From assembly GCF_003003355.1 (NCBI RefSeq), contig NZ_PVTQ01000008.1:1-64000 (forward strand): a stretch of DNA of 64,000 bases, in the 5' to 3' direction. This document shows, in pieces, positions 1 through 64,000 of this stretch (positions are counted from its first letter, which is position 1; each line of letters starts with the position of its first letter). The position numbers and the translations under genes were made by a program. The notes under the pieces are model-generated. The model searched no databases and was not told the origin of the DNA. It worked only from the letters and a program-made list of their open reading frames with translations. This stretch comes from Donghicola tyrosinivorans (lineage in GTDB: Bacteria > Pseudomonadota > Alphaproteobacteria > Rhodobacterales > Rhodobacteraceae).

Positions 1-33
1 TCTTTCATGTAAATCCAGTTCTGTGTGGGCCAT
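1..33 (-). CDS. IS30-like transposase, N-terminal fragment at window edge
   Basis: Only the first 11 codons are inside the window; they read MAHTELDLHER on the minus strand. A GGAG ribosome site lies just upstream of the ATG at 31-33. The peptide resembles the start of IS30-family transposases of Rhodobacteraceae, which begin with a similar MxHTELDLxER stretch, but 11 residues are too few to be sure. If right, the end of an insertion sequence should lie between about 34 and 150. I could not fix its terminal repeat. Confidence 0.35.
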   Translation of the reverse strand, partial: MAHTELDLHER

Positions 34-160
34 GTCCGGTCTCCTTGCTTTTCAGCAAGATAGAGAGTGTGTCGCAACGCAGATTAGAATGTGCCCCACT
101 ACAAGTGTGGCCACCGATAACCAGAATTATGTAAAATACAGGACAGTCATCTAAGGCCAA

Positions 161-184
161 GGGGCGCACCCGTCGATGCGCCCC
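161..184 (-). terminator. Hairpin downstream of the UPF0173 gene
   Basis: GGGGCGCA at 161-168 pairs perfectly with TGCGCCCC at 177-184 around an 8-nt loop. It lies 10 nt past the stop codon of the hydrolase gene and probably ends its mRNA. The following minus-strand sequence is only weakly T-rich. Confidence 0.5.
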
Positions 185-193
185 GACTGTAGC

Positions 194-886
194 TTATAGC
201 GTATCCGGCTGCATCACTGTCATCACGCGCACGTCTACGTCAGGCAGCGCGTCGATCAAGGGCTGCGCCGATTGCTCAAGGATCGGGAAGGTACCGTAAT
301 GGCACGGGATCAGGGTCTTGAAGTCAAAGAACCGCTTCGCCGCATAGGCCGCGCCTGCCATATCCATCGTGTAATGACCGCCCGCGCAGAGAATGCCCAC
401 GTCCGGTTTGTAGCGGTCTGCGATGATGTCCATCTCCATCGTCACGTCCGTATCGCCCGAGAAATAGATCGTGTGACCCTCGGCCTTGATGACAAAACCG
501 GCCTCGCCGCCCGCGTAGATCACATCCCCGTCGCCAAAATCGACCGAAGAAGAGTGCACCGCCGTCACCAAGCTCACCGCCACGTCGCCGATCTGCACGG
601 TGCCGCCTTTGCCGAAACCGACCGCTTCGGCACCCTGTTTCGACAGCCATTTCGACAGTTCGTGAATGCAATAGATCGGCACGCCTGCCTCTTTTGCGAT
701 GGTGATCGCGTTTCCGGCGTGGTCGCCGTGTCCGTGGGACAGCAAAATCGCGGTGACGCCTTTTGTAGCGTCCGCCCATCGTTCTTCGGGAAAGCTGGGA
801 TTGCCCGTCAGCCACGGGTCAATCAGCAGAACCTCACCGCCGGTCTCTAACCGGAACCCCGAATGACCAAGCCAGGTAATTTCCAT
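194..886 (-). CDS. UPF0173-type metal-dependent hydrolase (metallo-beta-lactamase fold)
   Basis: A 230-residue protein of the YtkL/UPF0173 group, cytoplasmic metal-dependent hydrolases of unknown substrate. The N-terminus MEITWLGHSGF and the zinc-binding LSHGHGDHAGN motif (the HxHxDH signature) are typical. Further conserved pieces are SGDTDV and IPCHYGTFP near the C-terminus. The open frame extends 25 codons further upstream, but the ATG at 884-886 has an AAAGGAG ribosome site at the right distance and begins exactly where the family begins. The gene stands alone, 111 nt downstream of the epimerase gene on the same strand. Family assignment is firm; the physiological substrate is not known. 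Confidence 0.9.
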   Translation of the reverse strand: MEITWLGHSGFRLETGGEVLLIDPWLTGNPSFPEERWADATKGVTAILLSHGHGDHAGNAITIAKEAGVPIYCIHELSKWLSKQGAEAVGFGKGGTVQIGDVAVSLVTAVHSSSVDFGDGDVIYAGGEAGFVIKAEGHTIYFSGDTDVTMEMDIIADRYKPDVGILCAGGHYTMDMAGAAYAAKRFFDFKTLIPCHYGTFPILEQSAQPLIDALPDVDVRVMTVMQPDTL

Positions 887-997
887 ATCAAACTCCTTTG
901 CAACCACTGGGGCAGAGCTTAGGGCAGTTCTGGGAATTTGCGCGGAAAATCTTGGGGGCAAAGCGCGGATTGCGCCCTGCCCCTGAACACGTGGCCC

Positions 998-1846
998 TTA
1001 GATTAGCCGGTACTGTGCCGCCTTGTTGCGCAAGAAGGGCAGACCCTTGGACATGACCTCTTCGTGGTCTTTGGCGACGGGGCGCCAGACCGCCAGACCA
1101 AAACCGATCTCGGGCGGCATATTGATAAAGCTTTCCATCGCTAGACCGCCGGTAAAGCCGATGGCCTTGAGGGTTGCAAAGATCTCGTCCCAGTCGCAGC
1201 AGCCTTCACCCGGCGTGCCGCGGTCGCTTTCCGAAAGGTGGATGTAACGCAGGTAATCACGGGCATCCAGAATGCCGTTTGCAGCGCCTTTTTCCTCGAT
1301 GTTCATGTGGTAGGTATCAAGGTGGATGAAGATATTGTCCGAGCCCACACGCTCGATCATATCCCGCGCTTGCCAGCCGGTGTTTATCAGATGGTTTTCA
1401 TAGCGGTTCACGGGTTCGATTCCAAACAACAGGCCCACCGATTTGGCATAGGCCGAGGCCTTGTCCAGCACATGAGCGATGTTGTCGTATTCCCCTTGGG
1501 TCGGGTAATCCCCCGTGCGCTGACCGATGCCGCCAAAGGTCACGCCCGACAGCGCCTCGGCCCCGCAGGCTTTGGTCTTGTCGATGGCCACCTTCAGGTA
1601 ATCGATCGCCCCTTCAGGGTTGACCGAGGCCCAGACCTCTTCCGGTAGCCCAAGCGAGCAGACCGCCCGCAAGCCGGATTTGTCCAGCAGGCCCGCTGTG
1701 TGGGCGGTGTCGATCTGGGTGGGTTGCAGCATGGGGATTTCAATGAAATCCACCCCGTAATGCGATGCCCCCGCCACGGCCCGCTCGGCCCCTTCGCGGT
1801 CCCAGTTCATCGTCCACATACTGGTGTGTACGCCAAAGCCTTCCAT
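998..1846 (-). CDS. Sugar phosphate isomerase/epimerase, D-tagatose/D-psicose 3-epimerase-like TIM barrel
   Basis: A 282-residue AP-endonuclease-2/xylose-isomerase-like TIM barrel. The landmarks of ketose 3-epimerases are visible: IEPVNRYE (first metal/catalytic Glu), HLDTYHMNIEE (Asp and His ligands) and AMESF (last Glu), with an RGTPGEG substrate loop. Family members epimerise free ketoses at C3 using Mn2+ or Co2+. It is the last gene of the operon starting at 6399, and its ATG directly follows the permease stop (TGAATG). It probably acts on the sugar imported by that transporter. Other barrels of this superfamily, such as D-apiose isomerase or 3-oxo-isoapionate decarboxylase, are alternatives that motifs alone do not exclude. 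Confidence 0.8.
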   Translation of the reverse strand: MEGFGVHTSMWTMNWDREGAERAVAGASHYGVDFIEIPMLQPTQIDTAHTAGLLDKSGLRAVCSLGLPEEVWASVNPEGAIDYLKVAIDKTKACGAEALSGVTFGGIGQRTGDYPTQGEYDNIAHVLDKASAYAKSVGLLFGIEPVNRYENHLINTGWQARDMIERVGSDNIFIHLDTYHMNIEEKGAANGILDARDYLRYIHLSESDRGTPGEGCCDWDEIFATLKAIGFTGGLAMESFINMPPEIGFGLAVWRPVAKDHEEVMSKGLPFLRNKAAQYRLI

Positions 1847-2857
1847 TCAATTGTCCTTTCGAAAAAACAGTTTGCCGAGCAGACGCAGCTGATCTGAGCG
1901 CAGTACCATGACGGCGATCAGGAACAGGCCCCAGACAGCAGTTGCCAAATGTTGGTTCGCGCCGATCAGGTTCAGCCCCGAGGACAGCACCTGCAAAATC
2001 ACCAGCGCAATGATGACGGGAAAGACGCGGCCATGACCGCCAAAGGGATCAATCCCCCCAAGGAAGCAGGCCAGCACGGTGATCAGCAGCATCGCCTCGC
2101 CGTGACCCACGCGGACCGAGTTAAAGCGCGCCGCCATCAGAATCCCCGCGATGGCACAGAGCAGACCCGAAAGCGCGTAGATCAGGACAAGCGTGCGTTT
2201 CGCGTTCAGCCCCGCGTATTCGGTCGCCTTCAAATTCGAGCCGGTCATATAGACCGAGAACCCGTGCGGTGTGCGCCGCAGCAGAACGTGCCAACCAAAG
2301 GCGATCACCGCGAAAAGGATCAGCGGCACCGGCACGCCCGCCACGGTTCCATGTCCCAGCACCCGCATATACTCGGGAAAGCCGGAGATATCGCCGCCGC
2401 GGGTCAGGAACTCGCCCAAGCCGCGCAGAAAGATCATCATCGCCAGCGAAACAAGGATCGGATGCGCGCCCACATAGGCGATCACCGCACCCATAATCGC
2501 CCCAGCGATCACGCCGACGATCACCGCCAGAGCGCCGCCCAGAAGGAACGCGCCTATCCCTGCCTCGGCGCCGCCGAATTGCATTAGCGTCCAGGCCAGC
2601 GTCAGCCCGCAGATGTTCGCCGTATAGACAATCGCCAGATTAAGCCCGCCCGAGATGATCGGTGCCAGCATCGCCAGCGTCAGTAGCCCCAAAAGCGGCA
2701 TCTGAAACCCCATCGATCCCAGATTTGCGCCCGTTAGAAAACGGGGCGAGGCCAGTGAAAAGGCCATCACCAGTACGGCAAGCATCAGCAAAAGGCCAGT
2801 ATTCTCGCCTGCGGGGCCGGATTTCAGCCGCGCCATATGTTTGGTCAAAGCGGTCAT
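1847..2857 (-). CDS. Sugar ABC transporter permease (RbsC/LsrD type), second of two
   Basis: A 336-residue inner-membrane permease of the BPD_transp_2 family with about 8-10 hydrophobic segments. The ATG at 2855-2857 overlaps the preceding permease stop as ATGA; an upstream extension of the frame is Arg/Gly-rich and not membrane-like, so it was discarded. Together with the neighbouring permease it probably forms a heterodimeric channel, as in the Lsr (autoinducer-2) and Rha systems that also have two permease genes. The C-terminus LGKLFFRKDN is cytoplasmic in character. The imported sugar is unknown. Confidence 0.88.
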   Translation of the reverse strand: MTALTKHMARLKSGPAGENTGLLLMLAVLVMAFSLASPRFLTGANLGSMGFQMPLLGLLTLAMLAPIISGGLNLAIVYTANICGLTLAWTLMQFGGAEAGIGAFLLGGALAVIVGVIAGAIMGAVIAYVGAHPILVSLAMMIFLRGLGEFLTRGGDISGFPEYMRVLGHGTVAGVPVPLILFAVIAFGWHVLLRRTPHGFSVYMTGSNLKATEYAGLNAKRTLVLIYALSGLLCAIAGILMAARFNSVRVGHGEAMLLITVLACFLGGIDPFGGHGRVFPVIIALVILQVLSSGLNLIGANQHLATAVWGLFLIAVMVLRSDQLRLLGKLFFRKDN

Positions 2858-3846
2858 TGGCGGGTCTCCGTCTTGCGCAGGATCTGGCTGAGATCGATGT
2901 TCGAGGTCGAGATCGCGATCAGGATCGCCGCGCCGATGATCATCTGGAACGCAAAGGGCGAGACCCCCAGCAGATTCAGCCCGTTCTGGGTGATCGCCAC
3001 AAACATCACCCCCAGCACGCAGCCCAAGATGGTGCCCTTGCCGCCGCCCAATCGCGCGCCGCCCAAGACCACAGCGGCCAGCACGTCCAGCTCGCGCCCG
3101 TAAAGGGCGTTGGGGACGACTTCCTTGACGATATTCACCTGACACAGGCCCGCGATGCCCGCCATCAGCCCCATCCAGCCAAAGGCGACCCCTTGCATGA
3201 CAGCGATGTTCACCCCTGCCCTACGCGCCCCTTCGGGGTTGTCGCCAAAGGCGTACAGCTGACGGCCGATGTTGGTGCGCCGGATCAGCGCCCATGTCGC
3301 CACCACGCAAGCGATCATCACCGCGACTGACAGAGTCAGTTCGGACCAGACGCCTTGGGCGTTCTCATGTTCAAAGATGAAAATCCGCGCGGTCCACCAA
3401 TCGGGCAGGCTGTAGATGTTGCGCCCACCGGAAAAGAACATCAGCAGGCCGAAGAACGCGTTGAACGTGGCAATCGTCACGACGATCGAGATGATGCGGA
3501 ACCCGTGGATCAGCCAAGCATTCAGAAGACCCAGCAGAATGCCAAGGCAGCCGCAGAACAGGAACCCAAGCACCCAATTGCCGCCACCGATCCCCATCAG
3601 CATCTTGGCCGCCACATATTGCACAACCGAAGAGGCCACCGCGAACGAGATATCAATGCCTCCGGCGATCAGCACCACCAGCAGGCCCACGGCCCAGATG
3701 AGGTTCACGGCGCTGTTGTTCAGCAGGCTGGTGGCATTGGGCAAGGTGGCAAATTGGGGCGCGGCAATGCTGAGACCGACACAGATCAGCGCCAGCACCA
3801 CGGCCAATCGGGCCTCAATTCGGTAAGAGGACAGAAGATCACGCAT
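2854..3846 (-). CDS. Sugar ABC transporter permease (RbsC/LsrC type), first of two
   Basis: A 330-residue BPD_transp_2 permease. It carries the family hallmark LIAGGIDISFA near residue 75 and the coupling-region sequence VLGGARLGGGKG in the C-terminal third. The start MRDLLSSY at 3844-3846 overlaps the end of the ATPase gene by 8 nt, which indicates translational coupling. It pairs with the permease downstream and the RbsA-like ATPase upstream. The second permease is clearly different in sequence, so the two are not a recent tandem duplicate. Confidence 0.88.
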   Translation of the reverse strand: MRDLLSSYRIEARLAVVLALICVGLSIAAPQFATLPNATSLLNNSAVNLIWAVGLLVVLIAGGIDISFAVASSVVQYVAAKMLMGIGGGNWVLGFLFCGCLGILLGLLNAWLIHGFRIISIVVTIATFNAFFGLLMFFSGGRNIYSLPDWWTARIFIFEHENAQGVWSELTLSVAVMIACVVATWALIRRTNIGRQLYAFGDNPEGARRAGVNIAVMQGVAFGWMGLMAGIAGLCQVNIVKEVVPNALYGRELDVLAAVVLGGARLGGGKGTILGCVLGVMFVAITQNGLNLLGVSPFAFQMIIGAAILIAISTSNIDLSQILRKTETRQ

Positions 3847-5344
3847 AAATCCGCTCCTCCAACTGGGGGACGGTGATGCGGCGCGGGTCGTATTCCTGCA
3901 CGATCCGGCCATCGGCCATGTGCATGATGCGGTCGGCGTGATGCATGACCTCTGTCACCTCGTCCGAGATCAGCAGGATCGCCAAGCCATCCTCGGCCAG
4001 TTGGCGCACGATGCGAAAGATGCCCGCGCGGGCGCCAACATCGACCCCCACCGTGGGGCTGTCCAAGATCAGAAGGCGCGGCGCGGTCGCCAGCCATTTG
4101 GCCAGCACAACCTTTTGCTGGTTGCCCCCCGAAAGTGTCGAAATCGCATCCTGCGGCAGACCAATCTTGACGCCCATCTGCTTGATCCAATGGGCCACCA
4201 GATCGGCCTTGCGTGTTTCCGAGATCAGCCCCGCCGCCGTGGTCAGCTTGCGCAGGACCGAGATCACCGTGTTATCCGCAATCGACTGCTTTTGCAGCAG
4301 CCCCAGCGACAGCCGGTCTTCCGACACATAGGCCATCCCCTGTTCAATAGCCGCCCGCGCCGAGGTCGGGCGATAGGTGGCGCCGTTCAGGGTCATCTGG
4401 CCACTGTCGGCGCGGCGCATCCCCATCATCACATGGGCCAGTTCCGTGCGCCCTGCCCCGATCAAGCCGGTCAGGCCCACGACCTCGCCCGCTTTGATTG
4501 TCAGGTTGATGTCACTGAATTCCCCGTGGCGCGACAGGCCCTTCGCCTGAAACGCGACAGGCGCATCGGGCAGGTCACGGGCCGAGACCTGATTTTCGAT
4601 CAGATGGCCAGTCATCAACTCGCCCAATCGGGCCTGCGTCATGCCTTGGGTCGGATAGACGCCCACCAGATTGCCATCGCGAACCACGGTCACACGTTCG
4701 GCGATCTCAAGAACTTCGGCCAGACGGTGGCTGACAAAGACAATCGCCACCCCTTCGGCGGAAAGTTTGCGGACGATGTCCAGCAGCCGGTCGGTCTCTG
4801 ACTGGGTCAGCGAGGCCGTGGGTTCGTCCATGAAAATCAAGCGCGCATCGTTCATCAATGCGCGGGCAATCGCCACCACCTGCCGCTGCGCGATGGGCAG
4901 GCTGTGCAAGGGCGCGGCAAGGTCCATGCGGACACCCAGACGGTCCAGGACCTCGGCGGCGCGGGCTTTCATCTGCCCATAGCGGACCGAGCGGGGCCGG
5001 AGGCCAACCAGATCGTCAAAGGCGATATTCTCGGCAACGGACATATGGGGAAACAGGGCCAAGTCCTGCCAGATCACCGAAACGCCCATCTCGCGGGCCT
5101 GTACGGGGGTGATCCGGTCCACAGGTTGGCCGAATAATTCAATCAGATCGGCGCTTTCGGGACGATGCACGCCGGTGACCACCTTGATCAGGGTGGATTT
5201 GCCACAGCCGTTCTCGCCGGCCAGACAGTGAACCTCGCCCGCGCGGACCTCAAAGTCCACCGCATTCAGCGCTTGAACACCGCCGAACGCCTTTGACACC
5301 TTGTGAAGGCGCAACGCGAAACGCTCTGCCGGAGCAGTTGTCAT
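3839..5344 (-). CDS. Sugar ABC transporter double ATP-binding protein (RbsA/LsrA type)
   Basis: A 501-residue protein with two fused nucleotide-binding domains. Domain 1 has Walker A GENGCGKST at residues 43-51, a signature region LPIAQRQVVAIARAL and Walker B LIFMDEPTAS. Domain 2 has the degenerate Walker A GLIGAGRTEL usual in this family, a full signature LSGGNQQKVVLAKWL and Walker B LLILDSPTVGVD. In the last motif the catalytic Glu of the usual DEPT is Ser, so domain 2 probably cannot hydrolyse ATP. The ATG at 5342-5344 follows an AGAGG site. It powers the two permeases encoded just downstream. Confidence 0.92.
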   Translation of the reverse strand: MTTAPAERFALRLHKVSKAFGGVQALNAVDFEVRAGEVHCLAGENGCGKSTLIKVVTGVHRPESADLIELFGQPVDRITPVQAREMGVSVIWQDLALFPHMSVAENIAFDDLVGLRPRSVRYGQMKARAAEVLDRLGVRMDLAAPLHSLPIAQRQVVAIARALMNDARLIFMDEPTASLTQSETDRLLDIVRKLSAEGVAIVFVSHRLAEVLEIAERVTVVRDGNLVGVYPTQGMTQARLGELMTGHLIENQVSARDLPDAPVAFQAKGLSRHGEFSDINLTIKAGEVVGLTGLIGAGRTELAHVMMGMRRADSGQMTLNGATYRPTSARAAIEQGMAYVSEDRLSLGLLQKQSIADNTVISVLRKLTTAAGLISETRKADLVAHWIKQMGVKIGLPQDAISTLSGGNQQKVVLAKWLATAPRLLILDSPTVGVDVGARAGIFRIVRQLAEDGLAILLISDEVTEVMHHADRIMHMADGRIVQEYDPRRITVPQLEERIYA

Positions 5345-5369
5345 AACATACCTCTGGGGAAACTAGGGT

Positions 5370-5401
5370 GGCGGGCGCGGCCACTCACACACACGCCCGC
5401 C
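5370..5401 (-). other. Intercistronic GC hairpin after the binding-protein gene (operon 1)
   Basis: GGCGGGCG at 5370-5377 pairs perfectly with CGCCCGCC at 5394-5401. It sits between the stop of the periplasmic binding-protein gene and the ATPase start, inside an apparent operon. Such structures commonly shield the upstream message from 3' exonucleases or terminate part of the transcripts, giving more binding protein than membrane parts. Equivalent hairpins occur at 13663 and 24975. Confidence 0.6.
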
Positions 5402-5415
5402 GGGGAGCGGAGAAC

Positions 5416-6399
5416 TTACAGGCCTTTTTCGGCCAGCTCGTCCACCGTGTCCTTGTTGATTTCAAGCAGGTTGTTGGTGATGATGTCGTGCCCCGCCGCA
5501 TCGGGATGGACCACACCCAGACCCGGGATATCGGCGCCATCTTCCACCGTCTCACCATTGGCCAGCATGTTGCCAAGGGTCACGAAGACCTCGCCCGCTT
5601 GTGCAGGGTTCCACATGTAACCACCCGTCAGCACGCCCGAATGGATCATCTGGCGGCCCTGACCGGGCGAGAACGGACCCATCACGTGGATTTCGCCGGT
5701 CTTACGGCGCTCTTCCACGGCGCGACCAGCACCGATGGGGCCTTGGCTGCCGAAGGCCAGAAAGCCCTTAAGGTCAGGGTTCGCGGCGATCAGGTCCAGC
5801 GCGGTCGAGCGGCTGTCATCCACGTTTTCCGCCACACCGTAGCGGTCGCCGACGATCTCAAGATCAGGCCTGTTTGCGGCCATCCACGCAATTGCCGCAT
5901 CAGCCCAAGCGTTGTGCAGCGGCACTGTGAGCGAGCCCACATAGACCGCGTATTTGCCGCCATCAGGCACCTTCTGCGACAGTAGTTCGGCATGGGCCTC
6001 GCCAAAGCCGTCAGCCGAGGCCAGCTCAAAGTTCCAGTCCACATTCTCAAGGCCCGGCCCTTCGTGGGAAATCACCACGATGCCCGCATCACGGGCCTTC
6101 TTCAGGACCGGCTCTAGCGCCGCCTCATCGTTGGGAACCACGCCGATCACGTCCACGCCCTTGGCGATCAGATCCTCGATCGCCTGAACCTGCAACGCAG
6201 GGTCGGCGGAAACGGGGCCGATCATCTCGGCGGTGACGCCCAGTTCATCAGCGCGGCGTTTGATGCCGTCTTCCATGGCGTTGAACCACGGAATGCCGCC
6301 GATTTTCACAACAATGCCCATGCTTGTCTCGGCCATAGCGGTCGATGCAAAACCCACAGTCAGTGCCAACGCGCTGACCAGCCCGGTGAATTTCTTCAT
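5416..6399 (-). CDS. Periplasmic sugar-binding protein of an ABC importer (Peripla_BP_4, LsrB/RhaS-like)
   Basis: A 327-residue type-1 periplasmic binding protein. A Sec signal peptide covers about residues 1-22 (MKKFTGLVSALALTVGF, cleaved after TAMA). The mature part starts with the first beta strand ETSMGIVVKIGGIPWFNAM and contains VDVIGVVPNDEAALEPVL, typical of the family. The chosen ATG at 6397-6399 follows a strong GGGAGGA site; a longer in-frame start would destroy the signal peptide. It is the first gene of the operon and presumably the most expressed. A palindrome near its promoter points to control by the divergent LacI protein. The ligand cannot be named from sequence. Confidence 0.88.
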   Translation of the reverse strand: MKKFTGLVSALALTVGFASTAMAETSMGIVVKIGGIPWFNAMEDGIKRRADELGVTAEMIGPVSADPALQVQAIEDLIAKGVDVIGVVPNDEAALEPVLKKARDAGIVVISHEGPGLENVDWNFELASADGFGEAHAELLSQKVPDGGKYAVYVGSLTVPLHNAWADAAIAWMAANRPDLEIVGDRYGVAENVDDSRSTALDLIAANPDLKGFLAFGSQGPIGAGRAVEERRKTGEIHVMGPFSPGQGRQMIHSGVLTGGYMWNPAQAGEVFVTLGNMLANGETVEDGADIPGLGVVHPDAAGHDIITNNLLEINKDTVDELAEKGL

Positions 6400-6453
6400 T
6401 TTATCCTCCCTTCGCGCGGTTGCCCCGCACGATCGCAAAAGCTGCACATAAAA

Positions 6454-6473
6454 TTGCACAACCGATTGTGCTA
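6454..6473. promoter_or_regulatory. LacI-type operator, site 1
   Basis: TTGCACAACCGATTGTGCTA contains the perfect inverted repeat GCACAA-CCGA-TTGTGC (6456-6471) with the central CpG pair typical of LacI-family operators. It lies 55 nt upstream of the binding-protein start in the divergent intergenic region and closely matches the second site at 6532. Confidence 0.7.
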
Positions 6474-6531
6474 CTGCGGCTAAAAAAACCACGACCTCTC
6501 CTCTGACGTCGCGGTAGCTAGCTGACTGCTT

Positions 6532-6551
6532 TTGCACAATCGATGTTGCAA
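6532..6551. promoter_or_regulatory. LacI-type operator, site 2
   Basis: TTGCACAATCGATGTTGCAA matches site 1 in the left half and completes the outer palindrome TTGCA...TGCAA. The centres of the two sites are 78 nt apart, which would suit looping by a tetramer or separate control of the two promoters. The site overlaps an in-frame ATG at 6543, which argues that the lacI-type gene really starts downstream at 6618. Confidence 0.65.
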
Positions 6552-6617
6552 AGCATCATGGCTTTCGTGCATCCTGTCAACCACATCTTGAAAAATGTCC
6601 CCGAGGGCCCGCTGTTC

Positions 6618-7631
6618 ATGTCGAACAAACAAAAAGAAACGATCTACGACATCGCCCAAAAAGCAGGGGCATCGGCCTCGACCGTCAGCGCGGCCTTGAA
6701 CGGCACATGGAAGAAACGCCGGATTTCCGAGAAAACTGCGCAAAGGATCATCCAGATCGCCCGCGAACAAGGCTATACCACCAACAATCAGGCCCGCGCC
6801 TTGCGTACGTCGCGCTCTGGTCTGGTGGCGCTCTTGGTGCCGGAATATAACCGCTTCTTCTCGAATATCGCGCAGACCTTTTCGCAGGAAGTGCGGGCGC
6901 GGAACCTGTGTCCGGTCATCATCTCGACCGAGCGCGACCCCAAAGAAGAGCGCCACATCGTCGAGGATCTGAGCAATTGGCAGATCGATTCGATTTTCTT
7001 CGTGGGGTCCGTCTCGCCCGAGGATCTCAGCCGCCAGTGCAAGGACGCGCAAATCCCCCATGTCTTCGTGGACCAACCGTGCGCACTGGCCCCTTCGGTG
7101 GTGACAGACAACCGTGCGGGCGCCCTGATGCTGACCCAGCAGATACTGGCCTCGATGCCTGCGGCCACCGGCGATCCGCTACGGGATCGGGTGTATTTTC
7201 TGGGAGGCGACCGCCGCCTGCCCTCGACCTACAACCGGATCGAAGGATTTTCCGAGGCGATACGCGCCGTTACGGGGTCCGTCGCGCCAGACCAGATCAT
7301 CGCCAAGACCTATGCCAAAGACGCCGCCACGCAGGCTATTGCCGATCTTTACGGCCAGCTTGGGGGCTTGCCACGGGGCCTATTCATCAACTCGGATTCC
7401 GTCTTTGAAGGGGCGATGCACTTTATCGCGACCCTGCCAGAGGACGAATTGCAGACCTGCGCCTTTGGCTGTTTCGACTACGAGCCCTTTGGCCAGTTGT
7501 TGCGCTTTCCGGTCCATATGATCCGCCAACGCCATAAAAAACTGGTCCAGCGGGCGTTCTGGCATCTGGAACACACAACCACGCCGGTTCTGGAACAGAT
7601 CGAGCCAGAGCTTTACCGCGCCAAGACCTGA
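6618..7631 (+). CDS. LacI-family transcriptional regulator
   Basis: A 337-residue repressor with an N-terminal LacI helix-turn-helix: TIYDIAQKAGASASTVSAAL at about residues 8-27, followed by a basic hinge segment (GTWKKRRIS) unusually rich in Lys/Arg. The remainder is a periplasmic-binding-protein-like effector domain (VALLVPEYNRFFSNI, then IDSIFFVGS). I chose the ATG at 6618 because the helix-turn-helix begins there at the usual distance; the earlier ATG at 6543 lies inside an operator. It is divergent from the sugar ABC operon and most likely its local, sugar-responsive repressor. Two palindromes in between (6454, 6532) fit LacI binding. Confidence 0.9.
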   Translation: MSNKQKETIYDIAQKAGASASTVSAALNGTWKKRRISEKTAQRIIQIAREQGYTTNNQARALRTSRSGLVALLVPEYNRFFSNIAQTFSQEVRARNLCPVIISTERDPKEERHIVEDLSNWQIDSIFFVGSVSPEDLSRQCKDAQIPHVFVDQPCALAPSVVTDNRAGALMLTQQILASMPAATGDPLRDRVYFLGGDRRLPSTYNRIEGFSEAIRAVTGSVAPDQIIAKTYAKDAATQAIADLYGQLGGLPRGLFINSDSVFEGAMHFIATLPEDELQTCAFGCFDYEPFGQLLRFPVHMIRQRHKKLVQRAFWHLEHTTTPVLEQIEPELYRAKT

Positions 7632-7636
7632 AGCGA

Positions 7637-9352
7637 TTAAGCGACCAAGCGACGCCATTCATAGGGTGCAAGTCCGGCCTGAGGCGTGCCGGTCAGGTTG
7701 GCCTGAAAGCGGCAGTCCCCCACGACCAGCGTGGCCAGCCCGTCGTGAAGGCGCGCCTCATGCACCGGCTGTCCTGCGCAAGCCGCCAAAGCCGCGATTG
7801 CCTGCGTGATCGGCCCTTCCAACCCGCGCGGACCATAGAGGGCAGCAGGTGTCCAGACAGTGATCCCTGCCCCCGCCAAGGCCGTCGCCAGCCCGATCAC
7901 ATAAGCCGCACCGAACAAGGCGCGATGACGGGGGTCATCGTCGCTCATACACATGCGCTGGCCATCAGGGTTCGGAATGGTCCGCGTCCCATAGGGGTTC
8001 TGCCGCATGGCAATCGTCGCAGGTCCGATCCGGTAGTCACGATCCTTGATAATCGCACGGGCCGAGCGGGTGATATGGAGGATCGTCTGCAGGGTCTCCA
8101 TCACGCTTAGATCATCGGCAGCGTGGATGATCGGGCAAAGCCCGTGCGCGACAAAGGCAAGATGCTCTAGCGGCGGGCGCTTGCGGTTCAGTTCGGGGAA
8201 AAAGCTGACCATACCGCCGCCCCGTGTCACATCGGGAAAAGCCTTTGCCGCTGCGATGTGGATGTCTTCCAGCGGAGGGCACTCGGGCCAATCGGACCCC
8301 GGCGGTGTGGACTGCCGATCGACCGAGGGGCAGACCAGAACGCTATCGGGCCGGAACCCTGCCGCATCACATTCGTGCCGTAGGCGGGTCAGTTCCGCCT
8401 CTGGCGGATCATCAAAGGCGCAGATCAGTTCCGCATCATAAGTAGGGTCAGGCAGGGCCTGTTGTAGCGTTCCAAAGGCGTCAATCTGCGCTTGTGTCTC
8501 GCCCAAGGCCCCGTCGATGTGACAAAGCAATCGCTGGGGCGCGACCTTGGCAATATCTGTTGGCGTTTTTGCCAGTCGCCGCGCATCCTCTGGGGTCAGG
8601 ACAATCGCGGTTTCGGGGAAGGTAAGACCTTCGGGCAGGTCGGCGGCCTGCGTGGCAGGCGCAGTTTCAACAGGTTGCCACGTCAGATGCACCGCCTGCG
8701 AAAACACCACCCCCGCGTCCAGATGGAACGGCCAAGGCAGCGCCAAAGGGCGGTTGTAGGTCTTGTAGGAGGCATCGCCCCACTGGCGCTGGTCCTCCAT
8801 CTCAAACGTGTCGCCCTGCATGGCGCAACGCACCCTCAGCCCGCCATGATCATGGGTCAGAGAGGTGATGTTCATGAAAGGTTGCCACGGGTCGATTTCC
8901 ACGGGGAAAATCGCGCTTTCATCGGCCTCATCCCCATGGCCGACCACCACCGGACTGCCCGCCAAATGGGCCGGATGCAGGATGGTAAAGCCGGTGCGGT
9001 TGGTCTCGAACCGCTGATCAGGTGCGCCAGAAGCGCTGACCCGCAGGCCCTGATCGTCGGCCATAATCTCTAGATCAATCGCCAGCGTGGCTCCGCCACT
9101 GGTGTAGACCGCCCTAGCCGATAGCCGGAAATCCCCGTCATGATGGCGCGAGATTTCGGTGAACTCTGGCACCAAGGTGCCCCAATCGCGGTCGCGCACC
9201 AGAAAGGAGATCGCCCGCAGCATCTCGGTCCCGCCTTTGCAGATGTGCCGCAGGGCACCGTCTTGCAGGGTGAAGCTCAGATCCCCTAAAGTGATCTGCT
9301 CCGCCTGCGGCGGGCGATGGGCGGTGCCGTAAAGGGTGACCGGATCGCTCAT
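7637..9352 (-). CDS. apnL: Probable D-apionolactonase (ApnL-like)
   Basis: A 571-residue cytoplasmic protein with no signal peptide. The N-terminal beta-rich region contains VRDRDWGTLVPEF, an ILHP segment and MEDQRQWGDASYKTYNRPL, a pattern I recognise from D-apionate lactonases (EC 3.1.1.115), which open D-apionolactone to D-apionate. The middle part is consistent with a TIM barrel and the end with a small beta domain. Its start overlaps the upstream oxidoreductase stop as ATGA. That neighbour resembles D-apiose dehydrogenase, which makes the lactone, so function and context agree. The identification rests on remembered family features and no alignment was run. Confidence 0.65.
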   Translation of the reverse strand: MSDPVTLYGTAHRPPQAEQITLGDLSFTLQDGALRHICKGGTEMLRAISFLVRDRDWGTLVPEFTEISRHHDGDFRLSARAVYTSGGATLAIDLEIMADDQGLRVSASGAPDQRFETNRTGFTILHPAHLAGSPVVVGHGDEADESAIFPVEIDPWQPFMNITSLTHDHGGLRVRCAMQGDTFEMEDQRQWGDASYKTYNRPLALPWPFHLDAGVVFSQAVHLTWQPVETAPATQAADLPEGLTFPETAIVLTPEDARRLAKTPTDIAKVAPQRLLCHIDGALGETQAQIDAFGTLQQALPDPTYDAELICAFDDPPEAELTRLRHECDAAGFRPDSVLVCPSVDRQSTPPGSDWPECPPLEDIHIAAAKAFPDVTRGGGMVSFFPELNRKRPPLEHLAFVAHGLCPIIHAADDLSVMETLQTILHITRSARAIIKDRDYRIGPATIAMRQNPYGTRTIPNPDGQRMCMSDDDPRHRALFGAAYVIGLATALAGAGITVWTPAALYGPRGLEGPITQAIAALAACAGQPVHEARLHDGLATLVVGDCRFQANLTGTPQAGLAPYEWRRLVA

Positions 9353-10368
9353 AGGCTGGCCAGTTCAACCGTGCGGTGTTCGCGGGCGGACAGATACGCT
9401 GCCTCGACCAAGGCGAAGGTTTGCAGGTTGTCCGCGCCGCTGGTTTCGGGCTGTTCGCCGCGGGCGATGCAATCCACGAAGTGCTGCTGGATGATCTGCA
9501 CGCTTTCCTGAATGTTGTGCCAAGGCCGCTCGGCCCACGGCAGCACGGGGGGCGAGACATCGCGGACGCGCTCCTCTCCGTCCACCTGAACGGTCAGCCG
9601 ATAGCCCGCGTCCAGCCGCAAGGTGCCTTTGTCCCCGTCGATTTCCAAAAGGCTTTCGGGGAAGGTCTCAGGCACGCGCCGCGTCGCATAAGAGCAATCC
9701 ACGACCGAGGTCACTCCGCCCCCGTGTTCCAGCAACATGGTGGCCACATCCTCGCCCTTGATGGCGGGGTTGATGCGGCGGGTGGTGGCAGTGATACGGG
9801 TGGCATCGCCGAACAAGGCCCGCGCAATGTCCAGAATGTGGATGCCAAGGTCTTCGATAATGAACCGCTCGCCCTCGGCCAGATAGGGCTGGCCTGAGAA
9901 TACATCATAGCCCGACCGGAACGAAATCCGCCCGAAGAACGGCGTGCCGATGGCCCCGCTGCGGACCTCATCAATCGCGGCGCGGATGGCCGATTGCCAG
10001 CGGAAATTCTCATGCACCATCAGGGTTTTGCCCGTGGCTGCGACAGCATTCACCATGGCGCGGGCATCACTGAGGTTCAGGGCAAAGGGCTTTTGGCAGA
10101 TGACATGGACGTTGTGCTTTGCGGCCAGTTCCACCAAAGGCCGGTGCGACGACACCGTTGTCGCGATATCCACCACGTCGAAGCCCCCGTCAGCCATCAT
10201 CGCTGCGGCATCGGTATAGGTGCGGGCACCGCTGCATAGCTTGCCGGCCACCGCCAGCCGCGCGGGATCGCGGTCACAGAGGGCAACAACCTCGGCCCCT
10301 TTGATCCCCTTCCAGCCATGCAGCTGGTTCATCGCGAAAAATCCGCACCCGATTACGGCGATTTTCAT
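9349..10368 (-). CDS. apsD: Gfo/Idh/MocA oxidoreductase, probable D-apiose dehydrogenase
   Basis: A 339-residue NAD(P)-dependent oxidoreductase. The Rossmann motif is IGCGFFAMNQLHGW at the N-terminus, the catalytic-lysine motif is ICQKPFAL near residue 95, and EDLGIHILDIARALFG lies in the C-terminal domain. The pieces GCGFFAxNxLH, VHENFRWQS and SGYDVFSGQPYLAEGERFI look specific for D-apiose dehydrogenases (EC 1.1.1.420), which oxidise D-apiose to D-apionolactone. The ATG at 10366-10368 has an AGGAG site. It sits between the transporter genes and the ApnL-like gene. The superfamily is certain; the substrate is inferred from motif memory and context. Confidence 0.7.
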   Translation of the reverse strand: MKIAVIGCGFFAMNQLHGWKGIKGAEVVALCDRDPARLAVAGKLCSGARTYTDAAAMMADGGFDVVDIATTVSSHRPLVELAAKHNVHVICQKPFALNLSDARAMVNAVAATGKTLMVHENFRWQSAIRAAIDEVRSGAIGTPFFGRISFRSGYDVFSGQPYLAEGERFIIEDLGIHILDIARALFGDATRITATTRRINPAIKGEDVATMLLEHGGGVTSVVDCSYATRRVPETFPESLLEIDGDKGTLRLDAGYRLTVQVDGEERVRDVSPPVLPWAERPWHNIQESVQIIQQHFVDCIARGEQPETSGADNLQTFALVEAAYLSAREHRTVELASL

Positions 10369-10378
10369 GGGCTGGCTC

Positions 10379-11440
10379 CTACTGTCCAAGGGCGGCTTGC
10401 TGCTGCAAGGCCACGCGGGCCTGCACCCGCTGCTGTGCCTGATCGATCACCACTGCGGCGATGATGACAAGCCCCTTGATCACGGTCTGCCAGAAGGACG
10501 ACACGCCCATCATCACCAGACCATCGGACAGAACCCCGATCACAAAGGCGCCGATGATGGTGCCCCCGATCTTGCCGCGTCCGCCCGCCATTGAGGTCCC
10601 CCCCAGCACCGCCGCCGCGATGGCGTTCAGTTCAAACGTGTCGCCCGTTGCAGGATGGGCCGCCACCAACTGGGACGAGATGATGATCCCCACCAGCGCC
10701 CCGCAGAACCCTGAGAACATGTAGACAAAGTATTTGACCTGCGTGACCTTGACCCCCGACAGGCCCGCCGCACGCTCGTTCCCGCCGACGGCGTAGATGA
10801 ACCGTCCCAAGGGGGTGCGCATGGCGATATACGCGGCCAGCACACCAACCGCGACCAGCATCCAGATCGAGACCGGAATCCCCAGAACATCCCCCGCGCC
10901 GATCCAGCGGAAACTGTCCGAGCCGTATTCGGGATTGCCGTTCAGGTTCGGAAAGGTGCGCCCGTCCGACGACAGCATCGCCGCGCCCCGCGCCACATAA
11001 AGCGTCCCCAGCGTTGCGATAAAGGGCGCGACGTTCAGCTTGGTGATCAGAAAAGCGTTGATTGCGCCGATAAAGATGCCGACGACAATCACCATCAGGC
11101 AAATCTCTAGGGTGTTGAACTGGATGGACCACCCCAGCCCCAGATCGATCCCGTGCAGCACCAGATAGCCCGCGACCATGCCGCAGAGCCCGACGATGGA
11201 CCCGACAGACAGGTCAATCCCGCCTGAGATGATCACAAAGGTCATCCCGATTGCCAGAAAGGCGTTCAGCGCCACGTGTTTTGACATGATCACTAGGTTC
11301 GCCGCCGACAGAAAGTTCGGGGCGAAGATGGTGAAAAAGACCGTCACAAGGATCAATGCGATGAATGTCCGCGCCTTGAGCAGCAGCAAAAGCGCGTTCG
11401 AGTTGCCCGAAGGGACGGTCGATACTGTGTTGGCCGTCAT
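10379..11440 (-). CDS. Sugar ABC transporter permease (RbsC type)
   Basis: A 353-residue BPD_transp_2 membrane protein with about 8-10 transmembrane segments. It has the IISGGIDLSVGSIVGL motif and AVLGGTSMAGGRGKIGGT in the C-terminal coupling loop. A soluble N-terminal stretch of about 20 residues precedes the first helix. The start overlaps the ATPase stop as ATGA and the stop lies 10 nt before the dehydrogenase start. With a single permease gene, the channel is presumably a homodimer. It is predicted to carry the pentose handled by the downstream enzymes. Confidence 0.9.
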   Translation of the reverse strand: MTANTVSTVPSGNSNALLLLLKARTFIALILVTVFFTIFAPNFLSAANLVIMSKHVALNAFLAIGMTFVIISGGIDLSVGSIVGLCGMVAGYLVLHGIDLGLGWSIQFNTLEICLMVIVVGIFIGAINAFLITKLNVAPFIATLGTLYVARGAAMLSSDGRTFPNLNGNPEYGSDSFRWIGAGDVLGIPVSIWMLVAVGVLAAYIAMRTPLGRFIYAVGGNERAAGLSGVKVTQVKYFVYMFSGFCGALVGIIISSQLVAAHPATGDTFELNAIAAAVLGGTSMAGGRGKIGGTIIGAFVIGVLSDGLVMMGVSSFWQTVIKGLVIIAAVVIDQAQQRVQARVALQQQAALGQ

Positions 11441-12993
11441 AGAACCTGTTCCTTGTTTGCCTGAATGGCCTGTGCGTGTGAAACCGAATGCCCGACCGCC
11501 GAAGCAGCGATCAGTGCGGTTTCCGTGGCCGTGCCTTTAGTGAATTCGCCAGTGACCTTGCCATTCGACATGACGATGATCCGGTCCGAGAGGCCCATGA
11601 CCTCTTCCAGATCCGAGGTCACAAAGATGATGCCTAGCCCCTCGGCGGCCAGTTGGCGCATGACGCGGAACACCTCGGCCTTGGCGCCGATGTCGATGCC
11701 GCGGCTTGGCTCATCCATCAGCAGCACTTTGGGTTTGGTCATCAGCGCCTTGCCGATCACCACCTTCTGCTGGTTGCCCCCCGACAGGGACGACACTGCA
11801 TTCTCGGCCGAGGCGATCTTGATCATCAATTGGCGCACATAATCGCCAACGGTCTTCTTTTCCCGCACCACGTCCAGATGACCGGCGGTGGCCAGACGGT
11901 CCAAAGACGACAACGTCATATTCTCGCGGATCGACAGGATTTGGACCAAGCCGTCCTGCTTGCGGTCTTCGGGGATGATTGCCAGCCCCATGCGGATGCG
12001 GTCCGACACATGGGGCGATTTGGCGGGTTTTCCATCCACGTAGAAGGTGCCCCGTGCGTGGGGATAACGGCCCATGGCGGTTTCCACAAACTCGGTCCGG
12101 CCCGCGCCCATCAGACCGTAAATGCCCAGAATTTCACCGGCTTGCAGCGAAAGTGAGACCCCTTCTACGGAATAGCCGCCCGATGTGTTGGGCAGATAGA
12201 CATCCTCGGCGCGGAAGACCTCGGCCCCGAAGGGATGATCAATCGTCTTGGGGAAATCCTTGCTGGCATCGCCGATCATGTTCAGCACGATCCACGGAAT
12301 ATCCACCCCCTGCATGGACCGCGCGCCAGTGATCACCCCGTCCCGCAGAACGGTGATGTAATCGCCCACGCGGATCAGCTCCTCTAGCCGGTGGCTGATG
12401 TAGACAATGCCCACACCATCGCGTTTCAACTCATCAATCACGCGGAAGAGGATCTCTACCTCAGCGGCAGACAGGGCCGAGGTCGGCTCGTCCAAAATCA
12501 GGATACGGGCGTTCTGGGCCAGCGATTTGGCAATCTCGACGATCTGCTGCTGTCCGACCTTCAGATCACCGACCAGCGTGTCGGGATCAATGTCATGCTC
12601 CAGCCGCCGCATCAGGGCGCGGGTTTCCTCGCGCTGCTTGACGCGGTCAATATCCACGCCGAAACGGGTCTTTTCGCGGTTGATAAAGATGTTGTCGGCC
12701 ACCGACATATTGGGAAAGAGGTTCAATTCCTGAAACACGATCCCGATGCCGTGGCGCACCGCATCCTCGGTCGAGGTCAGCTGCACCTCTTGATCGTCGA
12801 TGTAGATCGTACCCGAGGTCAGCTGCTCCACCCCCGCGATGACCTTCATCATGGTGGATTTGCCCGCACCGTTTTCGCCCACCAGCACGTTCACAGCCCC
12901 CATCCGCAGATCGAAATCCGCGTTCTTCAGGGCCACCGTGCCGGGGTACACCTTGGTGCCGCCACGGATTTTCAGACCGATGGGATGGGTCAT
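11437..12993 (-). CDS. Sugar ABC transporter double ATP-binding protein (RbsA type)
   Basis: A 518-residue ATPase with two domains. Domain 1 has Walker A GENGAGKST, a signature region starting LKVGQQQIVEIAKSL and Walker B LILDEPTSAL. Domain 2 has the family's degenerate Walker A (GLMGAGRTEF), signature LSGGNQQKVVIGKAL and Walker B VLLMDEPSRGID with the catalytic Glu kept, unlike the ATPase at 3839. A C-terminal tail of about 35 residues follows. The gene is coupled on both sides by ATGA overlaps, with the DUF2291 gene upstream and the permease downstream. Confidence 0.92.
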   Translation of the reverse strand: MTHPIGLKIRGGTKVYPGTVALKNADFDLRMGAVNVLVGENGAGKSTMMKVIAGVEQLTSGTIYIDDQEVQLTSTEDAVRHGIGIVFQELNLFPNMSVADNIFINREKTRFGVDIDRVKQREETRALMRRLEHDIDPDTLVGDLKVGQQQIVEIAKSLAQNARILILDEPTSALSAAEVEILFRVIDELKRDGVGIVYISHRLEELIRVGDYITVLRDGVITGARSMQGVDIPWIVLNMIGDASKDFPKTIDHPFGAEVFRAEDVYLPNTSGGYSVEGVSLSLQAGEILGIYGLMGAGRTEFVETAMGRYPHARGTFYVDGKPAKSPHVSDRIRMGLAIIPEDRKQDGLVQILSIRENMTLSSLDRLATAGHLDVVREKKTVGDYVRQLMIKIASAENAVSSLSGGNQQKVVIGKALMTKPKVLLMDEPSRGIDIGAKAEVFRVMRQLAAEGLGIIFVTSDLEEVMGLSDRIIVMSNGKVTGEFTKGTATETALIAASAVGHSVSHAQAIQANKEQVL

Positions 12994-13637
12994 TGCACCT
13001 GCACCACGGTTGGCACCAGTTCAATCTTGTCGCCCGCGTTTTTCAGGGCATAGACCCCTTCGAAGGTCACGCTGCGGCCCACCAGATCACTTTCGGGCAA
13101 GGCAACGCCAGCATTGGCCAGATCGTTCAACGCACGGGCCAGCTTGGCAAATTCGATCTGGTCGCGGAAATCGGTAAAGATCAGGAAGGGCATCGCGTCC
13201 CGCAGCGCCGTGCCACGGATCACCGGCCCCAGTTGCACGGTCAAATCCGCCGCCCCGTCACCGTTCATATCCACCATCAGTTTCGCGGCGCGGCTTTCGG
13301 TATTGGCCTCGGTGATCGTGCCGGTGCCTTTGACAGCAAAGTTCCACGAGTTTGCCTCGCCCTTGGGACGCAGCCCGTGGGCCTGCCCGGCACCGTCCAG
13401 CCCGTCAGACGCCAGCTTGGCCTGAAGGTCGTCAAAGGGCACGGCATGCTGCGCCACGGTCGGCAGCACTTTCTCGGCCCAAATCGAGGACGCATAGGCC
13501 GCCATACGCGCCTCGTCCGTCATCTCGACCGCCTGAGCGTTCGATGCTTCGGGGTCTGGCGTTTTGACGATCTTGCAACCCGCCAGCGGCAACACCGCGC
13601 ACGACAGGATCGCCAGCGGCATGAAAATCTCGCGCAT
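12990..13637 (-). CDS. DUF2291 family lipoprotein of a sugar ABC operon
   Basis: A 215-residue exported protein. A hydrophobic start (MREIFMPLAILSCAVL) ends in the lipobox LAGC, so it should be a periplasm-facing lipoprotein. The conserved centre includes ANSWNFAVKGTGTI and the repeated VDMNGDGAADLTVQLGPVIRGTALRD region typical of DUF2291. Such proteins occur almost only beside RbsABC-type importers but have no proven role; an accessory to the binding protein or permease is the obvious guess. The start at 13635-13637 has an AAGGA site. It sits between the binding-protein and ATPase genes and overlaps the latter by 4 nt. Confidence 0.8.
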   Translation of the reverse strand: MREIFMPLAILSCAVLPLAGCKIVKTPDPEASNAQAVEMTDEARMAAYASSIWAEKVLPTVAQHAVPFDDLQAKLASDGLDGAGQAHGLRPKGEANSWNFAVKGTGTITEANTESRAAKLMVDMNGDGAADLTVQLGPVIRGTALRDAMPFLIFTDFRDQIEFAKLARALNDLANAGVALPESDLVGRSVTFEGVYALKNAGDKIELVPTVVQVQ

Positions 13638-13662
13638 TCTGAATCCTTGAAATCTGGAAAAT

Positions 13663-13693
13663 AGCGGGCGCGGATGGGAGCCACGCGCCCGCT
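13663..13693 (-). other. Intercistronic GC hairpin after the binding-protein gene (operon 2)
   Basis: AGCGGGCGCG at 13663-13672 pairs perfectly with CGCGCCCGCT at 13684-13693, a 10-bp stem with an 11-nt loop. It lies 9 nt beyond the binding-protein stop codon and has no T tract, so partial termination or mRNA stabilisation is more likely than full termination. Confidence 0.6.
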
Positions 13694-13702
13694 CCGGAAC
13701 GA

Positions 13703-15129
<1,427 letters not shown>

Positions 15130-15609
15130 TCAGATCGTCCCTTCCGACGCCTTCTTCATCTCTTCCGAGAACTGGCGACGCAGACGGCGGCGCACTTCGG
15201 CGGCGTTATGGCGCTTTTGCTCCAGCTCGGTCAGAACCTGCAAATCCGGCACTTCGGAAGGTTTGCCCGCATCATCCACCGCCACCATGGTAAAATAGCA
15301 AGAGTTGGTGTGACGTGATTTGCCGCTACGGATGTCTTCGGCTTCAACACGGATACCGATCTCCATCGAGGTGCGGCCCGCATAGTTCACACTGGCGCGG
15401 AATGTCACCAGCTCGCCCACGTTAATCGGTTCTTTAAAGGTCACCTGATCCACAGATAGCGTGACTGCATAGCGATGGGAAAACCGTGACGCGCAGGAAA
15501 AGGCCACCCGATCCAGCAGGTTCAACAAGGCACCCCCATGCACTTTGCCAGAAAAGTTGGCCATGTCAGGGGTCATCAGAACGGTCATTTCAAGCTTGCG
15601 TGCGTCCAT
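15130..15609 (-). CDS. Acyl-CoA thioesterase, YciA-like hotdog protein
   Basis: A 159-residue hotdog-fold thioesterase. The helix motif KVHGGALLNLLDRVAF contains the active-site region of acyl-CoA hydrolases, followed by VDQVTFKEPINVGELVTF and the YFTMVAVDDAGKP strand. A charged C-terminal helix of about 40 residues (EQKRHNAAEVRRRL) is present. The frame stays open 30 codons upstream, but MDARKLEMT at 15607-15609 is the family start. It probably hydrolyses medium or long acyl-CoAs in the cytoplasm. The gene is solitary. Confidence 0.85.
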   Translation of the reverse strand: MDARKLEMTVLMTPDMANFSGKVHGGALLNLLDRVAFSCASRFSHRYAVTLSVDQVTFKEPINVGELVTFRASVNYAGRTSMEIGIRVEAEDIRSGKSRHTNSCYFTMVAVDDAGKPSEVPDLQVLTELEQKRHNAAEVRRRLRRQFSEEMKKASEGTI

Positions 15610-15880
15610 TGGTCTTTCCGGTAGGATCTGGGGCGGATCAGTTATGTTGCGGTTGCAAAACCATATTCGCCAAGGATTTGGCAGGGGCCATGAGCGCAAG
15701 CAAAGATCGCGGCATCTTTTGCCTCAAATCCGTGTCTGCGCCGCAACTTTAGGCGCGATGGGCCAAGGCATACGTTCTTCAAAGCGATCCTCGGCAAAGC
15801 CAATCCGATCAATTCTCGCGAAGCAAAAGCAGCGGTCAGCGGCCTTCTGTTAATTTACAAATGAACCATCTAGGGGACGG

Positions 15881-16929
15881 AAAGACGTTGCTCAAATAAT
15901 GTTAAGGATTCACTGTGTGAATCCAGTGGGGTAGCACCGGTCCATAAGCAGTTGGTCCCCTACAAAGTTCAAGACCAGGAACTGGCCTTCGTGCAACACG
16001 GCGCTGAGGCAGCGCGGTTCGCTATCAATCTGGTTTGACCCCGAGATGTCGTGGTATGCGCCGCCGACAGGCAAGCGGGGGTATCAACCCGAGTTTAGCG
16101 ACGCAGGGATCCAGAGTTGTTTGACGATAAAGGGACTGTTCGGCATACCCTTGAGGCAAACAACAGGCTTCGTAGAAAGCCTGCTGCGTTTGGCTCGGCT
16201 TGACTGGAAAATTCCCGACTTCAGCACTCTGTGCCGCCGTCAGAAGACACTGAACGTTGCCATCCCTTATCGTGGCGGGTCGGGGCCGCTCCATCTGTTG
16301 ATTGATGCGACGGGGATCATGGCCGAAGGTAAAGGCGAATGGAATGCGCACAAGCATGGCGGCCCAAAGAAGCGCCTGTGGCGCAAGCTTCACCTCGGTA
16401 TGGACGAGGAAACACTGCAGATCCGCGCAGTCGGGGTCACCACAAGCAATGTCGGCGATGCCCCGATGCTGCCTGACCTGTTGGAGCAAATCCCAGCTGA
16501 TCAAGATATCGCCACGGCCCCTGCCGATGGGGCCCATGACACGCCCAGATGCCACAATGTTATTGCCGCTCGAGGAGCCGCTGCCATCATCCCTCCGCGC
16601 AAGAATGCCCGACTTTGGAAGCCAACCACGGCGAGCGCCGTGGCGAGAAACAAGGCCGTAAGGGCCTGCAAGGACCTTGGCCGGGTGCTCAGGAGAAAAT
16701 GGACTGGATATCACCGCCGCAGCCGCGCAGAAACGAAGATGAACTGCGCCAAACTTCTTTGCCAAGGCCCCATGGCCCGAGACTTCGACCGGCTGGTGGC
16801 CGAACTCCAAGTCCGTATCACGGTGCTCAACCGCTACACAGATCTTGGCATACCTGTCACTGAGCCCATAGGATAAGTCCACCTGGGAAAGTGGAAACTC
16901 GGCGTTCAGCCGATTTGTGCAACAGAGCC
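15881..16929 (+). mobile_element. IS5-family (IS903-like) insertion sequence, partly decayed
   Basis: An element of about 1.05 kb. The right end carries the terminal repeat AGCCGATTTGTGCAACAGAGCC (16908-16929). The left end at about 15881-15897 keeps only GTTGCxCAAAT of the matching repeat, so it has drifted. Just inside lies the hairpin GGATTCACTGTGTGAATCC (15905-15923) often seen at the left end of such elements. No exact target duplication was found. The transposase reading frame is broken near its start. Confidence 0.7.
16046..16876 (+). pseudogene. IS5-family transposase, 5' end frameshifted
   Basis: 276 codons of a DDE transposase. Visible catalytic parts are LLIDATGI (first Asp), ADGAHDTPR (second Asp) and the SRAETKM motif (Glu). 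The protein-level match continues upstream of the ATG as RNWPS and RGSLSIWFDPE in the same frame, but that frame has no start codon before a stop at 15932. The likely original start, TTG GTC CCC TAC at 15952, is one base out of frame, consistent with an extra A in the AAA at 15964-15966. About 30 N-terminal residues are therefore lost or need frameshifting, so the transposase is probably inactive. Confidence 0.7.
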
Positions 16930-16975
16930 AGCTAACCGCCCCGCCGCCCCTGACAGCAAAGGCGCGCCCTCTGGC

Positions 16976-17027
16976 TTTCATCTTGGCATAAATACCTACT
17001 GCACGCCCCGCCCCACAGGGCATGGGG
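16976..17027. repeat. Dispersed intergenic repeat, copy 1
   Basis: TTTCATCTTGGCATAAATACCT (16976-16997) is followed by an imperfect GC palindrome (GCCCC...GGGGC). Nearly the same 21-nt core plus a GC palindrome occurs at 49738. Rhodobacteraceae genomes carry such REP-like intergenic elements. Role unknown. Confidence 0.55.
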
Positions 17028-17129
17028 CCGAACAGGCAGCAAAGCTCCCGGAAAACCGAAGGCCTATCAAACCCCCGCCAGTCTGCTAGGCTTGATCCAG
17101 CTGCACTTGGCTCATGAAGAGAGGGCGTG

Positions 17130-18197
17130 ATGGATCTGCTGGAACAACTCGGACTTTCGGTGCCTTTGGTGCAGGCTCCCATGGCCGGTGTCGCAACACC
17201 GGAACTGGCGGCAGCGGTCAGCAATGCGGGGGCTCTGGGCTCTTTGGGGGTCGGCGCAACCAATGCAGAGGGCGCGCAAAAGATGATCAAGGCTCTGCAA
17301 GCCGCCACATCCGCCTCCTTCAACGTGAATGTGTTTGTTCACAAGGACCCGACCCCTGATCCACAGATCGCCGCCCGCTGGTGCGCCGCCCTCGCGCCCG
17401 AGTTCGCACGCTTCAACGCTGCCCCGCCTCAGGCGCTGCAAGTGATCTACAAGAGCTTTGCCAATGATGACGCGATGCTGCGCACCCTCGTACAGATGGC
17501 TCCGCCTGTGGTCAGTTTTCATTTCGGACTGCCAGACCCCCAGCGGATCGCCGCACTGAAACAGGTGGGCTGCTTGCTCTTTGCCAGCGCCACCAATCTG
17601 CCTGAGGCCCAAGCCGCCCAAAACGCAGGGATCGATGCCATTGTCGCCCAAGGGCATGAGGCGGGGGGTCATCGGGGGATCTTTGACCCCGCGGGACCAG
17701 ATGAGCGCCTAAGCACCGAACAGCTGACCCGACTGCTGACCGCCAACATCAGCCGCCCCGTGATTGCGGCGGGCGGGATCATGGATGGCAAGGACATCCG
17801 CGCGGCTCTTGGCTGGGGCGCGGCGGCAGCGCAAATGGGAACCGCCTTTGTCGCCTGCCCCGAAAGCGCCGCAGATGCCGCCTACCGCACCGCCCTATCT
17901 GCCGCCTCAAGCAGCGCCAATCAGGGCGGCACTGTCATGACCCCCGCGATTTCCGGCCGACCGGCCCGCTGTCTGGCCAACCGCTTTACCGCATGGGCCG
18001 CAGATCAAACCATTCCTATCCCCGCCTACCCCACCGCCTATGACGCGGGCAAAGCCCTGAACGCCGTCGCCAAAGCCTGCGGCGAGCATGGGTACGGCGC
18101 TCAGTGGGCAGGGACAGGGGCAGCACGCGCCCGCCCGATGGCGGCAGCGGCTTTGGTACAAACGCTGGCAAGGGAACTGGCGGCAACGGCGGCATGA
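17130..18197 (+). CDS. Nitronate monooxygenase (2-nitropropane dioxygenase family)
   Basis: A 355-residue FMN-dependent TIM barrel that oxidises alkyl nitronates. Visible family features are PLVQAPMAGVATPELAAAV at the N-terminus, the FMN-phosphate and catalytic region AQGHEAGGHRG (the conserved His lies here), PVIAAGGIMDGKDIRAAL and GAAAAQMGTAFVACPES. The ATG at 17130 is preferred over the GTG one codon earlier; an AGAGAGGG purine stretch lies just upstream. It stands alone between an insertion sequence and the curli locus. The family is known for detoxifying propionate-3-nitronate and similar compounds. Confidence 0.88.
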   Translation: MDLLEQLGLSVPLVQAPMAGVATPELAAAVSNAGALGSLGVGATNAEGAQKMIKALQAATSASFNVNVFVHKDPTPDPQIAARWCAALAPEFARFNAAPPQALQVIYKSFANDDAMLRTLVQMAPPVVSFHFGLPDPQRIAALKQVGCLLFASATNLPEAQAAQNAGIDAIVAQGHEAGGHRGIFDPAGPDERLSTEQLTRLLTANISRPVIAAGGIMDGKDIRAALGWGAAAAQMGTAFVACPESAADAAYRTALSAASSSANQGGTVMTPAISGRPARCLANRFTAWAADQTIPIPAYPTAYDAGKALNAVAKACGEHGYGAQWAGTGAARARPMAAAALVQTLARELAATAA

Positions 18198-18766
18198 ACC
18201 GACCGATACCAAACTATACCTTCGCGCAAAAAAGGCTGTCTTGGGCGCAAATTTTTGCAATTCAAGACCAACCAATCGGTCGGTTTAGCCGCTAACGGAA
18301 TCGGATTCGGCGCGCTTAACATGAAAGTTACCCTACCTTATTGTATGGGGTTCCCGCTGTTAGTCGGTATCTTAGGGTGAAAGCTTACGAAAATGTCACA
18401 TTTGTCACGCAGCCAAAGGTTGAAAGTCTATTCTTTAGCTAAAATGAGCTAAATGGACAGCACCGCACGCGGGAAAAGTCCAGTATCTCATGTTTTCAAC
18501 AGCTTAAGACGAGTCTTCTGCCGCTGCATGCAAAGGGCATCTCCTGCTGCCGACCTCTGAATTTCCCTGAAAAGTTGATCACCTTTGTGGGTGTCGGTTT
18601 TCTGACGCAAAAACACAGCCTTTTGCGCATTTCCCACACTTCAGAACACGTTACCGAAATGACGTTTTTGTCGATCTTAAGAACATCGCACACACGCTTT
18701 TGCATGCTTGTACGTTAACTCGGACGGTTCCTCGTGGTGCTCAACAAAATGCTTGAAGGAAAAGTT
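18198..18766. other. Long upstream region of the curlin gene
   Basis: This 569-nt stretch holds no convincing gene. It is noticeably more AT-rich than its neighbours and is probably an extended regulatory region for the curli operon, as in enterobacterial csg loci. I could not identify a particular operator or a CsgD-like regulator gene. Confidence 0.45.
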
Positions 18767-19894
18767 ATGTCTAAGACACTCTACGTCGCCGCTGCTCTCG
18801 CACTCGGAGCGGCACCGGCTTTCGCTAACAGCGTAACCTACTCCAGCCAAGAGGGCGTCAACAGTCTGTACCTGCAGCTTCAGGGCACGGGCAACAGCGT
18901 CGGTTCAGAAGCGCCTGCGAATTCCAGCGCGGCCCAGACCACCGGCACCTGGCAAAGCGAAAAATCCAAGGGTTTTGGCAACACCACCATGGATGGTCGC
19001 CCTGTGACTGACCTGCGCTATTTCGCCTATACCAATGTCACTTGGGCGCAAACCGCAACCAGCAGCTATCCGACGGATTACAGCGCGGCCAAGCAGGTGG
19101 GTGACAACAACCGTGTAAATGCGATCCAGCATGGCAACCGCAACGCGCTGAACTTCTCTCAGGGTTCGGACACGGTCTTTGAAGAGACCATTTCGCGTGC
19201 TGCAATCGACTCGGATCGCGTTATGGATTTCAAACACGGGCAGGCAGATGATATCTCGCTGGGTCGTGATCTGGCAGCCGAAGCTGCATACGACCGCCAG
19301 TTCGGCTTTACCCAGACCTTCAGCCGCGGTGCGGTCACTACGGCCACCGGCAACCTGCTGGACGTTGACCAGTACGGGGATGACAACGGCGCTGTGATCA
19401 ACCAGCTTGGCGATTACAACGTGGCCGACCTGTACCAGAGCGGTGGAAACAACCAAGCTGACGTCCTACAGGCTGGCGATAGCAGCTATCTGGAAGCCAA
19501 CCAGATCGGTGTCGGCAACGGCATGCTGGTTCGTCAGTACTCGACCAACACCGCGATGCTGAACCAGTGGGGTAACGATAACTTTATGGAAGTCTATCAG
19601 GGCGACGTGAACGGCACCACGGCCAACGCCAGCAGCGTAGAAGTAACCACTGATGGTAACGAAAACACCATACACATCACCCAGAACGGTGACTTCGGCG
19701 GCAACTCGATCATTGTAAATCAGAATGGTGACGGCAACGAAGTGTTCTCGACCCAGTCGGGCCGCAACAGCGGGATCACTCTGCTTCAGGACGGCAGCAA
19801 CAACATGTTTAACGCGGTTCAGACCTCGAACATGCGTCAGGTTGCAGTGGCCATGTATGGCACCGGCGGCAACGTCTACCTGACCCAGCGCTAA
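18767..19894 (+). CDS. Curlin-repeat amyloid subunit (CsgA/CsgB-like)
   Basis: A 375-residue secreted protein. The signal peptide MSKTLYVAAALALGAAPAFA is cleaved after AFA. From about residue 100 it carries curlin-type repeats of the pattern QxGxxNxxxxxQ: NQLGDYNVADLYQSGGNNQ, VLQAGDSSYLEANQIG, HITQNGDFGGNSI, VNQNGDGNEV and LLQDGSNNMFNAVQ. In curli such repeats stack as a cross-beta amyloid fibre outside the cell. It is much longer than E. coli CsgA (about 150 residues) and has a non-repeat N-terminal half. The ATG at 18767 follows GAAGGA. The CsgF and CsgG genes downstream support the assignment. Whether it is the major fibre or the nucleator is unclear. Confidence 0.82.
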   Translation: MSKTLYVAAALALGAAPAFANSVTYSSQEGVNSLYLQLQGTGNSVGSEAPANSSAAQTTGTWQSEKSKGFGNTTMDGRPVTDLRYFAYTNVTWAQTATSSYPTDYSAAKQVGDNNRVNAIQHGNRNALNFSQGSDTVFEETISRAAIDSDRVMDFKHGQADDISLGRDLAAEAAYDRQFGFTQTFSRGAVTTATGNLLDVDQYGDDNGAVINQLGDYNVADLYQSGGNNQADVLQAGDSSYLEANQIGVGNGMLVRQYSTNTAMLNQWGNDNFMEVYQGDVNGTTANASSVEVTTDGNENTIHITQNGDFGGNSIIVNQNGDGNEVFSTQSGRNSGITLLQDGSNNMFNAVQTSNMRQVAVAMYGTGGNVYLTQR

Positions 19895-19956
19895 TTATAC
19901 CCCGACTGCGTCGGCCTCACCTCCCCTTAACTTGGCGCAGCCTCGGGTCTCCGGAG

Positions 19957-19986
19957 ACGGGCAAGCTTAACGGCTTGCCCGTTTTT
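19957..19986 (+). terminator. Rho-independent terminator after the curlin gene
   Basis: ACGGGCAAGC (19957-19966) and GCTTGCCCGT (19973-19982) form a perfect 10-bp stem with a 6-nt loop, followed directly by TTTTT. It separates the subunit gene from csgF and csgG and should let the fibre subunit be made in excess. Confidence 0.88.
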
Positions 19987-20158
19987 CGACTCTGGCATGC
20001 CACATGCAAAGACCTACCGAATACTGGGGCTGGCGGATGCTGCGCTACCACATCGGGTACGCAGCTATCCTTAGTATATATTGGACCGCAAAATTGCAAA
20101 GACTATCATGCCTAAACGGAAGGGGCCGCCCTTCCTCCATACGAATGGAGATGCCGGA

Positions 20159-20563
20159 ATGAAACGTTTGCTCTGCCTAGCCATTCTGGCGTTTCCCTTT
20201 AGCGCCCAAGCCTCTGATTTACGGTTTAATTTCGACCTTCCGGCCTTTGGCGGCAACGGGATGAACAATTCCTATTACATGACCTTGCTGGAAAGCCAGA
20301 AACAGACCTTTGAAGAGGAAGAGCCCGAGCAGACCCAATTGGAGCGTTTCCGCGAGGATCTGGAGCGGCGTTTGCTGACCACTCTAGCGTCAGACATCAC
20401 GCAAAAGATATTTGGTAGCGATGCAACGCCGGGCGGCAGCTTTGAGATTGGTGATCTCAGCGTCAACTACACCACGGATTCAAACGGGGATGTGATTATC
20501 ACACTCAATGACGGAAATTCGACCACCGAGATCGTCGTGCCGGAGTTGACGGATGCATCTTAG
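20159..20563 (+). CDS. csgF: Curli assembly component CsgF
   Basis: A 134-residue exported protein. The signal peptide is MKRLLCLAILAFPFSAQA. The mature N-terminus SDLRFNFDLPAFGGNGMNNS matches the conserved CsgF segment (FxFxNPxFGGNPxN) that plugs into the CsgG pore. The C-terminal half has a helix (QLERFREDLERRLL) and beta strands ending TTEIVVPEL. CsgF links the nucleator and fibre to the CsgG channel at the cell surface. The ATG at 20159 has a GGAG site; the open frame begins earlier but without a signal peptide. It overlaps csgG by 11 nt. Confidence 0.9.
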   Translation: MKRLLCLAILAFPFSAQASDLRFNFDLPAFGGNGMNNSYYMTLLESQKQTFEEEEPEQTQLERFREDLERRLLTTLASDITQKIFGSDATPGGSFEIGDLSVNYTTDSNGDVIITLNDGNSTTEIVVPELTDAS

Positions 20564-21563
20564 GGCCATCGCGGCGCTTCTCAGCGGAACCATCGCCCTT
20601 GGCGGATGCGCGGGCGTTTATCACGACGCGCAAATGACCAAGACCCAGACCGGCGGGGAAACCGTGGCGGCGCAATCGGCCAATTATACACCGCTGAAAA
20701 GCTTTCCCAAGCGAGGGCAAAAGACCAGCATCGCCGTCTATGACTTTCCCGATTTGACGGGGCAGATGGCCAAGAACGACAGTTATTCGGAGCTTAGCAA
20801 GACGGTCTCGCAAGGGGCGGATGCCTATGTGGTTGCGGCTTTGCGTGAGGTCGGCGGCGGTAGCTGGTTCCGCGTGGTCGAGCGCCGCTTTCTAGAGCCT
20901 GTCCTGCAAGAGCGCCGGCTGGTCACCGGCCAGTTCACCGAAGACGCGCAACGCGCCCACACCCAAGCCGAACGGGGCCGCATCAAGGCGGAAACCGATG
21001 CAGTAGATCAGGACGTGGAAAAGCTGCGCAGCGATGTTTATCGCGATTACGGCGTCGGGGGCGGTCAGCCCGCGCAGCAGAACCTGCCGCCTATTGAACA
21101 GACACTAGACAATCTGGACCGCTACCGCGCCCGCCGGATCTCGGAGATCGGGAAAGAGGTACCGTTCTCGGCCTTTGTTCTGGGCAAGCCGATGGATGAC
21201 ATCATCCCTGCGGATTACCTGATCACTGGGGCCATCGTGTCTTACGATCACGACGTGATCAACGGCGGCGGCGGCCTTCGCGTGGCCAATATCGGCGTCA
21301 AGGAACGCATCCGGCGCGACATCATCACGGTAAACCTGCGGCTGGTGAAGGTCAGCACTTCAGAAATCGTCGCGGAAGAGACCGTGACCCAAGCGGTCGA
21401 AAGCCGGTTGGCCCAAGGCAGCACCATGACCTACGTGACGCTGGACAGAATTCTTGAGGCAGAGGCCGGCACTGCCATCAATGAGCCCAAATCCTTTGCG
21501 CTGGACGCCGCCCTGCGTCAGGCGCTGAGTTCCGTCTTGCGACAATGGACGGGACAGAGTTGA
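20553..21563 (+). CDS. csgG: Curli secretion channel CsgG
   Basis: A 336-residue outer-membrane lipoprotein of the CsgG/HfaB family. The signal sequence MHLRAIAALLSGTIAL ends in the lipobox LGGC. Family segments include TSIAVYDFPDLTGQ, WFRVVERRFLEPVLQERR, PADYLITGAIVSYDHDV and RRDIITVNLRLVKVSTSEIV, where the transmembrane hairpin region lies. An inserted charged stretch (about residues 140-190, Gln/Arg-rich) lengthens it compared with E. coli CsgG (277 residues). CsgG forms the nonameric pore that exports curli subunits. No csgE or csgD is seen in this window. Confidence 0.93.
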   Translation: MHLRAIAALLSGTIALGGCAGVYHDAQMTKTQTGGETVAAQSANYTPLKSFPKRGQKTSIAVYDFPDLTGQMAKNDSYSELSKTVSQGADAYVVAALREVGGGSWFRVVERRFLEPVLQERRLVTGQFTEDAQRAHTQAERGRIKAETDAVDQDVEKLRSDVYRDYGVGGGQPAQQNLPPIEQTLDNLDRYRARRISEIGKEVPFSAFVLGKPMDDIIPADYLITGAIVSYDHDVINGGGGLRVANIGVKERIRRDIITVNLRLVKVSTSEIVAEETVTQAVESRLAQGSTMTYVTLDRILEAEAGTAINEPKSFALDAALRQALSSVLRQWTGQS

Positions 21564-21596
21564 CCGGCGATCCTCCCGCAACGGTCAACCCAAATG

Positions 21597-21632
21597 CAAA
21601 GGCCGCGAACCCACAGGGTGCCGCGGCCTTTG
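21597..21632. terminator. Bidirectional hairpin between csgG and livM
   Basis: CAAAGGCCGCG (21597-21607) pairs perfectly with CGCGGCCTTTG (21622-21632). It lies between convergent genes (csgG stop at 21563, livM stop at 21650). The flanking A and T bases are part of the stem, so it can work in both directions. Confidence 0.75.
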
Positions 21633-21649
21633 TATGTTCAGGAACAGGG

Positions 21650-22651
21650 TTAAAGCAGGCGACGGGTTGGAAACAGGCTCCAGCCTGTGCGGGCGGCAAT
21701 CCAGCCCCAGATGCCGCGCTTGTCCATCAGCATGACGCCGATGGCGATGGCCCCCATCAACATCAGATACCATGTGCCCCAATCCGCTGCGACTTGCCGC
21801 AGGGCAAAGAACAGGATGGTTCCGATGATCGGCCCCTCAATCGTGCCAAGCCCGCCGATCACCACGATGAACAGCACAAACGCGGTCCAGTCGTTCACAC
21901 TGAAGGCGGCATCAGGGGTAATCCGCAGCTTTTGCAGGAACAAAAAGCCCCCCGCCAGCGCGGTAAAGCCTGCCGTTAGCACATAGACCGAAAACTTGAG
22001 ACGGCGGGTGTTCACGCCAATGGTCTCGGCCGCCAGTTCGCTGTCACGGATGGCGGTCATCGCCAGACCCCAGCGGGATTTCAGGATGCCCCAGACCAGC
22101 AGGACAGACGCAGTGCCGATGGCGAAGGCGATGTAATACATGACCATCTCTCGCTCGGCCCGCCCTTCGGCAAGGGATCGGGCGATGTCCACGGGCAACG
22201 AAATCCCCGATCCGCCCCCAAGGGCCGAGACCTGCGCGACCCCCAGCCGATAGACCTCGGCGATAACCCATGTGCCGATAGCGAAGTAGGCCCCGTTCAG
22301 GCGAAAGGCCAGCCAGCCGGTTGGAATGGCAATGATGGCCGTACCAAAGGCGCTAAGGATCAGGGCTGGTACAACGCCGATCCCGCCAAAGATCGCCAAG
22401 GCAAAGAACAGATAGCCGCCAAGCCCCACAAATGCCTGTTGGCCGACGCTGACAAGGCCGGTGTAGCCCGCCAGCAGGTTCCACATTTGCGCCAGAGCCA
22501 GATAGCTGAGGGCCTCCATCAAGAGGCGCAGCTCGGCACGGCCTGCCCAGAAAGGGGCGCTGGCCAGCACAAGAAGGGCGCCGCCAAGGATCAGCACCGA
22601 TGCGCCGAATTGCAGGACGGGTTTGCTTTGGGTGTGTGCAATCATGGTCAT
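21650..22651 (-). CDS. livM: Branched-chain amino acid-type ABC permease (LivM)
   Basis: A 333-residue inner-membrane permease of the LivM branch. The hallmark NLLAGYTGLVSVGQQAFVGLGGY lies near residue 60, and VVIGGLGTIEGPIIGTILF in the C-terminal part contacts the ATPases. It is the last gene of the operon that starts with the binding protein at 26275. Its ATG is 1 nt beyond the LivH stop; a second ATG two codons later is an equal candidate. Liv-type systems import amino acids but also aromatic acids, amides or urea. Here the regulator and neighbours suggest an aromatic-derived acid. Confidence 0.9.
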   Translation of the reverse strand: MTMIAHTQSKPVLQFGASVLILGGALLVLASAPFWAGRAELRLLMEALSYLALAQMWNLLAGYTGLVSVGQQAFVGLGGYLFFALAIFGGIGVVPALILSAFGTAIIAIPTGWLAFRLNGAYFAIGTWVIAEVYRLGVAQVSALGGGSGISLPVDIARSLAEGRAEREMVMYYIAFAIGTASVLLVWGILKSRWGLAMTAIRDSELAAETIGVNTRRLKFSVYVLTAGFTALAGGFLFLQKLRITPDAAFSVNDWTAFVLFIVVIGGLGTIEGPIIGTILFFALRQVAADWGTWYLMLMGAIAIGVMLMDKRGIWGWIAARTGWSLFPTRRLL

Positions 22652-22652
22652 G

Positions 22653-23519
22653 TCAGTGGCTCACTTTCGGGAAGAGGCCCGTGGGCCGGATCACCAGCAC
22701 CAGAAGAAAGGCCAGATGGCCCGCAAGGATCTGGACGCCCGCATCGATCTGCGCACCGATGGTCTGCGCCACCCCAAGGATGATGCCGCCCAAAAGCGTG
22801 CCCCAGATGTTGCCAAGACCGCCGATGATCACGGCCTCGAACGCGAACAGCAGACGCGCGGGGCCAGCGGCGGGATCAAAGTTGGTTTTCATCGCCAGCC
22901 AGATGCCCGCGATCCCCACCACCAAGGACGCCAGCCCCGTGGCCAGCGCAAAGGTATGCGCATTGCGCCCCCCCATCAGTGGCACGATCTCTGGATCGTC
23001 CGAGGTGGCCCGCAGCATCCGCCCCAAAGGCGTGCGGTAGAAGATGAACTGCAACATGGCGATCACGCCCAATGCGGTCAGGAACATCAGGGCAGGCAAC
23101 AGGCCGATTGCCAGCTTGTCGGCCACTTGCAGACTGGTGGTTTCCAGCCAGCCGGTCTGAAGTTTCTGGCTGTCGGCTGAATACAACTCAAGCAGGCCGT
23201 TCTGGATGATGATCGACATGCCGAAGGTCACCAGAATGGGCGGCAGGATATCTTTGCCAAGCACACGGTTCAGCAGCACCCGCTGGTTCAGGTAGCCCGC
23301 GCAGGCCACCAGCAGCAGCACCATCGCCACCCCAATCGCGGGATGCAGGCCCCAGCTGACGATGAAGGTCACGATCAGATACGCGCCCACCACGATGAAA
23401 TCCCCGTGGGCGATGTTCACAAAGCGCATAACGCCGAACATCAGGCTCAGGCCAGCGGCGAACAGCGCGTATAGCCCGCCAAGCATCACCCCTTGGATGA
23501 CCGAGTTGATCCAGACCAT
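22653..23519 (-). CDS. livH: Branched-chain amino acid-type ABC permease (LivH)
   Basis: A 288-residue permease with about eight membrane segments. Typical LivH pieces are GGLYALFAAGLSLMFGVMRFVNIAHGDF at residues 15-42 and AVIIGGLGNIWGTLLGGIILG near the end. It pairs with LivM to form the channel. Its ATG overlaps the stop of livF by one base (TGATG), so translation is coupled. Confidence 0.9.
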   Translation of the reverse strand: MVWINSVIQGVMLGGLYALFAAGLSLMFGVMRFVNIAHGDFIVVGAYLIVTFIVSWGLHPAIGVAMVLLLVACAGYLNQRVLLNRVLGKDILPPILVTFGMSIIIQNGLLELYSADSQKLQTGWLETTSLQVADKLAIGLLPALMFLTALGVIAMLQFIFYRTPLGRMLRATSDDPEIVPLMGGRNAHTFALATGLASLVVGIAGIWLAMKTNFDPAAGPARLLFAFEAVIIGGLGNIWGTLLGGIILGVAQTIGAQIDAGVQILAGHLAFLLVLVIRPTGLFPKVSH

Positions 23520-24232
23520 CAGGCGGCCTCCCCTATTCCGAAATATGCGTTGGCGATTTGCTCGCGGCTGAGGCTGTCCGGCGTTCCGGTCAGGGAAACG
23601 CGCCCCTCCATAAAGCAGTAGATGCGGTCGGCCACGGCCAGCGCCTGGCCCACGTCCTGTTCGACCACCAGAATGGCGGTACCCCGTTCGCGGATCAGCG
23701 GCACGGCCTCATAGATGTCTTTGATGACCTTTGGCGCAAGGCCAAGGCTGATCTCATCGCACAGCAGCAGCGTGGGGTTCGACATCAGCGCGCGGCCAAT
23801 GGCCACCATCTGTTGCTGCCCGCCCGATAGCGCCGTGCCGGGGTTGTTCTTCTTTGCCTTGAGGTCTGGGAACAGGCTGTAGACCTCGGCCAGCGACCAC
23901 GGGCCTTTGCGTTTGCCCGCGGCGCCGATCAGCAGGTTTTCCTCAACGCTTAAGGACCGGAACAGGCGGCGGCCTTCGGGCACCATCGCAAGGCCGCGCT
24001 TGTGGATCTGGTCGGCAGCCATGCCCGCGATGGGCTGATCGCAGAACCGGATATCCTGCCCGCGCGTTGAATGCAGACCCGTCAGGCTACGCAGAAAGGT
24101 GGATTTCCCCGCCCCGTTCGAGCCGATAATCGCCACGGTCTCGCCCGCCTCGACGGTCATATCGATCCCGAACAGGGCTTGAAAATCGCCGTAGTGGGCG
24201 GTCAGGCCCGATACCTCAAGCAGCTTGGTCAT
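23519..24232 (-). CDS. livF: Branched-chain amino acid-type ABC ATPase (LivF)
   Basis: A 237-residue ATPase. Walker A is GSNGAGKST near residue 38, the signature is LSGGQQQMVAIGRAL, and Walker B is LLLCDEISLGLAP with the DEIS/LGLAP form characteristic of LivF. It uses the ATG at 24230-24232 rather than the TTG one codon before. It overlaps livG by 17 nt. With LivG it makes the ATPase heterodimer. Confidence 0.92.
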   Translation of the reverse strand: MTKLLEVSGLTAHYGDFQALFGIDMTVEAGETVAIIGSNGAGKSTFLRSLTGLHSTRGQDIRFCDQPIAGMAADQIHKRGLAMVPEGRRLFRSLSVEENLLIGAAGKRKGPWSLAEVYSLFPDLKAKKNNPGTALSGGQQQMVAIGRALMSNPTLLLCDEISLGLAPKVIKDIYEAVPLIRERGTAILVVEQDVGQALAVADRIYCFMEGRVSLTGTPDSLSREQIANAYFGIGEAA

Positions 24233-24950
24233 CAACCGAGATCCCCATGTAGATTTCCTGAACCATCGGATCGGCCATCACTGCACGAGGGGCACCCTCG
24301 GCGACGATCTTGCCGAAATCGATGACGATCAGCCGGTCCACCACCGCCAGCAGCGCGTGGACGATGTGTTCAATCCAGATGATCGAAACACCGCTGGCGT
24401 GGATGGCCTGAATGGTCTCGACCAGCGCATGACATTCGGCCTCTGTCAGACCGCCTGCGATTTCATCCAGCAGCAGCAGTTCAGGGCCGGTGGCCAAGGC
24501 GCGGGACAATTCCAGCCGCTTGCGTTCCAGCAAGGTCAGACTGCCTGCAGGGCGGTTCGCCTTTGGCAAAAGGCCGGTGCGTTCCAGAATGTCATGGCAG
24601 GCTTCACGCGCATCATGGTGCCCTGCCCCGCCGAAGGACGAGGCGACCAGCAGGTTTTCAAACACCGTCATGCCCACGAAAGGGTGAGGGATCTGAAACG
24701 ACCGCGCGATCCCCGCGCGGCAGCGGGCCGAGGCAGGCTGCGCCGTCACATCCTGACCCTTGAACATCACCATGCCGGAAGACGGCGCCAAGGCCCCGCC
24801 GATCAGGTTGAACAGGGTCGATTTCCCAGCCCCATTGGGGCCGATGATCCCAAGCGCCTGCCCCTTGGGCAGATCAAAGGTCACGTTGTCGGAAACGGTC
24901 AGGGCGCCGAAGGATTTGTTCACGCCCGTTAGCCGAAGAAGAGGCTCCAT
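24216..24950 (-). CDS. livG: Branched-chain amino acid-type ABC ATPase (LivG)
   Basis: A 244-residue ATPase. Walker A is GPNGAGKST near residue 39 and Walker B LLLLDEIAGGLTEAE. The expected ABC signature is divergent: LTLLERKRLELSRAL in place of LSxGxQ, which is usual in this subfamily. SARCRAGIARSFQIPHPF is the LivG-type Q-loop region. The ATG has an AGGAGAGAGG site. It is the second gene of the operon, 59 nt after the binding-protein gene with a hairpin between. Confidence 0.9.
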   Translation of the reverse strand: MEPLLRLTGVNKSFGALTVSDNVTFDLPKGQALGIIGPNGAGKSTLFNLIGGALAPSSGMVMFKGQDVTAQPASARCRAGIARSFQIPHPFVGMTVFENLLVASSFGGAGHHDAREACHDILERTGLLPKANRPAGSLTLLERKRLELSRALATGPELLLLDEIAGGLTEAECHALVETIQAIHASGVSIIWIEHIVHALLAVVDRLIVIDFGKIVAEGAPRAVMADPMVQEIYMGISVDDQAA

Positions 24951-24974
24951 CCTCTCTCCTTTCTGAAATAAGGG

Positions 24975-24999
24975 CCGGAGCGCATATGGGACGCTCCGG
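24975..24999 (-). other. Intercistronic GC hairpin after the binding-protein gene (Liv operon)
   Basis: CCGGAGCG (24975-24982) pairs perfectly with CGCTCCGG (24992-24999). It lies between the binding-protein stop (25010) and livG. It is the third such hairpin at the same operon position in this window. Confidence 0.6.
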
Positions 25000-25009
25000 C
25001 AGGCTCCGC

Positions 25010-26275
25010 TTAGGCGATGGGCTTCATCTCACCCGTGGTGGGGATCGCCGGCGTGTGGGAATTGGTGACAATCTGTAGCTCCGGCTCCCCGCCGTTCAGC
25101 TGCCACTGCCCACCGGCAAGCGGAGTTTTCGAAACGCTTGGCACGGGGCCGGTCTGGAAGTTCACAGGGCCAAAGACCGTATTCAGATCGGTGCCTCGGA
25201 TCGCCTCTGCGATGCTTTCGGGGCTATCCAGATCCTGACTGCGGCGCAGACTGTCGATGACCACTTCGAACAGGGAATGCTTGGCCCCCAACGGCATGGT
25301 CCACGGCTTGCCGGTCGCCGCCGTATAGGCATCGGCCAGCGCCTCGCAGCTTTGGCCAGAGAAGCTGGACGCATAGGGGAAAAACTTGTGCCACCAGACC
25401 TCAACCGACAGACCATCGGCGCGATTGCCCAAGGCCGCCATCGCCTGCGGGAATTCGCTGGCCTTTGCCACGTTAACCACCTTGGGGGCAAAGCCCTGCT
25501 GCGCGGCTTGCGTCCAGAAGGTGGTGAAATCCGGCGGGATCATCACGCCCGAGACAATCTCGACCCCCGCATCCTTGAAGGCGCTGATCTGTGCGCTGAA
25601 ATCGTCCGTCATGTTCTGGTAGCGACCCGGATCAACCAGCGTATAGCCCGCCTGCTGCATCACAGGGGGAAAGCCAAGCTCCGGATGGCTCCACCCGTTG
25701 CCGTCGGGATCGTTGGGCCACATGGCACCGACGATCTTGTTGGTGCCGATCGCGTCCCAGTGGGACATGAACACCTGAATGATGTCCTCAAGCCCCCAGA
25801 AAAAGTGGTTGGTGTATTCGAACCCAACGCTCGGATCGCCCTGACGGCCAAAGAAATGCGGCTGCCACGGGGTATCATTGGTTACGCAAGGCACGCCGTT
25901 CAGTTCCGCCTGATCCGCCACGGGGTTGGTCGTATCAGGGGTCGAGGAGGCGGCAATGATGTCCACCTCATCCTCAAAGATCAGCTCTTGCGCGGCGGAT
26001 GAGGCACGGTTCGAGTTTGACTGACTGTCCTTGACGATGAACTCAATGGGATGTTTCGCGCCGTTGATTTCCAGCCCATCTTTCAGGGCCTCGCGGAACT
26101 GGCCAAGGACGAAATCATCAGGCTCAGCAAAGATCGCCAGCGGGCCGGTCTTGGGCGTGACAAAGCCGATCTTGATGGGCCGCGTCTTTGCATATGCGGG
26201 CAGCGGAAAATTCGAAGTTGCGCCAAGCACGCCAGCGGCGGCGGCGCCTTTCAAAAGGCGTCGTCTGGAAATCAT
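25010..26275 (-). CDS. ABC transporter substrate-binding protein (Peripla_BP_6, Liv type, Tat signal)
   Basis: A 421-residue exported receptor. The signal peptide MISRRRLLKGAAAAGVLGA has a good Tat motif (SRRRLLK). The mature part starts near KTRPIKIGFVTPKTGPLAIFAEPDD, the Leu/Ile/Val-receptor fold. The ligand is uncertain: VDIIAASSTPDTTNPVADQAE and WPNDPDGNGWSHPELGFPP are typical of the large amide/aromatic-acid branch rather than of the small LivJ type. It is the first gene of the operon. The divergent IclR gene and the operator at 26360 suggest substrate-dependent control. Confidence 0.88.
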   Translation of the reverse strand: MISRRRLLKGAAAAGVLGATSNFPLPAYAKTRPIKIGFVTPKTGPLAIFAEPDDFVLGQFREALKDGLEINGAKHPIEFIVKDSQSNSNRASSAAQELIFEDEVDIIAASSTPDTTNPVADQAELNGVPCVTNDTPWQPHFFGRQGDPSVGFEYTNHFFWGLEDIIQVFMSHWDAIGTNKIVGAMWPNDPDGNGWSHPELGFPPVMQQAGYTLVDPGRYQNMTDDFSAQISAFKDAGVEIVSGVMIPPDFTTFWTQAAQQGFAPKVVNVAKASEFPQAMAALGNRADGLSVEVWWHKFFPYASSFSGQSCEALADAYTAATGKPWTMPLGAKHSLFEVVIDSLRRSQDLDSPESIAEAIRGTDLNTVFGPVNFQTGPVPSVSKTPLAGGQWQLNGGEPELQIVTNSHTPAIPTTGEMKPIA

Positions 26276-26359
26276 GGTGTCCTCCCTCAGCGCACGGCCC
26301 CTCTTGTTGCCCGCGACTTTGCTCCATCAAAGTCGGGCGGCGGGCTGTGCTGTTTGCAT

Positions 26360-26390
26360 TGTACCAATATACGGTACACTATACCAAAAT
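26360..26390. promoter_or_regulatory. IclR-type operator, site 1 (upstream of the Liv operon and iclR)
   Basis: GTACC (26361-26365) and GGTAC (26373-26377) form a 5-7-5 palindrome, followed after 5 nt by another TACC (26382-26385), giving half-sites TACC, GGTA, TACC. The reverse complement of this layout recurs at 27421. It lies 85 nt upstream of the binding-protein start in the divergent region. Confidence 0.65.
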
Positions 26391-26539
26391 GCAGGCGGAT
26401 AGGATTCGTGTCAATAGGTTTGCTGACGCCGCATGATTTGATGTGCGACACGGCCAGCCGTTGAAGAAGACCGCGCATCAAGGTAGCAGTGCTAAAGCGG
26501 CCCAGGCCTTTGCCCAGGTCCGAACCAAGGAGCAGACAC

Positions 26540-27304
26540 GTGGCTGATGACAAACCCCGCGCAAGCGACGGGCAATCCATCTCAAAGGCGATCGCGGTTT
26601 TGCGGGCGATTGCGGACAATCAGGGCTGCTCATTGGGGGACATCGCCAAGGCGACGGGCATGGCTCGATCCACGGTGCAGCGCATGGTCTCGGCCCTGAA
26701 CAACGAAGGGTTTGTGACCAAGAACGCCGGTCACCAGGGGGTCTTTCTGGGGATGGAGCTGGCCCGCCTCGGGGCCAAGGTCAACCTGAACGCCCGCGCG
26801 CTGTTGATGCCCCTGATGGAAGAATTGCACGCCCAGATCGGGGACAACATCGACCTGACCGCGATGGAAGACGGGCGAGTGATTGTGATCGAGCAGATCG
26901 CCTCGAACGAGGATATCCGCGTTATTTCCTTTGTCGGGCGCGAACATCCGGTCCATTGCACCGCCAATGGCAAGGCCCATCTGTCGCAATTATCCCATGA
27001 AACAGCACTGGCCCTGCTGCAAGATCGCGGCATGCCCGCGTTGACCGGCCATTCCATCACCGACCCTGCCCGCCTGATGGCGCAGGTCGAGGCATTTGCC
27101 GAGTTTGGCCTCTTCATCGACCGCGAAGAATACGGCGTTGATGCCTGTGCGATGGCTACCACCCTGCCCGAGATTGGCGGGCGCAAGCTGGCGATTTCCA
27201 TCGCCATGCCCACCGCCCGATTCAAGCGGCGGGAAGAGGACCTGAAGGCCGCGCTGTTGAATTTTCGGCGCGAAGTTCAGGCGCGCTTCGGCACCTCGAT
27301 CTAA
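26540..27304 (+). CDS. IclR-family transcriptional regulator
   Basis: A 254-residue regulator. The winged helix (SISKAIAVLRAIADNQGCSLGDIAKATGMARSTVQRMVSAL, about residues 12-52) is followed by the IclR effector domain (MEDGRVIVIEQI, HCTANGKAHLSQL, YGVDACAMATTLPEIGGRKLAISIAMP). I chose the GTG at 26540, which has AAGGAG 7 nt upstream; the longer frame adds 17 arginine-rich residues without a ribosome site. It is divergent from the Liv-type operon and upstream of the hydratase-aldolase operon. Matching operators before both suggest it controls both. Confidence 0.9.
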   Translation: MADDKPRASDGQSISKAIAVLRAIADNQGCSLGDIAKATGMARSTVQRMVSALNNEGFVTKNAGHQGVFLGMELARLGAKVNLNARALLMPLMEELHAQIGDNIDLTAMEDGRVIVIEQIASNEDIRVISFVGREHPVHCTANGKAHLSQLSHETALALLQDRGMPALTGHSITDPARLMAQVEAFAEFGLFIDREEYGVDACAMATTLPEIGGRKLAISIAMPTARFKRREEDLKAALLNFRREVQARFGTSI

Positions 27305-27418
27305 AAATTTCTCAGCCTCAAAGCTTTGAAAACGCAGGCGCCTTGGGCCGTGCGCCGGTTCTGTGTGCAGCCATCGTGCATCAGGCCGCTTGACAGCTTG
27401 GCCTGTTCAAATCATTTT

Positions 27419-27448
27419 TCGATACACTGTACCGAATAGCGGTACGAC
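27419..27448. promoter_or_regulatory. IclR-type operator, site 2 (upstream of the hydratase/aldolase operon)
   Basis: Half-sites GATA (27421-27424), TACC (27430-27433) and GGTA (27441-27444) have the spacing 5 then 7, the exact mirror of site 1. The shared core CGRTACACTRTACCRAA aligns without gaps. It lies about 50 nt upstream of the start of the next operon. Confidence 0.65.
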
Positions 27449-27498
27449 TCAAGTCCGTTGAGGAGCGGACCTTTTCCACACATCCGGGAGGACCCGAC

Positions 27499-27960
27499 AT
27501 GCTATTGTTCGCCAAAATCCTGCTGACGATCTCGTCGCTTGGCTACAGCCTTATTCCCTTTGCCTTCGATTCCAACAAAACCCATTGGTTCAACCCCAGC
27601 TGGACCCCGCACGCCCGCTTTCACTGCGTCTGGCAGGTGATGTCCTACGTCTACATCGGCGTGCTGGCCCTGTTCCTGATCTGGACCGCAGGCACCAACG
27701 CGTGGCCGATCTGGATCGCCGCCCTGCTGAGCGTTTGCGCCTACGGGGGCTTTTGGACCGCCGTTCTGATGCGCCCGATCTACGGCGGCGCGCTGGTGGA
27801 TGAGGTCAACGGCGTACCCCCGTTCAAGCTGCCCGTTTTCGGCGTGTGCGATGCCAACGTCACCCTCTTCACCACCGCTGTCATCATCCTGATGACCGGC
27901 TGCGCCCTGCTTGGCAGCGCCGCTTTCGTGGTCGAGGAACTGACTCAGGCCGCGCTTTAA
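27499..27960 (+). CDS. Small integral membrane protein of unknown function
   Basis: A 153-residue protein with four predicted transmembrane helices: about residues 3-22, 48-66, 70-90 and 118-143. Between helices 1 and 2 lies a conserved-looking polar loop with THWFNPSWTPHARFH, and PIYGGALVDEVNGVPPF lies in the loop before helix 4. I do not recognise the function. A strong GGGAGGA site precedes the ATG. It is the first gene of the operon with the hydratase (27 nt away) and the aldolase, downstream of IclR operator site 2, so it may help uptake or handling of the same compound. Confidence 0.8.
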   Translation: MLLFAKILLTISSLGYSLIPFAFDSNKTHWFNPSWTPHARFHCVWQVMSYVYIGVLALFLIWTAGTNAWPIWIAALLSVCAYGGFWTAVLMRPIYGGALVDEVNGVPPFKLPVFGVCDANVTLFTTAVIILMTGCALLGSAAFVVEELTQAAL

Positions 27961-27986
27961 CCCTCTGATATCATAAGGAACCTGCT

Positions 27987-28769
27987 ATGCTTTCCGACGA
28001 ACAGCGTCAGGCGGCGGCTGATAGCCTGCTGACCGCCGAGCAGACCCGCATCACCGTGCCCCAGCTCTCGAAAACCTACCCCGCGATGCAGATCGAGGAC
28101 GCCTATGACGTGCAGCGCCGTTGGGCCGCAGGGCGTCTGGCCAAAGGGGCAAAGATTGTGGGCCGCAAGATCGGCCTGACCAGCCGCGCCATGCAGATGG
28201 CCAGCAAAATGACCGAGCCCGACTACGGCGTCATTCTGGACGATGCCCTGTTCAAGGACGGCGCCCGCATTCCCGCAGGCACCTTTATCAAACCGCGCCT
28301 TGAGACCGAGCTGGCCTTTGTTATGGGCGAAGACCTGCAAGGGGGCGGCTGCCAGATGCATGACGTGATGCGGGCGACCGAATTCGTCACCCCTGCGCTG
28401 GAGATCATCGACTATCGCACCGAAGTGCCGCGTCAAATCGTGGACACCATCGCGGATAACGCGGCCTTCGGCGCGATTGTCATGGGGGGCCGCATTTTCC
28501 GGCCCTTCGACATCGATGTGCGCTGGGTGGGTGCGACACTGGCCAAGAACGGCGTGATCGAGGAATCTGGCGTCTCGGCCGCGATCATGGGGCATCCAGC
28601 GGCGGGCATTGCGTGGTTGGTGAACAAGCTGGCGCCGCTGGGGGATGGCTTGAAGAAGGGCGATATCGTGCTGGGTGGCTCGTTCACGCGGCCTGTCGAT
28701 ATTGCCTCTGGGGATGTCATCTTTGCAGATTACGGCCCGCTTGGGTCTATCGGCGTCAGCTTCGAATAA
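27987..28769 (+). CDS. hpaH: 2-oxo-hept-4-ene-1,7-dioate hydratase (HpaH-like)
   Basis: A 260-residue hydratase of the MhpD/HpaH part of the FAH superfamily. KIVGRKIGLTSRAMQ, IKPRLETELAFVMGEDL (with the Glu pair for the divalent metal) and PALEIIDYRTEVPRQIVDTIADNA match HpaH, which adds water to 2-oxohept-4-enedioate in homoprotocatechuate meta-cleavage. The ATG has AAGGA in front. It is followed after 13 nt by an HpaI-type aldolase that would cleave its product. The earlier pathway genes (hpaB, hpaD, hpaE, hpaG) are not in the window. Confidence 0.85.
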   Translation: MLSDEQRQAAADSLLTAEQTRITVPQLSKTYPAMQIEDAYDVQRRWAAGRLAKGAKIVGRKIGLTSRAMQMASKMTEPDYGVILDDALFKDGARIPAGTFIKPRLETELAFVMGEDLQGGGCQMHDVMRATEFVTPALEIIDYRTEVPRQIVDTIADNAAFGAIVMGGRIFRPFDIDVRWVGATLAKNGVIEESGVSAAIMGHPAAGIAWLVNKLAPLGDGLKKGDIVLGGSFTRPVDIASGDVIFADYGPLGSIGVSFE

Positions 28770-28782
28770 CAGGAGGGCGGCT

Positions 28783-29529
28783 TTGGCAGACCCATACAAA
28801 AATGCCTTCAAGGCCGCCCTGAAAGAGGGGCGGCTGCAACGGGGAATCTGGTGCACCCTGCGCGACAGCTTGGCGGCAGAGATGATGGCCGACTGCGGTT
28901 TCGATTGGATGATGTTCGACACCGAGCATTCGCCGATGGACCCGATCTCGGTCCTGCCACTGTTGCAGGCAGTCGCGCCCTATCCGGTCTCGCCCATTGT
29001 GCGGCCCGGATCGCTGCACGCGGCAGAGATCAAAAAGCTGTTGGATTTGGGGGCGCAGACCTTGCTGATCCCCTATGTGCAGAACGCCGATGAGGCCGCG
29101 CAGGCGGTGGCCGCTGTGGAATACGCGCCCGCAGGCATTCGCGGGGTGTCCGGCGTCACGCGGGCAACGCGGTTCGGCAAAGTGGCGGGCTATCACAAGC
29201 AGGCCCGCGCTGAGATTTGCCTGATCGTGCAGGTCGAAACCCTTGAGGCGCTGGACCAGATCGAGGCCATCGCAGCCGTGGACGGGATTGATGCCATCTT
29301 CATCGGCCCTGCCGATCTGGCCGCCAGCATGGGCCACGTGGGCGAACCATCGCACCCCGACGTGACAAAGGCGCTACTGGACGGCATCCGCCGCATCACA
29401 GCGGCGGGCAAACCGGCGGGGGCGCTAACCACATCGCCGCAGGTCTATGACGCGGCGATTGAAGCGGGGGCGGTCTTCATGTCCAAACATGTGGATATGG
29501 TTGCCCTGCGCAACGGGCTGATGAGTTAA
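28783..29529 (+). CDS. hpaI: 4-hydroxy-2-oxoheptanedioate aldolase / HpcH-HpaI family aldolase
   Basis: A 248-residue class II pyruvate aldolase of the HpcH/HpaI family. The landmarks are RGIWCTLRDSLAAEMMADCGFDW, FDTEHSPMD (active-site Glu/His region), LLIPYVQNADEA, IVQVETLEAL (metal-binding Glu) and AIFIGPADLAASMG (metal-binding Asp). I chose the TTG at 28783: AGGAGGG lies 6 nt upstream and the protein then begins MADPYKNAFKAALKEG, as the family does. A longer frame would overlap hpaH by 95 nt. It cleaves 4-hydroxy-2-oxo acids to pyruvate and an aldehyde. Confidence 0.87.
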   Translation: MADPYKNAFKAALKEGRLQRGIWCTLRDSLAAEMMADCGFDWMMFDTEHSPMDPISVLPLLQAVAPYPVSPIVRPGSLHAAEIKKLLDLGAQTLLIPYVQNADEAAQAVAAVEYAPAGIRGVSGVTRATRFGKVAGYHKQARAEICLIVQVETLEALDQIEAIAAVDGIDAIFIGPADLAASMGHVGEPSHPDVTKALLDGIRRITAAGKPAGALTTSPQVYDAAIEAGAVFMSKHVDMVALRNGLMS

Positions 29530-29534
29530 GGAAA

Positions 29535-29557
29535 AGGGCGGCCTATGGTGCCGCCCT
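29535..29557. terminator. Hairpin between convergent aldolase and EF-hand genes
   Basis: AGGGCGGC (29535-29542) pairs with GCCGCCCT (29550-29557). On the plus strand GTTT follows; on the minus strand a TTTTC run follows. It probably ends both converging transcripts. Confidence 0.75.
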
Positions 29558-29560
29558 GTT

Positions 29561-30073
29561 TCACTTGCGCAACTCAATCCGCCGCGTGTCGTCACTGCGC
29601 AGCACTTGTGGCCACGGCGCGGGCAGATCGTTGGCGTAGAACGGCTGGATAAACCAGTCAGGCCCCAGCCCATCATAGTGGATCGCAACGCTCAGGCTTT
29701 GCAGATCAGCCTGAACAGGCGCTTGGGCGGTGATCTGGATGTGTCCAAGCCCCTCGGCCAAAGTATCCAGTGGATCGTGGCGTATCCCGCCTCCTTCCAG
29801 CGTCAGGGGCGCACCGTTTAACGTCACCTCAAGGTTCGCCAAAACAGTGTCCCGAAAGACCGCCGCTTCGGCGGGGTCAAAGTTGCCGTTGCCGTCCAGA
29901 TCCAGCACCTCGCGCGTTGTCGCGCCATCGGTGGCAGCGGGGACGATCAGCACGGCTATTTCCACCCAATCCGAACCGACAGACAGGTGAACCTGCTGAT
30001 CCACGCTGCTGTGCGGATGGGCCATTGCCGCCCCTGCCCAAAGGGCAAGGGCGCAGGTCACAGGAGCCTTCAT
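29561..30073 (-). CDS. Secreted EF-hand-containing protein of unknown function
   Basis: A 170-residue exported protein. The signal peptide MKAPVTCALALWAGAAMA is followed by a His-rich start (HPHSSVDQQVH). A canonical EF-hand loop, DLDGNGNFDPAE, has D, D, N, N, D, E at positions 1, 3, 5, 7, 9 and 12 near residue 60, so calcium binding is likely. The remainder is beta-rich. The ATG overlaps the upstream DUF3500 gene stop as ATGA, so the two are coupled and may form one periplasmic or secreted unit. Function unknown. Confidence 0.8.
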   Translation of the reverse strand: MKAPVTCALALWAGAAMAHPHSSVDQQVHLSVGSDWVEIAVLIVPAATDGATTREVLDLDGNGNFDPAEAAVFRDTVLANLEVTLNGAPLTLEGGGIRHDPLDTLAEGLGHIQITAQAPVQADLQSLSVAIHYDGLGPDWFIQPFYANDLPAPWPQVLRSDDTRRIELRK

Positions 30074-31161
30074 TTGGCGGCAATCCACGCAGCGCCGTAG
30101 TCATTCTGCGGATCGCGGTACATGTTGTGCGCGTGATCGGTGTTGTCGCCGTCCTGATCCTGCGGCGCATATTCCATCACCACCGAAGGCCCCGTCACAC
30201 GGAAATAAGCCGCGCCAAGGGTGCCCTCTGGCCCCCACCAGCCGAAATAGGTGTCATTCAGTTCGGCGCGCACGACCGTCATCTTGGCGGCAAAATCGTC
30301 TGCGTTGATGAACCCCAGCCGCGCGGCGATCACATCCAGCAAAAGCTGACGCTGCCCCGCGTTCAGATCAGCGCCCCGAATGCCTTCCGGTGCGACTTGG
30401 CTGCCGAAGGCTCCCGGCCCCAACAGAAGATTGATCGGGCGGCTGCCTCGGATCGCCTGCTGTTTCTGCGCCGCATCCAGACTGTCCATCAGCGCCTGCG
30501 CAGCGGCGGTCTCAGCTTCGGTGATGTAAACGTCCTGATCTTCGAAATTGATCCGCAGCGGCTCGCCCCCTGTCAGCATGGGCGAAAAGCTGAGGTCCGG
30601 CCCGACAATCGTCAAGTTAATCGCCAGATGGTGGCCCCCGAATTGCAACATCCACGGAGCATCCGTCGCGGGGGTGCCAAGGAACGAGACATAGTAATAG
30701 GGTGATCCAAAGTTCGGCCCGCCAAACCCGTTGTCCAGCGCGTCCTCAGCCGCCAATTGCAGGGCGATGTTGCGATAACCTTCATCGCTCATGACGGTCT
30801 TTAGCAGAGCCTCTAGCGCGGCCAGTTGCGGCGCGGTCATATCGCCCCGCATCACGCCTTTGCGCACCACCGGCCCGTCAGGAAAGTTGGACCAGTTCGC
30901 GCGCTGGGTGTTGTCGGCAAAGTCAAACACCGCAGCCGCCCGCTGTTCATCGCTAAGAGTGGCCAGAAAAGCCTGCGCCGCATCGGTGATCGCCAATGTC
31001 TGCGCATCGGCCGAGGGGACAGGAATATCGTCCAGCACAGTGGTCGCAACTGGCGGAGTTTGCAGCCCACCTTGTGCAGAGATTTCAGATAGGGTGAACC
31101 ACCCAAGACAAGCAGGGGCGGCGACGCCCGCGAGGGCGTATTTGTGATACGTCAAAGCCAT
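30070..31161 (-). CDS. DUF3500 family exported protein
   Basis: A 363-residue protein with an N-terminal hydrophobic segment (YALAGVAAPACLGWFTL) that is a signal peptide or anchor. The body shows the DUF3500 pattern: FDFADNTQRANWSNFP, YYVSFLGTPATDAPWMLQFGGHHLAINLT and WWGPEGTLGAAYFRVTGPSVVMEY, ending with a His-rich HAHNMYRDPQNDYG. Members occur in many environmental bacteria; no activity is established to my knowledge. The ATG at 31159-31161 has AGGAAAG. It is coupled to the EF-hand gene downstream. Confidence 0.85.
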   Translation of the reverse strand: MALTYHKYALAGVAAPACLGWFTLSEISAQGGLQTPPVATTVLDDIPVPSADAQTLAITDAAQAFLATLSDEQRAAAVFDFADNTQRANWSNFPDGPVVRKGVMRGDMTAPQLAALEALLKTVMSDEGYRNIALQLAAEDALDNGFGGPNFGSPYYYVSFLGTPATDAPWMLQFGGHHLAINLTIVGPDLSFSPMLTGGEPLRINFEDQDVYITEAETAAAQALMDSLDAAQKQQAIRGSRPINLLLGPGAFGSQVAPEGIRGADLNAGQRQLLLDVIAARLGFINADDFAAKMTVVRAELNDTYFGWWGPEGTLGAAYFRVTGPSVVMEYAPQDQDGDNTDHAHNMYRDPQNDYGAAWIAAK

Positions 31162-31340
31162 TTTCTTTCCTGTTCGCGCAAGTGATACGCAGCGGGCAGG
31201 AAATCCCGTCGAAAAAACTTGAAAGCCGCCCATGCCAAGCACCCCAAGACCGCGGGTTTTGCTTGGCGGCGCACGCGCAACGCAGTAGATCTGTTACCGG
31301 TAACAGCGCCACGGCGCTTTTCAGGAAAGTGAGACCCCGA

Positions 31341-31679
31341 ATGTTCATCCGTTGCGCGTTCTTCAAAGGCAAAATCAAAGCCGGACAGGAAGAAGCCTTT
31401 CACGCCCATTGGCAGGAAAACCTTGTCCCCCTCTGGAGCGCCTTTCCCCATCTGCTAGAACTGCGCGTCCTGCGCGAGGTTGAAAGCGACGATCCCGAAA
31501 GCCCCTTCCCGCTGGTCATGGCGATGAAATTCGCCAGCCGCGCGGATATCGAGGCGGCATTAGCCTCGGACACCCGTTGGGCCAGCAAGGAAACCTCGAA
31601 AAAACTGTTCGAGATGTTCGACGGCCACGTCATCCACACCGTCTTTGCCGCCGATCAGTTCGATCCCATCAGCGGCTAA
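31341..31679 (+). CDS. Small dimeric alpha/beta-barrel protein
   Basis: A 112-residue cytoplasmic protein starting MFIRCAFFKGKIKAGQEEAF. The beta-alpha-beta pattern, the H/W pair in the first helix (HAHWQENLVPLW) and the short length fit the dimeric alpha/beta-barrel superfamily (EthD or ABM-like). No catalytic residues can be assigned. The open frame extends upstream, but the ATG at 31341 is the natural start. It stands alone and converges on the RTX/VCBS gene. Confidence 0.7.
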   Translation: MFIRCAFFKGKIKAGQEEAFHAHWQENLVPLWSAFPHLLELRVLREVESDDPESPFPLVMAMKFASRADIEAALASDTRWASKETSKKLFEMFDGHVIHTVFAADQFDPISG

Positions 31680-31685
31680 AATAAA

Positions 31686-31713
31686 CCCCGCACCCTGATG
31701 AAAGGGCGCGGGG
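31686..31713 (-). terminator. Terminator of the RTX/VCBS gene
   Basis: CCCCGC...CCCT pairs with AGGG...GCGGGG across 31686-31713, with one mismatched A/C pair. On the minus strand the stem is followed by TTTAT. It lies 24 nt past the stop of the 958-residue gene and may also stop the converging plus-strand transcript. Confidence 0.75.
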
Positions 31714-31736
31714 GTGATCTGTCTGCGCGATGGCGC

Positions 31737-34613
31737 TTATCTGTATTCGCCAAGCATGATATCGAGCGTCACCGTCCCCACATCGCCGTTATAGTACTCG
31801 TCGAGCAGCAGATAATCGAAACTGTCTACAATCTTCTGCCCCGCTATCAAATCACCTATGCCATCCACTCCGGCTGTTTCATAGGTGAAGCTGCCATCCT
31901 CATATAGCGTAACAACGCCGCCCTTATCGGTGGAGAATGTCGCGGAATTAGAAGTGTCCGTGAGCAAGGTAGTAATGTTTTTATCCGGATCTGCATCAAA
32001 GACTGCCATGGGCACCGCAATCAACTCGTCACCGGACATGTGCGGGGTGTCATTGGTCAGAAGGCCAAAGTGTTGGGGAATATTCCAATCGAGACCGACA
32101 TAGTGATATACGGGATAGCTGTCATCTGTCGCATCTGGATTGTCATCGACCCCGTCAAGTTTCAGCGTAATCGTTCCGGTTGACGACTGTCCTGCCTGGT
32201 TCTCGACTGTGAAATCAAAGGTGTCGGTGAAGCTTTCCCCGGCGTTCAGCAGCGCGGTTTCCTTGGTGTAGGGCGCATAGTAGCTGAATGAGCTGTTTTC
32301 GGCGACAAAGACCGTGCCACCTTTGTCAGTTCTGATGCTGGAACTACCTTCGGTAGCGAAATCCATGGTCAGAACATCTGTCGCGGCCCCCTTCTGAACG
32401 TGATCGAACAGGGTGTCGTCATTGCCGGAATTCAGTCGCATACCTGTGCGGGGCGACGTGTCTTCGACATCTTCATAGGTGTAGTCATTGGAAATCGGCG
32501 CGATGGTCTCGGCTGCCCCCGCGACAAGAATGCCAATCTCGGCCGTGGCCGTATCCTTGTCACTTTCCTCAATGGTGTATTGGAAAGAGTCGGTCAGGAA
32601 CTGGCCTTCTTCCAACGCTTCAATCACCGATGAGGACGTTGGATCATACACAAAGCTGCCATCGGCGTTCAGGCTAAGGGTGGCCCCCGTGGTGGCCGAG
32701 GTCAGTACCTGCGGTTTTGCGGCGATGGTATGCCCTGCGTTGCCATCTGTCGTGTCATTTGCCAGCACGCCAGAGGCGGCATCCACCGTCAGCACGACAC
32801 CCTCTGAGGCGCTATAGCTATCGGGCGAGGCGGTCGGCAGATCGGCAACGCCAGTGACCTCAATCCTCACTGTCGCGGTGTCCGTCTGCGAATTCTGATC
32901 AATGACAGTATAGCTAAAGGTGTCTTGCACCTTTTCACCTTCTGCCAACTCATCCAGAGCTTGCGAGGTTGTCTGATCATAGATGAACCAGCCATCGTTT
33001 CTAAAGACAACTGTCGCGCCATAGGCCGTTGTCACCGTTCCCGGGACCAACGACAAGGTGTCGCCAACGGTTCCCGGAATGTCATTATCGAGAAGTCGGT
33101 CGCTGCCCAACGCAACGTCAGTTTCCAGCACTGCGAAATGTAAATCATCAACCGCAGTGGGCAGCTCATATCGGCCAGAGACGTTGACAAAGGCGGTGCC
33201 GAAGGCCGTATCTCCATCAGGCTCTTCTACGGTGTAGGAAAAGCGATCTACCTCAACTTGGCCTTCGTTCAACCCCTGCAAAGCCGCAGAGCCTGTGGGA
33301 TCATAGGTAAAGCTGCCATCAGCGTTCATAGTAACCCGCGCGCCCAAGGCAGAGAACCCAGTGATCGCCTGAACCGTCAGCGACGGTGTACCAATGGTCG
33401 AGGTGTCATTGGACAAAAGGCCCGGAACTACGGAGACGGTCAGAACTTCATCTTCGGAAATCGTATAATAATCGTCAGCGGCCACCGGCACATCGTCGAT
33501 GCCGTTGACGGTGATCCGGCCAACGGCCTCATCGGTGCCGCCGAATACATCGGTGATCCGGTAGCGGAAGGTCACCTCAGCGCTCTGCCCGCTGGACAGA
33601 CCCGTAAACGCGGTACTGCTGTCAAAGGTGTAATTGCCCGTGTTCGCATCCATCACCAGCGTACCTTGCGCGGGGCCCCAGATCACCTCGACCTTGTCCA
33701 CCAGATGGGCGTTCACATCATTCGACAGAACCGAGCCCAAGACCGTCACGGGCGCATCTTCCTGCACGGTGACGTGATCATTCACTGCCTCGACCAGCGT
33801 CGGCAACACAGAGTTGTCCACCATGACCTGCAGGTTCTCGAAGCCGCGCACTTTCAGATTGGTGGTGGCCAGCCTGAAGACCGTATTGTCATGCTCGCCT
33901 GTGACGGGGTCGGTGTGGTCGGCCATCGCCTCGGCCAGCGCCAGAATGTCAGCCTTGATATCGGCCCGTGCCCATTCGGCTGCGGTCAGTTTGATCCGCA
34001 GGTAATCCACCCCGCGACCGCCGTTATAGATGTTGTGGAACCCGACGTTCTCGCCCCAGTCGAAGACCCCCAGATCGTCGCCTGCGCCACCGAACACGCG
34101 GTCATTGCCACGGCCCCCGTCCAGCACATCGCCGCCCGCGCCACCCTTCAGGGTATCGCGCCCCTCACCGCCGTGCAGCATGTCGTTGCCCGACCCGCCA
34201 TTCAGCGAGTCATGCCCGACGCCCCCGTCCAGATAATCACGGCCAGAGCCGCCGACCAGCTTGTCCTGACCAAAGCCGCCATAGATGGTGTCATCGCCCG
34301 CACCGCCGTAAAGGCGATCGTTGTCGTAGATGATTTTGCGCAGGTATTCCTCAAGCGTCATGGTCCGGTAGTCTTCTGGGCCCACGTCCTCGCTACCGAT
34401 CAACAGGTCATTGCCAGCGCCGCCACCCATCACGTCGCTGCCCGCACCGCCAAGTAGGGTGTCATTCCCGTTTCCGCCCGCCAGAGTATCCCAACCCCCG
34501 ACGCCCCAGAGAATGTCATCACCCTCATAGCCCGACATCTTATCCTTCCAGCCGTAGCCGTGGATATTGTCGCTCTCGACCGTGCCTTTTGTGTATCTTA
34601 ATTTCGTCGTCAT
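31737..34613 (-). CDS. Large RTX/VCBS-repeat exoprotein
   Basis: A 958-residue acidic protein without a Sec signal. Residues about 20-165 hold hemolysin-type calcium-binding nonapeptides (GGxGxDxLx, e.g. GGNGNDTLLGGAGSDVMGG). From about 285 to the end there are six or more VCBS/cadherin-like repeats of about 100 residues, each with an 'SNDT' or 'NDxxG' bend and a 'DGSFTYDP' strand. The order is unusual because RTX blocks normally sit at the C-terminus next to the type I secretion signal. It is probably a secreted or surface adhesin. An AAGG site precedes the ATG. No type I transporter genes are nearby. Confidence 0.85.
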   Translation of the reverse strand: MTTKLRYTKGTVESDNIHGYGWKDKMSGYEGDDILWGVGGWDTLAGGNGNDTLLGGAGSDVMGGGAGNDLLIGSEDVGPEDYRTMTLEEYLRKIIYDNDRLYGGAGDDTIYGGFGQDKLVGGSGRDYLDGGVGHDSLNGGSGNDMLHGGEGRDTLKGGAGGDVLDGGRGNDRVFGGAGDDLGVFDWGENVGFHNIYNGGRGVDYLRIKLTAAEWARADIKADILALAEAMADHTDPVTGEHDNTVFRLATTNLKVRGFENLQVMVDNSVLPTLVEAVNDHVTVQEDAPVTVLGSVLSNDVNAHLVDKVEVIWGPAQGTLVMDANTGNYTFDSSTAFTGLSSGQSAEVTFRYRITDVFGGTDEAVGRITVNGIDDVPVAADDYYTISEDEVLTVSVVPGLLSNDTSTIGTPSLTVQAITGFSALGARVTMNADGSFTYDPTGSAALQGLNEGQVEVDRFSYTVEEPDGDTAFGTAFVNVSGRYELPTAVDDLHFAVLETDVALGSDRLLDNDIPGTVGDTLSLVPGTVTTAYGATVVFRNDGWFIYDQTTSQALDELAEGEKVQDTFSYTVIDQNSQTDTATVRIEVTGVADLPTASPDSYSASEGVVLTVDAASGVLANDTTDGNAGHTIAAKPQVLTSATTGATLSLNADGSFVYDPTSSSVIEALEEGQFLTDSFQYTIEESDKDTATAEIGILVAGAAETIAPISNDYTYEDVEDTSPRTGMRLNSGNDDTLFDHVQKGAATDVLTMDFATEGSSSIRTDKGGTVFVAENSSFSYYAPYTKETALLNAGESFTDTFDFTVENQAGQSSTGTITLKLDGVDDNPDATDDSYPVYHYVGLDWNIPQHFGLLTNDTPHMSGDELIAVPMAVFDADPDKNITTLLTDTSNSATFSTDKGGVVTLYEDGSFTYETAGVDGIGDLIAGQKIVDSFDYLLLDEYYNGDVGTVTLDIMLGEYR

Positions 34614-34726
34614 AAAAATAAGCCTTTATAATTAGCGCGAATGGAACACGCTTGATCCTCTAATTTGCGTTAGAGAGGGTAGGCACGCTTCCTTGCAGGG
34701 AATTTCTTTTTTCAACCTGCGTACGC

Positions 34727-34762
34727 GGCCCTGAGCCGAAATTTTTCAGGGCCTTATTATAT
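34727..34762 (+). terminator. Orphan terminator-like hairpin
   Basis: GGCCCTGA (34727-34734) pairs with TCAGGGCC (34746-34753) and is followed by TTATTATAT on the plus strand. No plus-strand gene precedes it, so it may end a short unannotated RNA or be part of the untranslated leader of the minus-strand gene. Confidence 0.45.
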
Positions 34763-34872
34763 AGGCTAACTTGCCGGATTCCTCACTCTAGGTAACATGA
34801 TGGGAACGTCTGGCGCGATGGGTCAATCTTAAAATATACTTATGCGGGTAATGAAAAACGCACCTAAACAAG

Positions 34873-34902
34873 AGGCGTATACCCCCTGCGAAGGGGACGC
34901 CT
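34873..34902. other. Bulged stem-loop with GNRA tetraloop
   Basis: Outer stem AGGCGT/ACGCCT (34873-34878 with 34897-34902) and inner stem CCCCT/AGGGG closed by GCGA (34883-34896), separated by a 4-nt one-sided bulge. The GCGA tetraloop and nested pairing suggest a real RNA structure. Confidence 0.4.
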
Positions 34903-35172
34903 TTGGAAATCGCAATACCTTATGCAGCGAATAAAACTTGGAAAATGGCGTAACCCTGAAACGGGGCCCTCCCGATATAATTGCAGAACTTAATACGGCC
35001 ATCAGACAACAAGGCACGATTGCCGGTTATTCACCCTGCAAATATTTCTCTTTCACAACAATGTGTTGACCCGCATCAAAGACTCGGGCGGCTTTGGAGA
35101 GTTTCATTCCTATGTCATGGGAACAGTCCCCAAGCCCCGCGGAACGTCCCGTATGATCCGGAGATTTTAGCA

Positions 35173-35910
35173 ATGCATATTCATACCAATCCCAGCACCA
35201 ACCTAATAACCGTCTCGCCCGAGGGCGCGATCTCGGCCGAGGATATCGCGGAACTGAAACAGGCGGCGAATGACTATATCAACGCCAACGACCGTGTTCC
35301 AAACCTGCTGATCCACGCCAAATCCTTTCCCGGATGGAAGGATTTCTCGGCCATGACGCGCCACATCCAGTTCGTGCGCAACCACCAGAAGATGATCTCG
35401 AAGGTGGCGCTTGTGGGGGATGGCGTCCTGCTGAACCTGTTGCCGCCGCTGGCGGATGTCTTCGTCTCGGCACGCCTGCGGCATTTCCCGGAAAAGGCAC
35501 TGGATCAAGCCAAAGCATGGCTGACCTCCCATGAGACCAGCAAGGGCGGGTTCAAACTGCTCAGCGGCTTTCCCAACGACGTGATCGCTCTGGATGTTGT
35601 GGGCACGATCTCGTCCGAGGTCTACCGCGACATGCTGGTACCTCTGGTCTCGGAAAAGCTGAAACGCCATGACAAGCTAAAGACCCTTGTGCGGATCGGG
35701 CCCGATTTCGAAGGCTACACCGCTGGCGCGGTCTGGGATGATGCGCGGCTGGGGCTTGGGCATCTGACGACCTTCACCAAGGTGGCGCTGGTCACGGACG
35801 TCGACTGGCTGCGCCACAGCACCAAATTCTTTGGTCACCTGACCCCCGCCCAAGTCATGGTCTTTGACATGGACGACATGCCCGACGCCGCGGCCTGGAT
35901 CCGCACGTAA
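35173..35910 (+). CDS. Tandem SpoIIAA-like (STAS-fold) protein
   Basis: A 245-residue cytoplasmic protein made of two SpoIIAA-like (PF11964-type) domains. The second (about 120-245) carries the clear pattern RIGPDFEGYTAGAVWDDARLGLGHL and VALVTDVDWLRHSTKFFG. The first (1-118) keeps FPGWKDFSAMTRHIQFV and KVALVGDGVLLNLLPPLADVF but is divergent. Such proteins are widespread in marine bacteria and may bind membranes or lipids; function unknown. The ATG at 35173 has GGAG 9 nt upstream; the open frame continues further upstream through non-coding-looking sequence. Confidence 0.8.
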   Translation: MHIHTNPSTNLITVSPEGAISAEDIAELKQAANDYINANDRVPNLLIHAKSFPGWKDFSAMTRHIQFVRNHQKMISKVALVGDGVLLNLLPPLADVFVSARLRHFPEKALDQAKAWLTSHETSKGGFKLLSGFPNDVIALDVVGTISSEVYRDMLVPLVSEKLKRHDKLKTLVRIGPDFEGYTAGAVWDDARLGLGHLTTFTKVALVTDVDWLRHSTKFFGHLTPAQVMVFDMDDMPDAAAWIRT

Positions 35911-35980
35911 CGGTGATTTGCGCTGGCGTCCTGCATGAAAATATTCCTATAGTCGCATGTATTCTTGGAGGGGTCTGACG

Positions 35981-36547
35981 ATGGGATATCTACGCGCGGG
36001 ACGTTTTGCGGCGCTGCTGGGGCTTGGGCTGATTGCTGGCTCCGGTGCCATCGCGCAGATGCACGGAAACGGGCATGGCCACGGCATGATGCATGGTCAG
36101 GATGGCCAGCACGATGAGACGAACATGCCCGGCCTGCGCGGTGAAAACGCGACCGAGGCTGAAAGCGCCGAACTGGCGGTAATGTTCAACAACTTCCAGA
36201 CCCTTTCCCGTGAGGTCAAGAACCTGCCCAACGGCATCCGCACCGTCACCCGCTCTAGCGATCCTGCGGTGATGGAGGCGCTGGTCAGCCATGTGGTCGG
36301 CATGATCGGACGGGTCGAGGCCAAGGATGACCCCAAAATCTTCATCCAGAGCCCGACGCTGGATATCTTCTTTGACCGCGCCGAAGAGATCGACAGCACC
36401 ATCGACGTGACCGACGAAGGCATCGTGGTTACCCAGACCTCGGACGATCCCGAACTGGTCGAGGCGATGCATGTCCACGCCGCAGAGGTCTCGGCCATGG
36501 CCGAGCGCGGAATGCAGGCGGTCCATGAAATGATGATGTCCCGCTAA
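35981..36547 (+). CDS. Exported His/Met-rich protein of unknown function
   Basis: A 188-residue protein with signal peptide GRFAALLGLGLIAGSGAIA. The mature N-terminus is packed with His and Met (QMHGNGHGHGMMHGQDGQHDE), a pattern typical of copper or other metal binding in the periplasm. The body is alpha-helical with a C-terminal HVHAAEVSAMAERGMQAVHEMMM. I chose the ATG at 35981 because of GGAGGGG 8 nt upstream; an ATG at 35957 lies before that site. Metal buffering is an inference. Confidence 0.75.
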   Translation: MGYLRAGRFAALLGLGLIAGSGAIAQMHGNGHGHGMMHGQDGQHDETNMPGLRGENATEAESAELAVMFNNFQTLSREVKNLPNGIRTVTRSSDPAVMEALVSHVVGMIGRVEAKDDPKIFIQSPTLDIFFDRAEEIDSTIDVTDEGIVVTQTSDDPELVEAMHVHAAEVSAMAERGMQAVHEMMMSR

Positions 36548-36592
36548 ACGCACTATCCAATTGCCAGCACAGGCGATTTGCGCGCCTTCGCG

Positions 36593-36697
36593 TCACTTCC
36601 ATTTCCACTCGATCCCGTAGGGTTCGATGCCCATTGGCCTGCGTGGCACCGATTGGCAAGACAGCACCGCGCCGATCAAGGCCGCGGAATAAGCCAC
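36593..36697 (-). CDS. Possible tiny lipoprotein-like ORF
   Basis: A 34-codon frame from GTG (36695-36697) to TGA. It reads a hydrophobic AYSAALIGAVLSC resembling a lipobox end, then QSVPRRP and the aromatic tail GIEPYGIEWKWK. The tail looks non-random, but there is no clear ribosome site and the start is uncertain. It may be a degraded gene. Confidence 0.25.
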   Translation of the reverse strand: MAYSAALIGAVLSCQSVPRRPMGIEPYGIEWKWK

Positions 36698-36724
36698 CGG
36701 AAATCGCCCAAGCCATTGTGATCT

Positions 36725-36816
36725 GAGAAAAATAAAGGCGACGCACTAGGGAGGAGGAGAAGTGCGTCGCCTGAATATCAAAGATGCCGGTCAGGGAGGA
36801 GGAGGACCGCATCTCT
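36725..36816 (-). ncRNA. Tandem cuckoo/CcsR-like sRNA (CCUCCUCC-loop hairpins)
   Basis: On the minus strand two hairpins follow each other. Hairpin 1 (36814 to 36782) pairs AGATGC with GCATCT and GGTC with GACC around a loop with CTCCTCCTCCCT. Hairpin 2 (36771 to 36737) has an 11-bp perfect stem (GGCGACGCACT/AGTGCGTCGCC) around TCTCCTCCTCCCT and is followed by TTTATTTTTC, a good terminator. Loops presenting CCUCCUCC, which can pair with Shine-Dalgarno sequences, are the hallmark of alphaproteobacterial cuckoo RNAs, including the stress-induced CcsR RNAs of Rhodobacter. The DUF1127 gene often found upstream is absent here. Confidence 0.75.
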
Positions 36817-36823
36817 GGGGGCT

Positions 36824-36851
36824 ATATGGCGCGTGAAGCTTGCGCTAACAA
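36824..36851 (-). promoter_or_regulatory. Possible RpoH-type promoter of the sRNA
   Basis: Minus strand: TTGTTA (36851-36846), 16 nt, CCATAT (36829-36824). The -10 element resembles the CCCATNT of heat-shock sigma factors. A start about 7 nt later would fall at 36816, exactly at the foot of hairpin 1. Confidence 0.45.
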
Positions 36852-36944
36852 CTGACGATGCCGCAAAGCCGCTATGCGCCTACCGAAAGGCTACAGCAGA
36901 TGTCAGGTTCAGGGCCGGTGAGTGCCGCCAGTCAGCCGCGAAGC

Positions 36945-39617
36945 CTAATATCCCAAATGTAAGGGGCTGCGCAGGTCATAACCGATTTTGATCAGGTTAT
37001 CGAAAACGTCAGAGGTCTTCATCGGGCGGCCATGTAGAAAGCCCTGCTGCTCTACCGAGCTCATATGATGGATCATCCGCCCTTGTGCAGGGGTTTCAAT
37101 CCCCTCGGCAATGGTCTTGATCCCCAGTTTCCCCGCCATGATCGCGGTCGAGCGGACAACTTCCAGCGTTTTATTGTCCGACACGACCCGCTGGACCAGT
37201 GATTTGTCCAGCTTGATAACATCGATGGGCAGCTCGGCCAAACGGTTCAGGTTGCTGGCCTGAATCCCGAAGTCATCGAGCGCGATCAATATCCCCTCCC
37301 GCCGCAAATCTTGCAGATTGCGGATTACGCTGCCCATATCCACGCGCTCGGTCAGGGCCTTTTCTGACAGTTCGATCACGAAGATCCGACCCGGAACATC
37401 GCGAATACTGCTGAACTGATCAAGCAGGATCCGACTAGCCCCAGCAGTATTAAGTTCCTCAACGTGATGGTTGAAGCTGATGTAGCGGTCGTCAAAGTAG
37501 GTCAGATCACGCACCGTCCGCAGCCGTAGGTCCAGCATGAGTTCGCGGAACTCGGGATTTTTGACGGCCTCATAAAGCCGAGACGAAAATGTACTGGGCG
37601 AGATCGTCGTGCCGTCGGCGCGTTCCCAGCGGATCAGCGCCTCGAACCCGCTGATGTTGTTGCGCTTTGTGTTCATGATGGGCTGGACAGCGTAATACAT
37701 CTCTTTGTTGACCAGCGCGTCATAGATATCCCGTTCGGTGACGAAACGGCCTTCTTCCTCGCATTTCCTGATGTAGGCAGGGGTCGCCAAAGTCACCTTG
37801 TCGCGCCCCGACCGCTTGGAATCCACCAAGGCAACATCAGCTTGGGCCAAGGCATCCGACAGGCTGTCATCCGACTTGAAAGCAGACACACCGATGCTGG
37901 CGGAACGAGACAGGCTGCCATCTTCGGTTTCAAGTTCCAAGGCGGCGATGGACGCTCTTATCTTTTCCGCATAGCTGCTGATTTCATCCCAGTCGCTCAT
38001 CGGACGGATGATCACGAATTCCTCGCCCCCGAGCCGCCCTGCGACGCCGTGATCGTCCACCAGATCGGACAGCACCCCGCCGCAAGAGGCCAGCAGCCGG
38101 TCGCCGACATCGTGACCATAGCCGTCATTCACCGATTTGAACTGGTCCAGATCGATCAGAAACAAAGCCTGGTCCTCTTTCCCGCGCGTCTCGCAGTGAT
38201 GGTTGATGCCGCGGCGGGACAGAACGCCAGTCAGATCATCTACCATCAGCTGCTTTTCCAGCCCCGCGCGGGTCTTTTCGATGACGGTCACATCCACATA
38301 GTTCAGAACGATAAAGCGTTCGTTCTTGTCGGCCGTGATGGTCACCAGACTGAATTCAACCTGATAGCGCCGCCCGTTCTGGTGATCCTGCTTGGGCAGC
38401 ACCAAGCTTTGGGTGCCCGCTTCAAGCGCGTTCAGGATGCGTTTCAGGTTCAACTTGGCAACGCTGACGTAGTTGGGCCGGAAAACCTTTTCCAAACATT
38501 TGCCTTGCAGCGTTTCAGCCTTGTCCGAAGTCAGAACCGCCCCGTCCAGCCCCATATAGGCACTGTTCATATAGGCCAGTTCGATCTCCGGACCCAAACG
38601 CCACACCGCTGCGGGAACCGACTGATTGTCAAACAGCGCAGTCAGTTCGTTTTGCCGCTTGCGCATCAGCTCCTCGGTCAGGACAGTCTCTGTGATATCG
38701 TTCCACGATGACAGCCACAGCACCTCTTCATCGGCCTCAATGCAGCCGACAGAGAAAATAAAATGCCGCGTCTCACCATTCGGGCAAGTGATACTGGCTT
38801 TATGGTTGCCCACCGCCTTCAAAGCCGGAACCGAGTCATCTGGCTGGTCAACTATGACCTCGAACCTCTCGGGGTCGGCGTCGCTGACACGGGATTTACT
38901 GCCCACACACAGCTCTAGCCCCAGAAAATCGAATAGCTCTGTGGCAGGCTTGTTGAATTCCAGCACCCTCAGATCTGGGTCGCGGATGATGACGCCCGCA
39001 TTGGTATGCTCCAGATAAGCGCGGGACAGGTGACGGGTCCGCTGTAGTTGCTGGTTCACACGCGCCAGATCGTCATTCGCATCGGACATCTGCCGCCGCT
39101 GCTGGTTGATCGTTGTGCGCGTCCACTCAGCCAACAGCACCATGTTGCCGTAGCCAATCAAATATAGCACCAGATGCACCGGCTGGATGTCCGGCGACTG
39201 CAATGGAGAAGCCGCCAGCAGGATAAAACCCACCACCGCCATCGCGCGGGCTTTGGACCGCCTTAGGCAACCATAGCCAAAGGACATCCCCATGACCTGC
39301 GCCAGCCCCGCCATAAGGCCCCAATCCGCGAACGCGAAATACACCAGCACAAGCGCGCCAAACAGTGACGCCTCCAGCAACAATTGCCGCGCCGCGCCGA
39401 ACGACTGGGGGACCGAGAACAAAAGGCTGAAGAAACTGGCCAGAACCAGCCCGAAGGTTTGCGGCGTCAATCCGTTCGTCTGAACATCAATCACAACGCA
39501 AACAAGAGGCACTGCAGTGAAATACAGCAGGAATAGCCGACTGATCCCGACAAGGTTCTGAACAAGCATCAAGGGTTGCGGCAAAGGTGCTCTCTTTTGC
39601 GTCAGCGGATTTCCCAC
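36945..39617 (-). CDS. Membrane-bound PAS-GGDEF-EAL cyclic-di-GMP protein
   Basis: An 890-residue protein. About residues 20-165 form five or six membrane helices (MASE-like sensor). Next come a short coiled segment and two PAS domains (about 200-330 and 330-450). GGDEF (about 460-615) has the active-site variant RLGGEEF and DLDQFKSVNDGYGHDVGD. EAL (about 640-880) has GFEALIRWE, LDDFG, KLDKS and TIAEGIE, so the metal-binding acids and the lysine are kept. Both synthesis and breakdown of c-di-GMP are possible. The start is a GTG (39615-39617) without a good ribosome site; the ATG at 39567-39569 is an alternative. It sits next to the CheB/CheR genes. Confidence 0.88.
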   Translation of the reverse strand: MGNPLTQKRAPLPQPLMLVQNLVGISRLFLLYFTAVPLVCVVIDVQTNGLTPQTFGLVLASFFSLLFSVPQSFGAARQLLLEASLFGALVLVYFAFADWGLMAGLAQVMGMSFGYGCLRRSKARAMAVVGFILLAASPLQSPDIQPVHLVLYLIGYGNMVLLAEWTRTTINQQRRQMSDANDDLARVNQQLQRTRHLSRAYLEHTNAGVIIRDPDLRVLEFNKPATELFDFLGLELCVGSKSRVSDADPERFEVIVDQPDDSVPALKAVGNHKASITCPNGETRHFIFSVGCIEADEEVLWLSSWNDITETVLTEELMRKRQNELTALFDNQSVPAAVWRLGPEIELAYMNSAYMGLDGAVLTSDKAETLQGKCLEKVFRPNYVSVAKLNLKRILNALEAGTQSLVLPKQDHQNGRRYQVEFSLVTITADKNERFIVLNYVDVTVIEKTRAGLEKQLMVDDLTGVLSRRGINHHCETRGKEDQALFLIDLDQFKSVNDGYGHDVGDRLLASCGGVLSDLVDDHGVAGRLGGEEFVIIRPMSDWDEISSYAEKIRASIAALELETEDGSLSRSASIGVSAFKSDDSLSDALAQADVALVDSKRSGRDKVTLATPAYIRKCEEEGRFVTERDIYDALVNKEMYYAVQPIMNTKRNNISGFEALIRWERADGTTISPSTFSSRLYEAVKNPEFRELMLDLRLRTVRDLTYFDDRYISFNHHVEELNTAGASRILLDQFSSIRDVPGRIFVIELSEKALTERVDMGSVIRNLQDLRREGILIALDDFGIQASNLNRLAELPIDVIKLDKSLVQRVVSDNKTLEVVRSTAIMAGKLGIKTIAEGIETPAQGRMIHHMSSVEQQGFLHGRPMKTSDVFDNLIKIGYDLRSPLHLGY

Positions 39618-39723
39618 CCGCCACTGGGCCCCGAGTGTTTGTCAGGGCCTACTGAAAGGGAAACAGATCGCACATGAAACGCACATGGGCCGGGCATCAT
39701 CGACGCATGGCCCGAAAGCAGGG

Positions 39724-42168
39724 TCAGATCTTGCGGAACGCCACCGAGATGGTTTTCTTGCCGCTTTGCTTATCCGCCGAAACCGTAGCCTGACAGCTTT
39801 CGTCCCCGCTGCCAAGCAGCAGCGTTGTCGTCTCGCCGCCCCACTGCTTGGGGCCGAACAGCATGTTTGTCAGCTCGCCCACGTCGACGTTCCAACGCAA
39901 TTCGCTGAACTTCAGCCCGTCCAGCGAGCCGGACTTGTTCGAGATCGCCACGCCGCTGCTCTGACCGAACATCAACTCTCCGTCTTCGGACATCACCAGA
40001 ACATCCCCATGCACCACCGCCCGCAAGGCGGTCAGGGTCTGCTGCGCTGTGTTCAGGATCGCGGACTTGGCCAGCACTTCATCGTTCACAGTCAGCAGTT
40101 CTTCGTTGGTGGACTGCAATTCTTCGTTGGTGGTCTGAAGCTCTTCGTTCGAGCTCTGCAACTCTTCGTTCGAACTTTGCAGTTCTTCGTTGGCCAGTTG
40201 CAGGGCCTCGTTGGCCTGTTCCAGCTCTTGCACCGCGTTGTGCAGAGCCTCTTTCAGATAGATGATCTCATGGTGGGCATCGGTCAGGCCGGTGGCGCTG
40301 TCATCCGCGTGGCCTTCGATAAAGACGATGGCCACTGTGATCCCCAGATTATTCCGCGGAACCGAGAATGCCTGCGTGTAGAACCGGCGCACTTCGCCGG
40401 TTTCCGCGTCCGGCATCTCGATCGGGACGATGTTCATACGAAGATGCTGTTTGGACACCGAAGACACGCTGGCCTTCATGGCATCGGCAATCTCGGGCTC
40501 GAAGAAATCCTCGATCGTGCCGCCCACCAAGCCGGTGCGCAGCTGGAAGATGTGCCGCAGCTTTTCCGAGATATAGGCAAGCCGGCGCCGGTCCGTGACC
40601 CCGATGAATGACTTCTGAAACAGCACGTTCAGCATGTTCAGCGTCGGGTCCGACAGGCTGGTCACAGCCTTGGAAGGCTGCTTGCGCACAGCTGTTGTTG
40701 TAGAGTTGCTGCTGAAATTCGGGATCGTCATTGAAAGGCCGGAATAGTAATTCGCACTCATGGAACGGGAAAAGACCTTGCCGCGCAGATCAAGGGTGTC
40801 AAAGCCGTTCTCATCCCCCAAGGCCTCGGCCTGTCCCAGGAACAACAGCCCGAGCGCGGTTCAGCGAATAGCGGAAGATGCGACTGAAGGTTTCCTGACT
40901 GGTGGCATTGTAATAAATCAGCAGGTTCCGGCACGAAATCAGGTCAATCCGTGAAAACGGCGCATCCGTGCCAAGCCCGTGCTTGGAAAAGGTCACCATA
41001 TCCCGAATGATGTCTTTCACATGATAGATACCGTCGCGATAGGTAAAATACCGGTTCACAGTCTGCGACGGAATCCCCGAGATTTCGCGCACGTCGTACT
41101 CGGCTTTACGGGCCTCGGCCAATGCTTTTTCGTCCAGATCGGCGCCGAAGATCTGCACACCGATTTTAAAGCTATTCGCCTCAATCAGGTCACTGGCCAG
41201 TATCGCCAGACTGTAGGCCTCTTGCCCAGAACTACAGCCCACACACCAGATGCGGTATGTGCTGCCCGGTTCCATTTGCTGAAGATAGACCAGCATGTGC
41301 TTACGCAGGACATCAAAGGCTTGGTAGTCGCGAAAGAACTCGGTCACAGGCACCAGCAGTTCTTGCTGTAGCACATGCGCCTCGGTCTCATGTGTGCCGA
41401 GGAATTCGTAGTAATCTTCAAATTTCGTGACGCCCAAGGCGGACATGCGGCGTTTAACCCGCCGCTCCATCGTCGAGCGCTTGTAGTCCGAAAAATCGAT
41501 GCCGGTTTCCTGAAGAACGATATCGGTGATGGACCGCAAAATCTGGGTATCTTTGAAATCGCGCCCTGAACTGGCCTCTTTCAGGGCCATCACATCGCCA
41601 CCATTCAGCAATTCGCCAAAGCGGTCGGCGGTCACGACCAGATCATATTGGTTCTTGTGGATCGCCGCGAAGGGCATGCCGTTATAGCGTGCGCTTTCGG
41701 GGTCCTGAACCACCACCGTGACGCCCGCCTTACGCAATTCGCCCAAATATTCAGACCCGTCCGAGCCGGTCCCCGAAAACACCGCCGCCACATATTGCGG
41801 CGCATCCGGATGGTTTGTGGCCTCATTGGCGATCGAATGAAACAGGCGGTTGATACTGGGTTTCGGGCCGACTTTCTCGCTGGGTTTGATTAGCCGGATG
41901 ATACCGTTCTCAAGGATCACATCGGAATCGGGCGGCGTGATATAGATGGTGCCGCGCTCGGGCTCGACATCCTGTTCCAGCGTATGCACCGACAACGACG
42001 TCTGACGAGAGATCAGCTGGGTCAGCACCGAACTGTTATGAGGGGCAAGGGTTGCGCCACCACCACCGAGATCGGGGCACTGGATGTCAAAGCCGCGACA
42101 AATTCCGACAAGGCCTCAAGCCCACCGGCTGAGCCTCCAATGGCCACGATAATTTCCGGCTTTTGCAT
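39724..42168 (-). pseudogene. CheB-CheR-coiled coil fusion gene broken by two frameshifts
   Basis: The original product would be about 815 residues: CheB methylesterase, CheR methyltransferase, a SNEELQ heptad coiled coil and a C-terminal PAS-like part. Translation starts well at 42166-42168 (MQKPEIIVAIGGSAGGLEAL) but runs into TGA near 42027. One base is missing near 42050, in the codon that should encode the catalytic His of the AQHL motif (CAC reads as CC). The frame then continues through CheR (CSSGQEAYS SAM loop) to about 40858, where one extra base in SLNR(A)GLLFLGQ shifts it back into the coiled-coil part. An intact paralogue lies at 44999. Sequencing errors cannot be excluded. Confidence 0.8.
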
Positions 42169-42331
42169 AACGATCCCGTCTTGGGCCGCGGCCAAACCCA
42201 ACGCGCGGCGAAATTTTCTTTTTCAGAATACTTCAACGATACAAGACAATATTTGCACGTTTCACAACATTTGTACCACCCTGTTTGTCATAAGAAATCA
42301 TAGATCATCTTTGCAAAAAGCGGCTGGTCTT

Positions 42332-44437
42332 TCATTCTTGCAATATCGCATTACCCGATTTTTCAAGTTCGGCTTGAAGATGCGTCAGCAGGATTTTCAT
42401 GTCCTTGCCCTTGCCAAAGACCGGCACCTCGGGATGCCCTTTGGCCAGTTCCGGCGTGCGGGTGAACAGCATGACCGGCAGGCTTGCCGTGACCGTTTGC
42501 GCCGCCGCCAGCACATCGTAACCGCTCATGTGATCTCTCAGATCCAGATCCGAGATCACCGCCCGAAGCGCCGTCCCCCGTATCACGGTCAGCGCCTCTT
42601 GGGGCGTCAAAGCGATCAGAGTGGGATAGCCAAGGGCCTTCAACTCGCGCGTTACCAACCAAGCTGAGGTATGGCTGTCGTCCACCACCAGAATTGGCGC
42701 TGCACTATCACCCGTTTCCTCGGCATCATGATCAGGGTCTGCCAGTGCGGCGGGCAATTCCAGCACAACTCTGGCGCCACCTTCGGGGCGGTTGGACAGG
42801 TCCATATAACCGCCCATATCCGCCGCGACCGAGCGGGCAATCGAAAGGCCCAAACCATAGCCCTCGCCCTTGATACGGCCCGGCTGCGCCCCAGCCAGAA
42901 TGGCATCGGGAAAGCCCGGGCCGTTATCAACCAGACAGATTTTCCATCCCTGATGCCCGATGACAGTCTCACCAGGGACAACGGAAACACGGATTTCGCC
43001 TTGCACCTCCGGCACTTTGGACAGGGCATTGCGGGCATTCACCACCAGATTGATCAGGGCTGCCAGCAATGCATCGGGGTTGCCGCTAAGACAGGCGGTA
43101 TCAGAGGCGGGCTCGATCACAATCGCCGTATCCCCCAGTGACAGACCACACGACATGCTGCGCAGGGTATCAAAGACCTTGGACAGAGGATAGGTGCTCA
43201 TCTCTTCCTGACCGGCGGTTGCAAAGTCCAGAAGGCGCGTGGTCAGCTGATCACTGGCCGAAAGCGCCGCGTTGGCGTTCTCGATCAGCCCCTGCGCATC
43301 TTCCGACCCACCCCGCTTTGCCAATGCCATCAGAGTAAAGCGCATTGTGGCGTTGATGTTGCGCACATCATGGACGATGCCCCGCGCCATCTGCCCCAGG
43401 ACCAGCACGTTCCGGTTCTGCTCTTTCAGGGTATCGGCCACCACTTTTTCAGTGACGTCGGACACCTCGATCACGCCTTTTCGGTCCTCCAGATCGTTGG
43501 AACGGGGCATTCCCAGAATACGCAGATAGCGCTGGGACCCGTCAGGCAAGGTGTAAAGCCCCACCTCATTGTCGACCGACATGCCCAGAAAAGCCCGAAA
43601 CAAAGGATCTTCGGACCGCACCGAGGGAAAGCTGTGCATCAATCGGGTGATCAGCGGCTCTGACCCCGGCTCAAGGATATCACCGAAAAGCTTGCGGGCG
43701 TTCTTGTTCGAAGCCTCGATCTCGCCGTCTGTGTCCAGACGCAGGATGGCGGCGTTCATGCCTTCGACCGTTTCGGCGGACAGGCGGATCGCTTCGGTAT
43801 TGGCGCGGTTGCGCTGGACGATCAGCAAGGCATAGGCGTAAAGCCCCAGCGCCGTCACGATGATCCCGAACAGCAGCAAGGCGCTAAGGCCGTAAAGCCG
43901 CGTCTTTCGCTGGTCCAGTTCTGCAGCGTGCTGGATCGTGGCCACCTGACTTTGGTGAACGATGTCCAACAACGCCTCGATCGCGTTGTCATCACTGACC
44001 CGCACCAGCGGGTCGATCTCAAGCGGACCCGTCAGCTGCGTCTGCGCCAGAAATTCCGCCTTGTCCTCATATTCCTGAACGGTCGAAAGCAGCGCCCCTA
44101 TCTGAAGACCCAAGTCGGGACAGTAGGTCAAAAGCTGCTGACTGCTGCGCCGGATCGCAAGAGCGTTTTGCTGGAAAGCCTCTAGATAGCTCTGCTTTTC
44201 CGCGGGGCGCAGGACGGCGTTCTTGAAGTTATGGATGAAACCGCCGAACCCAAGCTGGTTGTTCAACTCGATCAGCGCCTCATCGGCGGTCAGCAGGGTC
44301 TGGCGCAGAGCCGTTTCTTGCGGAAGGATGTCACGCACTTGCAGCGAAGTGACCGTCAGCCACACGACCGAGACCAGAATCCACAGGGCACCGGCAATCC
44401 AGACGATGCTCTTTCCGAGGAACTGGCTGAACGGCAT
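42332..44437 (-). CDS. Hybrid sensor histidine kinase with C-terminal receiver
   Basis: A 701-residue membrane kinase. Helix 1 (about 9-30) and helix 2 (about 188-210) enclose a helical periplasmic sensor of about 155 residues. A PAS domain follows (about 220-335). The H-box is MARGIVHDVRNINATMRF with the phospho-acceptor His, and the ATPase domain has NLVVNARNAL, DNGPGFPDA and GEGYGLGLSIARS. The receiver (about 580-695) has LVVDDSH and the phospho-acceptor Asp in VISDLDL. The gene follows a single-domain response regulator after 5 nt. There is no DNA-binding output, so signalling presumably ends in phosphotransfer or c-di-GMP/methylation proteins nearby. Confidence 0.88.
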   Translation of the reverse strand: MPFSQFLGKSIVWIAGALWILVSVVWLTVTSLQVRDILPQETALRQTLLTADEALIELNNQLGFGGFIHNFKNAVLRPAEKQSYLEAFQQNALAIRRSSQQLLTYCPDLGLQIGALLSTVQEYEDKAEFLAQTQLTGPLEIDPLVRVSDDNAIEALLDIVHQSQVATIQHAAELDQRKTRLYGLSALLLFGIIVTALGLYAYALLIVQRNRANTEAIRLSAETVEGMNAAILRLDTDGEIEASNKNARKLFGDILEPGSEPLITRLMHSFPSVRSEDPLFRAFLGMSVDNEVGLYTLPDGSQRYLRILGMPRSNDLEDRKGVIEVSDVTEKVVADTLKEQNRNVLVLGQMARGIVHDVRNINATMRFTLMALAKRGGSEDAQGLIENANAALSASDQLTTRLLDFATAGQEEMSTYPLSKVFDTLRSMSCGLSLGDTAIVIEPASDTACLSGNPDALLAALINLVVNARNALSKVPEVQGEIRVSVVPGETVIGHQGWKICLVDNGPGFPDAILAGAQPGRIKGEGYGLGLSIARSVAADMGGYMDLSNRPEGGARVVLELPAALADPDHDAEETGDSAAPILVVDDSHTSAWLVTRELKALGYPTLIALTPQEALTVIRGTALRAVISDLDLRDHMSGYDVLAAAQTVTASLPVMLFTRTPELAKGHPEVPVFGKGKDMKILLTHLQAELEKSGNAILQE

Positions 44438-44442
44438 CGGCT

Positions 44443-44817
44443 CTAGCTTCCGTAGGCGACCAGCAGTTGATTGATCACGTCGAACAGATCTTCGGGCGAG
44501 ATGTCCTTTTTGATCTTAACGTCTGCCTTGCTCAGGCCGATCTCCATCAGAGGGGTCTCAAAAAGAAAGTCGCGGCCGGTGCAGATCACTGTGGGCAGAC
44601 GCGGGTAGATGTCCTTGATCCGGTGCAACAGGCTGACCCCGCCACCGCCGGGCATCACCACGTCCAAAATCGCCAGATCAACCGGCTCGGCCTCCAGAAC
44701 CTTCAAAGCCTCTGCGGCGCTTTCCGCAAGCAGCACGCGATGCCCCCAGTCACCCAGAATGGCCGACAAGGCGACCGAATACATCGGATCGTCATCGCAC
44801 CATAAAATACGGGCCAT
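44443..44817 (-). CDS. Single-domain response regulator (CheY-like)
   Basis: A 124-residue receiver: MARILWCDDDPMYSVAL (acidic pair), LAILDVVMPGGGG (phospho-acceptor Asp) and the Thr/Lys positions VICTGRD and KIKKDISPEDLF. No output domain. The ATG at 44815-44817 is chosen because the receiver fold starts there; 24 extra codons upstream look non-coding. It lies 5 nt before the hybrid kinase gene, with which it is surely co-transcribed. Confidence 0.87.
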   Translation of the reverse strand: MARILWCDDDPMYSVALSAILGDWGHRVLLAESAAEALKVLEAEPVDLAILDVVMPGGGGVSLLHRIKDIYPRLPTVICTGRDFLFETPLMEIGLSKADVKIKKDISPEDLFDVINQLLVAYGS

Positions 44818-44998
44818 TCTTTGCAGTCTCCGGCTTTTGGGCCATCTACCTAAGATACAGGGCTGAGCAAACAACACCATATGACGCAACTGGTACGGTT
44901 TCCCTAGTCTATAGGGTAGGTTTCAGTGATATACTTTAGCAAGAGGTTGAGATTTTCCGGCCGAATTCCACGTCATTCAACGTGGTAGGGGAGAAGAT

Positions 44999-47515
44999 AT
45001 GGTCAAAGTCGTCGCCATCGGAACATCCGCCGGAGGATTGACGCCCTTGCAACGGTTCTTTTCTGCTGCGCCAGATCAAACCGACGTTTGCTATGTGGTG
45101 ATACAGCATTTGCATCCGGGCTTTGAGTCCATGATGGACAAGCTCTTGGGGCGGCAGTCGAAAATCCGTATCAAAAAGATCGAAGACGGCGATCCGATCC
45201 AGCCCAATACGATCTACCTGAACAGCCCCTCAATCTATGTCGAGATCGAAGGCGACGAATTCCGCGTCCAGCCGTTCCTGAGCTCGGGCCATGTGCCGCG
45301 TCTGCCGATCGACCACTTTTTCATCTCGCTGGCCCAAAGCAAGCACCAGCCAATTGCGGCGGTGATCATGTCGGGCTCGGGCTCGGACGGGGCGAAAGGG
45401 GCTGGTGTCATCGCGCAGGCCGGCGGTCACGTCTTCGTCGAGGACCCCTCGGAAGCCGAATTCTCGGCCATGCCTAACGCCACCATCAAGGCCGTCCCCG
45501 AGGCCGAAGCCGCCTTTGCCGAAGACCTGCCCCAGTTGATCGAGGACCGCCTGTCCGGCATGCCGGTGCCCGCCATCGATGCAGATATGGAAAGCACTTA
45601 CCAAAGTATCATCAAGCTGATCCATGACACCTATGGCCTGGATATCCTTGAATACAAACAGGAAAACATCAAACGGCGCATTGCCCGCCGCATGAGCCTG
45701 CGCGAAATCAAGAATGACGAAGACTATCTGGACCTACTGGAAAACGATGCAGAGGCCCTGACCGAACTTTACGGTGACGTGCTGATCAACGTGACCCAAT
45801 TCATACGCGATCCGGCCTATTACCGGTCCCTGACCCAGTCTGTCTTCCCCGAGATGTTCCAGACCCTGAACGGCAACAACCCGCTGCGGATCTGGGTGCC
45901 TGCCTGCTCGACCGGCGAAGAGGCCTACTCGATCGCGATCGAGTTGAATGAGGCGATGGAAGAACTGGGGCTAGAGCCCAACTTCCGCATTATCGCCACC
46001 GATGTCTATGAACCCGCCATCAAGAAGGCATCGCTGGGGTTCTACAATGAGGACCAGCTGGTTCCTTTCAGCCCGCGCCTGCGCAACAAGTATTTCGACG
46101 TGTCCGGCGTCGGCTACCGGATCAAGAACACCCTGCGCCAGAAGATCATCTTTTCGGTGCACAACGTGCTGACAGACGCGCCCTTCTTGCGGCTGGACAT
46201 GGTCTCTTGCCGGAACATGCTGATCTATTTCAGCGATCACGGGCAAAATCTGGCGCTGTCGAACTTCTTTTTCGGCCTCAAGCATGAAGGGTTTCTGGCA
46301 TTAGGGCCTTCTGAATCAGCCAGCGTGCTGACAGAAAAGATGACCACCATCGACGAGACATGGCGCATCTTCCAGAAATCCAGCCCCCAGCGCCGGATCG
46401 AGCAACCCTCGCGCTGGAGCAACGATCAAGACCGCGACCAGAGCTTTCCCGCACCGAAACGCCCCGCGACACCGGCCCACCAAAGCCAGCCCGCGCAAGG
46501 CAGCGCAACCTCCAACGCCAAGATCCACGCAGGCTTTGATGCGATGCTGCGCCGTTATGCGCCCTCGTCCATTCTGGTCAACACCGCCCATGAGGTCCTG
46601 ACGTGGTGCGGATCGGCGGGCCTTTACGTGGACGCCAAGGGTCAGACCGGCAACTGGACTGTGGACGCGGTTGTCCACCCCGCCCTGCATCCCGCGATTT
46701 ACAAGGGCCTGCAAAGCTTTAGCGAACGGGACATCGAAGTTTTCGAAGACACCGTCACCGTCAAGCTGACCGAGACCGACACCCACAAGGTCCGCATTCA
46801 GGTCGAGCCTCTGGCCCTGACGCCCCCCTACCCCCGCTGCGCCGTGGTGATCCTGCACCGTCTGGACGACATCAACGAAGAGGACGAAGCCTACCTCAAG
46901 GCCGTCATGAAGGACGAAAATCTGGACCAGTTGCGCGGCCGGATCATTGATTTGACCCGTGACCTGCGTCTGACCGAAGAAAGCCTGCAATTCGTCAGCG
47001 ACCGCCTGGAGAACCACGCAGCCTTGCTGCGGGCCTCGAACCAGGAACTCAGTTCGTCCAACGAAGAGTTGCAGGCCTCGAACGAGGAGCTACAGGCCTC
47101 GAACGAAGAGTTGCACGCGGTGAACGAAAAATTGCAGATGATCTCGTCCGATTTCGAAAAGCAAATCCAAAGCGAGGCCGAGCAGATCGACACCTATGAA
47201 TTCGCGCTGGATATGATCGGCACCTCGGCCTTGTTCCTAACCCATGATATGCGCCTGTCGTCCTTCACCCGCGGCGCAGGTGAGTTGCTGGAACTGGTGA
47301 ACACCGACAAGGGCCGCTACATCCGGTCCGTCGGCGTGAAAATGGATTTTGCCGATTGGGGTAGTCTGGGCGAACGGGCCATGACCACCCAGCGCCCTGT
47401 ACAGGCCGAAGGGATGCTGAACGGCGTCAACGTGCGCCTGACCGTCAGCATGGCCCGCCCCCGTACGCTTCAGAAGAACGCGGTGGTCGCCGCAATCATC
47501 ACAACGCTGGACTAA
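44999..47515 (+). CDS. CheB-CheR-PAS fusion protein (chemotaxis-type methylesterase/methyltransferase)
   Basis: An 838-residue soluble protein. CheB domain about 1-190: catalytic Ser in AIGTSAGGL, His in VIQHLHPGFES and Asp in MSGSGSDGAKG. The CheB receiver is missing, so the esterase is not classically regulated. CheR about 200-460: NVTQFIRDPAYY, SAM loop VPACSTGEEAYSIA and VSCRNMLIYF. After a proline-rich linker come a degenerate PAS-like part, a coiled coil of SNEELQ heptads (about 680-720) and a PAS domain (about 735-838). A GGGGAGAAG site precedes the ATG. It is divergent from the kinase-regulator pair. Without receptors nearby, its methylation target is unknown. Confidence 0.92.
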   Translation: MVKVVAIGTSAGGLTPLQRFFSAAPDQTDVCYVVIQHLHPGFESMMDKLLGRQSKIRIKKIEDGDPIQPNTIYLNSPSIYVEIEGDEFRVQPFLSSGHVPRLPIDHFFISLAQSKHQPIAAVIMSGSGSDGAKGAGVIAQAGGHVFVEDPSEAEFSAMPNATIKAVPEAEAAFAEDLPQLIEDRLSGMPVPAIDADMESTYQSIIKLIHDTYGLDILEYKQENIKRRIARRMSLREIKNDEDYLDLLENDAEALTELYGDVLINVTQFIRDPAYYRSLTQSVFPEMFQTLNGNNPLRIWVPACSTGEEAYSIAIELNEAMEELGLEPNFRIIATDVYEPAIKKASLGFYNEDQLVPFSPRLRNKYFDVSGVGYRIKNTLRQKIIFSVHNVLTDAPFLRLDMVSCRNMLIYFSDHGQNLALSNFFFGLKHEGFLALGPSESASVLTEKMTTIDETWRIFQKSSPQRRIEQPSRWSNDQDRDQSFPAPKRPATPAHQSQPAQGSATSNAKIHAGFDAMLRRYAPSSILVNTAHEVLTWCGSAGLYVDAKGQTGNWTVDAVVHPALHPAIYKGLQSFSERDIEVFEDTVTVKLTETDTHKVRIQVEPLALTPPYPRCAVVILHRLDDINEEDEAYLKAVMKDENLDQLRGRIIDLTRDLRLTEESLQFVSDRLENHAALLRASNQELSSSNEELQASNEELQASNEELHAVNEKLQMISSDFEKQIQSEAEQIDTYEFALDMIGTSALFLTHDMRLSSFTRGAGELLELVNTDKGRYIRSVGVKMDFADWGSLGERAMTTQRPVQAEGMLNGVNVRLTVSMARPRTLQKNAVVAAIITTLD

Positions 47516-47542
47516 ACCCGAACTGTCACAGCACAGAAAAAG

Positions 47543-47562
47543 GGGCGATGTTACCATCGCCC
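47543..47562 (-). terminator. Terminator between CheB-CheR and response-regulator genes
   Basis: GGGCGATG (47543-47550) and CATCGCCC (47555-47562) form a perfect stem with a 4-nt loop. On the minus strand it is followed by CTTTTT, so it mainly ends the kinase-regulator operon and may also stop the converging transcript. Confidence 0.85.
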
Positions 47563-47596
47563 TAATTCGTGCACTAACTCAGAGAAACCTCTGGCT

Positions 47597-48037
47597 TCAG
47601 GCTGCGGGTGAACTTTGGGCGGTGACACCTACATCGGAACCGTAGCGCTGCGCGAGTTTGAAGAGCATGTCTTCGGTGAGCGGCTTGGTAATAAAATCCG
47701 AGAGCAAACTGCACCCTCTTGCAGCCGCCTCGTCCGCAGGGCAGATCGAGGAGGTCAGCATAACGATATTGGCCTTCGAGACAGGGTGATCGGACTTTTC
47801 TTGCAGCATCTGCAGCAACTCGATCCCGTCAAGGCACGGCATATTGTAATCAACGAAGATCAGATCGTATTCGACCTTTGGCAGGCTCAGCAGATGCTGC
47901 AGCGCCGCCTCGGGATCATGAATGGCATCAATCCGCCCCACAACGTCAGAACGTTTGCACAGTCGGCTGTACAGCATCACCTCAATCTCGTCGTCGTCAA
48001 TAATCAAGACGGAAGAAAGAGCTTTGTCACTTCTCAT
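47597..48037 (-). CDS. Single-domain response regulator (Rcp1-like)
   Basis: A 146-residue receiver: SVLIIDDDEIEVML, LIFVDYNMPCLDGIELL (phospho-acceptor Asp), IVMLTSSICPADEAAA and FITKPLTEDMLF (conserved Thr/Ser and Lys). No output domain. The pattern resembles the Rcp1-type regulators of phytochrome and PAS kinases. The ATG at 48035-48037 overlaps the kinase stop as ATGA, so the two are translated together. Confidence 0.88.
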   Translation of the reverse strand: MRSDKALSSVLIIDDDEIEVMLYSRLCKRSDVVGRIDAIHDPEAALQHLLSLPKVEYDLIFVDYNMPCLDGIELLQMLQEKSDHPVSKANIVMLTSSICPADEAAARGCSLLSDFITKPLTEDMLFKLAQRYGSDVGVTAQSSPAA

Positions 48038-49215
48038 TGCGCCTCTCCCACATGTAAGTCGATGTAAACTTCGGTACCGCCCTCGGGCAGGGCGTTGATC
48101 TCGACGGTGGTGCCGTGATTGCTGGCGATCCGCTTGCAAATTGAAAGCCCAAGCCCCGATCCCGATCCCTTCGCGTTCCGGTGTAACCGTTTGAACGGAT
48201 GGAACACGATCCGGCGGTGCTTTTCATCAATGCCCATCCCATTGTCGAGCACGCTCAAGCGCACAGCCTTGCCGCCCGGCAACAGCCGCGTCTGCACCTG
48301 CACCGATATCGCCCCCTTATGGCCGGAAAATTTGATGGCATTGGACAGAAGGTTCTTTAGCAGCAGCTGCAACTGGGCCGCCGATCCCGCCACCTGATGA
48401 GGACAATCCAGATGGACATCGGCCCGGGCGCTTTCAATCATCTGCGCCAATTCATCCCGCGCCGCCTTAGCCACGGATGCCAAGCTGACGCTCGCCGCAT
48501 AGGTCTCATCCGGCTTTGACGTGGTGAAATAAGAGCGCATGCCTTTCAGCAAGCCAATCATCCGCGCCAGACTATCCTCGCACAAATCCAGCAAAGCATG
48601 GGCCTCGTCCGGATTGCCGACCTCAAGCTCGTATTTGATCTCTTTCAGCGCCGATGAGGCCACATTCAGCGGCGACAGCATGTCATGGGACATGCCGAAC
48701 ATGAAATGCTCGAAATCATCGGTCTGGCGCGATTTTTCCGCCAGCTGCACGTAAAGACCCGCCAACTCGCGGAATTCGATCATCTTGAACAGAGGGCTCA
48801 GGTCTTCCAGCACCAACAGCATACGGGTCGCCGCCCCGTCCTCGCGCCGAGAGGCCGTCCCGCGGCACCGGAAATGCATCAACGCGCCCGAGGCGGTGGT
48901 GAAATGCACGATCCGGTCAATCATGCCATTGTGCCCGACATCTGCATCCAGAAGGCTGGCGGGGAAGTTCACCCGATCATTTTCCCATATGACCTCTGCC
49001 AGCGCCTCGGCGCTGTGGTCCCGATCCGCAGGATCGTAGCCAAGAACCAGCCAGAACTCGGGGCTGACCCAGACGTTCTGTGGCGCCTGCAAATCCCACA
49101 CCCACATTCCATCATGGGACTGATGCGTCACATATCCTGCTAAAGGTGCCCCTGCGGCCACAACGGCTGCAAGCTCATCTTCAAGATAATGGGTTGTCTG
49201 TACAACCTGAAGCAT
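48034..49215 (-). CDS. PAS-domain sensor histidine kinase, cytoplasmic
   Basis: A 393-residue kinase without membrane segments. PAS about 25-150 (HDGMWVWDLQAPQNVWVSPEFWLVLGY), a short coiled region, H-box FMFGMSHDMLSPLNVASSAL with the phospho-acceptor His near residue 185, and the ATPase domain with NLLSNAIKF, DNGMGIDE and GSGSGLGLSICKR. The ATG at 49213-49215 follows GGAAGGCG; a longer frame is non-coding in character. It is coupled to a single receiver. PAS-type flavin or haem sensing is possible, but no cysteine motif of LOV domains is visible. Confidence 0.88.
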   Translation of the reverse strand: MLQVVQTTHYLEDELAAVVAAGAPLAGYVTHQSHDGMWVWDLQAPQNVWVSPEFWLVLGYDPADRDHSAEALAEVIWENDRVNFPASLLDADVGHNGMIDRIVHFTTASGALMHFRCRGTASRREDGAATRMLLVLEDLSPLFKMIEFRELAGLYVQLAEKSRQTDDFEHFMFGMSHDMLSPLNVASSALKEIKYELEVGNPDEAHALLDLCEDSLARMIGLLKGMRSYFTTSKPDETYAASVSLASVAKAARDELAQMIESARADVHLDCPHQVAGSAAQLQLLLKNLLSNAIKFSGHKGAISVQVQTRLLPGGKAVRLSVLDNGMGIDEKHRRIVFHPFKRLHRNAKGSGSGLGLSICKRIASNHGTTVEINALPEGGTEVYIDLHVGEAQ

Positions 49216-49272
49216 GATCGCCTTCCGAAAAATGCGGGGTGCAGGGAACCGGACGAAACCAGAATCTGAACA

Positions 49273-49321
49273 AAAAAAGCCCAGACGTTGGGGCACACAC
49301 CTCCCCGACAACTGGGCTTTT
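49273..49321 (-). terminator. Strong extended hairpin with T7 tract, possible sRNA terminator
   Basis: AAAAGCCCAG and CTGGGCTTTT (about 49275-49284 with 49312-49321) form the outer stem; GTTGGGG/CCCCGAC pairs inside with one G-U. On the minus strand the stem is followed by seven T. No minus-strand gene lies directly upstream (the next starts at 50455 and ends at 49817), so it may end an unannotated RNA transcribed between 49330 and 49700. Confidence 0.55.
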
Positions 49322-49737
49322 CGCTTCCCTAAAGGTCGGCCCTACACGACAATATTGCAAGTGCGATGTTTGAAAACGCTTTGCAGAAATCGGTTTTCGT
49401 CCGCTCAACGCAGCTTGAGCCAAACCCACGCAAACACCCCAAAATCCAAAACCCTGCAAAGAGACAAGCCCCACAACCATCCGTAATATACCAAAAGTTC
49501 TACAAAATTTCGGCTCGCCCCCTTTACCCTAGGGCAGCCATATCTTTCGGCACCGACAGCCCGTATCGCGATTCCTATACGGAAATTCGCAAACACAGCA
49601 TTTTATACATGCAAATACGAATATCTCCGAAGGGCACTTAAACGCTATTTCGGATGGACCAAAGTCTTTCGGGCATAGCCATCGGAATGGGAATCAACGT
49701 GCCCCTATTGACCCAAACCCCTTTGCGTGCCGCCTTC

Positions 49738-49781
49738 TTCATCTTGGCACAAATACCTCGGGGTGCGGGGCAGAGCCCCGC
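49738..49781. repeat. Dispersed intergenic repeat, copy 2
   Basis: TTCATCTTGGCACAAATACCT (49738-49758) matches copy 1 at 16976 in 20 of 21 positions. It is followed by the perfect hairpin GCGGGGC-AGA-GCCCCGC (49765-49781). REP-like element. Confidence 0.6.
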
Positions 49782-49816
49782 CTCGCAACGCGCCCCAAGA
49801 CCAGAAAGAAGACTGC

Positions 49817-50455
49817 TTACTCCTCGGCCTCGGCTTGCACCATCTGCACACGGCCGATCTTGCTGTTCCGGCCCAGATCGCTGTGCATCAGGATGCCGTC
49901 CTCGATATACAGCTTACTGACCCGATACCGGGTCCAATCGATGGCCCGCCCTGCCCCATCATGCTCTTTGGCAATCAGCAGATATTCTTTCCCGTCGATC
50001 TGGGTCAGGCGCAGATACTCGGGGTCGGCGTTTTCTTCCAGGTTCTTCAGAATGCCGCGGATCGCTTCGGGGTCCTTCAGACGCTCGACGGTGAAATAGC
50101 ACGCCCCCTCATAGGCCGCGACACCGGTGCCCACGACCGCCGCCGCGATCAAGGTGGCAGGCGCGGTGGCAATCGCCGCCATCGCCCCCAGCGCGCCGCT
50201 GGACCCCCCAAGCAGACCCGAGCCCCCCGCGACCGAGGCCCCCGCCGCCGAGGTTCCCAACATCGTCGCGCCGGTCACCTCATGGGTCAGGGTGTAAAAG
50301 CTGACCGCCTTGGCGCCCAAGTCTGCCGCGTCCACATTCTTCACCGCAGCGCCCGCGCCACTGATCAAGGCACTGGGGCGATAATCGCAGACATCCGCCA
50401 AGGCAGGCGCGGCAGATGCCAAAAGCAGAGACGCAAGAACAGGAAGGGTGCGCAT
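49817..50455 (-). CDS. Exported protein of unknown function with Gly/Ala-rich hydrophobic core
   Basis: A 212-residue protein. The signal peptide is MRTLPVLASLLLASAAPALA. Residues about 60-110 form a long Gly/Ala/Ser-rich hydrophobic stretch (GGSGLLGGSSGALGAMAAIATAPATLIAAAVVGTG) that could be a glycine-zipper membrane segment. The C-terminal 90 residues are soluble (RYRVSKLYIEDGILMHSDLG). Two Cys frame the domain. I do not recognise the family. The start 15 nt earlier (GTG) is an alternative. Confidence 0.7.
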   Translation of the reverse strand: MRTLPVLASLLLASAAPALADVCDYRPSALISGAGAAVKNVDAADLGAKAVSFYTLTHEVTGATMLGTSAAGASVAGGSGLLGGSSGALGAMAAIATAPATLIAAAVVGTGVAAYEGACYFTVERLKDPEAIRGILKNLEENADPEYLRLTQIDGKEYLLIAKEHDGAGRAIDWTRYRVSKLYIEDGILMHSDLGRNSKIGRVQMVQAEAEE

Positions 50456-50600
50456 GACAGGTAGGCTCACTCAGGTAAGGGATCGGGCTGCATCTCAGCC
50501 GATATCGCGGAACAAGGGAATCCGGCACGAATGGCCGTTCAGACCCTCTATAACCAAAGCGGTAGGCGCTCTTACAATCACAGTTTGGCGATGGGCGGCT

Positions 50601-51611
50601 CTATTCCAACCCGATATGGCTCGCCACTGCTTCCCATTCCGGCTTTTCGCGCATAGCGGCCACTTTGGCCTTGTGCACGTCCAGCGCCTCGCGGTGCAGT
50701 TGCGCCAGTTCTGGGTCCGCCAAAAACCCGTCCAACAGCGCCTGCGCCTTAGGGGACAGGGTCGCGAATGCGAACTCCTCATCGCCTTGGGTGTTGTAGT
50801 TCTTCCAATAGTTGGACTGCTTGCCCAACCGGTCCGAGCCAACAACATCTCCGCGATCCAGCTTGACCATATAAGCCTCAGCACATTTGATGGCATAGTG
50901 GCTCATCTGCGCCAGATCCGTACTGCTAACTGCATCCAGCGCCTTTATGCGGCTATCCGTATAGTCCGGCCCCAGCCACCGGCCCGATCCATCAACCCAT
51001 GTCAGCCCCTGCCCTGAGAAATCCGCCATATAGGGCCGGTGGTTGCGGCGCAGATCAAAGGATACATCGTTGCGGAACATGGTCTTCACTGCAGTCAGCA
51101 CCGGCGTTCCCTCTTCACGGCTCGCACCATAGGATTTGCTCATCTGGGTGTAGCGGCTTTGGACCAGTTGATCATCCAGCGCCTTCTGGTTCCCCGACGA
51201 AAACGGCATCGACGAGAAAGAGACCGCGTGAAAATCCCCCGATTTGTCAGCGGCGGCCTTATAGAAATCCTCCAGCGTGCCATCGCCTGCCCTGATGTGC
51301 AGAAATTCATCCGCATCCGTGTGGTAAATCCAGTCCGCAGTCCGATAGTCACCGAACTGCTGCGCATAGCGCTGCGCCATCACCTGCCAGTTGCCTTTTT
51401 CGCGGAACATCACCTTCGGGTTCGGCACCTGAGTGACCCTGTGGAACCGCCCCAAACGCGACAGGATCGCATCGGTGCCGTCATCGCAGTCGTTGGTAAA
51501 AATCAGAAACTCATCCACACCGACTGACAGATGATGGGCCACCCACTCCAGAATATAGGGGCCTTCGTTCCGCATGGTAGAAACGATCATTACGGTTTCG
51601 CCGTTCATCAT
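50601..51611 (-). CDS. Family 2-like glycosyltransferase (Glyco_tranf_2_4 type)
   Basis: A 336-residue protein. The N-terminus VMIVSTMRNEGPYILEWVAHHLSVGVDEFLIFTNDCDDGTDAIL is the standard start of this group, and the DxD metal motif is HTDADEFL near residue 98. The last third is helical and rich in Lys/Glu. The product would add a sugar to a surface or capsular polysaccharide; the acceptor is unknown. The gene is not in a polysaccharide cluster. Two adjacent ATG codons (51606-51611) can serve as start. Confidence 0.85.
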   Translation of the reverse strand: MMNGETVMIVSTMRNEGPYILEWVAHHLSVGVDEFLIFTNDCDDGTDAILSRLGRFHRVTQVPNPKVMFREKGNWQVMAQRYAQQFGDYRTADWIYHTDADEFLHIRAGDGTLEDFYKAAADKSGDFHAVSFSSMPFSSGNQKALDDQLVQSRYTQMSKSYGASREEGTPVLTAVKTMFRNDVSFDLRRNHRPYMADFSGQGLTWVDGSGRWLGPDYTDSRIKALDAVSSTDLAQMSHYAIKCAEAYMVKLDRGDVVGSDRLGKQSNYWKNYNTQGDEEFAFATLSPKAQALLDGFLADPELAQLHREALDVHKAKVAAMREKPEWEAVASHIGLE

Positions 51612-51857
51612 GGGACGTCATCCTCAATCAATTGAATTGCAGGTGCGGTACTGAAAAAAATTCACCCTAAGAACCGAAGGGCAAAGAAATAGTTTATAAA
51701 GATCAAATACCCGCTGCGCCTGCATCGGGCAATTTTCAACTGCAGCACTGGTGGATATCCCGACCCTATCCGAAAGAGATGCCCCCATATCGTGCTTGAT
51801 ATCGGTCCATATGGCCCATATATTAGGATCAAATGACCCTAACCTGAGGGCACAGCC

Positions 51858-52259
51858 ATGCACAGCGCAGCGAAACCGCGCCAGACCGTTACCCAGACGC
51901 CGGACATGAACGCCGTGGCCCTAAAGGCCTACGGCCGCATTGCCAGCGCATGGGGCCTAAGCCTGAAAGAGGCCGCCGCCTTGGCCGATATGTCAGAAAG
52001 CACGTGGAAACGGGCGAAGAAGCCAGGCTTTACCGGTGATCTGACCAAAGACCAGTTGCTACGCCTGTCTGCGGTGGTGGGGATCTTCAAATCGCTAGAG
52101 CTTTACTTTTCCGAACCCGTCGCCCGCCTGTGGTTCACCCAGCCCAACACCGGCCCCTTGTTCGATGGGTCGCGGCCCGTGGACAGCGCGATTGACGGGG
52201 GCCTGCCCCATATCCTGAACATCCGCACCTATCTGGATGCCCTGCGGGGCGGTCTATGA
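51858..52259 (+). CDS. Antitoxin of a RES-Xre toxin-antitoxin pair (DUF2384/MbcA-ParS-Xre)
   Basis: A 133-residue antitoxin. The N-terminal part holds a Xre-like helix-turn-helix (WGLSLKEAAALADMSESTWKRAKK), and the C-terminal DUF2384 part (VARLWFTQPNTGPLFDGSRPVDSAI) covers the toxin's active site in known complexes. Its stop overlaps the toxin start as ATGA. It should repress its own promoter in the 240-nt AT-rich region upstream. Confidence 0.9.
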   Translation: MHSAAKPRQTVTQTPDMNAVALKAYGRIASAWGLSLKEAAALADMSESTWKRAKKPGFTGDLTKDQLLRLSAVVGIFKSLELYFSEPVARLWFTQPNTGPLFDGSRPVDSAIDGGLPHILNIRTYLDALRGGL

Positions 52260-52951
52260 AGACCACCCAGCTTTCGGACCGTGGCCTGATCCGTCTGTTG
52301 CCTGCCACCTATCACAAGCCCCCCGTCCTGCGCGGCCTTGTGGACAGCGACGAAGAGGCTGACCTGCTGGCCGAACTCGAAGGCTTGACCAGCGCCCGTC
52401 TGACAGCCGAGCGCGGCAAGAGCCCTCATTTAGACCCGCGCGAATTGGCTTGGCATCGCCGCCGCGCCGATCTGCGTGTTTATGGCGAAACCCATGTGAA
52501 CGCGGCCTTCACCTACACCCGCACCGGCGGCAACCGCTTTAACAGCGGCGAGCGGGGCGCGTGGTATTGCGCGTGGGACGTGATGACCTCGGTCGCGGAG
52601 GTGGCATTTCACCGGACGCGCGAGCTGTCATATATCGGCATCTTCCAAGATGAAGCCCGCTATGTGGAACTGCACGCGGATTTCATCGGCCCCTTTGACG
52701 ATCTGACCGACACGCCCGATCATCCGGCCCTACACCCCGACCCCGCCACCGGCTACCCTGAGGGGCAGGCGCTGGCCCAACAGTTGCGCCGCAATGGGTC
52801 GCGGGGGTTGATCTACCCTTCGGTCCGCGCACCCGAGGGCAACTGTCTGGTCTGCTTTGAGCCGCAAGCGATCCAGAACGTCCGTCCCGGTGCATCCTGG
52901 CTGCTGGTCTGGAACGGGTCCGAGGATTACGACCTGCGGCAAGTGGCCTAA
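52256..52951 (+). CDS. RES-domain toxin (NAD+-degrading)
   Basis: A 231-residue toxin. RES motifs visible are the Arg in GGNRFNSGERGAWYCAWD, the Glu in SVAEVAFHRTRE and the Ser in NGSRGLIYPSVR. Known RES toxins (MbcT, Res) deplete NAD+ by phosphorolysis or hydrolysis, leading to growth arrest. It is longer than the typical 150-190 residues, with an N-terminal extension of about 60 residues. Its last codon overlaps the converging WGR gene by 4 nt. Strongly supported by the antitoxin upstream. Confidence 0.9.
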   Translation: MKTTQLSDRGLIRLLPATYHKPPVLRGLVDSDEEADLLAELEGLTSARLTAERGKSPHLDPRELAWHRRRADLRVYGETHVNAAFTYTRTGGNRFNSGERGAWYCAWDVMTSVAEVAFHRTRELSYIGIFQDEARYVELHADFIGPFDDLTDTPDHPALHPDPATGYPEGQALAQQLRRNGSRGLIYPSVRAPEGNCLVCFEPQAIQNVRPGASWLLVWNGSEDYDLRQVA

Positions 52952-53199
52952 GCTGCAGAGGCGCGATAGCCCTTGCGCTGCTTGACCCTCAGCAGGCGCT
53001 GATAGACCGTCACCGCCGCCCCGCGCCCGTCAAAGGTCTGCCGCTGCATTTGCCCCGCCGATCCGATGCGGCCCCAGTTGCGGACCAAGGCGATCTCTCC
53101 GAACAGGGTCTCTTCCAGCGACAGCACGTAGAACCGCGCCATATTGCGGGCGGCGTCACGGCGGGTCAAATAAAGAGGCGAGGGCAGATCATGGGACAT
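52948..53199 (-). CDS. WGR-domain protein
   Basis: An 83-residue protein made of one WGR domain: LTRRDAARNMARFYVLSLEETLFGE, RNWGRIGSAGQ (the WGR motif) and a C-terminal VYQRLLRVKQRKGY. Stand-alone WGR domains are common in Alphaproteobacteria and are thought to bind nucleic acid. The ATG at 53197-53199 starts at the family border; 45 upstream codons are rejected as non-coding. The stop overlaps the toxin stop on the other strand. Confidence 0.82.
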   Translation of the reverse strand: MSHDLPSPLYLTRRDAARNMARFYVLSLEETLFGEIALVRNWGRIGSAGQMQRQTFDGRGAAVTVYQRLLRVKQRKGYRASAA

Positions 53200-53281
53200 A
53201 GCCCAGAGTCGCCCCGAAAGCCCCCTTTCGTCCAATGAATTAACGGAATCTGTCGCGCCCGTCCGATTCCGTTTGTTGATG

Positions 53282-54205
53282 TCAGGTGGTGGCCTCTTGC
53301 ACGGCGATTGCGGCCATCGCCAGAATGGCGTCACGGCTGTCGGCCACGGCGATAAAGCGGCGGTTGTGACAGAACTTGCCCCCCTTGACCCCCGAGGCCG
53401 CCTCTAGTGCCCCGTCCGTCAGCCCCGCCCAAGAGGCAGGCAGATCGGCCCGCTGGTCAAAGGTGTCACTGCCCAAGCGGATGCCCATCAGCACCCAGTC
53501 GGTCGCGCGGGGATGGACGACAAACAGCAGATGATCCGCCCGCGCTGCCTTGATCGCTGACCGGAACGGCATGCCCTTTTGCAATTCCAGCACCCGCCCG
53601 GTCCCAGCAGCTTGAATGGCGTCCCTAACCATCGCATCGGCCCGCCGCTTGGCAGCCTCGGCGGCAACGGCGGCCTCGACAAAGGTACGGGCGATGTCCA
53701 AAGCGCGGGCAAAGGCCCGATCCTCGGCCCCGTCATCGGGATCATCGAATACCGGCTTCAGGCTTTCCAGCAGCACCGGCAAGGTCAGCTTCGACAGCAG
53801 CGGCCCCGCGACCGAAGGCTGCACCGCGCCATTGTCCATCAGGTCAATCGGCAGCACGCAATTCTGGTCCATCTTGTCATGGATCGCCGCGATATCCGCC
53901 TCTGGCACGCTGTGACTGCGCAGATAATCCTGCCCGTAGTGATGCCAGATCAGCCCGAAACTGCTGTACGGCCGCCCATCGGGCCGCAGGGGATTCTGCT
54001 GCTGGTGATGATCGAAGACCCCCCGCGCCGCATCATAATCGCGGCCCACATCATAAATCAGCCGCCCCGCTGCAGGGGTAATCCAGCCCTCATCTCGGGT
54101 GCGCACGATCTGCGCCTCAGGGTAAAGGCGCGTCAGCACCACAGAGCTGAGAAGCTCGTCGGCATGAAAGCCGCCCGAGTGGGTCACTAGATAAGAAATC
54201 GTCAT
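53282..54205 (-). CDS. MYG1/UPF0160 family metal-dependent hydrolase
   Basis: A 307-residue protein of the MYG1 family (DHH-like phosphoesterase). The typical N-terminus is YLVTHSGGFHADELLSSVVL, followed by YDVGRDYDAARGVFDHHQQ (the DHH motif) and a C-terminal KGGKFCHNRRFIAVADSRD. Eukaryotic MYG1 is a 3'-5' RNA exonuclease; bacterial homologues are uncharacterised. The usual length is 290-340. No clear ribosome site is visible before the ATG at 54205. Confidence 0.88.
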   Translation of the reverse strand: MTISYLVTHSGGFHADELLSSVVLTRLYPEAQIVRTRDEGWITPAAGRLIYDVGRDYDAARGVFDHHQQQNPLRPDGRPYSSFGLIWHHYGQDYLRSHSVPEADIAAIHDKMDQNCVLPIDLMDNGAVQPSVAGPLLSKLTLPVLLESLKPVFDDPDDGAEDRAFARALDIARTFVEAAVAAEAAKRRADAMVRDAIQAAGTGRVLELQKGMPFRSAIKAARADHLLFVVHPRATDWVLMGIRLGSDTFDQRADLPASWAGLTDGALEAASGVKGGKFCHNRRFIAVADSRDAILAMAAIAVQEATT

Positions 54206-54989
54206 AAAAACTGCTCGTTAACATGTGTTAAGCACCTCTAAACGGGCACTTTTCCACAGGTGTAGGGCTGCGGCGCCCGTCATTTCAACCCGCAGACGAA
54301 TGCAAGACGCGCTTACACGACTAAAAACTGTAGGACTTGTGCATATCGGCCACACCCGACAGAGGCAAAGGGCAGTACTTAGGCACCGCTTTCAGTTTGA
54401 GCCCCGCACCCGCGGCATCGGACGCACCATCAAATGTTCGCAGAATTTTCGTTCTATTTGCAGAAAATGTGCAAAATTTTTTGTGAATCAGTCACGATAT
54501 TTCCGCAAAAATGATGCGACAGAAACATGAGCTGTTTCGAACATTATTGCAGGCTGTCCGGCCCTTGAATTGGGATTTTGTAGACCTCCAAAATCATAGG
54601 ATCGGAAAATGCTCTACCCATTCAGGACACAACCCTGAGGATGCTCGGCAAGAGCCACCCGACAAGAACACCCCTTTCAGGGCACGCAGGCAATGGTGAG
54701 ATAAGAGATTGTACGATCGAAGACCTCAGACACCTTGACAGATAAGGGTAATTTCCCGCTTAAGTTGCATAAGAGTATGTGACTCTGTCCCGCTATGAGA
54801 GGAAATGCCGCTGGGGTAACATCAGAATTGTCCTCAGCGCATCAAATCAGCCGCCCGCCTTTAAGTGTTTGTTTCGATTCAGCTGCTTACAATCTCGGAA
54901 ACGCGGATGATCCAGACGCTGCATAAATTACGACCAACCGCCCAAAAAGATGCAAAACTTGCGGGAATAAATCGAAACTTACTATACGA
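54206..54989. other. Long AT-rich region without recognisable gene
   Basis: 784 nt. Short frames here lack domain features and ribosome sites. The DNA is distinctly richer in A and T than its flanks, with runs such as GCAAAATTTTTTGTG near 54470. A TTGACA hexamer at 54735-54740 may belong to the promoter of the next gene. It could be a degraded gene or an insertion scar, but no terminal repeats were found. Confidence 0.4.
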
Positions 54990-57173
54990 ATGGATACGAA
55001 CAGCGCATTGCAGGTTTCATCAAACCAGACTATCGCGAAAGATGCGTTTACCGGAACACACTTGGCCACGCTCTTGAATTATTTAAAGCATCTTTTCGGC
55101 ACCTTTTGCTTGATTGCCATGACGGGCATCGCGCCCTTGCAGGCACAGCAAACTGATGACCCCGACATTCCTGCCGCCAAGGACCTTGCAGGCTATACGT
55201 TGGTAGGTGCAGATGCCGCTGATAATGCCCTGTTCTCGCTCTATCTGGACCCTGCGGGGGTAGCCGAATTCTCGTTCCAGTCAGGCACCCAGATCGCTGT
55301 GCCGTGGCGGCTGGCCTCTGAGGATGTGCTATGCTTTCGCTTTGCCCCCGACGCGAATGAGGAATGCAAGGCGCTGCCCCCTTTGGGCCGTGGCCGCGAC
55401 TGGACGACCGTAACGGAATCGAATGGCGCATATGAGGTGAACGCACCCATTGGCCGCTCGCAGATTTTCATGGCCAAGCCGGGCCGCTTTGCCCACAACC
55501 CTGCGACCTATGACGGCAGCGTCCAGAACTGGGAAGGCAAGCGCGTTTACCTGCGTGATCACGACACCGGCGACATCCGCTATCTGGATTTCGATTTCGA
55601 CGAAGAGGTGCGCTATACCGGTCCTGACAACACGCAGGCGCTGGGGCTGGTAAACCTCTCTGATCCGGACGAGATTTGTCTGGCCCTGACCGGCGCGCCG
55701 CCCCGCTGCCTTTACACCGTCAACCGCGACAACGTCCTGATGCTGGCCGATGGCCGCGGCCCCGACGCCGAGCCCTTTGCCGATGTGCTATACATCGCGC
55801 CGTTGGACAGCGGCTTTGCAGTGCCTGTGCTGCCCGCCAAGAACACGCCGCCCGAAACCCCACCCGAAGCGCTGGCCGATCCCGATGTGGCCCCCGAAGC
55901 GCCCGAGCCGTCATTGGCCGACAAAGCCCGTCTTGCCCTTCGGGACATGCTGTTCACCGAAGGAACCTTCTGGCTGACAGCTCCCGAGGTCGCGACCGAA
56001 ATCGCCGCCGAGGCAGGTGGCACCCGCACCGCCGATATTCTGGCCGCCTTGCAGGACGCTTTGACCAGCGGCGCATTGGCGGATTTCGACCTTTACGTTC
56101 TGGGCTTGCAACTGACCAGCGGACGCATCGCGCCTGCGGTCGGCCCCTTTACGGACGAAGAAACGGCGACGGCCTTCAAGGCCGCCATGACACTAACCCC
56201 CATGGCCGAGGCGCAAACCTACGAACGCCAGTCCCCCGACCGCATCGCCGGCATCTCTGAGGGCTTCCTGCCGTTGGTTCAGAATGACGCGCTTTCCGCG
56301 GTCACCGGCCTGCGCGAACAAGAGGTTCACGTGGACAGCGGCTGCCTTTCGATCTGGGGCACTCAAGCTGCGGAAGATCTGGCCAGCCTGAAAGAAGGCG
56401 CTTCAGAGACGGTGATCCCTCCCCTGCGCCAGTCGGACTATGCCCAGATGGTCTGCCGCGCCGGAGCGCAGTTGGTGGTCTTTCCCGACAGTGCCCCCCG
56501 CTCGGACACGCAGTTCTTTGCGCGACCCGAAGAGGGCGTGTATCAGGTGCATTTCATCGCAGATGGTTGCACCGCACAAATGACGCTTGCCGAAAGTGGT
56601 GCGCCCCTATTCCTGACCGATGCAGGCGGCTGCGGTTTGCCGGTCATTGATCCCTATCTCAGCTATGGCGCGGGTCTCTTGGACCAGTTGCAACTGCTCT
56701 TGGCGCAGGACAAGGTGATCGCCGACGCACCCATTGACACGCAGAACGCAGCTGGACCGGTGCTACCCTACCAGATCACCACACGTGTGCTGCCGGAAAG
56801 CCGTGAAACCCTTGGGGCCCTGTGCCGCCTGAGCGTGCTACAAGATCAACTGCCCGCCACCGCCGCCCTTGAGGCCGCCCCCGAAAGCGCCGTCGAAATG
56901 CCCTTTGTCGAGGTCCATGCCAGCGTTGATCTTGGGGCACTGACCCTAGAGCCTGCCGAATCCGATGGCACCTTCCTGCGCTTTACCCTGAGCCAGCCGG
57001 TCTCATTGTGGGAGCGTCGGTGGGACACCCAGCACGAACTTGGCTCGCGCGCGGGGCAGACCGAAACGCTGAAGCTGGCGCTGCCTGACATGCTTCAGGC
57101 CGACGCCAGCACAGCCCTTCAGACCCTATCCCGCCTGTGCAGCGCCAGCGCGGCGGCCCGAAGCGCGCGCTAA
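54990..57173 (+). CDS. Large exported protein of unknown function
   Basis: A 727-residue protein. The hydrophobic segment HLFGTFCLIAMTGIAPLQAQ at about residues 34-53 looks like a signal peptide with a long N-region, so translation may begin later, for example at the TTG near 55071. The mature part has two or three beta-rich repeats resembling each other (LDPAGVAEFSFQSGTQIAVPWRL; a central pro-rich PPETPPEALADPDVAPEAPEP linker at about 290-310), several Cys pairs and no catalytic motif that I recognise. It overlaps the converging hydrolase gene by 48 nt at the 3' end. Confidence 0.65.
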   Translation: MDTNSALQVSSNQTIAKDAFTGTHLATLLNYLKHLFGTFCLIAMTGIAPLQAQQTDDPDIPAAKDLAGYTLVGADAADNALFSLYLDPAGVAEFSFQSGTQIAVPWRLASEDVLCFRFAPDANEECKALPPLGRGRDWTTVTESNGAYEVNAPIGRSQIFMAKPGRFAHNPATYDGSVQNWEGKRVYLRDHDTGDIRYLDFDFDEEVRYTGPDNTQALGLVNLSDPDEICLALTGAPPRCLYTVNRDNVLMLADGRGPDAEPFADVLYIAPLDSGFAVPVLPAKNTPPETPPEALADPDVAPEAPEPSLADKARLALRDMLFTEGTFWLTAPEVATEIAAEAGGTRTADILAALQDALTSGALADFDLYVLGLQLTSGRIAPAVGPFTDEETATAFKAAMTLTPMAEAQTYERQSPDRIAGISEGFLPLVQNDALSAVTGLREQEVHVDSGCLSIWGTQAAEDLASLKEGASETVIPPLRQSDYAQMVCRAGAQLVVFPDSAPRSDTQFFARPEEGVYQVHFIADGCTAQMTLAESGAPLFLTDAGGCGLPVIDPYLSYGAGLLDQLQLLLAQDKVIADAPIDTQNAAGPVLPYQITTRVLPESRETLGALCRLSVLQDQLPATAALEAAPESAVEMPFVEVHASVDLGALTLEPAESDGTFLRFTLSQPVSLWERRWDTQHELGSRAGQTETLKLALPDMLQADASTALQTLSRLCSASAAARSAR

Positions 57174-57893
57174 GCGCATACGCTGCTTTTGCTCACGGCG
57201 CAGACGCACGGGGCTTAGCACCTCTGCGGGCTGGCCTTTGGGCATGGTCACATCCCCCTCAAAGCAGCCGCGGATCAGATCATCCAGCGCACCTCTTTTC
57301 TTCAGCTTGCCACTCAGGTGATGACCAAGGCGGTTGAAGCGATAGTGAAAGATATTCGGCCCCTTGGGAAACAGCGCCGCATGGAAATAATCCAGCCCGC
57401 GCCCACCCGAAAACAGGTAATATCGTGTGGTATCGTTCATAAAATCCGAGATCACGCCGACGTCGAACGATTTAATTCTGGCAATCGCCTTGCTCCAGCG
57501 ATCTTCCCACGGCACCACACGGCGATCGACGCTGAACTGGGGTGCAAAGGCGACGCAGGCCTCAACAGGGAAATAGTGACCCGCCAGAATGGCGTTGAAC
57601 CCGCCCATGCTGTTGCCGATGGTGAAGATCTTCCGCCCCTTGATATAAGGCGTGATCAGCTTTGTGATCACGTCGAAATCCAGCGAATTTCCCCATGAAC
57701 GGGTCTTGTCAGTGATAAACACTGTCGCGGCGAATGCCTGTCCGGTGCCGTAAAATTCCGGTTTCTGGATATGTGTATCCTCAACCCGATGCCCGAGACC
57801 TGTGAAAGACAGGATTACAGAATCTGCTTTGTCTGCTTCGGTATTTTCGACCACCGAGATTTTCAAATGGTCGTCTTCATAAATATCAATCAT
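57126..57893 (-). CDS. Alpha/beta-hydrolase-like protein
   Basis: A 255-residue protein. The nucleophile elbow is IGNSMGGFNA (Ser near residue 95), preceded by an LSFTGLGHRVEDT strand and followed by ACVAFAPQFSVDRR. A late acid and the His in NRLGHHLSG complete a plausible triad. The C-terminal 45 residues are Arg-rich and lie opposite the end of the converging gene, so they may be an extension by loss of an earlier stop. I chose the ATG at 57891-57893. Similar proteins occur beside glycosyltransferases. Substrate unknown. Confidence 0.7.
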   Translation of the reverse strand: MIDIYEDDHLKISVVENTEADKADSVILSFTGLGHRVEDTHIQKPEFYGTGQAFAATVFITDKTRSWGNSLDFDVITKLITPYIKGRKIFTIGNSMGGFNAILAGHYFPVEACVAFAPQFSVDRRVVPWEDRWSKAIARIKSFDVGVISDFMNDTTRYYLFSGGRGLDYFHAALFPKGPNIFHYRFNRLGHHLSGKLKKRGALDDLIRGCFEGDVTMPKGQPAEVLSPVRLRREQKQRMRLARASGRRAGAAQAG

Positions 57894-58230
57894 CAATAAA
57901 CTTCGCCCACGTCGAGACTCGACCGGATCAAACGCTAATCCGGAGGAGATAACTTATGGTTAATAGAAAAAGGCCAGTTGGCGAGTTCTGTAAAGATGAA
58001 AACAACCACGGCGCGAAATTAGCTTAATCACAGCGATTCTCCGCCGCTCGGCAGCAAGACATTGCCGACGGTTACAAACGGGTAGCCACCCCCCCAATCG
58101 ATGCTGCACCTGCCGCATTTGGCCACGTCTTACGGTCAAATAGCCTAAACATTTGATCGACAGCGCCAAGGCATCAAGCCGCTTGTTCTGCGAGACTTTG
58201 GGGGTTCCCAATCCTGCGGAGGAAAGCGTC
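57894..58230. other. Divergent promoter region before the RTX protease
   Basis: 337 nt between the hydrolase gene (leftward) and the RTX protease gene (rightward). No gene seen; it should contain both promoters. Confidence 0.45.
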
Positions 58231-60765
58231 ATGGCCACTGATACCAGCCTTAGCCTTCAAGCCCTGGCAAACCGGGTCATGCAGGACCCCTCCAGCACCA
58301 CGCTGGCCGATCCTCTCAGCGCGAACCTGTCCGCGCTCGGGGGCGCGATCACCTATAATCTGGGCAGCAGCAGCGCCGATGCCGACGGGATCTCGGAGGC
58401 CCGCGCCGAGGTGGTGCAGCAGGCACTGGCCTATATCTCGAACACCACCGGCATCCGCTTCACCGAGGTGAGTGGCGACAGCCTGATCACCTTTACCGAT
58501 GATGAGGCGGGCGGCTTTACGCGCTATTCCTACTGGCCCGACACCAACGACATGTTCTCGGCGCAGGTGAATATCTCTGAGGCGTGGTTTCAGGGCTCGA
58601 CCAGCAGCACGGACTACTATTTCCAGACTGTCCTGCACGAGATCGGCCACGCGCTGGGGCTGGACCATCCCGACGAATACACCACCTTCACCTACAACCC
58701 TGATGTGGCGAACGACAACTGGCACACCTCTGTCATGAGCTATGCCGCCCCCTCGCAGTACCAGACCGAGGGGCTGAGCTATGCGCAGACCTATTCGGTT
58801 GCGGATATGATCGCCCTGCAACAACTTTACACCAGTCAGGTAGCGCAAGTGGGGGCAAGCACCGGCTATCAGATCCTGTCGGGAGACACGGTTTACGGCT
58901 TCAACACCTCGCTTGATGGAAACCTCTTTCCGGTTCTGTCCGCGCTGGCCGACAATGCAGGCAGCAATTTCTACACGCTGGCAGATGCAGGCGGCATTGA
59001 CACGTTGGATGCCTCGGGTTGGAGCATGGATCAGGACATCGACCTGACCATCACACAGGCAACCGCCACGTCGGCCACGTCCTCCTCCATCGGCGGGGGC
59101 ACAGACAACCTTTTCCTTGCCGCTGGCACCGTGATCGAGAACGCCTCGACCGGCGCGGGCGATGACCGGATCGTCGGCAACACCGCAGCGAACGACCTCT
59201 CTGCAGGCGACGGCGACGACCTGCTGTTCGGGATGGCAGGCAATGACACCCTGACCGGCGGCGATGGCAACGACGTCCTTTATGGCGGCGACGGGAACGA
59301 TCTGCTGCAAGGCGGCGCAGGCAACGAGATTTTCATCCTTGAGGCAGGCAATGACACCATTGACGGCGGCGCAGGCATCGATTGGCTGACACTGGCCGAC
59401 CGCGACGGGGTCCATGTGAACCTCTTCCGCGGTACTGTCTTTGATCAGGACACCGGCCGCGACACCATCATCGGGATCGAGAATGTCTCGGGCAGTTCGG
59501 GCGACGACTATCTGACCGGCGACGACAACGACAACCAACTGATCGGGGCCGATGGCAATGACCGCCTCGCGGGTGGCGGCGGCGATGACATGCTGCTTGG
59601 GGGCATCGGCGCGGACCGGCTGCTTGGGGATGAGGGCAACGACATCCAGCTTGGCGGTGACGGCGATGATCGCCTTTACATCGGCGCGGGCGACGATGTG
59701 CTTGAGGGCGGCGACGGCGTCGATTGGGTCTATTCCGACCCCGACGGCGCGAATGTGATCGATCTGTCGAACACCGGCACCCAGAACACCGGATTTGGCA
59801 ATGACAGCCTTACTGAGATCGAGAATATCTCGGGCTCGCGATATGGCGATGCGCTGACCGGCGATGATGGTGCCAACAAGCTACGCGGCAACGCAGGCGA
59901 CGACACTCTTTATGGCAATGGCGGCGCGGACAATCTGCTTGGCGGCAGCGGCAACGACATGCTGGACGGTGGCGCAGGTTATGACCGGATGATGGGCGGC
60001 AGCGGCGATGACACCCTTTACGGTCAGGACGGCAATGACCGGCTTTGGGGCGGCGATGGGGATGACCTGCTGGATGGCGGCGCGGGCGATGACATCCTCT
60101 CCAGCGACGCAGGCAATGACACACTGATCGGCGGCGACGGGCAGGACACCTTGCGTCTTTACGGACGCACAGACATGCGCGTCGATCTGGCGGCAGGCAC
60201 GGCCACAGGGGATGCTACCGGCACCGACATCCTTTCGGGGATCGAGAACGTCATGGGCTTTAAGGCCGATGACCATATCACCGGCGACGATGGCGCGAAC
60301 CAACTTAGTGGCGGCGCAGGCAGCGACACGGTGATCGGGGCGGGCGGCGATGACATTCTTTGGGGCGGCGCGGGCAACGACAGCCTGCTGTCCGGTCTGG
60401 GGAATGATCTGATGGGCGGCGGCACAGGGCACGACAGCCTCTGGGGCGGCGACGGGGACGACACGCTGGCAGGCGGCAGCGGCAACGACCTGCTTGTCGG
60501 CGGCCTCGGGACAGATCAGATGACCGGCGGCCAAGGCACGGACATCTTCCGCATCATGCTAGGGGATGGCCTCTTGACCGATGTGATCCGCGATTTCACC
60601 ATCGGCACCGACCAGCTGCAATTCGAGCTGGACGAAGACGACGAAACCGGCCTGCTCTTCAGCCAGTCGGGCAGTGGCCTGACCGTGACCTACGGCACCT
60701 CAAGCGTCTATCTGGACGGGGTCGAGGACGAAGAGGTTCACGCAGACCTGCTCAGCTTCGGCTGA
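58231..60765 (+). CDS. Serralysin-like RTX metalloprotease (M10 family)
   Basis: An 844-residue secreted zinc protease. Residues 1-230 form the catalytic domain: a zinc site HEIGHALGLDH at 136-146 and the Met-turn SVMSYAAP about 35 residues later, both serralysin-like. From about 310 to 780 there are dozens of calcium-binding GGxGxDxLx nonapeptides in several blocks separated by beta segments (IGIENVSGSSGDDYLTGD). The C-terminus LDGVEDEEVHADLLSFG may carry the type I secretion signal. No Sec signal is present, as expected. GGAGGAAAG precedes the ATG. It should degrade external protein once calcium folds it. Confidence 0.93.
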   Translation: MATDTSLSLQALANRVMQDPSSTTLADPLSANLSALGGAITYNLGSSSADADGISEARAEVVQQALAYISNTTGIRFTEVSGDSLITFTDDEAGGFTRYSYWPDTNDMFSAQVNISEAWFQGSTSSTDYYFQTVLHEIGHALGLDHPDEYTTFTYNPDVANDNWHTSVMSYAAPSQYQTEGLSYAQTYSVADMIALQQLYTSQVAQVGASTGYQILSGDTVYGFNTSLDGNLFPVLSALADNAGSNFYTLADAGGIDTLDASGWSMDQDIDLTITQATATSATSSSIGGGTDNLFLAAGTVIENASTGAGDDRIVGNTAANDLSAGDGDDLLFGMAGNDTLTGGDGNDVLYGGDGNDLLQGGAGNEIFILEAGNDTIDGGAGIDWLTLADRDGVHVNLFRGTVFDQDTGRDTIIGIENVSGSSGDDYLTGDDNDNQLIGADGNDRLAGGGGDDMLLGGIGADRLLGDEGNDIQLGGDGDDRLYIGAGDDVLEGGDGVDWVYSDPDGANVIDLSNTGTQNTGFGNDSLTEIENISGSRYGDALTGDDGANKLRGNAGDDTLYGNGGADNLLGGSGNDMLDGGAGYDRMMGGSGDDTLYGQDGNDRLWGGDGDDLLDGGAGDDILSSDAGNDTLIGGDGQDTLRLYGRTDMRVDLAAGTATGDATGTDILSGIENVMGFKADDHITGDDGANQLSGGAGSDTVIGAGGDDILWGGAGNDSLLSGLGNDLMGGGTGHDSLWGGDGDDTLAGGSGNDLLVGGLGTDQMTGGQGTDIFRIMLGDGLLTDVIRDFTIGTDQLQFELDEDDETGLLFSQSGSGLTVTYGTSSVYLDGVEDEEVHADLLSFG

Positions 60766-60793
60766 CCCCTTGGCTTGCGCACGGCATGCAGGA

Positions 60794-61039
60794 TCAGGCT
60801 CTGGCGATGGCTTCAGGGCCTACGGAGCTGACCGTGCGCAGCTTGACGATCACCGCCAGTGAGACCGCGGTCGAGACCAGCGTAGCCGCCAGCGCGATCA
60901 GCAAAACGGTAATCAGGCCAGCGAAACCGTTGATCAGCCCGTAGACCACCAGCGCGGTCAGCGGGATATGGATTCCGACAAAGGCCACAGTCATTAATTG
61001 AAATGTGAGTTTGTCGATCCGGCGAAGTGCAGTTAGCAT
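60794..61039 (-). CDS. Small two-helix membrane protein
   Basis: An 81-residue protein with two transmembrane helices (about 15-36 and 38-62) after a basic start MLTALRRIDKLTF. The sequence resembles the N-terminal membrane part of larger sensor proteins, so it may be a truncated remnant, but it has a plausible ribosome site (AGG) and lies divergent from the sigma factor gene. Function unknown. Confidence 0.6.
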   Translation of the reverse strand: MLTALRRIDKLTFQLMTVAFVGIHIPLTALVVYGLINGFAGLITVLLIALAATLVSTAVSLAVIVKLRTVSSVGPEAIARA

Positions 61040-61096
61040 GAGAGGATTACCTTTGTTCCCTTGTGTTAGTTTGACTCACAAAAATAAGGTACAAAG

Positions 61097-61633
61097 TTGA
61101 CCGGACAAATCTGCCACGAAATTTCGCTAATGGCTACCGGCGATCGGCAAGCCCTGCAGAGGTTATACAAACTGACCTCTGAACGCATGTTTGCAATTTT
61201 AATGCGAATTCTTCGGGATCGGGCTGACGCAGAAGACGCCCTTCAGAACGTATATATAAAAGCATGGCGAGGAGCGCCAAGCTTTGATGTGACGCGCAAC
61301 GGCGAGGCGTGGCTGGCAACGATCGCCCGCAATGTGGCAATCGACAGTCTGCGCCAGTCCCGTAAGCGTCTGGATGAAGACGGGGAATTAGACATGGTGG
61401 CGGATCCGACACGATCGACCAGCACCATACATCAGATCCGCGCGGACCTGCGCAGCTGTCTGGCCACTTTGGATCAGACACATGCGACAGCTGTGTTGCA
61501 AGTCTACATGTACGGGCTGTCCTATCAGGATGTGGCCGACACACTTGGCACCCCCCTCAATACCGTCAGAACATGGCTGCGCCGTAGCCTGCTGAAACTT
61601 CGCGAATGTCTGGAAAGTGCCGATGACCTCTGA
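61097..61633 (+). CDS. ECF RNA polymerase sigma factor
   Basis: A 178-residue sigma factor of the RpoE/SigK type. Region 2 is YKLTSERMFAILMRILRDRADAEDALQNVYIKAWRG (about 24-59) and region 4 is LQVYMYGLSYQDVADTLGTPLNTVRTWLRRSLLKLRECL (about 134-172). The start is TTG (61097-61099) with AAGGT upstream; an ATG eleven codons later has no ribosome site and would leave the protein short. It overlaps the anti-sigma gene by 11 nt, the usual layout. Targets are unknown, but RTX genes flank it. Confidence 0.9.
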   Translation: MTGQICHEISLMATGDRQALQRLYKLTSERMFAILMRILRDRADAEDALQNVYIKAWRGAPSFDVTRNGEAWLATIARNVAIDSLRQSRKRLDEDGELDMVADPTRSTSTIHQIRADLRSCLATLDQTHATAVLQVYMYGLSYQDVADTLGTPLNTVRTWLRRSLLKLRECLESADDL

Positions 61634-62225
61634 CCAGCCCCTTCCTCTGGCCGCCGAACTGGCGATGGGCCTGCTTCAAGAAGACGAAGCCCATAAGGCC
61701 GAGCGCCGCCGCGCCACCGACCCTGCCTTCGACGCAGAAGTCTGGTGGTGGGAAGAGCGTCTGGCAGGTTGCTTTGCCAACTTGCCCCCGCAAAAAGCGC
61801 CCAAAGGCACCTACGACAAGATCGAAGCCCGCCTCTTCGGCGCCCCCGACACCGCCAAAGCCCCCGACAAGGGTTTTGGCTGGAAACCGGTGGTGGGCGG
61901 CATCATCGGGGTCAAGGCCACGCTTCTGGCAGCCTTCCTGATCACCCGCGCGCTGAACACCGAAACCCATGTCTATGACACGGGGATCGGCCAGATGACC
62001 CTGCGCTGGAACACCCAATCGGGCAGCATCCGCAGCCAGAGCGCCGCGCAGACCACCCTGCACATCTGGATCAAAACCCCTACGGGCTACAGCTATCTGG
62101 GGAACGCAGGCCAGAAACTGAGCCTGCCCTTTGCTTCAGGAACCGTACTGGCCCTCTCGGCCGACGGCCCCCTTAGTAAGGCCCCGAAAATGCTGGCCGA
62201 ACATCACTTTACGCGCGAAGACTAG
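61623..62225 (+). CDS. Anti-sigma factor (RskA-like)
   Basis: A 200-residue membrane-anchored anti-sigma factor. The cytoplasmic part (about 1-85) has the zinc-free helix pattern of RskA (ELAMGLLQEDEAHKAERRRATDPAFDAEVWWWEERLAG), followed by one helix (VVGGIIGVKATLLAAFLITRAL, about 90-111) and a periplasmic C-terminal domain with HIWIKTPTGYSYLGNAGQKLSLP. It should hold the ECF factor inactive until a signal arrives. The ATG at 61623 is preferred over a GTG two codons earlier. Confidence 0.87.
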   Translation: MTSDQPLPLAAELAMGLLQEDEAHKAERRRATDPAFDAEVWWWEERLAGCFANLPPQKAPKGTYDKIEARLFGAPDTAKAPDKGFGWKPVVGGIIGVKATLLAAFLITRALNTETHVYDTGIGQMTLRWNTQSGSIRSQSAAQTTLHIWIKTPTGYSYLGNAGQKLSLPFASGTVLALSADGPLSKAPKMLAEHHFTRED

Positions 62226-62524
62226 GCTTCTTTATTGCATAAATACTCACATTCCCGCCGCTGCCAGATGCGCCACAGCGGGGATGTGATAGCCTGCCTA
62301 ACACCATACTGCACCCACCCGCCGCCGCGCCAAATGGCGGCAACGGGGTCAATTGCCTCTGACTCCTCATAGTGCCTGAAATTTCCGCCGAAATCCGCCC
62401 CCAGTAGGGGCGATGCGCCGGTTTTCCCCTCTTTTCCGCGAAGCAGAGGCAAGAGATCATAGGGCCAGAGCGGGCCACTGCGCCGCCGGTTTTATATGTT
62501 TTTTTGATTTACAGGTTTTTTGCC
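62226..62524. other. Intergenic region before the RTX lipase
   Basis: 299 nt. No gene seen. The part just before the lipase start is AT-rich with TTTTTTTG runs and probably holds its promoter. I found no clear ECF-type promoter motif. Confidence 0.4.
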
Positions 62525-64000
62525 ATGCCTTCTTCGACCTCGGTTCTTGACCGCTATACAGCCCTGACCATCGCCGGAAGTTTCGCCCATGTGGTGTACG
62601 GAGAGGACCGCCTGCCCTCATCCTACCGCGGCAAAAGCGATAACGGGTTGGATGATGCCTATAACAGCTTTCTGGCCCTGCAAGGCTGGACCGTCCTGAC
62701 CCCCACCCTCTCAGGCAGCGGCGCATCCTATGCGGCGGGCGGGCTTTATAGCGGCGATACGGGCGGCGGCGATTATGACGCCCAAGCCCTTGTGGCTGAG
62801 ACCGTGCTGGCAGACGGCACCAAAGTTGTGACCCTCAGCTTTCGCGGCACCGATGACAACACCAACGCGGTGCTGGGACAGGCCTTCACCAAGAACGGGC
62901 TGCAAGGCTATTACGACGGGTTTGAACCCCTGATCGACGCGGTGATCGCCTATGTGAACAAATCCTCGAACGGAGTTGATGCGCTGGTGGTCACAGGCCA
63001 CAGCCTTGGTGGCTCGATGGTGGATACCTTCATGATGCAGGACGCCTCGCGGGTGTCGAACAGCGTGGATCTTGAAGCGATTGCCGTGGGCTCGGCCGGT
63101 CTGGTCAGCAGCATGGTCAAGAACGTGGACCTCAGCGACTATACTCTGGTGGCCAATGACGGCGATCTGGTGGTCTATCCGGGGCTGGAAAGCTGGTGGG
63201 TGCCGACCGCTGTTCTTAGCCGGAATGAACACCCCGACGGCACGGTCCTGACCTTCGAAATGCAGAACCTTGACCGTCTGGACGACGTGGCAAACTGGTG
63301 GTCCACCGATTACATCGTCGGCCTGCAACACGAGAGCAAGCTCTACTACGAGAACACTCTGGCCCTGACCACCGACCCGCTGAACGGCTATTTCAGCGGC
63401 AATCTGGTGATCATGGGCAATGGCAGCGATGCAGACGGCGACAACGTCGAGGCCTCGGGCAATGACAGCGACGATCCCAGCGCCAATGACAACGGCAGCG
63501 CCGCCCTGAAAGGCACGGGCGACGCCGATTACATCATTGGCCGCGAAGGCAATGACGAATTGCTCGGGTTTGGCGGCGACGATCTGCTGTCGGGCGGCGC
63601 GGGTAATGATACCGCAAAGGGCGGCACCGGCTACGACAAGCTGCATGGGGGCGTCGGGCAGGATGCTCTTTACGGCGAAGGCGGCAACGACCACCTTTGG
63701 GGCGGCGCAGGCGATGACACCCTGTCGGGCAGCGTGGGTAATGACACGCTGGACGGGGGCAGCGGCGATGACCGACTGTTCGCGGGCAGCGGTAACGACC
63801 GTGCCTTTGGCGGGGATAGCAACGACCTGCTACGCGGCGGCGGCGGGCTGGACTGGCTGTGGGGCGATGACGGCAATGACACGCTTTACGGCGACACTGG
63901 TGCGGACAAACTGCGCGGCGGCACCGGTGCCGACCAGTTGCACGGCGGCGCGGGAAGCGACAACATCACCGGCGGCGGCGGCGACGACCGCCTGTATGGG
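62525..64000 (+). CDS. RTX lipase (class 3-like), partial at window end
   Basis: At least 492 codons; the stop lies beyond the window. The N-terminal 250 residues are a lipase/esterase domain: LSFRGTDD (the FRGT oxyanion strand of class 3 lipases) at about 105-111 and the nucleophile GHSLGGS with Ser160. From about residue 300 RTX repeats run to the edge (GNDELLGFGGDDLLSGGAGND and so on). No Sec signal, so type I secretion is expected. The ATG follows only a weak ribosome site. With the protease at 58231 it forms a pair of calcium-folded exoenzymes around the sigma/anti-sigma genes. Confidence 0.85.
   Translation, partial: MPSSTSVLDRYTALTIAGSFAHVVYGEDRLPSSYRGKSDNGLDDAYNSFLALQGWTVLTPTLSGSGASYAAGGLYSGDTGGGDYDAQALVAETVLADGTKVVTLSFRGTDDNTNAVLGQAFTKNGLQGYYDGFEPLIDAVIAYVNKSSNGVDALVVTGHSLGGSMVDTFMMQDASRVSNSVDLEAIAVGSAGLVSSMVKNVDLSDYTLVANDGDLVVYPGLESWWVPTAVLSRNEHPDGTVLTFEMQNLDRLDDVANWWSTDYIVGLQHESKLYYENTLALTTDPLNGYFSGNLVIMGNGSDADGDNVEASGNDSDDPSANDNGSAALKGTGDADYIIGREGNDELLGFGGDDLLSGGAGNDTAKGGTGYDKLHGGVGQDALYGEGGNDHLWGGAGDDTLSGSVGNDTLDGGSGDDRLFAGSGNDRAFGGDSNDLLRGGGGLDWLWGDDGNDTLYGDTGADKLRGGTGADQLHGGAGSDNITGGGGDDRLYG

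Follow-up and report, generated by a model that had tools for sequence, protein, structure and literature searches.

The cuckoo RNA family was reportedly described by Reinkensmeier and Giegerich in 2015. Its members consist of neighboring hairpins whose stems vary in sequence and whose loops share one motif (PMC3927594, PMC10746234). CcsR1-4 of Rhodobacter sphaeroides (RF02791) belong to the 3' part of the ccaF1 transcript, with two hairpins per RNA and CCUCCUCCC loops. The ccaF1-CcsR locus has an RpoHI/RpoHII promoter (PMC10253847), and CcsR acts on flhR (PMC8307010). In Sinorhizobium meliloti, ar14/NfeR1 (RF02344) has three hairpins with anti-Shine-Dalgarno loops and is present in multiple copies per genome. 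NfeR1 acts on transporter mRNAs and ntrBC, and it has its own promoter with an upstream box for the LysR-type regulator LsrB, which activates it from -72 to -60 (PMC10746234). The LsrB box of S. meliloti abcR1 is found at -61 to -49 (PMC8844928). The VtlR/LsrB consensus is given as GCAT-N3-TG-N3-T (PMC7486931, PMC8844928). In Brucella, VtlR activates DUF1127 genes (PMC12595884), and LsrB has been tied to the Rhizobiales (PMC11975290). Another S. meliloti sRNA, MmgR, is repressed by PhaR and acts on phasins.

The DNA analyzed here, referred to as the window, is a stretch of 64,000 nucleotides from Donghicola tyrosinivorans (NZ_PVTQ01000008.1, positions 1 to 64,000). A predicted sRNA of about 89 nt is located on its minus strand (36728..36816), with the start placed from promoter-like hexamers and the end from a T-rich tract. 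Between 36817 and 36728, the minus strand contains tandem stem-loops that expose CUCCUCCUCCCU in both loops. Hairpin 1 (36779..36817, minus strand) has a single bulged G. Hairpin 2 (36736..36772, minus strand) has a 12-bp stem and the loop UCUCCUCCUCCCU. It is followed by a terminator-like T-rich tract, TTTATTTTT (36728..36736, minus strand). The folding energy is -39.4 kcal/mol (z -8.3); 200 dinucleotide shuffles gave -16.95 +/- 2.7, and not one of them folded as well. A consensus scan called no terminator at this copy; its rule is for loops of 3-8 nt, and the loop of hairpin 2 has 13 nt. Upstream, a -10-like CATATA (36823..36828, minus strand) and a -35-like TTGTTA (36846..36851, minus strand) are separated by 17 nt, which would place the start at about 36816, at the foot of hairpin 1. 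The consensus scan called no promoter at the window copy. Both hairpins with their shared loop motif, the T-rich tract, the promoter-like hexamers with a start at the first hairpin, and the lack of an adjacent DUF1127 gene had been pointed out in an earlier, sequence-only reading of this DNA, and all were confirmed. That the stretch is a mere terminator, or part of a 127-codon ORF that is open at 36812-36429, is scarcely credible. A terminator would require neither two hairpins nor identical C-rich loops, and the start of the ORF is not conserved among sibling copies.

On sequence grounds, the window copy is a member of the known cuckoo (CcsR/ar14) anti-Shine-Dalgarno sRNA family, because its stems covary and because of its relatives; the same reading had proposed as much. 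It has two adjacent hairpins, each with a CCUCCUCCC loop, and its stems vary in sequence yet stay paired, with no difference in kind from the family as described in PMC3927594. Among 17 related sequences, 68 cells were changed on both sides of a pair, compared with 20.5 +/- 3.9 in shuffled alignments (0 of 500). Pairing holds in 90.7% of cells, which none of the 500 shuffles reached, and in at most 56.7% in slid registers. Both-side changes occur in 15 of 22 pairs, which was reached by 3 of 500 shuffles. One of the five covariation measures, the number of further pair types, was not outstanding (30 vs 27.2 shuffled, 66 of 500). Compared with the common sibling, hairpin 2 of the window copy shows two double changes plus a single one, with all pairs intact.

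The Rfam search of the window gave no match at the gathering threshold. A covariance model had been suggested as a check on the family assignment; ar14 and CcsR1 do match the window copy, both below their cut-offs (RF02344, 37.3 vs 58.8 bits; RF02791, 31.1 vs 65.3 bits). The genome's own DUF1127-linked array is also under the CcsR (RF02791) cut-off, at 49.7 bits, and one array stretch in a congener is above that of ar14, at 62.7 bits. The window copy resembles CcsR in having two hairpins per RNA with such loops, and Donghicola likewise possesses a DUF1127-linked array. It falls outside RF02791 by both score and DUF1127 linkage, lacking a DUF1127 gene and carrying a promoter-like sequence of its own. 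It shares with NfeR1 the anti-Shine-Dalgarno loops, the multiple copies per genome, and the layout of a predicted own promoter with a candidate LysR box upstream, and falls outside RF02344 by its score and by having two hairpins instead of three.

A Donghicola covariance model, R1, was built from 17 hairpin pairs (12 of 13 free-standing copies and five selected array units), all of which it recovers by construction. The thirteenth copy was left out since its letters are identical to another over the stretch. With up to 11 candidates scored per genome, R1 had matches with E-values of 1e-4 or below in 311 of the 394 genomes scanned from the family. A class-wide search matched 7 of 385 genomes, five of those within the same family, and the promoter comparison with the Rhizobiales therefore rests on papers. 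A loose pattern scan of the 394 genomes was discarded, as it matched 368 of them.

The loop 12-mer CTCCTCCYCCCT has 19 exact occurrences in the 4.68-Mb genome (reversed control, 0), all confined to eight tandem-hairpin loci. These are seven free-standing two-hairpin copies, with one on contig 8 (the window copy) and pairs on contigs 10, 13, and 27, and one array on contig 4. The array comprises eight hairpins, six of them with exact loops, and follows the gene for an 81-aa DUF1127 protein. Six further free-standing copies were identified in three congeners, for 13 in total. The window copy is thus not the orphan exception that it had been taken for, and the reading as a lone heat-shock orphan was dropped in view of the sibling promoters. 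A DNA search of other genomes gave a match in 1 of 57, and a search of named genomes with the hairpin-2 pattern matched four contigs, all from Donghicola eburneus or D. mangrovi, with the proviso that records close to the window's own may have been hidden from this search. The Donghicola copies are a genus-level expansion of the cuckoo family, with no difference in kind. One free-standing copy is syntenic between two species, where it adjoins an SMP-30-type gene. This pair excepted, the 13 copies have little similarity past about 170 nt.

Some Donghicola copies may be silent, since only one of the six NfeR1 loci in S. meliloti was reliably detected (PMC7143759). The window copy could itself be decaying, folding yet scarcely transcribed. 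Its R1 score of 89.5 bits is below those of the other six free-standing copies of the genome (96.7-108.6), its place is not conserved in the congener compared, and the left half of its LysR-type dyad, described below, is degenerate. Nonetheless, compensatory changes maintain its stems, both loops are intact, and a LysR-type box is present at one mismatch, so that silence or decay appears possible and rather unlikely.

RpoH-type promoters have CCAT at -10 and a CTTG-type -35. In the window copy the CATATA is preceded by C, hence the CCATAT on which the suggestion of a heat-shock-like promoter was based. Judged by the general consensus, no RpoH-type promoter is common to the siblings. Of the 13 free-standing copies, the window copy is the only one with CCAT at -10, and a single other copy has the C of a CTTG-type -35; the hexamers and -35 anchors of these copies, and of five loci from genomes lacking PhaR, were placed by eye. 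It was proposed that the window holds a free-standing CcsR with an RpoH heat-shock promoter and its own control near a c-di-GMP island. The 17-nt spacing of CCATAT and the TTG hexamer would agree with this, as would the RpoHI/RpoHII promoter of the R. sphaeroides locus. The siblings' promoters and the position of the locus, which is not conserved in a congener, make it quite improbable, and the heat-shock-like promoter is unsupported. Some use of RpoH is still conceivable, given the promoter of the R. sphaeroides locus.

The link to the c-di-GMP neighbor was likewise not borne out. The upstream gene encodes a PAS-GGDEF-EAL protein (36945..39617, minus strand, from a domain search), and the nearest GGDEF-EAL homolog in the congener, 51% identical, has no CTCCTCC loops alongside. 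The gene lies on the same strand and the sRNA would start about 130 nt past its stop codon, so the RNA could conceivably be a processing product of the GGDEF-EAL mRNA, released from its 3' end in the way that CcsR is cut from the ccaF1 mRNA. This is very unlikely, as the siblings differ in their upstream gene yet retain the promoter layout. Also near the locus is a protein with two SpoIIAA-like stretches (34981-35910, plus strand). The window further contains a 958-aa ORF (31737-34613, minus strand) that begins with repeats rich in glycine and aspartate (GGxGND-like, as judged by eye).

Upstream of the -35, the window copy has a candidate VtlR/LsrB-type LysR box, CGCATAGCGGCTTTG (36864..36878, minus strand), with one mismatch to the consensus, spanning about -62 to -48 relative to the inferred start. 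Among the 13 free-standing copies, the GCAT-N3-TG-N3-T box is exact in six (6 of the window copy's 12 siblings), has one mismatch in four, including the window copy, and two in three. In shuffles of the same 24-nt stretches, it was exact in 0% and had one mismatch in 1.1%. The distance from the box to the first loop is 61 nt in 10 of the 13 copies, 60 in the window copy, and 64 and 66 in two. When the entire 64-kb window was scanned at up to one mismatch, 0.31 matches were expected and 27 of 100 shuffles contained one. One match in 64 kb is thus not rare by itself, and the argument is its position.

A similar arrangement was found in other genera, in 88 loci (28 + 57 + 3) from 87 genomes; these are the best listed places of the model searches and a non-random sample. 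A relaxed 15-mer form of the box, defined after the loci had been inspected, is present at up to two mismatches in 84 of the 88, compared with 0.8% of shuffles. The literal Brucella VtlR motif, which fits the stretch in reverse reading (PMC12595884), is present at up to two mismatches in 67 of 88 (shuffles, 0.1%); the Donghicola arrays of genomes G000 and G002 fit it poorly, with 3 and 5 mismatches. The other-genus loci also contain a dyad, ATGCR-N5-YGCAT, which runs into GC(A/G)GCATTG and in most cases precedes a TTGTGC -35 by 37 or 38 nt. It has at least 4 of 5 symmetric pairs in 75 of 81 loci (shuffles, 9.6%), counting only loci where both promoter boxes, the second of them described below, were called. 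Among the 13 free-standing copies, only 6 have a dyad this strong. At its place in the window copy (36874..36888, minus strand), the right half, CGCAT, is kept, the left half is degenerate, and 3 of 5 pairs are symmetric. Because GCAT-N3-TG-N3-T is found in the siblings and the relaxed box in 84 of 88 other-genus loci, a putative VtlR/LsrB-like LysR activator probably drives cuckoo RNAs across the Rhodobacteraceae. The tie of LsrB to the Rhizobiales (PMC11975290) speaks against such an activator here. A literature search with many journals outside its coverage found no statement of VtlR/LsrB control of such RNAs in this family.

A DUF1127 ORF ends within 400 nt upstream in 73 of the 88 other-genus loci. 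The test used a profile built from the same loci on the same strand only, and would miss diverged or downstream genes. In 15 of 88 the ORF is absent, and 10 of those have two hairpins; free-standing loci are a minority, though not new. The ten are L182, L205, L206, L213, L215, L219, L234, L245, L246, and L254, and L182 has a DUF1127 ORF downstream. In the most economical reading, a single old LysR circuit would govern DUF1127 genes as well as anti-Shine-Dalgarno RNAs.

An exact CTGCNNNGCAG palindrome lies beside the -35 in five of the seven free-standing copies of the genome, overlaps the LysR-type box, and is absent from the window copy. It is of the CTGC-N3-GCAG type, which is the published R. 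sphaeroides PhaR site (PMC12542648). The other genera have a second box, TTGTGCAnnYGCAGCA, over the -35 (loci L104-L131, L181-L183, and L199-L255). In PhaR-bearing genomes, 81 of 88 loci had calls for both boxes (reversed control, 0); none of the five PhaR-lacking genomes that are at least 97% complete did, a comparison of five genomes uncorrected for relatedness. Genome G162 (L170), whose loops are without the search string, was counted as a miss unscanned, and a separate look found no such boxes there. Both boxes are present in 4 of 5 PhaR-lacking genomes less than 90% complete, where phaR may merely be unsequenced. The gene is present in 379 of 394 genomes of the family, and a first test was uninformative, as all 32 genomes in it carry phaR.

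PhaR, a sensor of polyhydroxybutyrate stores, could repress the copies through CTGC-N3-GCAG sites, as it does mmgR in S. meliloti. The five of seven copies with the site, a phasin-like gene carrying two such sites, and the contrast between PhaR-bearing and near-complete PhaR-lacking genomes favor such control. It is unlikely as the explanation of the locus: the window copy has no site, the palindrome overlaps a LysR box that is kept at one mismatch in 3 of 5 near-complete PhaR-lacking genomes, the less complete PhaR-lacking genomes mostly have the boxes, and the contrast rests on five genomes. PhaR was dropped as the main regulator, since PhaR-lacking genomes retain the upstream LysR-type dyad, and is a possible second input. 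The second box may mark PhaR input or a site of LysR activation. MmgR is a possible parallel to the Donghicola copies only; PhaR control of these is putative, and common descent is not implied. The phasin-like gene, on contig 1, narrowly misses the Pfam cut-off (24.0 vs 24.9 bits). Its promoter region (L056:1329-1377) has two CTGCNNNGCAG sites flanking a TTGATT / CATATT pair, and at its 3' end (L056:1885-1965) CCCUCCCUCCC precedes a terminator-like hairpin (fold z -4.0).

Taken together, the locus is fairly probably best explained as a free-standing cuckoo sRNA with a sigma-70-like promoter, a VtlR/LsrB-type activator, and C-rich loops that repress mRNAs. Transcription would begin at hairpin 1 from the sigma-70-like promoter and end at hairpin 2. 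A LysR activator of the VtlR/LsrB kind would bind the box just upstream of the -35 and recruit polymerase. The C-rich loops could then pair with purine-rich ribosome-binding sites and lower the translation of several mRNAs; that they block such sites is proposed by analogy with the known members. The scarcity of perfect extended targets counts against this: GGGAGGAGG-N-ATG had three matches vs one in the control. One of the three is the complement of a sibling hairpin, and none is put forward as a target.

The window copy is one more member of a known family, and the shared, probable LysR control is the most useful yield of the analysis. CcsR of Rhodobacter is described as RpoH-controlled, yet in Rhodobacteraceae the promoters of these RNAs have a box of the type expected for a LysR regulator. 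In rhizobia and brucellae, that regulator is known to govern DUF1127 genes and anti-Shine-Dalgarno RNAs alike. If a single regulator were in charge of the two, the recurrent co-occurrence of the DUF1127 protein and the RNA would be explained. Tentatively, and with slightly less than even confidence, the Rhodobacteraceae cuckoo RNAs and their DUF1127 partner could be placed in an old VtlR/LsrB regulon with the AbcR, NfeR1, and DUF1127 genes of the Rhizobiales, and an additional operator located at the -35 may link these RNAs to PhaR and carbon storage. In Donghicola, this circuit would have given rise to at least seven free-standing RNAs, each driven separately and released from the protein partner, of which single copies, the window's for example, could drift to new control. 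With its seven parallel copies, this genome offers a natural series in which dosage and divergence could be compared. Of the free-standing copies, six are arranged in pairs about 5 to 24 kb apart. Every one of the 19 loop motifs lies on the minus strand of its contig (4, 8, 10, 13, or 27), the orientation of the contigs being arbitrary.
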